A DNA stretch of 47,405 nt. It comes from Phycisphaeraceae bacterium (GTDB taxonomy: Bacteria > Planctomycetota > Phycisphaerae > Phycisphaerales > Phycisphaeraceae). Below the pieces are notes generated by a model. That model made no database searches and was not told where the DNA came from. It saw only the letters and a program-made list of their open reading frames with translations. The translations under genes and the position numbers were made by a program. The stretch lies in contig JAFIFY010000006.1 in NCBI GenBank assembly GCA_020831765.1, positions 1-47,405 on the forward strand, given 5' to 3'. Position 1 is the stretch's first letter; each line of letters opens with the position of its first letter. Of this stretch, positions 1 through 47,405 are shown piece after piece.

Positions 1-148
1 CTGGCCCGCCAACCGCACCTGGGCCCACATCCGCCCCAGCAACACCGAACCCATCCTCCGCATCATCGTCGAAGCCCCCACCGAACCCCAAGCCACCCAA
101 ACCGCCCAACAACTCCAACAACACATACCTTCGGGCGCCACGGGTTGA
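1..148 (+). CDS. Phosphoglucomutase/phosphomannomutase family enzyme, C-terminal end (partial)
   Basis: Reading in the frame that starts at base 2 gives 48 residues and a TGA at 146-148. They contain WAHIRPSNTEPILRIIVEAP, which matches the C-terminal phosphate-binding loop (RxSxTEPxxR) of the alpha-D-phosphohexomutase superfamily (phosphomannomutase or phosphoglucosamine mutase). These enzymes move phosphate between C6 and C1 of hexoses for envelope sugar synthesis. The catalytic part lies outside the window, so substrate cannot be told. The tail after the motif is rich in Gln and Thr. The last residues (SGATG) and the stop are read through the first hairpin repeat at 139-166. Codon use is odd: all 6 Gln are CAA, all 3 Glu are GAA, and most third bases are C, unlike genes further right. 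Confidence 0.8.
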   Translation, partial: WPANRTWAHIRPSNTEPILRIIVEAPTEPQATQTAQQLQQHIPSGATG

Positions 149-170
149 CCCAAAGCGCAACCCGTGTCTT
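133..170. repeat. Hairpin repeat, copy 1
   Basis: CACGGGTTG (139-147) and CAACCCGTG (158-166) form a perfect 9-bp inverted repeat with a 10-nt loop. It overlaps the stop codon of the phosphohexomutase gene. It is flanked by GGGCGC on the left and a C-rich stretch on the right, as in copy 2. Confidence 0.75.
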
Positions 171-182
171 CCCCCCCTCTCC

Positions 183-220
183 GGGTGCCACTGGTTGTCC
201 CGAAGGGCAACCAGTGTCCC
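183..220. repeat. Hairpin repeat, copy 2
   Basis: CACTGGTTG (189-197) and CAACCAGTG (208-216) form a perfect 9-bp inverted repeat. The loop holds CCC-GAA-GGG, which can extend the stem, and GGG at 183-185 can pair with CCC at 218-220. It begins 50 bp after copy 1. The two copies differ at one stem pair (G-C against T-A), and the change is compensated on both arms. Confidence 0.75.
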
Positions 221-242
221 CCCCCCCCCCCCCCCCCCCCCC
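218..242. repeat. Homopolymer run of 25 C
   Basis: Bases 218-242 are all C, followed by GGCGGGGGC. On the minus strand this is a G25 run, able to form a G-quadruplex and prone to slippage. It directly abuts hairpin copy 2. Its true length may be uncertain because such runs are error-prone in sequencing. Confidence 0.9.
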
Positions 243-464
243 GGCGGGGGCTTATCCGGCATCGCATGCGGGTCCATCAGGTCCGGATCACTCCAGCCGG
301 TTGAAGTCGATTCACGGTCAGGAGGGTTTTGTTCGCGCACGTGCGGGATTCTACGTCCACGCTCAACACCCGGCGCGCAGATCCATGATCATCCTGAAGA
401 AGGGACGGAGTAGCCGTTCACCTTCGAACAAACTCAAGGCGGGGCATCGGGCCGATCGGTCGAA
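243..464. other. Intergenic stretch, no gene seen
   Basis: Between the C run and the end of the M48 protease gene. Short reading frames cross it, but none has recognisable protein content or a ribosome binding site. No RNA gene, promoter or clear terminator was recognised. Confidence 0.5.
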
Positions 465-1340
465 TCACGGCCTGTGCCGGGGAGGAGGCAGAGCACGAAG
501 CGGGGCCAGAACGTTCTGCTGAAACCGGTCTCGCCCCACGATCAGGCCCTGCCCGTTGATGAGCTCGGGATGCTGCTCCTGGATGAGCGCTCTGGTTTCG
601 GCGATTCGGCGATCGGTGGTCGGGTGCGTCGAGAGCCATTCCGGTCCCGCGGCCCCGCCCTGGAGCGATTTGAGGATTTCAAAAACCTCGATCAACCCCT
701 CCGGATCGTAACCGGCGCGGGTCATGTACCGAAGTCCGAGTTGATCGGCCTCGAGCTCGTGGCTTCGGCTGAAGGACAGGGCAAAGACGGTACCTCCGAC
801 CTGTGCGCCCACGCCAATGCCTCGCAGGACATCACTGTCCTGAAGCTCTCCGAAAACACCGATCATGGTCACGACCCCGGCGATCGCGTACTGATTGGAG
901 ATAATTCTCGCCGAATGCCGGCCGGTGACATGACCGGCCTCGTGGCCAAGGATGCCGGCAAGCTGGGCCTCACTGTTCATCCGACTGAGCATGCCACGCG
1001 TGATGAAGACTTTCCCGCCGGGAATGGCGAATGCGTTGACCGTGGCCGAGTCAAGGACAATGAACTCCCAGGGCACATCCCACGGTTCGGGATCCAGGCG
1101 GGTCGCTTCCACGATCTTGGCCCCGACGTCGCGAACATAATTGCGGATCTGGGCCGACTGAATCTCGCCGCCGTAACCGGCCACGAACTCATCGCGCGCC
1201 TCGGCGCCGAGCCGAACCTCCTGATCACGACTGATCATGATGAACTGACTACGCCCGGTCGCCGGGACCGTGCCGCATCCGGCAAGCCACGGGCTGACCG
1301 CCAGAACCACTATCCACAACCACGACCATTTTCTTGACAT
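465..1340 (-). CDS. M48-family metalloprotease, lipoprotein
   Basis: Predicted zinc endopeptidase of peptidase family M48 (Ste24/HtpX/LoiP-BepA type), 291 aa, probably acting on misfolded envelope proteins from a lipid anchor. A signal peptide with lipobox L19-A-G-C22 is visible. The zinc motif HEAGH is at 133-137, followed by GRHSARI, and the distal LEADQLGLRY segment supplies the third ligand region (ExxxD). The ATG at 1340 is chosen because AAGGAG lies 8 nt upstream and the lipoprotein signal starts there; an upstream ATG would add 29 unlikely residues. It is the last gene of a minus-strand run and is separated from bioB by 175 bp. The family is clear; the substrate is unknown. Confidence 0.9.
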   Translation of the reverse strand: MSRKWSWLWIVVLAVSPWLAGCGTVPATGRSQFIMISRDQEVRLGAEARDEFVAGYGGEIQSAQIRNYVRDVGAKIVEATRLDPEPWDVPWEFIVLDSATVNAFAIPGGKVFITRGMLSRMNSEAQLAGILGHEAGHVTGRHSARIISNQYAIAGVVTMIGVFGELQDSDVLRGIGVGAQVGGTVFALSFSRSHELEADQLGLRYMTRAGYDPEGLIEVFEILKSLQGGAAGPEWLSTHPTTDRRIAETRALIQEQHPELINGQGLIVGRDRFQQNVLAPLRALPPPRHRP

Positions 1341-1466
1341 GTTCGGCTCCTTTATCAGGAAGACACCGGGCCGCCCCGTATAACGCAATATCATAACCTG
1401 TCTTGCGACATGGTCTGTTTTCTGCATGCATTCAAGCCCGTGCGATTCACCCCTTTAGCCGGAACA

Positions 1467-1493
1467 TTGCCGGGAATCGCGGCTTCCGGGCAA
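1467..1493 (-). terminator. Stem-loop downstream of bioB
   Basis: TTGCCGGGAA (1467-1476) and TTCCGGGCAA (1484-1493) form a 10-bp stem with one mismatch and a 7-nt loop. It lies just past the bioB stop on the transcribed strand. No U-tract follows, so its role as a terminator is inferred. Confidence 0.35.
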
Positions 1494-1515
1494 CTTGAAC
1501 GCGACAGGGCGTACA

Positions 1516-2625
1516 TCAGGCGTTGGTCAGGATCGGCAACGACAGGTCCGTGGGCTGCGCCGCCATGGCCGGGAACTCCACCTCTTGCTCATCGTAGGTG
1601 ATGCACTTGAGGCCCAGATCCCGGAACATCTGATGGTCCAGCTTCGGATCCCGATTAAAGGTGGTCAGGTAGTTGCCGATCATCATGCTGCTGGCACCGG
1701 CGAAGAAGGACCAGCTCTGCATATCTCGAAGAATCTTGCCCCGCCCGCCGGCGATTTTCAGTTCCTTGTCCGGCAGGATGAAGCGAAAGATCGCCACGAT
1801 CTTGAGCGCTTCCATTGGCTCGAGCTCTTCGCCTTTCTCGCCCATGGGCGTTCCCTCGATGGCATAGAGGAAGTTGATGGGAACGACATCAGCGCCAAGC
1901 TCGCGGATGTCCATCGCCATGTCCAGCCGGTCGTCCCAGTTCTCGCCGAGACCGAAGATACCGCCGCAACAGAGACTGAGCCCGGCGGACTTGGCCCGGC
2001 GCAGCGTGTTGAGACGGTCCTCGTAGCTGTGCGTGGTGACGATCGAGGGAAAATGGCGGCGGCTGGTTTCGAGATTGTGGTTGATCCGCTCCACCCCCAT
2101 ATCCACAAGCCGCCGCACCTGGTGCTCGCTCAGTTCGCCAAGTGTGGCGCACGGTCGGATTTTGCCTTCACTGGCCAGCTTGCGGTAGTACGGTTCCAGC
2201 CGGTCAAGCTCGCTTTCCGTCGGACCGCGCCCGGCATTGACCACGCCGAACGAACCGGCCATGTTGTTGATCGCATCGTCCGTGACCGATTGGATGTCAT
2301 CGATCTCCGCGCGGCTGGGCGTGACGTGGGTCTTGTAATGCTTGCTCTGCGAGCAGTATGCGCAATCCTCGCTGCACGCGCCGACCCGACCGGCGATGAT
2401 CGAGCACAGCTTGGCGTTGGGGCCGACATACCTCACTCGGATGCGATTGGCCCAATAGAACAGGTCATAAAGCTCCTGCCCGGAAGCGGAGGTCAACTCC
2501 ATCGCTTCCTCACGCGTGATCGCATGGCCGGCAAGCACCCGCTGGCCCAGTTCGAATATTCGGTCGCCCAGCGGCGAACAGCCCGGACCCTCGTGGACGG
2601 TTTCGACAGTCTGCTTTTGAATCAT
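1516..2625 (-). CDS. bioB: Biotin synthase
   Basis: Radical SAM enzyme that inserts sulfur into dethiobiotin, the last step of biotin synthesis; 369 aa. The [4Fe-4S] motif C84-SED-C88-AY-C91 sits in the typical context followed by SQS. Downstream are CATLGELSEHQVRRL, INHNLETS and CCGGIFGLGEN, which carry the conserved cysteines that bind the sacrificial [2Fe-2S] cluster, and KIAGGRG, which holds its arginine ligand. ATG at 2625 is preceded by GAGGA about 7 nt upstream. No other bio gene lies in the window, so biotin genes are scattered here. The N-terminal extension of about 15 residues is slightly longer than usual. The assignment is firm. Confidence 0.95.
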   Translation of the reverse strand: MIQKQTVETVHEGPGCSPLGDRIFELGQRVLAGHAITREEAMELTSASGQELYDLFYWANRIRVRYVGPNAKLCSIIAGRVGACSEDCAYCSQSKHYKTHVTPSRAEIDDIQSVTDDAINNMAGSFGVVNAGRGPTESELDRLEPYYRKLASEGKIRPCATLGELSEHQVRRLVDMGVERINHNLETSRRHFPSIVTTHSYEDRLNTLRRAKSAGLSLCCGGIFGLGENWDDRLDMAMDIRELGADVVPINFLYAIEGTPMGEKGEELEPMEALKIVAIFRFILPDKELKIAGGRGKILRDMQSWSFFAGASSMMIGNYLTTFNRDPKLDHQMFRDLGLKCITYDEQEVEFPAMAAQPTDLSLPILTNA

Positions 2626-2798
2626 GACTCATCCTCGTTCAAGTCGCCTTCAGCGATGGATGCCGTGCCTCGCGGGGCGTGGTGGACGCAGCGCGGCAAG
2701 CCATTGGAGAAAAACGGATATTTCAGCCCGATAGTCTACTTCGATCTGGATCGCCTGACAATGCCCAATCGGCAACACGCTCAATCAAAAGACCCTTA

Positions 2799-3656
2799 TC
2801 ACGACTTGTCCGGACGATACTCGATCACCTGCTCCATCTTCCGTCGAATCCGCTTTCTGAGTTTCCGGCGATCGCTTTCAATCCGCTCCACGGCCTGGTC
2901 CACGAACTCCGACAGACGGCGGCCATCCTCAGTCGTCACCAGATCGCGCAAACGCTCCTGCAAAAGGTGGCGATCCCGGTCCTCGCCAAGTTGATCGCCC
3001 AGCTTGGACAGCGCCCGAGCCGATTTGGCGCCCGACCCACGATCCTGACCCAGAAAACGGCACTGGATCAACGCCGCCTTGACCCGCTTGCGCAGGTCGT
3101 GGGCCAACTCGGTCTCCCATTGCCTGGTCAACTGGCGGCAGTCCCGCCGCGCTGAGGCCAGATCGCGGCAATAGGCGCGGAAGAGCAGCTTCGGACCCGC
3201 TCCATCGGCATCCAGTCGTTGAACACAATCCTCGGCCTCTCCCAGTTGCCTGAGAACTTCACTGAGCGAAACCTGCCGCCCGCGCAGACGAAGCTTCTCC
3301 CGCTCGACCCGGAGACAACCCGCAACGGCATCGTACGAGGCGGCATCCAGGGATTGGAGATCATCAGCCAGCTTCTCCCACGTCCGAATACAGACATCGG
3401 CATCCCGCATGGATGACAAAGCGCGGCCGACATCACGCAGACGCCGGTTCGCCGCCCTCGCCGTCGCATGAGACCCCGACGGCCGGAGCAGCCGGAGCAA
3501 CGCCCTGGCCTGTTTGATCAGTTTCCGAGCCTCGTGAACCCCGGTCTCGCTCAGGGGCGATCGCTCCTGGCCGCCCCTCAGGTGCGACCGCGCCCGCTCG
3601 ATCCGTTCGCACAACGACGCTGCGATATCGGGCCGGGTTGTCGCGGTTGCACTCAT
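2799..3656 (-). CDS. CHAD domain protein
   Basis: 285 aa, all-helical, with the conserved-histidine alpha-helical domain: VHEARKLIKQARALLRLLRP, followed by RRLRDVGRALSSMRDADV, and a second half-repeat with HDLRKRVKAALIQ. CHAD proteins bind inorganic polyphosphate and are often found on polyphosphate granules (family knowledge). No CYTH domain is fused and none is adjacent; a polyphosphate kinase is encoded 28 kb away. The ATG at 3656 is preferred over an upstream in-frame ATG because the CHAD domain begins soon after it and a TAAAAT box lies 8 nt before it. The gene follows the histidine kinase by 71 bp on the same strand. Confidence 0.85.
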   Translation of the reverse strand: MSATATTRPDIAASLCERIERARSHLRGGQERSPLSETGVHEARKLIKQARALLRLLRPSGSHATARAANRRLRDVGRALSSMRDADVCIRTWEKLADDLQSLDAASYDAVAGCLRVEREKLRLRGRQVSLSEVLRQLGEAEDCVQRLDADGAGPKLLFRAYCRDLASARRDCRQLTRQWETELAHDLRKRVKAALIQCRFLGQDRGSGAKSARALSKLGDQLGEDRDRHLLQERLRDLVTTEDGRRLSEFVDQAVERIESDRRKLRKRIRRKMEQVIEYRPDKS

Positions 3657-3664
3657 CGCCCCGT

Positions 3665-3670
3665 ATTTTA
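3665..3670 (-). promoter_or_regulatory. -10-like box before the CHAD gene
   Basis: TAAAAT on the minus strand (five of six bases match TATAAT), ending 8 nt before the chosen ATG. No convincing -35 was found. If used, the transcript would be almost leaderless. Confidence 0.35.
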
Positions 3671-3727
3671 CCGCACCGCAATGGCGTCGGATGTCCGGGT
3701 GTCCGCGTGAACTTTCATTCGCGCAAG

Positions 3728-6040
<2,313 letters not shown>

Positions 6041-6196
6041 GGGGGCAAGCTCTTCCGATGAAATATATCTTCAGGAATACCACTTCATCGGGATTTCCTT
6101 CCGGACAGTTGAGTCGGGATTAGGCAAACGGGCCGCGACGGTGCGCATCCGGCCGCCTTTGGAACAAGCTGGTCGTAAAGTGAAGCACGAAGTGGA

Positions 6197-8308
6197 TTAC
6201 TCGGGCCGCGATCCGCTCGATTCGCCGTTTTCGGCATTTCCGGCATCATCCCAGACCACAACCAGCAATCGGTTTTCCGATTTCAGCGGTTGATCAAGAT
6301 TCGGAGGGCAGTCCACGGTGCCGTCGGCATGTTCGACCGCGATCACCTGGGCGTTGTAGCGCTGGCTGAACTGACAGGCCCGGAGCGACTGCCCGAGAAC
6401 ATCCACGGGAACGAAAAGTCGCTGCACACGGGCCTGCTTCTGGCCACGTCCACCGATCAGAAACTCGTTGAGTCGCAGGTCCGGCTCAATGGCGGTCAGG
6501 GCATCGCTTTCCTCAAAAACGGCCGAGCGCGTCCGTCCGAGACGCTCGCCCATGGCCTGGACAACCCTGGCGCGGCTGAACATGCCGTGCCAGACCCCGC
6601 CCCGCCCCCCGCTGAAGACCGGGATCGCATCATGTTCGCCGCGGTTGAACGCCTCCAGGGCCGCATAGACATCTTCATCCGGCTCGACATGCTCGAACCG
6701 GTGGGCGGCGATATCCGAAGCAACCAGGATCGAAGCGACCTGACCCGACTCCATGACCCGGCTCAGGTCCGATGCCGAGATCAGGCCATACAGCCGGCCT
6801 TTACGCGCCACGGCGATCACCGGCCGAGTGCCCGGCTCGATCCGGCGGATCACCTCATCCAGCCCCGTGTCCGGATCCACCGTCGTCGGCCAGTTGGCTT
6901 CCATCAATTCGCTGACCTTCCAGGACTCGAGCACATTGATCATCGGATCGGCCGCGTGGACCGGCGAATCGGTGTGCGTTCGGACCTGCTCGCGGTTGAG
7001 CCCGTGCCGCCTGGCAATGATGTAGCTGATGATGCAGGCCAGCATGAGCGGCGCGATCAGACCGTAGCTTCCGGTCATTTCCATGATCATCACCATCGCC
7101 GCCAGCGGCGAGCGCATGGTCGCGGCGAAGAAGGCGGCCATCCCGACCGGCACCAGTCCCTGACGAAGATTCTCATCCAGGCCGCCGGGAACCAGCGCCA
7201 TGCCGGCCGAACCCACCATCAGGCCCGCGACGCCACCGATAAAGACTGATGGACCCAGAACCCCGCCCGGCGCGCCGCTTCCCACGGTGAAGGCCGTCGC
7301 CAGGCACTTGGCCACGAGGATCAGGGCGCACAAACCCGTCAGGCCCAACCAACTCAGCGACGCACCCTCGAACAAGCGCTGATCCAGCCCCGCTTCGATG
7401 AAGAAATACCGACCGTCCATCACCTGGGGGACCAGGCACGCCAGAGCGCCCGTCGCCAGGCCGCCCAGGCCGGCGGTCGCCCAGATCGGCAGGCGGCTGC
7501 GCGGCACCAGAACACGTTCCACCCAGCCAAACATGTAAAAGAACATGATCGCCGAGACGCCGCACACGACACCGAGAAACGAATACCAGATCAGATTCAC
7601 CGGCGCAAAGAACGTGATCGAGTCCACCGCCAGCATCGGCCCCTCATAACCCCAGAACGACATGTATACCGAGTAGCCGATCACCGAGGCCACGAACGAG
7701 GGCACGATCGCATCGGATTCAAACTCCGGCTCCCGGTAGAGGATGCTGGTGGCAAAAAGCGCTGCGCCCAGCGGGCATCGAAAGATGGCCCCGATCCCCG
7801 CGGCACAGCCTGCCAGAAGCAGAATGCGACGCTCCCGAGGGCTCACGCCCCAGACCCGCCCGAGCGTCGAACCCACCGCGGCACCCAGCGCCGCGATCGG
7901 ACCCTCCGGACCCGCCGAGCCGCCCGTTGAGATCACAATGGCGGAGCCGCCGGCTTTCACCGTCGGCACTCGCATCGGCATGTGTCCCAGTTGCCGGTGA
8001 AAACTGTGGGTCAGCGTGTCGACGCCATGGCCACGATTGCCGTGGGCAAGCCAATGCACCAGAAAGCCCGCCAGCGTCGCCCCAACGGCGGGCATGAGCA
8101 GGACCTCCCAGTTGAACTGCAGAACCTGGGCCGTGCCCTGGTGCGTAAACCTGCCCACCAGAACATCATAAAGCGAGTGTATCGCCCACTCCAGACACGC
8201 CGCCGCCAGTCCGGCGGCCAAGCCGACCACCACGGCCATGCTCAAGCGTCGAACCCACTTGAACGCTGATCGACCCAGAAAATCCTGCAAAAGGCCATGT
8301 TCGGCCAC
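6197..8308 (-). CDS. ClC-type chloride channel/transporter with CBS pair and C-terminal regulatory domain
   Basis: 703 aa. About ten membrane segments fill residues 20-430. The selectivity motifs GSAGPEGP (with the gating Glu of the GxEGP motif) and GSGAPGGVLGPSVF are both visible. Two CBS domains follow (about 460-580: LMEANWPTTVDPDTGLDEVI; VASDIAAHRFEHVEPDEDVYAAL), then a C-terminal segment FVPVDVLGQSLRACQFSQRYNAQVIAVEH resembling a TrkA-C (RCK_C) domain. CBS domains usually sense adenosine nucleotides. Whether it is a channel or a Cl-/H+ antiporter cannot be fixed from what was read here. The start is GTG at 8308 with GAGGT about 7 nt upstream. It stands 156 bp ahead of the histidine kinase on the same strand. 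Confidence 0.9.
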   Translation of the reverse strand: MAEHGLLQDFLGRSAFKWVRRLSMAVVVGLAAGLAAACLEWAIHSLYDVLVGRFTHQGTAQVLQFNWEVLLMPAVGATLAGFLVHWLAHGNRGHGVDTLTHSFHRQLGHMPMRVPTVKAGGSAIVISTGGSAGPEGPIAALGAAVGSTLGRVWGVSPRERRILLLAGCAAGIGAIFRCPLGAALFATSILYREPEFESDAIVPSFVASVIGYSVYMSFWGYEGPMLAVDSITFFAPVNLIWYSFLGVVCGVSAIMFFYMFGWVERVLVPRSRLPIWATAGLGGLATGALACLVPQVMDGRYFFIEAGLDQRLFEGASLSWLGLTGLCALILVAKCLATAFTVGSGAPGGVLGPSVFIGGVAGLMVGSAGMALVPGGLDENLRQGLVPVGMAAFFAATMRSPLAAMVMIMEMTGSYGLIAPLMLACIISYIIARRHGLNREQVRTHTDSPVHAADPMINVLESWKVSELMEANWPTTVDPDTGLDEVIRRIEPGTRPVIAVARKGRLYGLISASDLSRVMESGQVASILVASDIAAHRFEHVEPDEDVYAALEAFNRGEHDAIPVFSGGRGGVWHGMFSRARVVQAMGERLGRTRSAVFEESDALTAIEPDLRLNEFLIGGRGQKQARVQRLFVPVDVLGQSLRACQFSQRYNAQVIAVEHADGTVDCPPNLDQPLKSENRLLVVVWDDAGNAENGESSGSRPE

Positions 8309-8669
8309 GATCTACCTCGATTCCGTCACCCGCGGCGACCACGCCCCGCGACCATCAGCGTCACACCCGTGGCCGACCAACGACCCCAAACTTATCCAAC
8401 CCGCATGGTTATGGTCAACCGAACTCCCCCAATCCGCCCAACCATTCTTGGCCGATCGATCCGGTCCCGACGGTCGCGGAGCGCGACGCCAGAAGATTCG
8501 AACAACAAAACCAACTGGATTCACGCCAAAGCGCGGGTAATATTCTGCTTCTCAGGACACCAAGCCGCTCGAGCCCTCATTCCGCGACCGCCAGGATAGA
8601 ACACGCCCAGGCTGGTTGACCCAGTGGATCGGGTTTCGCGAGCGGCCTCAGCAGAAAGGATGGCGGAAG
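8309..8669. other. Divergent intergenic region between ClC and cyclophilin genes
   Basis: 361 bp with no supported gene. It must carry promoters for both divergent genes. TAATAT near 8540 is a possible -10 for the plus strand, but no matching -35 was identified. A GTCGCG-GAG-CGCGAC hairpin lies at 8473-8487. Reading frames that cross the region lack protein-like content. Confidence 0.4.
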
Positions 8670-9728
8670 ATGAGGCAACGAGTTTCAGTGTTGGCCCTGA
8701 TCGGGGCACTGGCGGTTTCGGTAAGCGCTGCCCAGGCCGCGCCCGGAGGCAACACCATTGTCCGCATGGAGACGGATTTTGGTCCAGTTCATCTTGAGCT
8801 CTTCGACCACATTACCCCCCTGACCGTCCAAAACTTCCTCAGCTACGTCAACTTCGAGTGGGACGGCGATGTCTTCTCGGTCTACGACGGCGCCCTGTTT
8901 CATCGACTCATCCACGACTTCGTTCTTCAGGGCGGCGGCTTCTACTTCATCGACGGACACGGTGCCGTTGAGGTTCCAAAACTTGATCCGGTACCTAACG
9001 AGCCGTACCTGTCCAACGTTCGCGGCACGGTGGCGATGGCCAAGCTCGGCGGAGACCCCGACAGCGCCACCAACCAGTTCTTCTTCAACCTTGGCGACAA
9101 TTCGGAGAACCTGGATTTTCAAAACGGCGGCTTCACCGTCTTCGCCCGCGTCATCGGCAACGATATGGATGTGATCGATGTGATCGCGTCGCTGGATACT
9201 TTCAATGCCAGCAATGTTCATCCGGCATTTACGGATATCCCCCTGATCGAAGATGATGGTTCGCTCTTCGTAACCGGTTCATGGGTCGTGAAGGTTGTCG
9301 AAGACTATTTTGATCTGAATGAATCCGGCAGCGTGAACTTCGACGATGTTGATGCCCTGTTCGCCGCGATCATCGGCGGGTCAATGGACCCGAGATTCGA
9401 TCTGAACCGCGATGGGGTCATCGACATCGATGATGTGGATTTCTTGCTCAACAGCGGCATGGGCAAGCTGCGCGGCGACCTGACCGGTGATGGACGCATC
9501 GGCCTGCGGGATGCCTTTATCCTCATGGAGAATTTCGGCCCGCAGAGCGCTGGCTACGCTCAGGGCGACCTGATTGGAGATGGCACGGTCGGCGATCTGG
9601 ACCTCGCCGTGATCCAAGCCGCGCTTGATGGTGGCGGACCGGCGGCGACCAGTGTGCCCGAGCCGGCATCGCTCACGCTTCTGGCCATGGGCGGCCTCGC
9701 ACTGCTGAGACGTCGCGGCGTGCGCTGA
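8670..9728 (+). CDS. Exported cyclophilin-type peptidyl-prolyl isomerase with dockerin-like repeats and PEP-CTERM tail
   Basis: 352 aa. A signal peptide (cleavage near AQA-APGG, residue about 23) leads into a cyclophilin domain (about 28-200) with LFHRLIHDFVLQGG and NQFFFNLGDNSENLD, the family's catalytic and binding strands. It then carries four D-x-N/T/I-x-x-G calcium-loop motifs (DLNESGSVNFDDVD, DLNRDGVIDIDDVD, DLTGDGRIGLRDAF, DLIGDGTVGDLDLA) resembling dockerin type I. The tail VPEPASLTLLAMGGLALLRRRG is a PEP-CTERM sorting signal: PEP motif, membrane stretch, arginine cluster. The protein is probably processed by exosortase and displayed or released. ATG at 8670 is chosen because the signal peptide begins there and a GGCGGAAG purine run precedes it; an upstream in-frame ATG at 8616 has no support. 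Confidence 0.9.
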   Translation: MRQRVSVLALIGALAVSVSAAQAAPGGNTIVRMETDFGPVHLELFDHITPLTVQNFLSYVNFEWDGDVFSVYDGALFHRLIHDFVLQGGGFYFIDGHGAVEVPKLDPVPNEPYLSNVRGTVAMAKLGGDPDSATNQFFFNLGDNSENLDFQNGGFTVFARVIGNDMDVIDVIASLDTFNASNVHPAFTDIPLIEDDGSLFVTGSWVVKVVEDYFDLNESGSVNFDDVDALFAAIIGGSMDPRFDLNRDGVIDIDDVDFLLNSGMGKLRGDLTGDGRIGLRDAFILMENFGPQSAGYAQGDLIGDGTVGDLDLAVIQAALDGGGPAATSVPEPASLTLLAMGGLALLRRRGVR

Positions 9729-9796
9729 TCCCAGACCCCGACTCACTCACCAGCCCTCATCGCCGCGGGCGGTCGATTGCCCCCGACTTCATCCGG

Positions 9797-9834
9797 GGCT
9801 AACCTCCCAGACATGGGCTAACCTCCCAGACATG
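9797..9834 (+). repeat. 19-bp perfect tandem duplication containing the start codon
   Basis: The 19-mer GGCTAACCTCCCAGACATG occurs twice back to back (9797-9815, 9816-9834). Each copy carries a TAACCT box, then 7 nt, then ATG. The first ATG opens only Met-Gly-stop; the second starts the hydrolase gene. Confidence 0.9.
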
Positions 9835-10629
9835 ATTGAAGCGGAATTCCATCCGTCCGATCGAGCCGATCCGGCCGTGACCATCGTGCTGCTCCACGGC
9901 ATCCTGGGCCGTGGGCGGAACTGGTTCGGCATCGCCCGGGCGCTGGCCCAGGCCGATGCCGGCGTTCAATGCGTCGCCCTTGATCTGCCCGCCCACGGCG
10001 CTTCTCCGGCGATTGAGCCTCACACCGTCGAGCATGCGGCCACGAGCATCGCCCAATGGATTCAAGCTGAAATCGCGGGCCCGGTCATGCTCGCGGGCCA
10101 TTCCTACGGCGGCAAGGTGGCCATGGTCGCCGGGCCGAAACTGATCGACCAGCTTGCGGCGCTGTGGATCATCGATGCCACACCCGACCCGGTTCCCGAT
10201 GGGCAGGGACCATGGCTCGTGCTCGATGCCCTCGAACACGTTCCCGGCCCGTTCTCGACTCGTAAAGAGGCATCCGATCAACTGCGGCAGGCCGGATTGC
10301 CGCTGGATGTTGCCCAGTGGCTGGTGGGGAACCTGACGATGGACGGGGATGTCTACCGATGGATGAACGATCACGCCGCCATCCGAGCCTATCTTGACGA
10401 TTACGGACGCGTCGATCTCTGGGCCGAGCTTGAGTCCACCGCGCAATCGCGGCCGGTCGGACTGATCCATGCCCAGCGCTCGAATCTGCTGACCCGCCAG
10501 GCGTTGGAGCGGCTGGATGCACTCAGCCGGACCACCGATCTCAAGGTTCACGCACTCGATGGCGGACACTGGATTCATACCGAAAAGCCCGACGACGTGG
10601 TGAACCTGCTGGCCGGTTCAATCCCGTAG
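9832..10629 (+). CDS. Alpha/beta hydrolase (YbfF-like esterase type)
   Basis: 265 aa, soluble. The alpha/beta hydrolase fold is visible from VLLHGILGRGRNW (oxyanion HG motif, 20-32), DLPAHGAS (51-58), the nucleophile elbow GHSYGG with Ser91, and the catalytic His near 246 in DGGHWIHTEKPDDV. This layout resembles small acyl esterases such as YbfF; the substrate is unknown. The start ATG at 9832 ends the second copy of the tandem duplication; no Shine-Dalgarno is present (the upstream bases read CCTCCC). The gene converges on the fluoride channel gene, with a 38-bp gap holding half of a 7-bp inverted repeat. Confidence 0.85.
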   Translation: MIEAEFHPSDRADPAVTIVLLHGILGRGRNWFGIARALAQADAGVQCVALDLPAHGASPAIEPHTVEHAATSIAQWIQAEIAGPVMLAGHSYGGKVAMVAGPKLIDQLAALWIIDATPDPVPDGQGPWLVLDALEHVPGPFSTRKEASDQLRQAGLPLDVAQWLVGNLTMDGDVYRWMNDHAAIRAYLDDYGRVDLWAELESTAQSRPVGLIHAQRSNLLTRQALERLDALSRTTDLKVHALDGGHWIHTEKPDDVVNLLAGSIP

Positions 10630-10676
10630 GCCCGATCCGCATCGCCAGAAACGTTGAATCGCACCGATCATCGGGC
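10630..10676. terminator. Possible bidirectional stem between convergent genes
   Basis: GCCCGAT (10630-10636) and ATCGGGC (10670-10676) are perfect inverted repeats with a 33-nt loop. They bridge the ends of the hydrolase and fluoride channel genes. The long loop and lack of a U-tract make this weak. Confidence 0.25.
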
Positions 10677-11051
10677 AAGCCAAATCACCAACCCCCAACC
10701 CGCCGCGCAGGCCGCGCCGCCGGCCAGAAGGCTGCCCAGAAGGTTGATCGCCGCGGCGCGTCGAGCGCCCTCCTCGACCAATCGCAGGCTCTCATACATC
10801 CATGTCGAAAAGGTGGTGTAGGCGCCCAGAAACCCACCGCCAACGACCATCGCGACCTCGGTGGATATCCCGCCACAACTCATCAGCCCCCAGACCACGC
10901 CCAATGCCAGCGCCCCGCTTACATTCACGACCATCGTGCCCAGCGGAAGCACGCCACGCATCCGCCGACCGATGGTGTCATCCAGGAGATAGCGACATGC
11001 CGCACCCATGCCGCCGGCGACCATGATCAGGGGCAAGAGCCAGGTGTTCAC
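10668..11051 (-). CDS. crcB: Fluoride ion transporter FluC/CrcB, subunit 1
   Basis: 127 aa, four membrane helices. It shows the family marks GGMGAACRYLLD, PLGTMVVNVSGALALG (pore Asn) and GFLGAYTTFSTW (phenylalanine-box and central Na+ site region). FluC exports toxic fluoride as an antiparallel dimer. The start is GTG at 11051, overlapping the stop of the DUF190 gene by 4 bp (GTGA), so the two are translationally coupled. A second, diverged FluC is encoded two genes upstream. The pair probably forms a heterodimer of opposite topology, as known for dual crcB operons. Confidence 0.93.
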   Translation of the reverse strand: MNTWLLPLIMVAGGMGAACRYLLDDTIGRRMRGVLPLGTMVVNVSGALALGVVWGLMSCGGISTEVAMVVGGGFLGAYTTFSTWMYESLRLVEEGARRAAAINLLGSLLAGGAACAAGWGLVIWLAR

Positions 11052-11422
11052 GACCGCGATGCACTCCCCGATCCGCGATCGTCCGCCGAATCCCCGCCGC
11101 GATAGAACACGATGTCCACCGCTTCCCTGACGACCAATCCCTCGGTGACCATGCCGTCGAGGTCCCGGGCGAATCGATCGATGCGGTCGGCCCGGTCGAC
11201 GATGATGATCACCACCGGCAGGTCTTCGCTTAGCGTAAGCAATCTGGAGGTGTGAAGGCGCGAATGAGCGCCAAAGCCTTCAACGCCGCGCAGGACCGTG
11301 GTGCCGGCCAGCCCGGATGCCCGAGCTTTCTCGACGATCTTGTGATAAAGCGGGCCGCCATCGGCCTGGTCGCTTTCGCCGATGAAGATGGTCAGTCGCG
11401 CGCCGGGGCCCTGGATTTTCAT
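11048..11422 (-). CDS. DUF190 family protein
   Basis: 124 aa. LTIFIGESDQADGGPLYHKI, LRGVEGFG and LPVVIIIVDRADRI mark DUF190, a small PII-like ferredoxin-fold family that often sits beside crcB. It is presumably a cytoplasmic regulator or ligand sensor of the fluoride exporter; its ligand is unknown. The ATG at 11422 overlaps the preceding gene's stop (ATGA) and the last bases overlap the next start, so it is locked between the two FluC genes. The C-terminal 15 residues are Ser/Asp-rich and outside the domain. Confidence 0.88.
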   Translation of the reverse strand: MKIQGPGARLTIFIGESDQADGGPLYHKIVEKARASGLAGTTVLRGVEGFGAHSRLHTSRLLTLSEDLPVVIIIVDRADRIDRFARDLDGMVTEGLVVREAVDIVFYRGGDSADDRGSGSASRS

Positions 11423-11919
11423 GTCGAATCCTTTCGGTACCGCGTGGGAAATGGAACGCGGGCCAAGGCCACACCGAGCAGCGCGGCGATGAGGCCCACG
11501 ATGATGCTGGCGATCGGGTAAATCAGACCCAGCACATGGTTGCCCGATTCATGCAGTTGCGCCCACTCAAGGCTCAGGTTCGAAAACGTGGTGAACGATC
11601 CCAGCATGCCCGTACACAGCAGCGGATGGAGCGTTCGCCCGGGACGAAGCCGCTCGATCAGCAGCACCGCCAGAAAACCCAGCAGAAACGCGCCCAGGAT
11701 GTTCTCGGCGAACGTCGTCAACGGAAACCTGCCCGGATCATTGGGAAACCACATGACAAAACCGATTCGCAACCCCGTGCCGATCGTGCCCCCGAGCATG
11801 ACCAGCATCAGGCTTCGCGCCAGCCGCGGACGACCCGACGGCGAACTTCCCGGCTGGCGGGATTCAGAACCCTTCCGCGGCTGCCCGGGCCAAGTCGTTG
11901 CGGTTCCATGAAGTTGCAT
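11419..11919 (-). CDS. crcB: Fluoride ion transporter FluC/CrcB, subunit 2
   Basis: 166 aa. A basic, Pro/Ser-rich N-terminal extension of about 37 residues is followed by four helices: MLVMLGGTIGTGLRIGF, TTFAENILGAFLLGF (pore Asn), GMLGSFTTFSNLSLEW and IASIIVGLIAALLGVAL. The TTFS signature of the FluC phenylalanine box is intact. The ATG at 11919 has AAGGAAG about 10 nt upstream; a TTG at 11958 could start 13 codons earlier. It follows the MlaE permease gene by 47 bp, so the fluoride genes may be read from that transcript. No fluoride riboswitch was recognised upstream. Confidence 0.9.
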   Translation of the reverse strand: MQLHGTATTWPGQPRKGSESRQPGSSPSGRPRLARSLMLVMLGGTIGTGLRIGFVMWFPNDPGRFPLTTFAENILGAFLLGFLAVLLIERLRPGRTLHPLLCTGMLGSFTTFSNLSLEWAQLHESGNHVLGLIYPIASIIVGLIAALLGVALARVPFPTRYRKDST

Positions 11920-11966
11920 CCGGGCCAACTTCCTTCCAGAGGGCCATGGCCAAACCAATCGCCGAT

Positions 11967-12788
11967 CTATCGGGTGATGATCACGCCCTCGAGGGCGAAG
12001 TAGAGATTGTTCAGGAACGTCGCCAGGACGAAATTGGTGATGATGATCGCGATGAAGCTGACCACGAATGAACTGGTCGCCGCCTTGCCCACGCCCTCAG
12101 CGCCGGGATCGCAATAAAAGCCCTTGTAGGTGCTCACCAGGCCGATCCACATGCCGAAGAACACCGCTTTGAGCAAACCGGTAAAGAGATCCCAAGCCAG
12201 GACGAACTCGGCCGTGAACGCCCAGTAATCGCGCTCGTTGATGCCATAGAGCTGAACGCTGACCAGGTAGCCCCCGGCGATGCCCAGAATGTTGCTGACC
12301 ACGGTGAGCAGCGGCACCATCAGGATGCAGGCCACCACGCGCGGCGCCACCAGGTATGCGATCGGATCGACACCGATCACGCGCATGGCATCCAGTTGCT
12401 CGGTCACCCGCATCGTGCCGAGCTCGGCACTGACCGACCCGCCCACACGCCCGGCGATCATCACCGCCGCCAGGACGGGGCCGATCTGCTTGACCACACT
12501 CAGCCCGATCACACCGCCAAGCCGCGTCTCCTGGCCCAAGAGGCGAAACTGCTCATACATCTCCACGACCAGCACCATGCCGACAAACGCCCCGACGAGC
12601 ATGACCACCGGGATCGATCGGGTGCCGACCTCGTAAAACTGCGGAAAAAGGATCGAGGGACGTGCCCATCGGCCACAGGAGCGCACCATGGCTTCGCCCG
12701 TCCGGCCCGCGAAGCGGAAAAACCGGCCCAGGCTCTCAAGCGAATCCAGAAGCGATTCACCCAGTTTGGCAAAGTGAGCCAGAATCAT
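11967..12788 (-). CDS. mlaE: MlaE-family ABC transporter permease
   Basis: 273 aa inner-membrane permease of the MlaE/YrbE family, which moves phospholipids between membranes together with an MlaF ATPase and an MlaD MCE protein. Family marks: QFYEVGTRSIPVVMLVGAFVG, GPVLAAVMIAGRVGGSVSAELGTM and EQLDAMRVIGVDPI, then YLVAPRVVACILM. Neither MlaF nor MlaD lies next to it, so partners must be elsewhere. The ATG at 12788 is the only sensible start. A TAAGAT box 9 nt upstream could be a -10. It heads a minus-strand run into the fluoride genes and is 71 bp downstream of the DAHP synthase gene. Confidence 0.9.
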   Translation of the reverse strand: MILAHFAKLGESLLDSLESLGRFFRFAGRTGEAMVRSCGRWARPSILFPQFYEVGTRSIPVVMLVGAFVGMVLVVEMYEQFRLLGQETRLGGVIGLSVVKQIGPVLAAVMIAGRVGGSVSAELGTMRVTEQLDAMRVIGVDPIAYLVAPRVVACILMVPLLTVVSNILGIAGGYLVSVQLYGINERDYWAFTAEFVLAWDLFTGLLKAVFFGMWIGLVSTYKGFYCDPGAEGVGKAATSSFVVSFIAIIITNFVLATFLNNLYFALEGVIITR

Positions 12789-12859
12789 CGACCGATGATC
12801 TTACCCTCAACCGCGTGATCAGGAACACTTCCCTCGCCGCGAGCGGTCCGGCCCACCGC

Positions 12860-13987
12860 TCAGTGAGCCGGTCCGAGCTGGTCATACGCCCAACGGACCA
12901 GGGCTTCGGTCTCCTCCCAGCCGATGCACGAGTCGGTGATTGAAACCCCGTACTTGAGTTGACCCACATCCTCGCACAGTTCCTGATTGCCTTCATGCAG
13001 ATTGGATTCGACCATCATGCCGAAGAGGTGGCGATTGCCGCCGCGCCGCTGCTCGACCACGCTGCGAAACGCGATCTGCTGGTTCTGGGCCTTCTTGGCG
13101 GCATTGGCATGCGAGCAATCGACCATGAGGTTCGGCTCCAGGCCGCCGGCGCGCATACGCGCCTGGGCGCTGGCAACGTCTTCCGGATTGAAATTCATTC
13201 GGCCGCCGCCCCCACGCAGAATCGGGTGACCCCAGGAATTGCCCCGCGTTTTGATCACCGTGATCCTGCCCTCATCATCCATGCCCAGAAACGCATGCCG
13301 GCCCCTGGCCGCCTTCATCGCATCCAGCGCCACCTGGAGATTCCCCTCGGTGCTGTTCTTGAAGCCAACGGGCATCGACACGCCGCTGGCCATCTGTCGA
13401 TGCGTCTGCGATTCGGTCGTCCGCGCCCCAATCGCGGCCCAGGTGACCAGGTCGGCGATGTACTGGGGCACGATCGGATCGAGAATCTCGGTGCCCACCG
13501 GCAGGCCGGTGTTGAGGATGTCCAGCATCAACTGCCGGGCGAGGCGAAGCCCCTCGGAGATATCGAACGAACCGTTCAGATGGGGGTCGTTGATCAGCCC
13601 CTTCCACCCGATGGTGGTCCTGGGCTTCTCGAAATAAACCCGCATGACGATGTAGACCCGTTCGATCACTTCGCGGCGCAGTTCCGCCAGCCGCTGCGCG
13701 TAATCCAACGCCGCGATCCGATCATGGATCGAACACGGCCCCACGATCAGCAACATTCGCTGGTCACTGCCGCTTAGAATCTGCTGGATGGTCTCGCGAC
13801 TGTCCGCGACCAGCTCGTTGGTCTGGGCGGTGTGAGGCAGCATCTCGCGCAACTGGCGGGGCGTCACCAGCGAAACGGCTTCATCAACATTGACGTTCTG
13901 AGTCGGGCGCAAGGTCGCCCAGCCCGCAGCGCCTTCGGCTGCCGGATGATGCGCTGGCGACCAGCCTTGGGGATTGAATTCGGACAT
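12860..13987 (-). CDS. 3-deoxy-7-phosphoheptulonate synthase (class I DAHP synthase)
   Basis: 375 aa. It condenses phosphoenolpyruvate and erythrose 4-phosphate, the first step of the shikimate pathway. The type I-alpha (AroF/G/H) signatures are clear: VGPCSIHD, YFEKPRTTIGWKGLINDPHL, LPVGTEILDP, WAAIGARTTESQTHRQM and GFKNSTEGN, with DCSHANAAK near the end. Feedback sensitivity (Phe, Tyr or Trp) cannot be judged, so no aroF/G/H letter is given. The ATG at 13987 is preceded by AAGGAAAC about 11 nt upstream. Divergent from the HlyD-type gene across a 169-bp region with a CCGCC-GA-GGCGG hairpin at 14019-14030, which would fall in its leader. Confidence 0.95.
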   Translation of the reverse strand: MSEFNPQGWSPAHHPAAEGAAGWATLRPTQNVNVDEAVSLVTPRQLREMLPHTAQTNELVADSRETIQQILSGSDQRMLLIVGPCSIHDRIAALDYAQRLAELRREVIERVYIVMRVYFEKPRTTIGWKGLINDPHLNGSFDISEGLRLARQLMLDILNTGLPVGTEILDPIVPQYIADLVTWAAIGARTTESQTHRQMASGVSMPVGFKNSTEGNLQVALDAMKAARGRHAFLGMDDEGRITVIKTRGNSWGHPILRGGGGRMNFNPEDVASAQARMRAGGLEPNLMVDCSHANAAKKAQNQQIAFRSVVEQRRGGNRHLFGMMVESNLHEGNQELCEDVGQLKYGVSITDSCIGWEETEALVRWAYDQLGPAH

Positions 13988-14156
13988 TGTGGGTCAGGTT
14001 TCCTTATCGGGCCCAGCACCGCCGAGGCGGCGGCGGGCAGGCCAAAGGCTATGGATCGGTGGCAAAAGGCCTGATATCTTACTTTATCGACAACCTCGGG
14101 GGTTTGATTCCGGTGATTCCGCTTCAGGCCGGTACCCTTCACGGGAGAACGCTTCC

Positions 14157-15215
14157 ATGGCCATCCGAACCCGAAAAAACAGTGTTAGCGCATGTGATCA
14201 AGGGGTTTACCGCACGCAAGAGCGGCATCGTCGCCCGGGTCCGCACCTGGGCCTGTGCATGCTGATCCTTGCCATCTGGGTTCTGGGGCTCGGCTCGGCT
14301 CCGCCAGGAACGGCTCAAGCAACCGGCCCCGAGGCTGTTTCGGCCGCGCGCGATGCCGAGCCGAACGTCTCCGGGCCATCGAGGGCGAATCCCGCTTCGG
14401 ACCACTGGGCGGGCCTGATCGACTCCGTGCAGGCGCGGCGACTGCGCGGCCTGGCGATGCCCAGTCAGGATGTGACACTCAACAGCCCGCTGCGGGGGAC
14501 GATCCAGGACATCCTCGTCCGTGAAGGGCAACAGGTCGAGGCCGATCAGCCGCTGGTGCGCCTCGACGACCGACTTCAGACCCTCGCGGTCCAGGGTGCC
14601 CGTCTGCGTGCGGCCAGCGAGGCCGAGATCGACCGCGCCCGCGCGGAGCGTGACTTTGCCAAATTGGAGCACGATCAGAAGGTCGCCGCCGGAGATGCCG
14701 TCGGCCGCTGGGAGATCGAACGGGCCAAGCTCGAATGGGACCGTGCCACCGCGGTGCTGCGTGCCGCCGAGGAGCGCCGCGAGTTGGCCGCGCTGGAGGC
14801 CAGAATCGAAGAACAGCGACTGGATATGCACACCCTCCGCGCTCCGGTCGCGGGAATCGTCGAACGCATCCATGCCCGGCCCGGCGTCACCCTGACCGAT
14901 CAGGACCCGATCGCCCGGATACTGGTCCTCGACCCCCTCGAGGCTCAATTCTTCCTGCCGGTCGAGATCGCCGCGCGCATGACCGAGGGCGAAAGCGTAC
15001 TCCTGGGATCGTTCGGCGATGCGCCGCGCAGGCTCAATGCCGAGGTCCGCAGCATCGGGCGCCTGGTCGATTCAGGCAGTGGCACGGTTCGCGTCGTCAT
15101 GACGATCCGCAACCCTCCCACCGAACGCGACCAATCGCCGGCGCAGCTTCCAGGCGGTCTGGCCGTTCAGTTGATCGGGCCAGGGCCCAGGACAGCCGAC
15201 GATCGGCCGGATTGA
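14157..15215 (+). CDS. HlyD/RND-type periplasmic adaptor protein
   Basis: 352 aa. An N-terminal hydrophobic segment (about 36-55) anchors or exports it. A split barrel-sandwich (biotinyl-lipoyl-like) domain follows: LNSPLRGTIQDILVREGQQVEADQPLVRLDD, then a coiled-coil hairpin rich in Ala, Glu and Arg (about 145-225), then LRAPVAGIVERIHARPGVTL, and a beta-barrel (LEAQFFLPVEIA). Adaptors of this kind connect an inner-membrane pump to an outer-membrane channel. No pump or TolC-like gene is adjacent; instead an RDD gene follows after 42 bp. The ATG at 14157 has GGGAGA upstream; an earlier in-frame ATG would overlap the divergent DAHP synthase gene. Confidence 0.85.
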   Translation: MAIRTRKNSVSACDQGVYRTQERHRRPGPHLGLCMLILAIWVLGLGSAPPGTAQATGPEAVSAARDAEPNVSGPSRANPASDHWAGLIDSVQARRLRGLAMPSQDVTLNSPLRGTIQDILVREGQQVEADQPLVRLDDRLQTLAVQGARLRAASEAEIDRARAERDFAKLEHDQKVAAGDAVGRWEIERAKLEWDRATAVLRAAEERRELAALEARIEEQRLDMHTLRAPVAGIVERIHARPGVTLTDQDPIARILVLDPLEAQFFLPVEIAARMTEGESVLLGSFGDAPRRLNAEVRSIGRLVDSGSGTVRVVMTIRNPPTERDQSPAQLPGGLAVQLIGPGPRTADDRPD

Positions 15216-15257
15216 GAAGCCTCCTCCCCACCCCACGCGGCCGAAACCCCAGCCGCC

Positions 15258-16025
15258 ATGCCCGAACCGTTGTTCATGGACCTGCTGACCTCCATCGATC
15301 TTGAAACACCGGAACAGGTCGAGCTCAAGCTCGACCTGGCCGGCCCCGCCTCGCGCTTCGCCGCGCAGATGTTGGATTGGCTCTTGCAGTTCATCGTCAT
15401 CATGGTTTTTGTCATTGTGCTTGTCGCCGCTGATGCCTTGCATTTCATGGATATGGTCGATGAGATGCAAGGCGGTGTGCTCATGGCATTGACCATCGCA
15501 ATCGTCTGGGTGTTTCTCATCTTCTATGGCTTCTTATTCGAATGGCTGATGCACGGCCGCACGCCGGGCAAATGGCTGATCAATCTTCGGGTCATATCCG
15601 AATCGGGCGGACCACCCACGGTCCTGGCCCTGTTCCTGCGTAACGTGCTGCGCTTCGCCGATTTCCTCCCGACCGTGTACATGCTTGGCGGTATCGTCTG
15701 TGCCTTGAACGCCCGCCACCAGCGCCTCGGCGATATGGCGGCGGGAACCCTGGTCATTCGCGAACAGGCACCGGACCAGCGCTACATGCCGGCGGCCGCC
15801 CACGACTTGCCCCGCGCGGCAAGTTCAATGGCCGATACCTCGCTCACCCAGGAGGAGACTCAGCTTCTGAGGCGATTCTTTGAACGCAGGGCTGAACTGA
15901 CCGACGACGCCAGATATCGACTGGCCCGACGTCTGGCCGAGCAGCTATTCCGTCGCCATGGCGGCGATCATTCCCTTTCCGATGAAAAGTATCTTGAAGC
16001 GCTTTACCAGGGGGTCGAGTCGTGA
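15258..16025 (+). CDS. RDD family membrane protein
   Basis: 255 aa. The RDD domain fills about 20-170: RFAAQMLDWLLQF at the first helix, a second helix pair ALTIAIVWVFLIFYGFLFE, the hallmark HGRTPGKWLINLRV, then RNVLRFADFLP and HQRLGDMAAGTLVI. The C-terminal 80 residues are soluble, helical and charged. RDD proteins are polytopic membrane proteins of mostly unknown role, sometimes linked to ion transport. The stop overlaps the SpoIIM start by 4 bp. Together with SpoIIM and the opposing MoxR/DUF58 genes it forms a recurrent gene neighbourhood. Start uncertain: a second ATG 6 codons in is equally plausible. Confidence 0.88.
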   Translation: MPEPLFMDLLTSIDLETPEQVELKLDLAGPASRFAAQMLDWLLQFIVIMVFVIVLVAADALHFMDMVDEMQGGVLMALTIAIVWVFLIFYGFLFEWLMHGRTPGKWLINLRVISESGGPPTVLALFLRNVLRFADFLPTVYMLGGIVCALNARHQRLGDMAAGTLVIREQAPDQRYMPAAAHDLPRAASSMADTSLTQEETQLLRRFFERRAELTDDARYRLARRLAEQLFRRHGGDHSLSDEKYLEALYQGVES

Positions 16026-17041
16026 ACGTCGAGCGATGGATCGAAACACGTCGAGAAGGATGGATCGCGCTGGAGCAACTGGTCAGCCGGGTTCGCACGA
16101 TGCGCAAGTCGCGGCTCGATCCCCAGGAGGTCCGGCGGATGATCTCGCTTTATCGCCGCGCCTCGGCGGACCTGGCGCGACTGCGCACCGCTGAAGCTTC
16201 CCGCGATGCCATTGATGAACTCAACCGAATCGTCCTTCTGGCCCATGCCCTGATCTACCACGCCGCGCCGCCGACCCGCCAGAGCGGCATCGTCCAATTC
16301 CTCGCCCGTGACTACCCCCGCACGGTTCGGGAGAGTTGGCCGTTTCACCTCGCTTCGTTCCTGATCGCGACGCTCTTCGCCGTTCTGGCGTTCGCGCAGG
16401 TGCAGCAAGACCCGTTTCTCATCGCCGCGGTCATGGGCGGAGCCGAACACGAATTCGTCGGCCAGCGAACCGGCGCCGACATTCGCGACCGCTTTCTCGA
16501 AGCCGATCAGCCCACGCTGTTTTCGTACGTCACCACCAACAACATCCGCGTGGCACTGGTCGCGTTCGCACTGGGCATTACCTTCGGAATCGGGACGGTC
16601 TTCATCCTGGCGGTCAACGGCACCATGCTCGGCGGATTCGCTGGCGCGTATGCCCAGAGCGGGGTCGGCGCCGAGTTCTGGATTACCGTCATGCCCCATG
16701 GGGCGCTGGAACTGAGCGCGGTCGTCTTTGCCGGCGGTGCGGGCCTGATGATCGGCTACAGCCTCTGGTGTCCGGGCAGGCACACACGTCTCGAGTCGCT
16801 GAAGCGAGGCGGCAAGAAGGCGTTGATCATTATCTGCGGCCTGATCCCCGCCTTCATCCTCGCGGGCCTGATTGAAGGCTTCATCACACCCTCGGCCCAC
16901 TTGTCCGACCCGATCAAGCTGGCCATCGGCGGCTTGGCCGCGCTCGTCTTCTGGACCCACCTGCTGCTCGGTGGCCGCGATCAGACCGACCGGACCGATC
17001 CGGCTACCGATGAGGATGCTACAAACGCATCCGCCGTTTGA
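16022..17041 (+). CDS. SpoIIM (stage II sporulation protein M) family membrane protein
   Basis: 339 aa; GTG start within the RDD stop (GTGA overlap). A charged helical N-terminal region (1-105) precedes five or six membrane helices. Family-typical segments are FSYVTTNNIRVALVAFALGI, ILAVNGTMLGGFAGAY and VMPHGALELSAVVFAGGAGLMIGY. In sporulating firmicutes SpoIIM is a membrane part of the DMP engulfment machine; in non-sporulators the family is found with MoxR/DUF58/RDD genes and its job is unknown. Its 3' end overlaps the convergent DUF58 gene by 23 bp. Confidence 0.9.
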   Translation: MNVERWIETRREGWIALEQLVSRVRTMRKSRLDPQEVRRMISLYRRASADLARLRTAEASRDAIDELNRIVLLAHALIYHAAPPTRQSGIVQFLARDYPRTVRESWPFHLASFLIATLFAVLAFAQVQQDPFLIAAVMGGAEHEFVGQRTGADIRDRFLEADQPTLFSYVTTNNIRVALVAFALGITFGIGTVFILAVNGTMLGGFAGAYAQSGVGAEFWITVMPHGALELSAVVFAGGAGLMIGYSLWCPGRHTRLESLKRGGKKALIIICGLIPAFILAGLIEGFITPSAHLSDPIKLAIGGLAALVFWTHLLLGGRDQTDRTDPATDEDATNASAV

Positions 17042-18329
17042 TGTCCAGATATTTCTGCACCACCTCCGCATTGAGGCTGCGCGGCGAGACATCCAGGACA
17101 TCCACACCATTGCGCTTCATCGTCAACAACGCCTCGTTGCGGGCATCGAGCAGGTCCATGCCCACCGCCTGACGATAAAGTTCACGCGATGACCGCGGCG
17201 GCGAATCCGCGATGGCCAGCAGGTCTTCGTGGCGGAAAGTCACGCAGACCGGCAGGTGGTGCCGGGCGAAGCGCATGGTGTGGGCCAGCACCGAATCCGA
17301 TGTGATCGAGTCAATGACATCGGTGAAAAAGACAATGAGCGACCGCCTGCGGTGACGAAGGGAAAGGAAACGACAGGCCGCATCGTAATCCGATTCACGC
17401 AGGCGCGGTTCGAGACGGTAAAGCGCTTCATAGATCGCCCCGACCGCCGCGCGCCCGCGGGAGGCCGGCACCTGGCACTCGATCTTGTCACTGAAGCCGA
17501 TCAACCCCACCCGATCACCCTGCCGCGCCGCCACATGGGCCAGCAGCAGCGAAGCCTGGATGGCGTAATCCAGTCGAGACAATTCACCCACCATGGTGGT
17601 CATCAACCGGCCGCAATCGAGCATGATCAGCAGGTTCTGGCTCCGCTCGACCTGAAAATCGCGGGTCATCAGCTTGCCCCGACGGGCCGACGCCTTCCAG
17701 GCGATCGCGGCGGTCGGATCGCCGGGGACATATTCGCGAAGACTGTCGAACTCCCCACCGTGCCCGCGGAATCGCGAACGCATTTTGCCGATCTCGGTCC
17801 GCTCGTGGCGGTAAACCTGAAGCTCGAATCGTCGGAGGCTCTCGATGCTCGGATAAATTCGTATCTCGGCGCGATGGCGATAGGTGATCTGCCGCGTCAC
17901 CAGCCCCAACGGGCCGGAGACACGCACCGTCAGGTTGCCCAACTCCATCAGGCCGCGACGCATCGGCATGAGGTCGATACGCGCCGTGGCCCGGCTGTGG
18001 GGCTTGATCATGATCGCCAGCGGATCCTCACGAGCCTTCAGATGAAGCGGCAGATCGACACGAATTAGAATCGTCAGGTCACGATCAGCCTGGTTGATCA
18101 CCTCGATCTCCCAGGCGTTCCACTCGTTGAGCGAAAGCTGCTCACGTTGAACCGGCTTGAGAACAAGGCTGCGACGATTGGGTGCCAGGAACGCATCGCA
18201 GACAGCTAGAGCCAGGAGCAGTCCGCTGCAACCCATCACCACGGCAAAACCAAGGTTCGGGCCCGCCAGAACGGCGATCACCGCGGGAATCACGAACAGC
18301 AGGATCAGTCGGGGCGTGGGCAGAGCCAT
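17019..18329 (-). CDS. DUF58 domain protein (vWA-like), MoxR-associated
   Basis: 436 aa. Two N-terminal membrane segments (about 8-45) are followed by a beta-rich region and the DUF58 signature: SRFRGHGGEFDSLREYVPGD, IAWKASARRGKLMTRDFQ, then a vWA-like strand LLIMLDCGRLM and GDRVGLIGFSDKI. DUF58 proteins pair with MoxR ATPases; the vWA-type domain probably presents a target for MoxR-driven remodelling. The MIDAS-like DxGxx is partly kept as DCGRL, so metal binding is uncertain. The ATG at 18329 is chosen because the first membrane helix begins there; an upstream extension of 61 codons has low-complexity content and would overlap the end of moxR. It is the last gene of the minus-strand cluster. 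Confidence 0.9.
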   Translation of the reverse strand: MALPTPRLILLFVIPAVIAVLAGPNLGFAVVMGCSGLLLALAVCDAFLAPNRRSLVLKPVQREQLSLNEWNAWEIEVINQADRDLTILIRVDLPLHLKAREDPLAIMIKPHSRATARIDLMPMRRGLMELGNLTVRVSGPLGLVTRQITYRHRAEIRIYPSIESLRRFELQVYRHERTEIGKMRSRFRGHGGEFDSLREYVPGDPTAAIAWKASARRGKLMTRDFQVERSQNLLIMLDCGRLMTTMVGELSRLDYAIQASLLLAHVAARQGDRVGLIGFSDKIECQVPASRGRAAVGAIYEALYRLEPRLRESDYDAACRFLSLRHRRRSLIVFFTDVIDSITSDSVLAHTMRFARHHLPVCVTFRHEDLLAIADSPPRSSRELYRQAVGMDLLDARNEALLTMKRNGVDVLDVSPRSLNAEVVQKYLDIKRRMRL

Positions 18330-18381
18330 GATGAATCGATACTCACCCGGACCAGGCGGTCGTGGGGGATGGTTCGGCGAA

Positions 18382-19347
18382 CTACTGGCGCGGCACGGGA
18401 ACCCGCCGAACCACTTCCTCGAGGCAGCGATCGGCGGCGATACCTTCGATTTCGGTTTCGGGCGAGAGCAGGACACGATGGCGCAGCACGGGAGCCACCA
18501 GGTCGCGAACATCGTCGGGAGTCACAAAATCGCGTTCGCGCAGCGCTGCCATGGCCTTGGATGCCTGAAGCAACATCGTCGAAGCCCGGGGACTTGCGCC
18601 TAGCAAGAGTCGCGGCGACTGGCGGGTGGCCCGAACGAGGGATGCGATATAGCCCAGCACGGCCGGGCTGACCGTGACCTTCTCGACGATGGCCCGACGC
18701 ACTTGCTGCAACTCCTCGACCGACCCCAGCCGGTCGAGGTTCCAGGTCGATTCGCGGCTGGAATCGAACCCCCGGTGAACCTGATCCAGCATGGCGTTCT
18801 CCGCTTCCTCATCCGGGTAGCCCACCACGATCTTCATAAGAAAGCGATCCAACTGCGCTTCGGGAAGCGGATAAGTGCCTTCGAATTCGACCGGATTCTG
18901 CGTGGCGAAGACCATCAGGGCTTCGGGAAGCGCGTGAACCTGCCCATCAACCGAAACCTGCCGCTCCTGCATCGCTTCGAGCAGGGCCGACTGGGTCTTG
19001 GCCGGAGCGCGGTTGATTTCATCGGCAAGCAGCATGTCGCTGAAGACCGGTCCGGGGCGGAATACCAACTGCTGCTCGCCCGGTGAAAGGATGCTCAGGC
19101 CGGTCAGGTCGGAGGGCATCAGGTCGGGTGTGAACTGCACGCGGCTGAAGCGGCCGCCGACCAGGATCGCCAGTGACCGCGCAAGCAGGGTCTTGGCCGT
19201 ACCCGGAGGCCCCTCGAGCAGAACATGCCCATGGGCCAGAGTGGCGGTGAGCACCTGCTCGATCACCGCCGACTGTCCGAACACCGCCCGACCCAGCGCT
19301 TCGCGCAGTCGCCCGGCGAATCCACCGACCTCATTCAATTCCGTCAC
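18382..19347 (-). CDS. MoxR-family AAA+ ATPase
   Basis: 321 aa. Walker A GPPGTAKT at 46-53, Walker B LLADE at 106-110 with INRAPAKTQSALLEAM, sensor-1 region FATQNPVEFEGTYPLPEAQLDRF, and the lid helices with GASPRAST. MoxR ATPases act as chaperones that mature or remodel vWA-domain partners, here presumably DUF58. The GTG start at 19347 overlaps the DUF4350 stop (GTGA) and has GGAG 8 nt upstream; an upstream in-frame ATG would sit deep in the DUF4350 gene. The DUF58 gene follows after 52 bp. Confidence 0.95.
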   Translation of the reverse strand: MTELNEVGGFAGRLREALGRAVFGQSAVIEQVLTATLAHGHVLLEGPPGTAKTLLARSLAILVGGRFSRVQFTPDLMPSDLTGLSILSPGEQQLVFRPGPVFSDMLLADEINRAPAKTQSALLEAMQERQVSVDGQVHALPEALMVFATQNPVEFEGTYPLPEAQLDRFLMKIVVGYPDEEAENAMLDQVHRGFDSSRESTWNLDRLGSVEELQQVRRAIVEKVTVSPAVLGYIASLVRATRQSPRLLLGASPRASTMLLQASKAMAALRERDFVTPDDVRDLVAPVLRHRVLLSPETEIEGIAADRCLEEVVRRVPVPRQ

Positions 19348-20597
19348 TTCAGTTTCTCCAGGATCAGGTGAAAGCCCTGAACGCACTTCAAGGCCGCATC
19401 TTCGCGAAGGTCGGCCGCTTCCGAAGCGCTGACCAGCGGACGCCATGCCCACTCAAGATCGGCGAATCGTTGCCGCATCGCATCGGCCAGGGATTGGTCA
19501 TCCGCCGTCGGCGGAAGACCCAGCTTGAGGCAGATATCGCGCCGATGATATCTTCGAACGATCGTCAGCACGTGATTCAGATCGGCCGTTCGAGCCAGGA
19601 TCACCGATGCGGCATCGGCCAGCGATCCCTGCCGGCGACGACGGACCGGCGGTACGGCCAGCGGTCGGCCCATCCGCCACCCCGCCATCAGAAGTGCCAG
19701 CACGCCGCAAAGGATCAACTGCACCAGCGCCCAACGCCATGTCGGACTGAACATCAATCGGAAGAGCGCACTGAACGTATCGTCAACCTGGCGATATCCA
19801 AGGTGAAACTCACTGAAGATCACCCGGCCGCCGGGCTCGCCATCAACCGAATCGCCGGCCAGAAACGTGGCCACATTGAAGGCCAGAACGGGATTATCCG
19901 CATATCGCATTCCGTAGTTGGAGAACCCGTAAGTCGAGATCGGATGAATCACCCAACCACGGCCGAAACGCTCGATCGCCAGGATGGCGCGATCATCGGT
20001 ATCGCGAACGATTGTCCGCTCATCGGGTGAATTCGGCCACTGCAGCGCTTCAAAGCCGACCGCGGCGTAGGGCCGATCGGAGACATTCAACTCTCCGACG
20101 CCGCGCAGAACCTCGTGTTCCAGGTTCGGATCGACATCAACCATGCGTTCCCGCGGCGTTGAAACACGCCGCCGTCCTCGCGTGTGGACCGTGTCATCAT
20201 CCGTGACAAGGTACGGATAGTGATTCAGCACGAGCAGACGCCCACCCTCTTCAACCCATCGATAAAGCGCGCCCCAATCATCCGGGGCCAATTCATCGGG
20301 TTGGTCCCCTTCGGCGTCCAGCGGCCCGATGGGCAGCACCAGCCCGGTCGCTGATTCAAGCATCTCACGGCTCAACGACCGCCCCGACCGCACGGCTCGC
20401 CCCCCCCGCTGCTCGATCAACTGGTGGAACGCCATGGTCCCCCAGGCCCGATCGAAAAAACTCGATGGCTCGACCCGATCATCGCCCTCGGTGTCGGGCG
20501 CGGCAAGGACAGCGACCAACACCACGATCGCCACCGCCAACAGAAGCAGGAGCATCAGAGGCAGGGAGTCCCGACGATTATTGAGGATTCGGATCAA
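19344..20597 (-). CDS. DUF4350 domain membrane protein
   Basis: About 417 aa. A first membrane helix (MLLLLLAVAIVVLVAVLAA) lies near the N terminus, then a soluble domain of the DUF4350/GATase-like type with WGTMAFHQLIEQRGGRAVRSGRSL and GGRLLVLNHYPYLV, a second membrane helix (WALVQLILCGVLALLMAGWRMG), and a cytoplasmic helical tail. The gene sits between DUF4129 and MoxR, its usual position in such clusters. The start is proposed as TTG at 20597, with AAGGA 7 nt upstream, overlapping the DUF4129 stop by 20 bp. The only nearby ATG (20555) would remove part of the pre-helix segment. Function unknown. Confidence 0.75.
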   Translation of the reverse strand: MIRILNNRRDSLPLMLLLLLAVAIVVLVAVLAAPDTEGDDRVEPSSFFDRAWGTMAFHQLIEQRGGRAVRSGRSLSREMLESATGLVLPIGPLDAEGDQPDELAPDDWGALYRWVEEGGRLLVLNHYPYLVTDDDTVHTRGRRRVSTPRERMVDVDPNLEHEVLRGVGELNVSDRPYAAVGFEALQWPNSPDERTIVRDTDDRAILAIERFGRGWVIHPISTYGFSNYGMRYADNPVLAFNVATFLAGDSVDGEPGGRVIFSEFHLGYRQVDDTFSALFRLMFSPTWRWALVQLILCGVLALLMAGWRMGRPLAVPPVRRRRQGSLADAASVILARTADLNHVLTIVRRYHRRDICLKLGLPPTADDQSLADAMRQRFADLEWAWRPLVSASEAADLREDAALKCVQGFHLILEKLK

Positions 20598-21300
20598 CCG
20601 GAATCCTTTCCACCAGGGAGCGGAGTGTTCGGCAAAGCGATTCGTCGGCGGAAAGACCACCGTAAGTCACGGCGTCCATTCGACGAACGGCCGGCGCCAG
20701 TGAATCGCGAAGTGGAAAGTCGGTCGGCACCTGCCGCAAGGCCTGGCCGTTGGTCACATCGCGATCAAAGCGTATCCACCGGCCCCGTGCAAGCCGCAGC
20801 AGCAGCGTCAGAAGCAGAGCGCGACTGGCCCCGGTGAAATCGCCGCGTTGCAGTTGCTGATCAGCCTGTTTGAGCAGCATCTCTTCATCAAGCAGAGTCT
20901 CGCCCACCGCCTCAAGTCCTGTTTCCGGCTCGCCTGAGTTCTTCCTCCCCAGCCATCGGAACGCCCCGATCGTCCAAAGCAAATGGATGAAGATCGCCAG
21001 CAGCGCCAGCACCATCCAGATCACCAGAACCCACAACAGCCAGACCGGCAGCGACTCAATAAAGCCCTGGATCGCCTCCCAAGCCGACCGCAACCAGGCG
21101 GCATACCATGGGTCGCCGCGAGTGGGATCAAGTCCTCGAAACCGGCGCTGCGCCAGAATCTCCTCAACCGTCCGCCGTGCTTCTTCGTGATGGGAATCGC
21201 CCCCCGCCCGCGCGGCCGAAGGGTATCCGATTGGCGCGGCGATCAGCAGCAAAAATCCCAGAGTACGGCTCAAGCTAAGCCTCATCCTGTGCAAGTCCAC
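20578..21300 (-). CDS. DUF4129 domain membrane protein
   Basis: 240 aa. A signal peptide-like N terminus (to about 32), a helical segment, a central membrane helix (PVWLLWVLVIWMVLALLAIFIHLL) and a C-terminal DUF4129 domain: LQRGDFTGASRALLLTLLLRLARGRWIRFDRDVTNGQALRQV, where the small helical domain repeats the usual 'R-ALxLLYxALLxxLxxRGxIxxxxxxTNxExLR' pattern. The start is GTG at 21300, one base after the stop of the preceding reading frame; an ATG lies 5 codons in. Part of the MoxR cluster. Its true upstream partner is the gene split by the IS element. Confidence 0.8.
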   Translation of the reverse strand: MDLHRMRLSLSRTLGFLLLIAAPIGYPSAARAGGDSHHEEARRTVEEILAQRRFRGLDPTRGDPWYAAWLRSAWEAIQGFIESLPVWLLWVLVIWMVLALLAIFIHLLWTIGAFRWLGRKNSGEPETGLEAVGETLLDEEMLLKQADQQLQRGDFTGASRALLLTLLLRLARGRWIRFDRDVTNGQALRQVPTDFPLRDSLAPAVRRMDAVTYGGLSADESLCRTLRSLVERIPVDPNPQ

Positions 21301-21435
21301 TCAGCGGTTGGGGCCGGACCACGGTGGCGGAGGCGGGGGAGACCATGAATCGGCTACCGTGGGCGCCTCCTGATCCAGCGACTCAGCCAACTGCTCAAGA
21401 TCAAACGCTTCTTTGCGAATCCGCAGGTCATAGTA
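21301..21435 (-). pseudogene. 3' fragment of an IS-split membrane protein gene
   Basis: The last 43 codons (21429-21301) plus one copy of the 6-bp target duplication. It encodes DLRIRKEAFDLEQLAESLDQ, a DUF-type linker, and ends with a Pro-rich tail. It joins in frame to the fragment at 22815-23522 when the IS and one ATAGTA copy are removed, rebuilding VVLYYYDLRIRKEAFD. A reading frame of 92 codons now runs from the IS into this piece, but its first part is IS sequence. Confidence 0.88.
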
Positions 21436-22814
21436 CTCAAACTGACCGATTTTCCGACCAACGATGGCCCGTTCGATCAATGTAAAACGGCTTCCCGCGA
21501 CGATAAGTGTTGTAGACACCCAACCTTGTCGCCGGAGAAGCCGCATGGTTAGTATCGGCAGGATGCCCCGAAAAAGCAAGCGTTTTTTCCGCCGCGTCGC
21601 TGGCGGCTTCGCCTATGGCGGATTCGACCACTTCTGGCAACTGGTCCTGGCGTTGACCATCGGCCACGCCGGCACCATCGAACGCCTGGCCGAGTTGCTG
21701 CGCGGTCCCCGCGCCACGCACCGCACCAACCACGGCGAATTCCTCTGGCGCAGCGACTGGGACGAGGCGTGGGTGCTGCGCGAGATCGCCCTGGACCTGC
21801 TCCGCCGCCTCGACCGCATGGGCGTCAAGGACCAGCATCTCCACTTCATCATCGACGACACGCAGACGCTCAAGCGCGCCAAGAAGATGGAGGCGGTCGG
21901 CAAGCTCTACCACCACGCCACCGGCACCTGGGGCCGAGGGCACACGATCGTCAAGGCGTGTTTGCATGTCGCCGGCGTGACGATCCCCTGGGCGAGCGTG
22001 GTGTACGTGAAAAAGGACGATGCGCCGAAGCTGGGCATGCCTTACGCGAAGCTGACGCGGATCGCCGCCCGGATGATCCGCGAGGCCGAGCTGCCCGCCG
22101 ATCGCAAGGTCACCGTCCTGTTCGATGCGTTCTACCTGTGTCCGGCCGTCGTCAAGGCCTGTGAGGCCAAGGGCTGGCGTTGGATCGGTGTGGGCAAGAG
22201 CAACCGCAACTTCCGCCCGACCGGCGGCGACGGCACGAAGAAGAAGCTGGGCCAATACGGCGCGAACGTGCTGCGACGCGACGGCAAGTGGCGTCTGGTC
22301 GAGGGCCTCAGGAGCAGGCACCGCTACCGTCTGGCCGAGCGGGCCGGTCACCTCAACGGCATCGGCCAGGTGAAGGCGGTGTTCTCGCGTCGCCGAAGCC
22401 AGAAGAATAACATCGCGTTGATCACCAATGACACGCGCGCCTCGGCGACGGCCGTGGTGCGCGCTTACCTGAAGCGATGGGCCGTGGAACTGCTGATCAA
22501 GGACGAGAAGCAGCACCTGGGGCTGGGCGATTACCGCGTCAAGCGGTACCGGGCTGTAGTCAGACACCTGCACCTGGTCGATTGCGCCCATGCCTGCCTG
22601 ACCCACCTGGCTCTGGACGAGCATCACGGTGCACAAGGCGACAAGCAAGCCAAGAGCAAGCCGCTTCGACTCCCGCCCATCAGCCAGCTCAAGAGCCGGA
22701 TGCGACAGGCAATGTGGCGAGAAGCGATCGAGGATGTGGTGAAAGTCAGTCACGAACGGCCCGTCATACGACGTCTGGAAAAACTCATGGCGGCGTGAAA
22801 TCGGTCAGTTTGAG
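21436..22814 (+). mobile_element. Insertion sequence, 1,379 bp, IS4-superfamily-like DDE type
   Basis: The ends are perfect 17-bp inverted repeats: CTCAAACTGACCGATTT at 21436-21452 and its complement at 22798-22814. A 6-bp direct repeat ATAGTA flanks both. It holds one transposase gene that ends 16 bp from the right end. The interrupted host gene is rebuilt in frame when the element and one ATAGTA are removed, which proves the borders. The 6-bp duplication does not match the 4-bp (IS701) or 9-12-bp (classical IS4) rule, so the group is left open. Confidence 0.95.
21545..22798 (+). CDS. DDE transposase of the IS element
   Basis: 417 aa. Cuts and joins IS ends with an RNase H-like DDE fold. 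Proposed catalytic residues: D104 or D105 (FIIDDTQTLKR), D194 (VLFDAFYLCP) and E315 in the IS4-superfamily Y-(2)-R-(3)-E-(6)-K signature (Y308, R311, E315, K322: YLKRWAVELLIKDEK), followed by HLGLGDY as in IS701-like enzymes. It appears intact with no frameshift. The ATG at 21545 is chosen because GGAG lies 7 nt upstream; ATGs at 21464 and 21563 are alternatives. It runs opposite to the disrupted operon, so it does not itself drive the downstream MoxR genes. Confidence 0.9.
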   Translation: MVSIGRMPRKSKRFFRRVAGGFAYGGFDHFWQLVLALTIGHAGTIERLAELLRGPRATHRTNHGEFLWRSDWDEAWVLREIALDLLRRLDRMGVKDQHLHFIIDDTQTLKRAKKMEAVGKLYHHATGTWGRGHTIVKACLHVAGVTIPWASVVYVKKDDAPKLGMPYAKLTRIAARMIREAELPADRKVTVLFDAFYLCPAVVKACEAKGWRWIGVGKSNRNFRPTGGDGTKKKLGQYGANVLRRDGKWRLVEGLRSRHRYRLAERAGHLNGIGQVKAVFSRRRSQKNNIALITNDTRASATAVVRAYLKRWAVELLIKDEKQHLGLGDYRVKRYRAVVRHLHLVDCAHACLTHLALDEHHGAQGDKQAKSKPLRLPPISQLKSRMRQAMWREAIEDVVKVSHERPVIRRLEKLMAA

Positions 22815-23522
22815 ATAGTAGTAGAGCACGACCGGGATGGTGACAACGGGCGTCACCAGAGCGGCGATGAGCTCCGACAGGATGGACCCGGCCAGTTGCG
22901 GGAACTGCGTGAAGAAGGTCAACAAGACGGGAATGCCCGCAAACATACCTATCGCGATCTGAATCAGGATAACCAGGAGCGCAAGACCCATGGTCCTGGC
23001 CATGTTGCCGCTGATCAGCTCACGCGAGCGCGACATTGCGGCCAGCGGCCCTTTCTTCTCGACGATCAGTGCGGGCAGTGAAACGTAGAGCCACAGAGCG
23101 AGGATGATTCCCGGCACGATCAGGAGGAGAAAGCCGACGCCGATCACCAGTCCGGCAACAATGACCAGCAACAGCATCGCAATCAGTCGCCTGAGGGCCA
23201 GCAACGCCGCATTGAAACCCGATATCTCCTTTCCAAGATAAATCATGGAGATGTAGACGGTCAGGGTTCCTACCAACAGTTGGTTACCGGCCAATCCCAG
23301 AACGGCGCCGAACATCAGCGAAAGTCCAAGCTGCAACGGATCAGGGTCGATCGCGGCCTGCTGCTGCTGGCTGACAATGGTCGCTGGCAGTCCGATCAAA
23401 ATAATGGGAATCATGATCATCAGTGAGATCAAGACAAACGAGCCAAGATGACGGAAGTACAGCTTGAACGATGCATCAAGAATTTCAACGACCGTCATCG
23501 GCCGCAGTTGAGTTGGCTGCAT
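22815..23522 (-). pseudogene. 5' fragment of an IS-split polytopic membrane protein gene
   Basis: 236 codons from ATG 23522 (GAGGAG 9 nt upstream) to the IS border. It encodes MQPTQLRPMTVVEILDASFK, then about six hydrophobic helices (for example FVLISLMIMIPIILIGLPAT; LLLVIVAGLVIGVGFLLLIV) with a central LPALIVEKKGPLAAMSRSREL. The layout resembles the glycerophosphodiester phosphodiesterase membrane-domain/YciC-like families. The intact gene would give 278 aa and be first in the DUF4129-DUF4350-MoxR-DUF58 run, a place where a similar membrane protein is usual in related clusters. The fragment now reads 4 IS-encoded residues after LYYYLK before a stop within the IS. Whether the truncated protein functions is unknown. 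Confidence 0.88.
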
Positions 23523-23710
23523 GATCCAGAACTCCTCTAAATATCTGATACCCGGAGTGATTGACCCGTGGGGATTGTCAGCGGGGACTGAGCCGGGGTC
23601 AAACGCCCTCCGGCCGGGCTCGCATCGCCGCGCAACTGCGGGGACGCTTGCATTCCACACCTCTTGGTGTGATTTTCCGATACTATCAGGGGAGGGGCCT
23701 GGAGCCGGTA

Positions 23711-24241
23711 ATGTCCCATCGGGTACTGAATATCGAGACGGCGGGCCGGGTGATTTTGCGGCGCGGCGTTGCCGACGAGGTCATGCCCCTGCGCCAAGAG
23801 GTGCTCTACGCTCCTCACACGCCCCACACCGTCCGATTCGATGATGACCAGCACCCGCTCACCCGACACTATGTCGCGGAAGTGGCCGACTCGTCCGATG
23901 TCGGCGAGTCTCCGCGCGAGCGGATCGTCGGCTGCCTGACGCTTGTGCCGGGCACGTTCGATGGCCGTCCCGCCTGGCACATGCGGGCGCTGGCGGTGGC
24001 CCCCGGCGTTCGATGCATGGGCATCGGCCGCGCCCTGGTGCGGTTCGCCGAGGAGGATGTCGGCGACCGGCCGGAGTTCGAGTTGATGTGGTGCAATGCC
24101 GTGGCCGGTGCGGTGGTGTTTTATGAGAGCATGGGCTGGGAAATGGTCGATGAAGTGCATCTGATCAAGGGTGTGGGGAGCCACTTCAAGCTGCTGCGCC
24201 GCCACGGGGACCGGCCCTCCGCATCGCCCGAGGAATCATGA
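23711..24241 (+). CDS. GNAT-family N-acetyltransferase
   Basis: 176 aa. Transfers an acetyl group from acetyl-CoA to an unknown acceptor. The acetyl-CoA loop is VAPGVRCMGIGRALV (R/Q-x-x-G-x-G motif), preceded by WHMRALAV and followed by NAVAGAVVFYESMGWEMVDE, the usual C-terminal half of the fold. The ATG at 23711 is chosen because GGAG lies 6 nt upstream; the in-frame ATG at 23561 would add 50 residues without protein character. It is divergent from the IS-split gene. A CACACC-TCTT-GGTGTG inverted repeat in the gap (near 23656-23671) could be an operator or a small terminator. Confidence 0.85.
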   Translation: MSHRVLNIETAGRVILRRGVADEVMPLRQEVLYAPHTPHTVRFDDDQHPLTRHYVAEVADSSDVGESPRERIVGCLTLVPGTFDGRPAWHMRALAVAPGVRCMGIGRALVRFAEEDVGDRPEFELMWCNAVAGAVVFYESMGWEMVDEVHLIKGVGSHFKLLRRHGDRPSASPEES

Positions 24242-24347
24242 GCACCCAGCACCCTCGACGATGCACCCGCCCGGCTTCCACTGGACAGTGCCAGCGGCTG
24301 AGGCTAGGGTCATATCCGGCCCCGACCACTGGATGAGATGTGTAAAC

Positions 24348-24986
24348 ATGGATGATCTGAATACTTACATGAAAGTGCCCCCCGGGCCGGACCCGCCACG
24401 CACCATCAATGCGATCGTCGAGATTCCCAAAGGCCGGCGGAGCAAGTTTGAAATCGATAAGAAATTCGGCCTCATCCGGCTGGATCGCTATCTCTATTCC
24501 AGCGCTATGTACCCCGGCGATTACGGCATCGTGCCCCAGACACTGGCCGAGGATGGTGACCCGCTCGATGTGCTGGTCATGGTCAACGAGCCGACATTCT
24601 CCGGCTGCCTCATCGAAGCAAGGCCGATCGGCCTGTTCAAGATGGTCGATAAGGGCGTGAACGATTACAAGATCCTGGCCGTGCCCAATACCGACCCGAT
24701 CTTCGCCGAAACCCGCGACCTGTGGCGCGTGCCGCCGCACTTCCTCCGTGAGGTCGAGCATTTCTTTGCCACTTACAAGCAACTGGAGGGCGATCAGGTC
24801 CGTACCCAGGGCTGGCACGATGCGGACATGGCCCGCGAGGAGATCATGGCATCCATCCATCGATATCTGGTCACCAATCCGGTCGATCCCGTGCCCGAGC
24901 CCGGAGAGACTGAGCCTGTCCAGGAAGACAAGTCGGCTTCAGACGAGCGTGACGAGCCGGTATCATTCCTCGGAGAGTTGGATTGA
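24348..24986 (+). CDS. ppa: Inorganic pyrophosphatase, family I
   Basis: 212 aa. Hydrolyses pyrophosphate to drive biosynthesis. The metal-binding signature D69-G-D71-PL-D74-VLV is present after YPGDYGIVPQT, with EIPKGRRSKFEIDKKFG (substrate contacts) at 25-41 and DYKILAVP further on. The C-terminal 30 residues are acidic and Pro-rich beyond the usual end. The ATG at 24348 is chosen near the start of the conserved core; an ATG 5 codons earlier is possible. It follows the GNAT gene by 106 bp and precedes the dehydrogenase by 36 bp, so the last two are probably co-transcribed. Confidence 0.95.
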   Translation: MDDLNTYMKVPPGPDPPRTINAIVEIPKGRRSKFEIDKKFGLIRLDRYLYSSAMYPGDYGIVPQTLAEDGDPLDVLVMVNEPTFSGCLIEARPIGLFKMVDKGVNDYKILAVPNTDPIFAETRDLWRVPPHFLREVEHFFATYKQLEGDQVRTQGWHDADMAREEIMASIHRYLVTNPVDPVPEPGETEPVQEDKSASDERDEPVSFLGELD

Positions 24987-25022
24987 CCCGGCCCCGGCGC
25001 CGCCCCTTGGAGATATGCGACC

Positions 25023-26039
25023 GTGCATGATGTAGTTCTGATCAGTGGAGATGGCATCGGACCGGAGGTCACCGAAGCGACCAAGGCCGTCCTCGCGGCG
25101 GCCGAAGCGCCAGTGCGATGGGTCGAGCGGAAGGCCGGCGTCGCGGCGCTGGCCGACGGGCAGGATGTCATGCCCGAAGCGACCCTGGATGCCATCCGAC
25201 ACCACCGCTTCGCACTCAAGGGGCCATGCACCACGCCGGTGGGCAAGGGGTTTTCCTCGGTCAATGTGCAGCTCCGCAAGAAGCTGAATCTTTACGCCGC
25301 CGTGCGCCCGGTGCGAAGCCTGCCCGGAGTACCCACCCGATTCGATGACGTGGACCTGATCATCGTCCGCGAGAACACCGAAGGCCTCTACAGTGGCGTG
25401 GAGAACGAGGTGACGCCGGGCGTGGTGATGAGCATGAAGGTGGCCACGCAGGTCGGCTGCCATCGCATCGCGCACTGGGCGTTTCGTTTCGCCACCCATC
25501 GGCGACGGAAGAAAATCACCGTGCTGCACAAGGCCAACATCATGAAGATGACCGACGGCCTGTTCATCAAAGAGGCCGAAGAGGTCCATCACCGCGAGTA
25601 TCCCAACATCGAGTTGGAAATGCTGATCATCGATGCCGGTTGCATGAAGCTGGTGCAGGATCCGACGCGCTTTGACATCCTGCTCATGGAGAACCTGTAC
25701 GGCGATGTGGTCAGCGACCTCTGCGCCGGCATGGTCGGCGGGCTGGGGGTGGTGCCGGGCGCGAACATCGGCGATCGGGAGGCGATTTTCGAGGCGGTGC
25801 ATGGCTCGGCTCCCGATATCGCCGGCAAGGGCTTGGCCAATCCCCTCGCGCTGCTCATGAGCTCGACCATGATGCTGCATCACATCGCCGACGAACTGGG
25901 CGATGCCCAATGCGCCAAAGTGGCCGATCGAGTCAGCCAAGCCTACGACCAGGCCCTGGCCGAGGGCCAGAGCACCCGCGATCTGGGCGGCAGCCTCGAC
26001 ACCTCTGGCTTCACCCAGGCCGTCATCGACCGCCTGTAA
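25023..26039 (+). CDS. Isocitrate/isopropylmalate dehydrogenase family, NAD-type isocitrate dehydrogenase
   Basis: 338 aa. Oxidative decarboxylation of a 2-hydroxy acid, most likely isocitrate. Visible are SGDGIGPEV (N-terminal), SSVNVQLRKKLNLYAAVRPV (substrate site typical of isocitrate rather than isopropylmalate enzymes), IVRENTEGLYSGVE, KANIMKMTDGLF and the cofactor/metal segment HGSAPDIAGKGLANP. The HGSAPDIAG loop suggests NAD use. The start is GTG at 25023 with GGAG 10 nt upstream. The cofactor and exact substrate (isocitrate against homoisocitrate or tartrate-like acids) are not proven. Confidence 0.88.
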   Translation: MHDVVLISGDGIGPEVTEATKAVLAAAEAPVRWVERKAGVAALADGQDVMPEATLDAIRHHRFALKGPCTTPVGKGFSSVNVQLRKKLNLYAAVRPVRSLPGVPTRFDDVDLIIVRENTEGLYSGVENEVTPGVVMSMKVATQVGCHRIAHWAFRFATHRRRKKITVLHKANIMKMTDGLFIKEAEEVHHREYPNIELEMLIIDAGCMKLVQDPTRFDILLMENLYGDVVSDLCAGMVGGLGVVPGANIGDREAIFEAVHGSAPDIAGKGLANPLALLMSSTMMLHHIADELGDAQCAKVADRVSQAYDQALAEGQSTRDLGGSLDTSGFTQAVIDRL

Positions 26040-26048
26040 CCTCGCCCC

Positions 26049-26096
26049 CCCGGAAGCCAAGCCACCCGGAAGCCAAGCCGCCCGGAAGCGCAGCCC
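26049..26096. repeat. Tandem 16-bp array, three units of CCCGGAAG type
   Basis: Units at 26049-26064, 26065-26080 and 26081-26096 read CCCGGAAGCCAAGCC plus one base; the third has two changes. Two more degenerate CCGG-AGTGGCC units follow to about 26127. It lies in the gap between the convergent dehydrogenase and SprT-like genes. The core is shared with the array at 40454-40537. Confidence 0.75.
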
Positions 26097-26260
26097 CCGG
26101 GGAGTGGCCCTCCGGAAGTGGCCTCGGCAAAGTCATACCGTGCGCATCACCAATGCAGGCGGTGGCTCAACAGGCCCGCCACATTGATCCGCGCGATCGC
26201 CGGCGGGGCGGACCTCCTCGTCCATTTTCGTTGTCCGGGTCAAGCCAGCCTGATCGGTGC

Positions 26261-27457
26261 CTACCGGGCCCTTGAGCCATTCGACCCGCGGCTTACCCGA
26301 CCGGGTCGCGACAGCCGTCGCAGCATGGCTTCGGCTTCCTGATATCGCTCGAATCGCCGCTCATCCTCCCGGAACGCGGCGGTATGGGCCAAGCCCCGGC
26401 CATTGACCCAACGAAGCCCATGCCGCTTGTGCAGCAGTTCGTGGTACATCACAAAATCCAGAAGCCAGGAGGGAATCGCCGGATCATCCAGCCGCCGTGA
26501 GATCACCAGGCTGTCCCGCGCGAACTCGTAATGGCCGAACTTACGGCCGGATTCAGCGCGGCTCCAAGCCAGTCTCGGCCGCGCCATGTGTCCAGCAAAG
26601 TACGCGGCGTTCACCCGGTGGAAGGAGTCGCCAAGATCGTGCGCATCGCCGCGCGTCGCCGGACACGCCCCACCGTATCGCTCCATGGCCCGCTCGATCG
26701 CCTGATACGGCGGTTGAAGCATGGCCTGAACCACCGTCGCGCGGCCGCCCATCCCGTGGATCATCCGGGCCAGAGCTTCAAACTGCCGATCGTTGAATCC
26801 GATCATCCCCGTGGGCAGTGTCAGGTAAGCCCGACCCGAAACCGCCCGCATCCGCCAGAGCGATCGTGATGGGCCAAACATCACCACCACCGAGCTGGGC
26901 CATCGCGAACGCGCTGGACGGTGCTCTGCCAGCAGGCGGCCCAGATGACCGGCGCATCGGCGATAGGCGGCCACATGCTCGTCGGTTCGAAAATATGCGC
27001 ACCAGCCCCGGATCGCGCGTGCTGAATCGGAGAGCTGCGCCTCGATCTCACGGTTGCGCATGATCAGCGCCTCCAACCGCTCGTGTCGAACAGCGACCTC
27101 CCTCACGATCTGGCTCGATTCCATCTCGGGGTTCTCCAGATCCCGCAGTCGAAGCTCAAGCCATCGCCGGAGCCCACGGATGATGTGCCGACCGGACGCG
27201 CCGGCCGGTCGGCGGTGCGCCGGCGTCGCCTTGTCCCCGCTCATGTGCGTGACCGATTCCAGAAAACGCAGCGCTTCCCGCGTGGGCGGATCGAGCCGCT
27301 TCAGACGCTGCACGCGCTGCGCGAGCCGAAACGTCGTGATGGCACGACGGGCGACCAGCAGAATCGAATCATCGACATCCAGGTGCGCCCGGCCCAACAG
27401 CGCCGCGCGGACCGTCTGCTCACTTCGCATGAGAAGCGCCTTGGGAGATTCGGGCAT
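26261..27457 (-). CDS. SprT-like/M48-like zinc metalloprotease domain protein
   Basis: 398 aa. The zinc motif HELLH is at 339-343 (FVMYHELLHKRHG), with a third His candidate at 358 in LAHTAAFREDERRFERY, the arrangement of SprT/YgjP-type metallopeptidases. The conserved strand before it, SRAESGRKFGHYEFARDSLVISRRLD, also fits SprT-like domains. The first 250 residues are helical and Arg-rich, with no recognised domain; this part is unlike the short SprT proteins of about 165 aa. The ATG at 27457 is preferred over GTG 27475 because GAGAG lies about 7 nt upstream. A TAAAAT box at 27488-27493 (minus strand) is a likely -10. Substrate unknown. Confidence 0.8.
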   Translation of the reverse strand: MPESPKALLMRSEQTVRAALLGRAHLDVDDSILLVARRAITTFRLAQRVQRLKRLDPPTREALRFLESVTHMSGDKATPAHRRPAGASGRHIIRGLRRWLELRLRDLENPEMESSQIVREVAVRHERLEALIMRNREIEAQLSDSARAIRGWCAYFRTDEHVAAYRRCAGHLGRLLAEHRPARSRWPSSVVVMFGPSRSLWRMRAVSGRAYLTLPTGMIGFNDRQFEALARMIHGMGGRATVVQAMLQPPYQAIERAMERYGGACPATRGDAHDLGDSFHRVNAAYFAGHMARPRLAWSRAESGRKFGHYEFARDSLVISRRLDDPAIPSWLLDFVMYHELLHKRHGLRWVNGRGLAHTAAFREDERRFERYQEAEAMLRRLSRPGRVSRGSNGSRAR

Positions 27458-27487
27458 ACAGAGACTCTCAACCACGGAAGGTTGATC

Positions 27488-27493
27488 ATTTTA
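27488..27493 (-). promoter_or_regulatory. -10-like box before the SprT-like gene
   Basis: TAAAAT on the minus strand, about 30 nt upstream of the ATG at 27457. No strong -35 was found. Confidence 0.35.
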
Positions 27494-27585
27494 GCTCCCC
27501 GATGACAGGCAAGCCCGCATGGGGTGAAGAAATGACGGCGCGGGCCGGCTGGCCGGTGGAAAGCTTCCAATCGCGATGGCCCAAG

Positions 27586-30096
27586 CTACGGAGAAGCGGC
27601 GGACAATTCGCTGAGGCGACGACTGGTGGTGAGCCACTGACGCCAGTGCCGGCGATCCATGGGCAATCTTGGATCATCGAAGGCGTGATCCGGGATGGTA
27701 TTCAGGAAATCCACCGCCCGCCGATTGGCCGAGATCGCGTTCTGGACTTCACCCAGGTGCGTGTAGCAATTGACGATCCGAACCATCGCCACCAGCATGC
27801 CCGGCTTGTGATTCCAGCTTTCGTCGGCGGCGGCGATCGAATACAGCTCGATCGCCTTTCGGTACCGGCCAAGCTCATAGGCACAATCGGCTCGATACAT
27901 CAGGGCGTCCTGGAGGAACTCCTTTTCCTCGACCGATAGCATGTCACGGTCCGCGTCCCGGATGGGAAGGAGGTAATCGATGACCCGGGTGTAGTGATCC
28001 AACGCGGTCTCAAGCCGCTGCCGATGAGTCTCCTTCAGTTCTTCACGCTGCACATGCGGCATCGGGTAATCAAGCTGTTCGGCAATGGCCCTGGCGCTCA
28101 TTCGAAGACTGTCGGCCAGCAGATAAAGAAGCGTCGGGGCGAGTCGCGTTGAGCCGTATCGCCGCGGGTCGGCCGCCTCGGAAAGGCGTTCGATCGCCGC
28201 GATGTAGTGCCCTTCCTGATGGTGAAGGCGACCAAGCTGGATCAGCGCATCTCGATAGACATCGGTCTCCGGCGTGTTCACCGGATGATCGAGCGCTTCT
28301 TCCAGTCTTGCCTGGGCCTGGCGCGGGTCGCCCAGCAGCAGCTCGCAACGGGCCAGGGGCACGAAGCTGCGAATGGCCATCGGACTGTTGCGGTGCTGGT
28401 CGATGATCGCGCGGAAATGCTCGCGAGCCACCAGCAGGTCACTTTCCCGGCCCATGGCCATGTACGCCATCCCCAAGCGATGGCGGGCTTCGACTGCGCG
28501 CGGATCACTGGTGTGCTCTTGAATGAACTGCTGGTAGACGCCCACCGCACGCCCCCAGAGCTGGGCACGATCGAAACTCTCGGCCGCGCTCCAGAGCGCG
28601 TCGGCGGCGTCGGCATGCATTCGCGAAGCGAACGCGCTGTCGGCCAACTGATGAAAATGATCACCCGCCCATTCGAAATTCTGCCCGGCGCTCTGATTGA
28701 GGCTCCGCCTCGCCCCGCTCAGTCGGGTGAGGTCCGAACCCGGTGTCAGCGCCTGCGCGGCGGCCTCCTCGGCCTCACGCAAGCGATCGTGGCCGATGCG
28801 ATCGAACGTCTGGGCGAACCGCAGCAGGATCGGCTGGGGCATCATGCCGGGATGGAGCGGACGAACCCTGTCCAGATAGGCCAGGGCCATGTCGAAATCC
28901 TCGTGCTCAAAATGCCGCTGGTGATGGGTGATGACCCGCTCAATGAATATCGATCGAAGCGGGTGGTTGGAGCGACCTTCCCGGGCCAGCGCTTCCGCCG
29001 CCAGGCCGAATCGCTCCAGGGCTTCGTGATGCCGGTCCAGCAGGGCTTCGACATGGGCACGACCCACCAGCGCCGCCAGATGGCTGGATGTCCGCTGAAA
29101 ATCTTCTTCGGCGACCCGCAGGTAGTCCAAGGCCGTATGCAACGGATCGAAATCCGGGCCCTCGGCGGTGGAAAGCGCGATCTCACCGAGTCCGACGAGG
29201 ATTTCGCCATTGAGTCGGTGGTCTGGATCGATGCGTGATCGGGCGGATCGGTACTGCGCTTCGGCGTCGGTCAGGCGCCCCTCGTTGCGATAGGCGTGAC
29301 CGAGATACACCTCCAGCAGGGCCAGATCGCTTCGCCCCGGCTGATCGCTGTACCGGGGTATGGTTCGTTCAAGGTAATGCGCTGCCTGCGCGGCGCTGTC
29401 GCTGCTGTCCTGGTCGAGCAGGATTCTGGCCCGCGTCGCCGCTGCCCATATGCCCTGCCGACGGACAAGGTGACGATCATGGACCCCATGGAGCGTCCGC
29501 TCGAACTGGTCCAGCAAGCGCAGCAACTCGCCCGCCTCAGCGCCCAGCGACATGCGCCGCTCCAGGATGCGGTGGAGCAGTTCCAGCTTCCGCTCCGGTG
29601 TGTTGTGCGGAGGCCGATCCACCAATTCCATGGCCCGCTCATACCGGTTCAGACCGACAAGCATTTCCGCCCAGCGTCCGATGCGGCGGGCATCCAGGCT
29701 CAGCCCCATCTGCTCGGCCCGACGGTAGTAATCGTCCACGCGGCGGTAATTCTCGGGGTTCTGCCAGTCGTTGACCTGGTCCTGAAGGTAAACCAGGTCT
29801 CCCCAGAGCATGATGTACCGCGCCTGATCCGGGAGCATCGCCCGGAGCCGCACCCCTTCGCCCATGCGCTCCAGCGATTGCTGAGCCTCATCCAGCCGGC
29901 CGGCGCTGAGCAACCGCTCCACCCGGTCCATCGCCTCATCAAAACGGTCTTCTTCCCGCTCCGGAATCGAAACCGACACCACCAGCGCCAACAGCACCAG
30001 GCTTAGGAGCAATGTGGGCAAGTGCCATATCTTCGACCATGAAGGCAGGCCCTGCTCGGTGGGTGGGGAGACCGGGTTGGCTTGGGCGTTGGCCAT
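27586..30096 (-). CDS. Large TPR-repeat membrane-anchored protein
   Basis: 836 aa. One membrane helix near the N terminus (LPTLLLSLVLLALVVSVSIP, about 27-46), then helix-turn-helix TPR units over almost the whole length, for example FDEAMDRVERLLSAGRLDEAQQSLERM, AVEARHRLGMAYMAMGRESDLLVAREHFRAII and ALMYRADCAYELGRYRKAIELYSIAAADE. The repeats face the periplasm if the helix is an uncleaved anchor. It is probably a scaffold; the partner is unknown. The ATG at 30096 is chosen because the upstream ATG at 30129 adds only an 11-residue basic stretch; neither has a good Shine-Dalgarno. A stretch of about 200 bp separates it from the hydrolase gene upstream. Confidence 0.85.
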   Translation of the reverse strand: MANAQANPVSPPTEQGLPSWSKIWHLPTLLLSLVLLALVVSVSIPEREEDRFDEAMDRVERLLSAGRLDEAQQSLERMGEGVRLRAMLPDQARYIMLWGDLVYLQDQVNDWQNPENYRRVDDYYRRAEQMGLSLDARRIGRWAEMLVGLNRYERAMELVDRPPHNTPERKLELLHRILERRMSLGAEAGELLRLLDQFERTLHGVHDRHLVRRQGIWAAATRARILLDQDSSDSAAQAAHYLERTIPRYSDQPGRSDLALLEVYLGHAYRNEGRLTDAEAQYRSARSRIDPDHRLNGEILVGLGEIALSTAEGPDFDPLHTALDYLRVAEEDFQRTSSHLAALVGRAHVEALLDRHHEALERFGLAAEALAREGRSNHPLRSIFIERVITHHQRHFEHEDFDMALAYLDRVRPLHPGMMPQPILLRFAQTFDRIGHDRLREAEEAAAQALTPGSDLTRLSGARRSLNQSAGQNFEWAGDHFHQLADSAFASRMHADAADALWSAAESFDRAQLWGRAVGVYQQFIQEHTSDPRAVEARHRLGMAYMAMGRESDLLVAREHFRAIIDQHRNSPMAIRSFVPLARCELLLGDPRQAQARLEEALDHPVNTPETDVYRDALIQLGRLHHQEGHYIAAIERLSEAADPRRYGSTRLAPTLLYLLADSLRMSARAIAEQLDYPMPHVQREELKETHRQRLETALDHYTRVIDYLLPIRDADRDMLSVEEKEFLQDALMYRADCAYELGRYRKAIELYSIAAADESWNHKPGMLVAMVRIVNCYTHLGEVQNAISANRRAVDFLNTIPDHAFDDPRLPMDRRHWRQWLTTSRRLSELSAASP

Positions 30097-30298
30097 GGTG
30101 GGATGCAAACCTCGCCTGGGGTCATGCATGAATGACAGCCGACGGATCGCACCGTTGATCCGCGATGCCTGCCTGTAACCTTTATCGGCCAGCCCGCGAG
30201 GTCGGGCAAGTCCTGAACACGGTAAGGAAGCGCTTATCGGCCCATCCGGTTGTCGTTATGTGAGCGGTGGATCGGATATGGGCCTGCCGCGGACGCGA

Positions 30299-31195
30299 TC
30301 AGCGGCCAATCACGCGCGGCAACGGGCCGACGTGTTCATCGAGAAATTCCTGAAGCCGGGGGCGAACCCGCTGATCCAGGCTTGCGCCACCATGCCGGCC
30401 GGACACCACGAGCAACTCGGCGGCCGGAAATGCCTCGGCCAGTCGCCGGCTGTGCCGCACCGGGATGGTCTGGTCATCCTCGGCATGCACGAGGAGCACC
30501 GGTGACTCGATCCGCGGCGCCAGGGCGAGCGAATCGAAGGGATCACGAATGATGAACCCCGGCACCAGCGCTCGAGCGGCCATGGAGCGGACACTTGTGA
30601 AGGTGGAATCGAGCACCATCGCCGCGGGCGGGCGAATCGCCGACAATTGCACAACGACCGCCCCGCCCAGTGAAAACCCCTGGTAGACGATCCGATTCGC
30701 ATCCACTTCCGGCTGCTCCAGCGCCCAGTTGAGGAAGGCTTCAAAGGTTCGGACGATCCGATCCTGCCCGGGGCGGCCGTCCACGCCTCCGTAGCCCGGA
30801 TACTCGATCGCCAGCACGCCGAATCCGTTCTCGATGTGGAACTCGGTCATGTACAACGCGGTATCGATCGTCTCACCGTTGCCGTGGGCATAGATCAAGA
30901 GGGGTGCGGGTCGGGGCTGTCCATCATCACCCGCCGGCGGCCGAATCCACCACGCCTCGGCCTGGCCGAAGTCCATCGGCAGCTTCACCCGCTCGGCGTT
31001 CAGCCCCGCGGGAATCTCCGGCACCAGCACGGCCATGTGGCGCGGATAGAGCACCCATCGCTGGATGAAGAATCCGAACGTCCAATAACCGGCGACGGCC
31101 AGAATCAGAATCCAGATCATGCGAACACTCTGTCGCCGGAACAACGAGGCGCCCGGGCGCGTGGGGGAAGTGTCTTCGGGGTTTGACTCGGCCAT
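30299..31195 (-). CDS. Alpha/beta hydrolase with N-terminal membrane anchor
   Basis: 298 aa. A membrane helix at about 26-45 (MIWILILAVAGYWTFGFFI) anchors the protein, followed by an alpha/beta hydrolase domain: YAHGNGETID (oxyanion HG), EYPGYGGVDGRPG, the nucleophile elbow GFSLGG with Ser175, and HAEDDQTIPV with the catalytic Asp. The His is in SGRHGG. This matches the BEM46-like/YfhR type of serine hydrolases; the substrate is unknown. The gene begins 27 bp after the ppk stop, so the two are probably co-transcribed. Confidence 0.85.
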   Translation of the reverse strand: MAESNPEDTSPTRPGASLFRRQSVRMIWILILAVAGYWTFGFFIQRWVLYPRHMAVLVPEIPAGLNAERVKLPMDFGQAEAWWIRPPAGDDGQPRPAPLLIYAHGNGETIDTALYMTEFHIENGFGVLAIEYPGYGGVDGRPGQDRIVRTFEAFLNWALEQPEVDANRIVYQGFSLGGAVVVQLSAIRPPAAMVLDSTFTSVRSMAARALVPGFIIRDPFDSLALAPRIESPVLLVHAEDDQTIPVRHSRRLAEAFPAAELLVVSGRHGGASLDQRVRPRLQEFLDEHVGPLPRVIGR

Positions 31196-31222
31196 GAGTC
31201 TGATTCTCCTGATCCAGTCGAA

Positions 31223-33454
31223 TTACAAAACCAGGCTTCGCCGTTCGGGTGTGACGCTGGAGCTTCGGGTCATCTCCATGAGGTAATTCTGCGTGCCCAT
31301 GCACACCGGCGATGCGGCTTCTTCCGGATCGGGGTCGGTCGGTGGCTGACGCTGGATGTATCCGCCATCCGGCTTCAGTTCCCAGGCCTGAAGGTGATCG
31401 AGCAGCGAGGCATCGAGCACATCGATCAGTCGCTGGCGCAACGCCGGTTCCTCGATCGGCGTGATGCACTCCACGCGATTGTTGAGGTTGCGATACATCC
31501 AGTCGGCCGAACCGATGAAACACTCCGGTTGCCCGCCGTTGTGGAAGTAATAAATCCTCGAATGCTCCAGAAAGCGGCCGATGACGCTGACCACGCTGAT
31601 ATTCTCGCTCAGATTCTCGATGCCCGGCCGCAGGCAGCAGAAACCACGGACGATCAGGTCGATCTTCACGCCGGCCTGTGATGCCTCGTAAAGCTTCTGG
31701 CAGAGTTCCCTGTCCTCGAGGCTGTTCATTTTGGCCACGATTCGCGGCCGGTTGGGATCATCGGGATCGGCGCCGCGTCCATTCCACTCACGACAATGTT
31801 CGATCTCACGCTCGATCATCTCGCTGAACCGGCTGCGCATGTTGATCGGCGCGACCAGCAGGTGTGTGAAATCGCGCTTGAGGCTGCGCCCGGTCAGGTA
31901 GTTGAAAAGCTCGATCGCATCACCGACCAGTTCCGACCGGCAGGTCAGCAATCCCAGATCGGTGTAGAGGCCGGCGGTCTTGGAATTGTAGTTGCCCGTC
32001 CCGATGTGACAGTAGGTCCGCATGCCATCGGGCTCGTGGCGCACCACCATCGCCACCTTGGTATGGGTCTTGAGGCCGACCAGCCCGTAAACGACATGTA
32101 CCCCGGCCTTGATCAGCGCCTGGGCCACGTTGATGTTGCGCTCCTCATCGAAACGCGCCTTCAGTTCCACAAGACAGATCACCTGCTTGCCGGCTTCAGC
32201 GGCGCGGATGAGGTCCGGAATGAATGGTGAATCACCGCTGGTCCGATAGAGCGTCTGCTTGATGGCCACCACCTTCGGGTCCTTCGCCGCCGACCGGACG
32301 AAGCGCTCGACGCTGGTCGTGAACGATTCATAGGGGTGGTGAACCAGCACATCGCCGGCGCGAATCAATGAAAAGATATCGGCGTCATCATCACGCAGCC
32401 TCTGCGGAACCGCGGGCGTCCAGGGGCTGTGCTTGAGATCAGGAAGGTTCAGACCGTGGATCACCTCGAGGTCGGTGAAGTCCAACTCCTCGGGCATCTG
32501 ATAGACATCGGTCGATTTCAGTTCCATCTCCCGGGCCAGATAACGCACCATCTCCGGGTCCGGGTCCGGGCCGACCTCAAGCCGCACCACCGGGGCGAAG
32601 CGGCGATTGCGCAACTCCTGCTCGATCAACTCCAGCAGGTCTTCGGCATCGTCATCATCATCACGCAGAACATCGGCGTTGCGCGTCACGCGGAAAGGCA
32701 TCACCTTCTCGATGACCATGCCCTCGAAAAGCCGCGCCAGATGGTTGCGGATGATTTCGTTGACATGGACGAACCGCATCGGTTCCGTGCCCGAGGATCG
32801 ATCAACGCGGGTCGGAACGGTCGTCGGCCGCGGCCCACCGATCTGAACCCAGCGCGGCAGAAGCTTGGGCACCTTGATCCGGGCGAACTCGGACTCCGCC
32901 GAGCTCTGGTCCGGCTGGCGAATCCGGACACCAAGCGATGTGCTGAGGTTGCTGATGAACGGGAAGGGATGCCCCGGATCAACCGCCAACGGGGTTAGCA
33001 CGGGAAAAAGCGTCTTTCGAAAATAGTCGTCGGCCTGATCGTGCTCCTCATCGGTCAACTGATCCCACTTGAGCAGGTGAATGCCCTCGGCAGCCAGCGC
33101 CGGACATATGTCCTGGCGATAACACCGGGCCTGCAGATCAAGCATCTTGAGGATCGCCTCGCGAATCGCCACCAGCGTCTCGCCCGGCGACAGGCCGTCG
33201 GGCGACCGGGTCATCACGCCGGCGGCGATCTGTCGCTTCAATCCGCCCACGCGCTTCTGGACGAACTCATCAAGGTTCGAGTTGAAGATGCCCAGGAAGA
33301 ACACCCGCTCGAGCAAGGGAGTTCTTTCATCCAGCGCCTCATGCAGAACCCTGAGGTTGAACTCCAGCCAGCTCAACTCGCGGTTGAAAAAACGGCTGTC
33401 CTCAAGAGGACGGACCAGTGGGCTGATTCGAGCGACGGCGACGCGGGCATCCAT
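31223..33454 (-). CDS. ppk1: Polyphosphate kinase 1
   Basis: 743 aa, usual length for PPK1. Makes inorganic polyphosphate from ATP. The N-terminal domain begins FFNRELSWLEFNLRVLHEA; the head domain contains VHVNEIIRNHL. The catalytic domain shows FVRSAAKDPKVVAIKQTLYRTS, the phosphohistidine region CHIGTGNYNSKTAGLYTDLG and the second His in FLEHSRIYYFHNGG, then ECFIGSADWMYRNLNNRVE. The ATG at 33454 is supported by conserved sequence starting just after. TACAAT at 33494-33499 (minus strand), about 40 nt upstream, is a good -10 candidate. Confidence 0.96.
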   Translation of the reverse strand: MDARVAVARISPLVRPLEDSRFFNRELSWLEFNLRVLHEALDERTPLLERVFFLGIFNSNLDEFVQKRVGGLKRQIAAGVMTRSPDGLSPGETLVAIREAILKMLDLQARCYRQDICPALAAEGIHLLKWDQLTDEEHDQADDYFRKTLFPVLTPLAVDPGHPFPFISNLSTSLGVRIRQPDQSSAESEFARIKVPKLLPRWVQIGGPRPTTVPTRVDRSSGTEPMRFVHVNEIIRNHLARLFEGMVIEKVMPFRVTRNADVLRDDDDDAEDLLELIEQELRNRRFAPVVRLEVGPDPDPEMVRYLAREMELKSTDVYQMPEELDFTDLEVIHGLNLPDLKHSPWTPAVPQRLRDDDADIFSLIRAGDVLVHHPYESFTTSVERFVRSAAKDPKVVAIKQTLYRTSGDSPFIPDLIRAAEAGKQVICLVELKARFDEERNINVAQALIKAGVHVVYGLVGLKTHTKVAMVVRHEPDGMRTYCHIGTGNYNSKTAGLYTDLGLLTCRSELVGDAIELFNYLTGRSLKRDFTHLLVAPINMRSRFSEMIEREIEHCREWNGRGADPDDPNRPRIVAKMNSLEDRELCQKLYEASQAGVKIDLIVRGFCCLRPGIENLSENISVVSVIGRFLEHSRIYYFHNGGQPECFIGSADWMYRNLNNRVECITPIEEPALRQRLIDVLDASLLDHLQAWELKPDGGYIQRQPPTDPDPEEAASPVCMGTQNYLMEMTRSSSVTPERRSLVL

Positions 33455-33493
33455 GAATGATGAATATCCGAAAGATCGGGCAACAGTTCGTCA

Positions 33494-33499
33494 ATTGTA
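33494..33499 (-). promoter_or_regulatory. -10-like box upstream of ppk1
   Basis: TACAAT on the minus strand (five of six bases), followed by TTGACG. It would give a leader of about 30 nt. It lies in the 144-bp gap after the unrecognised gene. Confidence 0.35.
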
Positions 33500-33598
33500 C
33501 ACCATGGCGGGAAAAACGCGCATGTTGATCAGCGAGAGGATCGGAACTCGGCCCCCGGCCCCCGGTCGCGATGGCCAGCCTCAACGCCCACCGATCGC

Positions 33599-34165
33599 TC
33601 ATGCCGCCCGGCATCCAATCGCGGGAAGATTCATGACCGGAAGGCCATGGCGCGTTCGATGCACCAGGCGATCCAGGGGCAGAGCGCGACGGGTATCCGA
33701 ACGATCGATCCAGAAGCCGCGTCGATGGTGTTCCAGAGTGAACAGCAGACGGGAGGGCGACCATTCTGGCCGCGATGCTTCCAATCGATAGTACGGCTCC
33801 TCGAGCCATTGGCTCCGGGGCCAGTCCAGCAGCACGCCTGCCATGCGGATTTGAAATCGCCAACCGAAAAGGTATTCCCGGAGATTGTGCTGGTGTTCCC
33901 GGAAAATGGCCACGACCAGCGAATCCGAGCCGCAGGGGCTGTGCGCTGCGGTTTGATCGATCAGCCCCGCCGCATCGGCGCCACAAAGCATCCACGGTCG
34001 CCCGTAACCGGCCAGCAGTGCGCCGATCCGCAACGCCAGTGCTTCGACCGTATGAGCGACCGGCGGCCGTGGCGCGGCGGCGGGCCGCTCATCAATCCAT
34101 CGAAGCCCGGATGATGCTTCAGACACTTGGAGCTCTCTCCCACCTTGTCCATGGACATCGAACAC
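33599..34165 (-). CDS. Hypothetical protein between GH35-like and ppk1 genes
   Basis: 188 aa, not recognised. The middle reads like a genuine globular protein: ALALRIGALLAGYGRPWMLC, SDSLVVAIFREHQHNLREYLFG and RPEWSPSRLLFTLEHHRRGFWIDRSD. It has no signal peptide and no clear membrane helix, and is rich in Arg and Trp. The start is GTG at 34165 with no strong Shine-Dalgarno, so the N terminus is open. It follows the GH35-like gene by 69 bp on the same strand. It could be a small lineage-specific protein; the overlapping plus-strand frame is less protein-like. Confidence 0.5.
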   Translation of the reverse strand: MFDVHGQGGRELQVSEASSGLRWIDERPAAAPRPPVAHTVEALALRIGALLAGYGRPWMLCGADAAGLIDQTAAHSPCGSDSLVVAIFREHQHNLREYLFGWRFQIRMAGVLLDWPRSQWLEEPYYRLEASRPEWSPSRLLFTLEHHRRGFWIDRSDTRRALPLDRLVHRTRHGLPVMNLPAIGCRAA

Positions 34166-34234
34166 CGACGTCCGCCAGGCGACGCTGGAACACCCCCGAA
34201 CTACGGTATCGGTCGCCTTTTGGTCGGGATTGAG

Positions 34235-36952
34235 TCAGCAAGGACGCTTAAGCGCACCGTCCACCGGCCGCCGGCCATGTTCATCGAAGACATGAAGCTC
34301 ATTGGCCTGGTCCGATAGAAGCCAACTTGCCGGAAGCGTTGCGGCGTCCGGCTGAGCCGACCTGTCGGCGGTCTGATGGGCTTGACCATAGCGACAGAGC
34401 ACGCGCCCGCTGAGCCATACCGCCCCACGTGCCAGACCTTCCAGCGAAAGGCTCATCGGCCGATCGCTCACGGTCGTGCTGAAACTCGTCCGCCACCAGC
34501 AGGGAAGCCCGTCCCTGGCAGTCTGACTGGCCGGCGGGACGCACTGTTCGATGGGTGGACAACGCCATTGGGCGCGGCTCCATTGATGCGGATGGCCAAG
34601 ACGTCGATCGGACTGCCATAACTTCACCTTTTTGGAAAGCCCGGCGACATCGGCACGTCCGATCTCCGCGGAAAACGCCACCAGTTGCAGGCTGTTGGCC
34701 TTGCGCCCAAGCAACCAATCGGCGGGGATGACCCAGCGGAGAAACGCCGGGGTCAACTCGGGATCAACGCAAGCCAGCGGTCGATCGTTGATGGCGATCA
34801 GCAGGCGATGGGGAATTTCATCCAGTTCCAGGATCGCGGGGCTGCCGGTTCGACAATTGAACATCAGCCGCAGCATGGGGCCGTGCGGCCTGACCCCCTC
34901 CCGCAACCCTGGCCAGAAACCCTGAATCGCAAAGGGATCGAAATCTCCCGCCGCTTCAACCGTCGATTTACCCGTGCGGATCGGTTTAACCAGATGCAGA
35001 TCACCCGATTCATCACAGCCATGATGGTTAAGCGACCAATCGTCGGCCGCCGGCCCGATGACCTCCAGGAGGCCGTGAATATCTCCCTTGATCGTGACCG
35101 CGACCGGGTCGGCATCGGCGCCTTCCCCGGCACCGAGCGTCATCATCCGCTTGCCGCCGCTGAACAACGTGAGTCGATCGCCTCGCCACGGCCGCATCAA
35201 ACGGCCTTTGATCGCGCGCGGAAATGTCGCTTTGATCCAGGCATAACCAGGGCGCGGCGAATGTTGGGGATCGGCATATTCAGCCGAGGGTTCCTCACCA
35301 CCCAGCCACGGTCCGCACCCGGCATACTCCCAGCTCAGCTTCGGCGCTGGGCCCGAAGGACGCACCGAAACCGGCTGATGAGACGTGAGCTCGGCGGTCG
35401 AATCCAGATGCCAGACGCGCCCGGCGCGCCCGGCTTCGCGCACGGGACGGCCCTGATCATCCAATCCCCGGCAGCCGATCCAGATGCCGGATCGGCCATC
35501 GAGCAGGCTCTGATCGACCTGAGCCGTACTCAGTACCAGCAACTGAACACCGCCGGCCTTGAGGCGCACGGGTTCTTCGGACTTGCCCGGCACACGAATC
35601 AGGTAATCCGTCTGATCGATGCTGACCAGGCCGTCACTCCCGGCGGGCCCGAAAAGAACCAGCGTGCCGCCGCCCAGCATCGTCCAGGGGCTCAGATTGG
35701 TATAGCTCAGTTCACCATATCCACCCAGATTGATGCCACCGCCGATCCAGACCGCCGACTCTTCGCCCAGCGGGACGGTGATGGTCAAGCCCTCGGGAAG
35801 CATCAGGTCGACCTGCCTGCGCCGTTCATCCGTACCGCGCTGGATGAAAACAAAGAAACCTTGCGGCCCGCGAAGCTCGGTCACACCCACGGGTGCTTGG
35901 GCGCTGTCCGAGGCGATGGTTGTTCGCAGGTCACCGCCGTCGGCATGGGCGAACACATGCCCGAAGCTCGAGGCCAGAATCGCAGCGCGGCGGATGGCGG
36001 CAAAGGCCTCGGTCGGGCCACCGACCACATCCAACCCGGCGAACGGGCCACCCTCGGCCGGTAAGCAGTGGCCATCACGCCCGGCGGTGCGCCCGATGGC
36101 CGCGCCGGTGCGATACGGCGCCTGAAAACCGCTGATGCCGAACTGGGCGCCGGCGGCCAGCACCGAGCAGAGCTTGCCCAGCCAGTGCCCGGGGCCGGGG
36201 CCGGACCCGACATCCATCGGGCCGCCGGATGTGGGCTGGACATCCATCGCCAGCAACGGCGCGCCGGGCTGAACAAGACGGAGCTGTCGAAGGTCCGAGG
36301 CTAGATGGTCCCAACCGTCCCACACTTCGATCACCTCATCCATCGGCTGCCAGAAGTGATTGCAGCCGACGATCGGCACCTGACAGCCCGCTTCACGCAA
36401 GTAGCGGGCGATCTCATCGAGATAGCGCGGCGAATGATCACGGTGATGGCAATGCCACCGGTGTTCAGCCTGGACCATCAACAACGGACGAGTCGCTGCG
36501 CCGGGGCTGACGGATTGGGTCGCCTGCAGGTCGCGGACCTGGTCCATGACCATGCTGAGGTACCGAGAAACACATTCCAGGAAAGGCTCGCTCAGTTCGC
36601 GGCGACGAAGCCCGGGCACATCATTCAACCACGCGGGCATCCCACCCTGATAGAGGCCACGTCCCACGAACGGGCCTGGCCGCAGGACGACATGGAGCCC
36701 TTCCTCACCGGCGAGGGTGACGAACCGGCGGAGATCGGTTTCGTCCGTGAAGCGAAAGTCGCCGCGCTCCGGTTCATGTCGCTGCCAGTGGCAATGGGCC
36801 AGGATGCAGTTGAAGCCCGCGCGGGCGATGGTCCTGAGACGCTCGGGCCAGTCGTTCGGATGCAGCAGGGCGTAATCGATCCCCGCCGCGACCAGCCATA
36901 TGCGTCGGCCGTCGATGATGAAGCTCTGACCATCGAAACTCAGGCTTGCCAT
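34235..36952 (-). CDS. GH35-like (beta-galactosidase fold) protein, apparently lacking catalytic residues
   Basis: 905 aa. The N-terminal TIM barrel aligns with GH35 over about 8-250: FIIDGRRIWLVAAGIDYALL, AHCHWQRHEPERGDF and VVLRPGPFVGRGLYQGGMPAWL. Where active GH35 enzymes have QxENEYG, this protein has QAEHRWH (161-167), so the acid/base Glu is Arg165. The nucleophile strand reads LLAMDVQPTSG (Asp237 in the expected place). Beta-rich C-terminal domains follow (about 400-900). ATG at 36952 has GGAG 6 nt upstream. No signal peptide is evident. It may be a carbohydrate-binding or scaffold protein rather than a glycosidase, or use another mechanism. Confidence 0.75.
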   Translation of the reverse strand: MASLSFDGQSFIIDGRRIWLVAAGIDYALLHPNDWPERLRTIARAGFNCILAHCHWQRHEPERGDFRFTDETDLRRFVTLAGEEGLHVVLRPGPFVGRGLYQGGMPAWLNDVPGLRRRELSEPFLECVSRYLSMVMDQVRDLQATQSVSPGAATRPLLMVQAEHRWHCHHRDHSPRYLDEIARYLREAGCQVPIVGCNHFWQPMDEVIEVWDGWDHLASDLRQLRLVQPGAPLLAMDVQPTSGGPMDVGSGPGPGHWLGKLCSVLAAGAQFGISGFQAPYRTGAAIGRTAGRDGHCLPAEGGPFAGLDVVGGPTEAFAAIRRAAILASSFGHVFAHADGGDLRTTIASDSAQAPVGVTELRGPQGFFVFIQRGTDERRRQVDLMLPEGLTITVPLGEESAVWIGGGINLGGYGELSYTNLSPWTMLGGGTLVLFGPAGSDGLVSIDQTDYLIRVPGKSEEPVRLKAGGVQLLVLSTAQVDQSLLDGRSGIWIGCRGLDDQGRPVREAGRAGRVWHLDSTAELTSHQPVSVRPSGPAPKLSWEYAGCGPWLGGEEPSAEYADPQHSPRPGYAWIKATFPRAIKGRLMRPWRGDRLTLFSGGKRMMTLGAGEGADADPVAVTIKGDIHGLLEVIGPAADDWSLNHHGCDESGDLHLVKPIRTGKSTVEAAGDFDPFAIQGFWPGLREGVRPHGPMLRLMFNCRTGSPAILELDEIPHRLLIAINDRPLACVDPELTPAFLRWVIPADWLLGRKANSLQLVAFSAEIGRADVAGLSKKVKLWQSDRRLGHPHQWSRAQWRCPPIEQCVPPASQTARDGLPCWWRTSFSTTVSDRPMSLSLEGLARGAVWLSGRVLCRYGQAHQTADRSAQPDAATLPASWLLSDQANELHVFDEHGRRPVDGALKRPC

Positions 36953-37158
36953 GAACGGCTCCACGGGTAAGCGGAATCGGCGATTCAGCCAGCCGGCGAT
37001 GGCGACAGCCATTCGACGCCGGCGATCGACCTCCACAGACTAACGTCCCGGCGGCATCACTGTAAATCGTGCATCCAAAAACGCTTGGGCCAACATCGGG
37101 ATCGACCCCCGGGAAACATGGTGGCACACGCCCATCAGCGGCGGGCCTCCGGCGCTTT

Positions 37159-38844
<1,686 letters not shown>

Positions 38845-39006
38845 GGTGGGTGTTCCTGACTTGGTTAAGCGGAGCGCATCGGTGGGTGTCAGCGGTGGTG
38901 CCGCGGGATCATTGAGGCCCGAACTTTGTCCGGGGCGAACCGTAGCCTGGGGGCGCCAGGCGGCGATCGCCCTGGTCGCACCATCAGCGCGGGCCGGTCA
39001 AAGGCG

Positions 39007-39012
39007 TACACT
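39007..39012 (+). promoter_or_regulatory. -10-like box before hpt
   Basis: TACACT ends 7 nt before the hpt ATG at 39020. The -35 region is weak. If used, the transcript would begin at or beside the start codon. Confidence 0.3.
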
Positions 39013-39019
39013 ATCAGCC

Positions 39020-39577
39020 ATGCGGGATGATATCGATAAGGTGCTGATCGATCGCAAGACCATCGCCCACCGTGTGCGCCAGATCGCCGAGCGGATCGTG
39101 GCCGATCTGCCCGATGAGCGGGAACTGATCCTGGTGCCCATCCTCACCGGCAGCCTGATCTTCGTCGCGGACTTGATCCGTCACCTGCCGCTGTATCTGC
39201 GCATCCGTCTGCTGAGCGTCTCCAGCTACCCTGGATCGGCCACGCGGTCGCGTGGCTCGATCGTGCGTGACGAACTGACCAGCCTGCCCGGCAGCCTCGC
39301 GGGCGGTCATGTGCTGCTGGTCGATGACATTCTTGATTCGGGCGGAACGCTGAAGCTGGCCCGAAACCTGCTTCTGGAACGCGGGCCCGCTTCACTGCAC
39401 ACCTGCGTGCTCCTTCGCAAACCACGGGACGCGGCGCTCCACGTTCCGGCCGACTACGTCTGCTTCGACATTCCCGATGAGTTCGTCGTGGGATACGGGC
39501 TGGATTACAACGACTATTACCGCAATCTCCCCGATATCGTCACGCTTCGAAGGGAGGCGATCGATGCTCGAGGATGA
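39020..39577 (+). CDS. hpt: Hypoxanthine phosphoribosyltransferase
   Basis: 185 aa. Purine salvage: joins hypoxanthine (or guanine) to PRPP. Motifs in order: ILTGSLIFVADLIR (phosphate loop), LLSVSSYPGSATRSRG (flexible loop with the SSY motif), VDDILDSGGT at 101-110 (PRPP-binding) and DEFVVGYGLDYNDYYRNLPDI (C-terminal nucleobase site). ATG at 39020 is supported by the conserved N terminus; upstream in-frame sequence has no Shine-Dalgarno. The stop overlaps the start of the bPH2 gene by 14 bp, so the two are coupled. Confidence 0.93.
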   Translation: MRDDIDKVLIDRKTIAHRVRQIAERIVADLPDERELILVPILTGSLIFVADLIRHLPLYLRIRLLSVSSYPGSATRSRGSIVRDELTSLPGSLAGGHVLLVDDILDSGGTLKLARNLLLERGPASLHTCVLLRKPRDAALHVPADYVCFDIPDEFVVGYGLDYNDYYRNLPDIVTLRREAIDARG

Positions 39578-40205
39578 ATCCCGCATCGATGGGCCCCGAA
39601 CCGGAACCCGTCCGCCCGGCGCCGCGGGCCACACCCTGGCCGAGCCCGGCGTCGGCGCGATCGATGACGAGGACCGTGATCTGCTTCGAAGACGCGCCGC
39701 CGCGGTCCTGCCGGGCGAGTTGATTCAACCCGGTGAGATCGTGATCCTGCTGCTCAAGCCCAGTTTCCTGTTCGTCCTGCTCAACTGTCTGGGCACCATC
39801 GCGCTCTTTTCCGGCCTGTCGATCGCGGCCTGGATTCTGGCCGAATACAACGTGCTTCAGGTTCGAAGGGCCGACATCGCCCTGCTGGGGTTGAGCCTGA
39901 TCGCCGCGCGGCTCAGTGTCTCGTTTCTGGAATGGCTGGGACGCATCTTCGTCCTGACCGATCGTCGCGTCATTCGCGTGCGGGGCGTGATTCGCATCCA
40001 GGTCTTCGAAGCATCGCTGATGCGCATCCAGCACACCCTGACCATGTTCTCCCTGCGCGAACGCATCTGCTCCCTGGGCACGATCTGCTTCGCCACCGCC
40101 GGAACATTCACCATCGAGGCGGCATGGGACATGATCGCCAAACCCCTGGAGGTTCATCAGGTCGTGGTCAACGCCATTCAGAAATACGGGCGCGGCCGAT
40201 CCTGA
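39564..40205 (+). CDS. bPH2 (YdbS-like) membrane protein
   Basis: 213 aa. Two membrane helices (about 64-90, FLFVLLNCLGTIALFSGLSIAAW; and 95-120, ADIALLGLSLIAARLSVSFLE) precede a bacterial PH-like domain: IFVLTDRRVIRVRGVIRIQVFEASLMRIQHTLTMFSLRERICSLGTI. A charged tail in the first 40 residues is cytoplasmic. Such proteins are membrane-anchored with unknown role. GGAGG lies 6 nt before the ATG at 39564, inside the end of hpt. Confidence 0.85.
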   Translation: MLEDESRIDGPRTGTRPPGAAGHTLAEPGVGAIDDEDRDLLRRRAAAVLPGELIQPGEIVILLLKPSFLFVLLNCLGTIALFSGLSIAAWILAEYNVLQVRRADIALLGLSLIAARLSVSFLEWLGRIFVLTDRRVIRVRGVIRIQVFEASLMRIQHTLTMFSLRERICSLGTICFATAGTFTIEAAWDMIAKPLEVHQVVVNAIQKYGRGRS

Positions 40206-40613
40206 ATCATCCACAGGCAGACGCCACGGCGCCGGCTCTGGCCCAAGACTCCTCAAATATTTCTAACCGCCCGTTTACACAATCGTCATATCACGCGTGC
40301 ATGCTTTCGGTCGATAAGGATCATGGATGGTCCTCTGATTCCCAGGGAGCTGCCCAACCGAATGGATCAGGTCGGCGCTTGGCCATCGACTCCCCCACTC
40401 CACCTCCGGAACGTGCCAGCGCACCGACCCGGCAATCGCCGCCTCCAGCCACCCCCGGAAGCCACTGCCCGGAGGTCACTACCCGGAAGTCATTGCTTGG
40501 AAGCCGCCTCCCGGAAAGCGACGCCCGCAAGAGAACCGACCTCGGAGAAACACGCCGGCATCGACGCCCCGGCCTTGCCCTGATTCCTCCACCGCCTCGA
40601 CAGGAGCTTACCC
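40206..40613. other. Intergenic region before the PHP-GT4 gene
   Basis: 408 bp. An AT-rich part (about 40250-40300, with AAATATTT and GTTTACA) may hold a promoter. The right half holds the 14-bp tandem array. No open frame here is protein-like, because a 14-bp period shifts all frames. GGAG at 7 nt marks the start of the next gene. Confidence 0.5.
40454..40537. repeat. Degenerate 14-bp tandem array, six units
   Basis: Units start at 40454, 40468, 40482, 40496, 40510 and 40524. Each is 14 bp with consensus CCCGGAAG-C-ACTG. The units drift, and the last is weakest. It shares the CCCGGAAG core with the 16-bp array at 26049-26096. Confidence 0.7.
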
Positions 40614-43094
40614 ATGCAAAGTCGCGTTGATCTGCATGTCCATAGCAAGTACTCGGACCGACCTTCGGAATGGGTGCTTCGCCGCATCGGCTCGCCGGAG
40701 AGCTTCACCGAGCCCATGGATATCTACCGCAAGTGCCTTGAACGGGGGATGGATTTCGTCACGATCAGCGATCACAACCGACTGGACGGCGCCCTGTCGA
40801 TCGCCCATCTTCCCAACACCTTCCTGTCGGTGGAGCTGACAACTTACTTTCCCGAGAACGGCGCCAAGCTCCACGTTCTGGCCTTTGGCGTCACCGAAGC
40901 CCAGTTCACGCATTTACAAAAGGCCCGGCAGAGCATCTATGATCTGCGACGCTACATCGTCGAGAACGACATCATCGCCTCGGTGGCCCATCCGCTGTTC
41001 CGGCCCAATGACAAGCTGACGCCCGATGAGATTGAAAAGACCCTGGTGCTGTTCAATCGGTTCGAAGGCATCAACGGCACGCGTGATCCCCGTGCGAGCG
41101 AAATGGTCAACACGATTTTCCGCGCCCTGACGCCCGAGATGATTGAGCGAATGGCCGACAGGCACGGCATCGAACCGGTCGGCCCGACCCCATGGATCAA
41201 GACGTTCACCGGCGGCAGCGACGATCATGGCGGCATCTATGTCGCCAGCGCCTACACCCAGACCCCCGAAGCCTCCAACGTTGAGCAATACCTGGAGCAT
41301 CTCCGGGCGGGTCGCCACGAAATGGGCGGGGAGAGCGGAAGCAGCGTCATGCTCGCCCACAGCTTCTACCACATCGCCTACAGCTACTACCGCGCCAAGC
41401 TGCTGCATGTCCCCAACGGCCGGGCGAGCCTGCTGGGCGAGTTGCTCCGAAGACTCCTGGAGCAGCAACCGGCCGAGAAGCCCACGCTCCGATCGCGTGC
41501 CCGTAAGCTGCTCGAACGAATCGTCAGCCATCACCGCAGACGAAGGATGCACGAGGTCGAGCGCGAGCTGGTGGATGACCTTGGCCGTCTTTTCCAGTCC
41601 GTCAAGGCGCTTGAGCATAACCCCGGCTCCAACCACTTAAGCGAGCAGCAAACGTTCGATCTGGCGTGTCGAATCACCCATCAACTGGGCTTTCGCTTCG
41701 TCCAGAAGCTGGTGGGCAGCGTCAATACGGGCAACATGGTCGAGAGCCTGCAATCGCTGGCTTCGCTGGGCCCTCTGGCGATCAGCATCTCGCCTTACCT
41801 CGCGGCCATGGGCACACAGCACAAGGATGAGCAATTCATGCGGGAGGTGGCCGAGCGATTCCCCGCCGCCGCGCACCTGAAGCATCGATCATCGTCACGC
41901 GGGTGGCTGACCGACACGTTCATCGACATGAACGGGGTCTCCCACACCATCCGGCAAATGGCCGGCGTCGCCGCGCGCAACGGCAGGCCCCTGGAAGTCA
42001 TCACAAGCCTCGCCTCAACGCCCACCGCCGACTTCCCCCTGACCAACTTCAAGCCCATCGGGGAGTTCGGACTGCCCGAATACGAGCAGCAGCGAATCGG
42101 ACTTCCCCCCTTCCTTGAAATGGTCGCGCACCTGGAGGAGCGCAAGTTTCGCGAACTGATCATTTCCACGCCGGGAACCGTGGGCCTGACCGCACTGGCC
42201 GCCGCCAAGCTGCTGGGGATGCGGACCGTCGGCATCTACCACACCGATTTTCCCATGCACGTTCGGTATCTGACCGACGACCACGGACTTGCCCAGTTGA
42301 CATGGCGTTACATGCTCTGGTTTTATGGCCAGATGGACCAGGTGGCCGTTCCCAGCGAAAGCTATCGGCTTCAACTGCTTGACGCGGGCATGGATGCCGA
42401 TCGTGTGTTCGTCATGCCCCGGGGCATCGATACGCGACAGTTCAACCCGCGTCACCGCGTGCCCGGATTCTGGCGTCAATACGGACTGGGCGAAGGAACC
42501 ACGCTCGTTTACGTCGGGCGAATCTCCCTGGAAAAGAACCTCCGGCAATTGATCGAGGAGTTCACCGATGCCAGGAGAGCCTCGGGCCAACGCCTCAACC
42601 TCGCCATCGTCGGCCAGGGACCGCTCCTGGATGAACTCAAGAAGTTGCGCGCGCCAGGCGTTGCCTTCACCGGAGCGCTAAGTGGCACGGCGTTGAGCCG
42701 GGCGTACGCCTCGGGCGATGTATTCGTCTTTCCCAGCACGACCGATACATTCGGAAACTCGGTGCTCGAAGCCATGGCGTCCGGCCTTCCGGCCATCGTG
42801 ACCGATCGTGGCGGCCCCTCGGAGCTGGTGCGCCATGAAGTCGACGGCCTGGTCATCAATCCAGACAAGCCCGGCGCCCTGACCCAGGCCATCCTGAACA
42901 TCACCACCGACGGGGCAAGGCGAATCCGAATGGCCGAGGCGGTCCTGAATTCACCGATGATCCGCGATTGGGAATCGGTCTTCGCCGACTTCTGGCGGCA
43001 TCTGGACCTTGCCGGCGATCAAGCCTCGTCCGGACCCGCGCGGCGAAGCATCCGCTTCGAGCTGGCGCCACAACGTAACGGAAGCCTGGACTGA
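40614..43094 (+). CDS. PHP phosphoesterase-glycosyltransferase family 4 fusion
   Basis: 826 aa. The N-terminal PHP domain (1-about 210) shows metal sites H8-V-H10 (DLHVHS), D53-H54 (SDHN), VAHP with H126 and GGSDDHG (D203, D204, H205). A middle region of about 180 residues is not recognised. The C-terminal GT4 (about 400-800) shows GIYHTDFPMHVRYL, VPSESYRLQLL, PRGIDTRQF, LVYVGRISLEKNLRQLIEEF and the sugar-nucleotide motif DTFGNSVLEAMASGLPAIVTDRGGPSELV (E-x7-E). One protein seems to join a metal-dependent hydrolase with a sugar transferase, perhaps for envelope glycans; donor and acceptor are unknown. GGAG lies 7 nt before the ATG. Confidence 0.9.
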   Translation: MQSRVDLHVHSKYSDRPSEWVLRRIGSPESFTEPMDIYRKCLERGMDFVTISDHNRLDGALSIAHLPNTFLSVELTTYFPENGAKLHVLAFGVTEAQFTHLQKARQSIYDLRRYIVENDIIASVAHPLFRPNDKLTPDEIEKTLVLFNRFEGINGTRDPRASEMVNTIFRALTPEMIERMADRHGIEPVGPTPWIKTFTGGSDDHGGIYVASAYTQTPEASNVEQYLEHLRAGRHEMGGESGSSVMLAHSFYHIAYSYYRAKLLHVPNGRASLLGELLRRLLEQQPAEKPTLRSRARKLLERIVSHHRRRRMHEVERELVDDLGRLFQSVKALEHNPGSNHLSEQQTFDLACRITHQLGFRFVQKLVGSVNTGNMVESLQSLASLGPLAISISPYLAAMGTQHKDEQFMREVAERFPAAAHLKHRSSSRGWLTDTFIDMNGVSHTIRQMAGVAARNGRPLEVITSLASTPTADFPLTNFKPIGEFGLPEYEQQRIGLPPFLEMVAHLEERKFRELIISTPGTVGLTALAAAKLLGMRTVGIYHTDFPMHVRYLTDDHGLAQLTWRYMLWFYGQMDQVAVPSESYRLQLLDAGMDADRVFVMPRGIDTRQFNPRHRVPGFWRQYGLGEGTTLVYVGRISLEKNLRQLIEEFTDARRASGQRLNLAIVGQGPLLDELKKLRAPGVAFTGALSGTALSRAYASGDVFVFPSTTDTFGNSVLEAMASGLPAIVTDRGGPSELVRHEVDGLVINPDKPGALTQAILNITTDGARRIRMAEAVLNSPMIRDWESVFADFWRHLDLAGDQASSGPARRSIRFELAPQRNGSLD

Positions 43095-43153
43095 TCCATC
43101 CGGTCAAGCCCGCCCCACTTCATCCGGCGGAATCCGCGACCGGCAAGGGCGCC

Positions 43154-43184
43154 TTGGTCCTCGATCAAGCCCGCCTGCTAAACT
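43154..43184 (+). promoter_or_regulatory. Promoter candidate for cmk, start codon beside -10
   Basis: TTGGTC (43154-43159), 19-nt spacer, TAAACT (43179-43184), then only 6 nt to the ATG at 43191. No Shine-Dalgarno is present. This would give a leaderless transcript. Confidence 0.4.
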
Positions 43185-43190
43185 GCCGCC

Positions 43191-43904
43191 ATGATCGGCG
43201 AGGTGGTGACCATCGATGGCCCGGCCGGCAGTGGCAAGAGCACGGTGGCCCGACGTCTTGCGGCGCGGCTGGGCTGGGCATTTCTCGATACCGGCGCGAT
43301 GTACCGGGGGCTGACCGCGTGGGCACTGGATCGCGGCATCGCACCGGCCGACTCGCCCGACCAGGTGGCCGCCATCGCCGAGCGCCTGACCATATCCTTC
43401 GACTGGACCGATGATCCGCCCCGGCTTCGGATCAACGAGCGGGACATGATGGATCGACTTCGAGCCCCCGATGTCGCGGCGTCGGTCAGTGATGTGGCCT
43501 CGATCGCCTCGGTCCGCCGCATCCTCGTCGGTCTTCAACGAGCGATCGCCTCAGATCGACCCCGCCTGGTCTCTGAAGGAAGAGACCAGGGAAGCGTGGT
43601 CTTTCCCGATGCCCTGGTCAAGTTCTTTCTCGACGCAGCGCCCGAGGTTCGGGCAGCGCGCCGCGCGGCGGAGCTGCGGGCGGCTGGCCAACAGTTCGAC
43701 GATGCCCAGATTCTCGATCAGATTCTCCGCCGCGATGAACGCGACCGGAACCGGTCCGATGGGCCGCTGATCTGTCCCGCTGATGCCGTGGTCGTGGAGA
43801 CCGGCGGGCTGACCCTCGATCAGGTCACCGCTCGCCTTGAAGAGGAAACGCGCAAGCGCCTGGGCTCATCGCTGACCGGCGACGCTTTGAGGGCCGACTC
43901 GTGA
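43191..43904 (+). CDS. cmk: Cytidylate kinase
   Basis: 237 aa. Phosphorylates CMP and dCMP. Walker A GPAGSGKST at 10-18, then FLDTGAMYRGLT (NMP site), and the family marks RAPDVAASVSDVASIASVR, SEGRDQGSVVFPDA and FFLDAAPEVRAARRAAE. Length suits the family (about 225). It has no ribosome binding site; see the promoter entry. The last bases overlap the PlsC start by 4 bp (GTGA), so the two are coupled, a frequent gene order in bacteria. Confidence 0.95.
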   Translation: MIGEVVTIDGPAGSGKSTVARRLAARLGWAFLDTGAMYRGLTAWALDRGIAPADSPDQVAAIAERLTISFDWTDDPPRLRINERDMMDRLRAPDVAASVSDVASIASVRRILVGLQRAIASDRPRLVSEGRDQGSVVFPDALVKFFLDAAPEVRAARRAAELRAAGQQFDDAQILDQILRRDERDRNRSDGPLICPADAVVVETGGLTLDQVTARLEEETRKRLGSSLTGDALRADS

Positions 43905-44737
43905 CCCCGCCGCCCTCATCAACGTCGGACGGGACGTTGGCCGCCGAGGATTCACCCATGGCCGGCCATCGCAATAAGGCAACGGAAAGATCCTCCGCCG
44001 GGGGTTCGAAGCGCCGGAGCTTCCCCGGGCAGGACAGCTTCCTCGTCTGGCTCTGGTATCGAGTCATGTTCTACGCGCTGCATGGGATTGTGGCCATCCC
44101 CTTCCTGCTGATCTATCGCTTCCGGGCATGGGGCCAGGAAGGTGTGCCGCGCGATGAACCGGTGCTGTTCATCGGGAACCATCAGTCCTATCTGGACCCG
44201 GTGGCCTTCGGCTTCGGGATGCACTTCCGTGGTTTTTCCGCCATGGCTCGGGCCACCCTCTGGCAAAACCGCATCGTGGGGTTGCTGCTGGATGTGCTGC
44301 GAACCGTGCCGGTCAACCTCGGTCGGGCCGACCGGGGTGCGATCCAGCGCTGTATCGATGCGTTGGCCGCGGGTCGCACGGTTCTGCTCTACCCTGAGGG
44401 TACGCGATCGGACACGGAGGAAACCGGCCCGTTCAAACCGGGAATCCTGCTGATGGCTCGGAAGGTCAAGCCGTGGATCGTCCCGGTTGCGGTTCACGGT
44501 ACATACCGGGTCTGGTCGCGTCACCGCGGCCGTCCGAAGCTCTCAGGCCGTATCGGCATGCTCTACGGTCGCCCCGTTCCGGCCCAATTCCTACTGAGCA
44601 TGCCCGCCGCCGAGGCCTCGAACTGGATCCGCCAGGAGGTCGAGCGGCTGAGGCGGGAATTGATCGATCGTCTCGACGGAAATCCGCCGAAGCGAAATCA
44701 GCAGCCGAATTCGAACTGTAAACCTATTCTGAAATAA
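43901..44737 (+). CDS. plsC: 1-acyl-sn-glycerol-3-phosphate acyltransferase (PlsC type)
   Basis: 278 aa. Adds the second acyl chain to lysophosphatidate at the inner membrane. The acyltransferase motif NHQSYLD (H-x4-D) with PLSC neighbours GFGMHFRGFSAMAR is clear; block III is YPEGTRSDTEETGPFKPG, and VPVAVHGTYRV follows. One hydrophobic segment (about 55-75, MFYALHGIVAIPFLLIYRF) precedes the active site. The start is GTG at 43901 inside the cmk stop; an internal ATG at 43961 is possible. The first 45 residues are a charged, low-complexity extension. Confidence 0.93.
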   Translation: MTPPPSSTSDGTLAAEDSPMAGHRNKATERSSAGGSKRRSFPGQDSFLVWLWYRVMFYALHGIVAIPFLLIYRFRAWGQEGVPRDEPVLFIGNHQSYLDPVAFGFGMHFRGFSAMARATLWQNRIVGLLLDVLRTVPVNLGRADRGAIQRCIDALAAGRTVLLYPEGTRSDTEETGPFKPGILLMARKVKPWIVPVAVHGTYRVWSRHRGRPKLSGRIGMLYGRPVPAQFLLSMPAAEASNWIRQEVERLRRELIDRLDGNPPKRNQQPNSNCKPILK

Positions 44738-44824
44738 CGTTAATATGCTCTAGGGCCTGGCGTGGATGGACCATGGCCCGGGCTGGCCGGCTGCGGCACC
44801 TTCCCTGGAAGTGGCGTCGGAACA

Positions 44825-44854
44825 TTGCCACGACCGACCTTAACCGGCTAAACT
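44825..44854 (+). promoter_or_regulatory. Promoter candidate for greA
   Basis: TTGCCA (44825-44830, five of six to TTGACA), an 18-nt spacer and TAAACT (44849-44854). It would start a leader of about 180 nt before the greA ATG. Confidence 0.45.
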
Positions 44855-44926
44855 GACGACCAAGCCTGGCAACGACTGAGCAATTCCCGTCCCGAGGCTG
44901 GGTGTTCGGCGACAGACCATGCGTTT

Positions 44927-44960
44927 GCCGCGCACCTGCAAAACATCGGGTCGGCTTTTT
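44927..44960 (+). terminator. Terminator-like stem in the greA leader
   Basis: GCCG (44927-44930) pairs with CGGC (44952-44955) and ACC (44934-44936) with GGT (44949-44951), with a 3-nt bulge. It is followed by TTTTTATTA. It would end transcripts early, before greA. The stem is short. Confidence 0.4.
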
Positions 44961-44964
44961 ATTA

Positions 44965-45003
44965 CCCCGGCACACGAACGATGCCGGGGGGCATCAAACC
45001 CCC
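44965..45003 (+). promoter_or_regulatory. Alternative hairpins in the greA leader
   Basis: Hairpin A: CCCCGGCA (44965-44972) with TGCCGGGG (44982-44989), perfect 8 bp. Hairpin B: GGGGG (44987-44991) with CCCCC (44999-45003). Both use G44987-44989, so they exclude each other. This is a switch-like arrangement 38 nt or more upstream of the greA ATG. Confidence 0.5.
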
Positions 45004-45040
45004 AAAGACTTACTGAACGTCGCCTTGGAGAATCGGCATC

Positions 45041-45505
45041 ATGGAATTCGTCACGCAGGAAGAGAAAAAGCAGGTTGAGGACAAGCTGGAGCAACTCAAG
45101 GCCAAGCGTCCCGTGATCACCCAGCGGATCGCCGAGGCCCGTGCGATGGGCGACCTCAAGGAAAATGCCGAGTATCACGCCGCTCGCGATGAGCAGGGTC
45201 TGAACGAGGCGGAAATTCGTCGGCTCGAAGAGCGGATCAAGAAGCTCAAGGTCGCCGATCGACAGGAAATCCCCGAAGACATGGTTTTTGTTGGCTCGGT
45301 GGTCAAACTCAAGGATTTGGAAGACCGTTCAGAAGATTTGTACCGACTTGTGGGCGAAGCGAGCGGCAATTTCGATGCCGATGAGATCGAGGTGACCAGC
45401 TCCAGCCCGATGGGCGAGGCTCTGCTCAAGGCCCGGGTCGGGGACGTGGTCCGCGTCGACCTGCCGCGCGGTACCCGGCGGTATGAAGTGCTCGAGCTCC
45501 TGTAA
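45041..45505 (+). CDS. greA: Transcription elongation factor GreA
   Basis: 154 aa, normal length. Rescues stalled RNA polymerase by stimulating transcript cleavage. The N-terminal coiled coil (1-75) carries ARAMGDLKENAEYHAARDEQ, the tip with the acidic pair that reaches the polymerase active site (D and E in GDLKENAEY). The C-terminal FKBP-like domain contains VGSVVKLKD, SPMGEALLKARVGDVV and the terminal YEVLELL. The start is ATG at 45041 with GGAG 10 nt upstream. A long structured leader precedes it. Confidence 0.97.
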   Translation: MEFVTQEEKKQVEDKLEQLKAKRPVITQRIAEARAMGDLKENAEYHAARDEQGLNEAEIRRLEERIKKLKVADRQEIPEDMVFVGSVVKLKDLEDRSEDLYRLVGEASGNFDADEIEVTSSSPMGEALLKARVGDVVRVDLPRGTRRYEVLELL

Positions 45506-45606
45506 ATGGCCGGTTTTCGGGAACTTTTCGCCCCCTCTGGCCGTTAACATTCTAAAGAGCCCCTTGGTATTGGGGCGGCGCTGTGCAAGCCTTCAGGAGT
45601 CGAACC

Positions 45607-47301
45607 ATGACTTTGTCACCTAGCCTCCACTGGCCGGGATTCGTGGTCGCCGTCGCGGCGATGACGTTTACCGGAAACGTCCATGGGCAGCACGCTCTGG
45701 ACGCCAATCTGCAAGTGGGCAGCGGCGGGATCAATCAGCCTCGCGACTATCCGGACTTCGCGGCCCGAAATCAGATCATCTATGGCAACGTTTCGGGGCT
45801 GGGCTATTTTCGTGACACGATCGGCTCGGGGGCGCCAGGTGACTTTCGCGATCAGCTCGGCTCCGATGACCTTTTCCGGTTCAGAGCTTCGACGCAGAGC
45901 CCGATGGTGGGCGGTGTGGGCACAGGTCGGCTGCCGGGGCTGACCCCGCAGCCGGTGCAGCGCGGTTTTTCCGCCCCGATTTCCCATGGACCTGGTGCCC
46001 ACCGCTATGACCAGATTGGCAGCGGCTGGCGTGGGACCAATGGGTTGTCCGGTCAGACTTTCGACCCGCGTCGCGCTGTGGGCGAGCAGCACTCATCCCT
46101 GATCGGCGTCAACACGATCGGACAGGTCCAAACGACCGACGGGCAATTCAGTCCGGTCACCGCGCAGCCCATGATCGGCATCGGCATACGGAACTGGCAG
46201 ACCCCCCGAACGCAGGAAGAAGTAGAGGAAATCGAGCCCGAGATCGCGGCACAACCCTCGCCGATGCTGCCTGGAATGATGCCGGGCGCGATCGATGCCA
46301 CGCGGCGTGATGTGTCCATGAGGCTGGGCGCTCAGCTTGGCGGTGCGCACCATCGCGACTGGCGGATTCAGGCAAGAACCGGAGAGACGATCGACGAGCA
46401 GGTCGAGCGCATCCGGGCTTCGGTATTGGCGATTCAAGGTTCGCGGGAGGCCAGGCCGGGCGACGATGTCTACATGGACATGCTCGTGGCGCTGCGGCAG
46501 CGTGAGGAAGTACTTTCCGGGCGCACGGCGGACCGACGAATCCCGCAGGACAGCCTCGTACGCGTCGAACAGCCCGAGGATGAAGCCCGGGCGCAACCCG
46601 ACACCGCGACAAGGCCGGCGCTCCGGGAGCCCACCGATGAGGAGCTGAGCCGCGCCGAGCAGGCACGGATCGAAGCCACCCGGCGCGCCCTGGGCCTTGC
46701 CACGCCGAGGACCGATGAGGCCGAGCGGGTCGATGAAGCTGAGGAGGATGCCACCGAACGGCGACTGCCAGAGGCCATGGCCCGGTTGCTGGCCACCCTC
46801 GATCACGACCTTGCGCCGCTCGGAACGCTGGCCGGACGACGGGATGATCCCACCACACGCTTGATGCGCCAGGCCGAATCCCTGTTGGCCGAGGGTCGGT
46901 ACTTCGATGCCGAACGGGCCTTCGGAGGAATCCTGGCGGTGCAGGAGGACCGTCCCCTGGCACGGGTGGGGCTTGTTCACAGCCAGATCGGCGCTGGATT
47001 ACTGCAGACCGCCGGACTGAATCTGCGTCGCCTGATCGCTGATCATCCCGAGTTGATCGCAACCCGCTATGAGTTGCGGCTGCTACCGACCGAAGCTCGC
47101 CTGGACTGGGCTGAACGCCGGCTTCGGGACATGGCCGAGCGTGAACACGGCGAGCACACCGGCCTGGTGCTGGCTTACATCGGGTTCCAGACAAGGTCTG
47201 AACGACTGGTTCGACTCGGGATGGACGTTTTTGAAACCGCCAGCCCCACCGACCCGCTCATCCCGCTGCTGCGTCGAGTCTGGCTTGCCGATCGCGACTG
47301 A
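45607..47301 (+). CDS. Secreted protein of unknown function with Gly-rich N-terminal and TPR-like C-terminal region
   Basis: 564 aa, not recognised. A signal peptide (LHWPGFVVAVAAMTFTGNVHG, cleavage near 29) precedes a Gly-, Gln- and Arg-rich region (about 30-200: IIYGNVSGLGYFRDTIGSGAPGDFRDQLGSDDLFRF), a charged linker (about 200-400) and a TPR-like end (MRQAESLLAEGRYFDAERAFGGILAVQ; LVHSQIGAGLLQTAGLNLRRLI). ATG at 45607 is chosen because AGGAG lies 7 nt upstream; a GTG 8 codons earlier is unsupported. It follows greA by 101 bp. The protein may sit in the periplasm or on the surface. Confidence 0.7.
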   Translation: MTLSPSLHWPGFVVAVAAMTFTGNVHGQHALDANLQVGSGGINQPRDYPDFAARNQIIYGNVSGLGYFRDTIGSGAPGDFRDQLGSDDLFRFRASTQSPMVGGVGTGRLPGLTPQPVQRGFSAPISHGPGAHRYDQIGSGWRGTNGLSGQTFDPRRAVGEQHSSLIGVNTIGQVQTTDGQFSPVTAQPMIGIGIRNWQTPRTQEEVEEIEPEIAAQPSPMLPGMMPGAIDATRRDVSMRLGAQLGGAHHRDWRIQARTGETIDEQVERIRASVLAIQGSREARPGDDVYMDMLVALRQREEVLSGRTADRRIPQDSLVRVEQPEDEARAQPDTATRPALREPTDEELSRAEQARIEATRRALGLATPRTDEAERVDEAEEDATERRLPEAMARLLATLDHDLAPLGTLAGRRDDPTTRLMRQAESLLAEGRYFDAERAFGGILAVQEDRPLARVGLVHSQIGAGLLQTAGLNLRRLIADHPELIATRYELRLLPTEARLDWAERRLRDMAEREHGEHTGLVLAYIGFQTRSERLVRLGMDVFETASPTDPLIPLLRRVWLADRD

Positions 47302-47324
47302 GTAGGCGGCCTGACTCGGTGCTC

Positions 47325-47341
47325 GGCGGCCCTCGGCCGCC
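47325..47341 (+). terminator. GC-rich hairpin after the last gene
   Basis: GGCGGCC (47325-47331), loop CTC, GGCCGCC (47335-47341), a perfect 7-bp stem 23 nt past the stop codon. A weak T run is absent; CCTAA-AA-TTAGG follows at 47347-47358. Confidence 0.4.
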
Positions 47342-47405
47342 CATTACCTAAAATTAGGGCGGGAAAAGGTCCGATTTAACCACACCCCCCGCGAGTCGCG
47401 GTCCC

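Follow-up and report, generated by a model that had tools for sequence, protein, structure and literature searches.

A probable promoter and a long leader of greA with a weak, putative early terminator in a Phycisphaeraceae bacterium

The stretch of DNA analysed here, called the window in the following, comprises 47,405 nt of a Phycisphaeraceae bacterium (assembly GCA_020831765.1, contig JAFIFY010000006.1). It contains greA (45041–45505, Pfam PF03449 and PF01272), which lies on the forward strand, as do the gene before it and the leader features described below. The 5' neighbour of greA is a gene for a PlsC-like acyltransferase (43901–44737, PF01553) on the same strand, the stop codon of which is situated 303 nt before greA. 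A match to GreA is present in 310 of the 321 genomes of the order Phycisphaerales. The window represents the only genome of its genus in our sample, and the nearest genus comprises two genomes, G001 and G033, with GreA identities to the window of 78% and 77%. No relatives of the cmk or plsC gene of the window were found beside greA in 100 other Phycisphaerales loci, as far as these loci extend. The gene 3' of greA (45607–47301) has no Pfam match; a relative of it follows greA in the same orientation in 28 of the 100 other loci of the order, in four of them at a distance of several kb. The same genome also contains a second, distant GreA-like frame (G000:C170:32806-33126, 28% identity over query residues 45–153).

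The initial annotation had proposed a promoter about 180 nt upstream of the greA start codon. Such a site was indeed found: a two-box search identified TTGCCA (44825–44830) and TAAACT (44849–44854), separated by 18 nt, with 9 of 12 consensus bases and with 186 nt between the end of the candidate and the ATG of greA. In a scan of 43500–46500 for sites with 9 of 12 consensus bases it was the sole site found, the average in shuffles being 0.5. With the E. coli promoter matrix the score of the candidate was reached by 2 of 100 shuffles. With this matrix just 18 of 49 leaders, that of the window counted in, rank among the top 10 when set against 100 shuffles, and promoters are therefore hard to call in these genomes. 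A de novo motif search returned GC-rich patterns only; the promoter sites used below were taken from a seeded two-box search. When the boxes were re-estimated on 48 relatives from the family of the window, including the nearest genus, TTGCCA-18-TAAACT was the top-scoring site between plsC and greA and its score was reached by 38 of 1000 shuffles. The best sites in the nearest genus are TTGCCC-18-TAGACT, 186 nt from the greA ATG (G001), and TTGCCC-18-TACACT, 158 nt from the ATG (G033), and the genes upstream of greA differ from that of the window. Because the same design recurs at 186 and 158 nt behind other genes, 44825–44854 is probably the own promoter of greA.

The predicted promoter position would place the start of the transcript at about 44861 and would thus give a greA 5' leader of about 180 nt (44861–45040). 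In the family, a median of 86 nt separates the start codon from the predicted -10 box, so that the leaders of the window and of the nearest genus count as long. The leader is present as a single copy in the genome, which rules out a repeat element. Its predicted folding is no better than that of shuffled sequences (z = -0.47 for 44825–45041 and -0.56 for the 180-nt leader), and the same is true for the leaders of G001 (z = -0.14) and G033 (z = -0.50). The three leaders could not be aligned beyond chance, their three pairwise scores being reached by 101, 184, and 142 of 300 shuffles, respectively. Conservation of the paired arms among relatives, on which the initial annotation had made its proposal depend, was not found in the nearest genus: no arm of the leader hairpins of the window is conserved in its two genomes. 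Rfam yielded no family at gathering score in the window and none up to E 10 in 44700–45100.

Within the leader, a terminator-like stem-loop (44927–44955, -9.4 kcal/mol) is followed by the T-run TTTTTATTA (44956–44964). It starts 189 nt past the upstream stop codon and ends 85 nt before the ATG of greA. Both elements are present where the initial annotation had described them; the stem, however, is weak. Terminators were scored with the d of d'Aubenton-Carafa (energies from ViennaRNA), for which the usual cut-off is 0. The best hairpin ahead of the T-run, the one at 44927–44955, has d = -7.6 and is thus below the cut-off, whereas the GraL terminator of E. coli reaches d = 8.5 with the same scorer. 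Of 1000 dinucleotide-shuffled leaders, 8 equalled or bettered -7.6 and 1 exceeded 0. The window has 37 gene starts, that of greA among them; those with a spacer of less than 30 nt were scored as being without terminator, and greA is the only one with d > -10 within 200 nt upstream. A simple terminator scan returned 2 sites per 3 kb, compared with 2.7 in shuffles, and no further terminator-like site in the gap between plsC and greA. The 3' arm ahead of the T-run reads GGGTCGG (44948–44954), as in GraL of E. coli K-12 (L293); this likeness may be coincidence, since GGTCG followed by a T-run occurs in 0 of 54 greA loci outside the phylum.

A further predicted hairpin (44900–44937, -17.5 kcal/mol in a fold of 44900–44955) captures the 5' arm of the terminator-like stem and would compete with it. 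The mean pair probability of the stem is 0.97 when it is folded alone, 0.31 on average with shuffled upstream sequences, and about 0.01 with the native upstream sequence, so that the stem makes up about 1% of the predicted ensemble. By its overlap the hairpin looks like an antiterminator; in the folding model its effect does not go beyond chance, and a designed antiterminator was rejected, because suppression of the stem was as strong as with the native sequence for 113 of 500 shuffled upstream stretches.

Behind the T-run two more hairpins can be formed, and these had been put forward as mutually exclusive. Hairpin A (44965–44989, -15.6 kcal/mol) has arms of 8 bp (44965–44972/44982–44989) and a 9-nt loop and is not followed by a T-run; hairpin B (44987–45003, -8.3 kcal/mol) has arms of 5 bp (44987–44991/44999–45003). 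They have G44987–44989 in common, as had been noted. Hairpin B can be combined with a 7-bp pairing of 44980–44986 with 45034–45040, which adjoins the ATG, and the ensembles of the A state and of this B plus long-range state are less than 1 kcal/mol apart. At least the same ambiguity between the two states was seen in 94 of 300 shuffles, which puts the exclusivity at chance level, and the pair was dropped as evidence for a switch. A perfect stem of at least 8 bp was found in 27 of 1000 leader shuffles. The hairpins past the T-run are most likely incidental. The sequence GGCATCA occurs twice here (44990–44996 and 45035–45041), and the last letter of the second copy is the A of the greA start codon. 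GATGCC at 44980–44985 is complementary to GGCATC and can pair with the one or the other copy.

Relatives of the window were then scored in the same way. In the nearest genus, G001 has no comparable terminator after the promoter (d = -52.8); G033 has a terminator-like hairpin after the promoter with d = 4.5, or -1.9 when the hairpin must follow the predicted transcript start. For the order, 100 further loci, mostly one per genus, were used and terminators were scored between each gene and its upstream neighbour. Genes in these loci were called by a hexamer-trained caller, their starts being predictions, and the control genes were the neighbours of greA within 20 kb, not a genome-wide set. With the window left out, d > -10 within 200 nt was found for 18/100 greA genes vs 57/1195 other genes; when a promoter-like site was required upstream (window included), the counts were 17/87 vs 12/519. 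In the family of the window, again without the window itself, greA reached d > -10 in 6 of 34 cases and the other genes in 24 of 374 (p = 0.029), and the difference at d > 0 was not significant (4/34 vs 20/374, p = 0.13). Hairpins with d > 0 within 65 nt of the start were found at 12/100 greA genes and at 18/1194 other genes (window included, one locus unscorable). For co-directional neighbours with at least 50 nt between the genes these numbers were 12/76 vs 17/477, and for divergent neighbours 0/12 vs 1/301; the reverse strand of the same regions gave 0/100 vs 9/1194.

Leader terminators are thus over-represented at greA in the order of the window. Part of the excess may consist of terminators of the upstream gene, because none of the 12 greA genes with a divergent neighbour in the order has one. 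Hairpins with d > -15 that begin 5–35 nt after the upstream stop codon were present in 13 other loci. The length of the T-run does not separate the greA terminators of the order from the others. The occurrence at greA is patchy: five genera with several members each (g9, g10, g22, g6, and g31) have no terminator between promoter and greA, and in genus g15 one of two genomes has a leader terminator.

Two genera of the order have shared greA leaders of their own. In g34 the 145 nt before greA are highly conserved in six of seven genomes (L284–L289) and contain a CCCCGCG/CGCGGGG stem, then GATCGTC(T/A)TTCGGGC, and then a second hairpin-like stretch; the leader of the seventh genome (L290) differs. 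In g20 three of five genomes (L258, L254, and L262) share a CCACGCC..GCGTGG hairpin behind a GTGCTACAAT box.

Outside the order, 64 planctomycete loci were compiled from a first set of 14, which includes one Scalindua locus, the 30 loci matching the GreA of L043 best, and 20 less similar ones. L294 and L343 are one genome present twice, and removal of the duplicate left 63 loci. In this sample, which is biased to L043, one of the loci at which the hairpin described below was first noticed, d > -10 was found for 33/63 greA genes vs 20/273 other genes (34/64 vs 20/275 with the duplicate included), and within 70 nt of the start for 18/63 vs 5/273. When near-identical leaders were dropped as well, 28 of 55 greA genes had d > -10, 14 of 55 within 70 nt. 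At d > -10 the first set of 14 loci gave 9/14 vs 0/29 and the 30 best L043 matches gave 21/30 vs 12/50. The 19 less similar planctomycetes showed a weak excess (3/19 vs 8/185, p = 0.07) and no greA terminator within 70 nt of the start; the strong signal therefore belongs to Pirellulales-type genomes and is not established phylum-wide. Outside the order a terminator was also found at 3 of 11 greA genes with a divergent neighbour vs 4 of 82 other genes. Outside the phylum, d > -10 was reached at 9/54 greA loci, a figure without control genes.

About 30 nt before greA, the Pirellulales-type genomes have a covarying hairpin with the arms GCGACC/GGTCGC, followed by a long T-run (L043:2912-2963, L044:2914-2962, L045:2908-2965, L046:369-404, L070:2927-2962, L083:2850-2899, L303:1444-1476, and L315:1995-2030, among others). 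From 13 leaders picked by eye for this hairpin (L043–L046, L067, L070, L083, L295, L302, L303, L307, L315, and L322) the model R1 was built; L297 and L305 were left out, and also L304 and L310 as near-copies. The alignment (12 distinct rows) was trimmed to the own hairpin of each sequence, a cut favouring the structure, and in it 5 of 9 pairs change on both sides, which 8 of 500 shuffles reach. Of its cells 87.0% pair, a share that drops to 31–43% with a slid partner and is reached by 3 of 500 shuffles; the count of pair types does not stand out (201 of 500 shuffles). A search with R1 found L304 and L310 and, in the other 49 sources, nothing below E 0.2. In the 100 Phycisphaerales loci R1 matched five sites with E values of at most 1 (lowest E 0.0054), all of them away from the greA leader. 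The window has no match to R1 up to E 10 and hence does not belong to the Pirellulales-type sequence family. Rfam had no match at gathering scores on seven loci with the Pirellulales-type hairpin.

A feature that the window has in common with these leaders is GGTCG followed by a T-run. This pattern was found at 3/100 greA genes vs 5/1195 other genes in the Phycisphaerales without the window, and at 12/63 vs 0/273 in the rest of the phylum, where all 12 cases come from the first set or the L043-match set and none from the less similar set. The pattern was picked with the window and the Pirellulales-type leaders already in view and is therefore a lead and not a test.

In Proteobacteria and Firmicutes, greA genes preceded by premature terminators have already been described. 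Naville and Gautheret (2010, PMC2965389) reported leaders of the greA/rnk type with such terminators in Proteobacteria, bacilli, and Clostridia; their main text nowhere contains the word stem planctomycet. A literature search, which mostly did not extend to subscription journals, gave no paper on planctomycete greA leaders recognised by title or abstract among the matches listed. In E. coli about one third of the transcripts pass the terminator of the greA leader, the GraL RNAs form an array of 37–59 nt from two promoters and vary in amount with GreA, and GreA lowers its own expression via the leader plus an unidentified extra factor (PMC6829880).

With GraL, the greA leader of Enterobacteria (RF01769), the window shares a promoter, a terminator-like hairpin, and a T-run within the leader as well as the GGGTCGG of the 3' arm. 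An own promoter upstream of the terminator, as in GraL, is predicted at 44825–44854, at a site common to the nearest genus. Transcripts of the window, in contrast, would stop near 100 nt and not at 37–59 nt, there is one promoter candidate instead of the two promoters of GraL, and d is -7.6 compared with 8.5. The RF01769 covariance model had no match in 44700–45100 up to E 10, whereas E. coli K-12, used as control, matched with 127.5 bits. The placement described in PMC2965389 is found in the window: the stem has the same orientation as greA, lies less than 300 nt from the start, and, with 85 nt to the ATG and 189 nt from the upstream stop codon, is nearer to greA than to the gene before it. 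An overlapping antiterminator-like hairpin is present in the window, too. Compared with the greA/rnk leaders, the stem of the window is weaker, and a conserved leader, as in that type, is not seen with the nearest genus (two genomes), where the sequences cannot be aligned. The Pirellulales-type hairpin occurs in the same phylum and before the same gene, but differs from the window by its GCGACC/GGTCGC arms, its long T-run, and its distance of about 30 nt from the start codon. If functional, the leader of the window would work like a known kind while being a member neither of RF01769 nor of the Pirellulales-type hairpin. The initial annotation had drawn a parallel to GraL. As an analogy this is reasonable and gains support from the excess in the order (18/100 vs 57/1195); the mutually exclusive hairpins do not stand as evidence for it, nor does conservation of the arms.

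GreA makes paused polymerase cleave backtracked RNA. We consider it possible, with somewhat less than an even chance, that 44861–45040 is a greA leader transcribed from its own promoter and carrying a leaky premature terminator, the balance of which is shifted by GreA. Transcription would start at the sigma-70-type promoter 44825–44854; at the leaky terminator 44927–44955 with its U5AUUA a fraction of the transcripts would stop at about 100 nt and the rest would read into greA; and the level of GreA would, in the manner of other greA leaders, shift the proportion of stopped to elongated transcripts. The promoter, with its design and position common to the nearest genus, the weak stem with its T-run, and the excess at greA in the order can be read from the sequences; termination at 44927–44964, its extent, and feedback by GreA are what we infer from them. 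An early terminator is supported by the stem, which beats 992 of 1000 shuffles and is the sole such site at 37 gene starts of the window, by the enrichment at greA in the order, and by the covarying hairpin of the Pirellulales-type leaders. It is weakened by a stem that falls short of the cut-off and accounts for about 1% of the ensemble, by a leader that cannot be aligned, by G001 and several genera of the family being without terminator, and by the lack of an Rfam greA or R1 match. The same points bear on an ordinary, unregulated long greA leader, in which the promoter is real and the stem, the T-run, and the hairpins are incidental in a fast-changing, GC-rich sequence. This explanation is about as probable as the leaky terminator, or slightly more so, and likewise stays below an even chance. 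It agrees with the missing fold signal (z = -0.56), the unconserved arms, the small share of the stem in the ensemble, the chance-level behaviour of the competing hairpin and of the A/B pair, and the several family genera without any terminator after the promoter; it is opposed by a stem score that just 8 of 1000 shuffles reach, by the uniqueness of the site among the 37 gene starts, and by the enrichment in the order.

The stem could also serve the upstream cmk-plsC transcription unit as a leaky terminator, its place inside the greA leader being fortuitous. The upstream gene is on the same strand, the simple scan detected no other terminator-like site in the gap, 13 other loci have hairpins shortly after the upstream stop (d > -15, 5–35 nt), and divergent greA genes of the order lack terminators (0/12). 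Nevertheless, the hairpin of the window begins 189 nt after the upstream stop codon, which is far for an operon end, a promoter candidate is located upstream of the stem, and outside the order some divergent greA genes do have terminators (3/11 vs 4/82 other genes); we therefore regard this origin as improbable. Least probable of these explanations is a translational switch, in which hairpin A frees the start region and hairpin B together with 44980–44986/45034–45040 closes it. The two states are less than 1 kcal/mol apart and the long-range pairing covers 45034–45040 beside the ATG, but 94 of 300 shuffles are as ambiguous and the leader cannot be aligned with the nearest genus; moreover, we know of no ligand or protein site for the greA leader here.

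The leaky greA leader terminator can be extended to a broader idea, which we think rather unlikely in its full form: in Planctomycetota a terminator in the greA leader may read GreA activity via backtracking in the U-tract, separately from the enterobacterial GraL. It would be strong, with covariation, in the Pirellulales-type genomes and lost or rapidly rebuilt elsewhere, and the window would hold a weak version overlapped by an antiterminator hairpin. Separate would mean here that the feedback loop was independently arrived at or kept.

Taken by itself, the window likely contains a greA promoter and a long leader with a weak, putative early terminator, and what is gained from it alone is small. 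The Pirellulales-type greA leaders, which lie outside the window, are the stronger lead. Even in E. coli, an unidentified extra factor is invoked to explain how GreA adjusts its own level (PMC6829880). A second phylum with recurrent terminators in the greA leader would give independent material on the self-control of GreA. Should leaders with nothing in common but a hairpin and a U-tract all prove responsive to GreA, termination itself would be the signal and not a special sequence.
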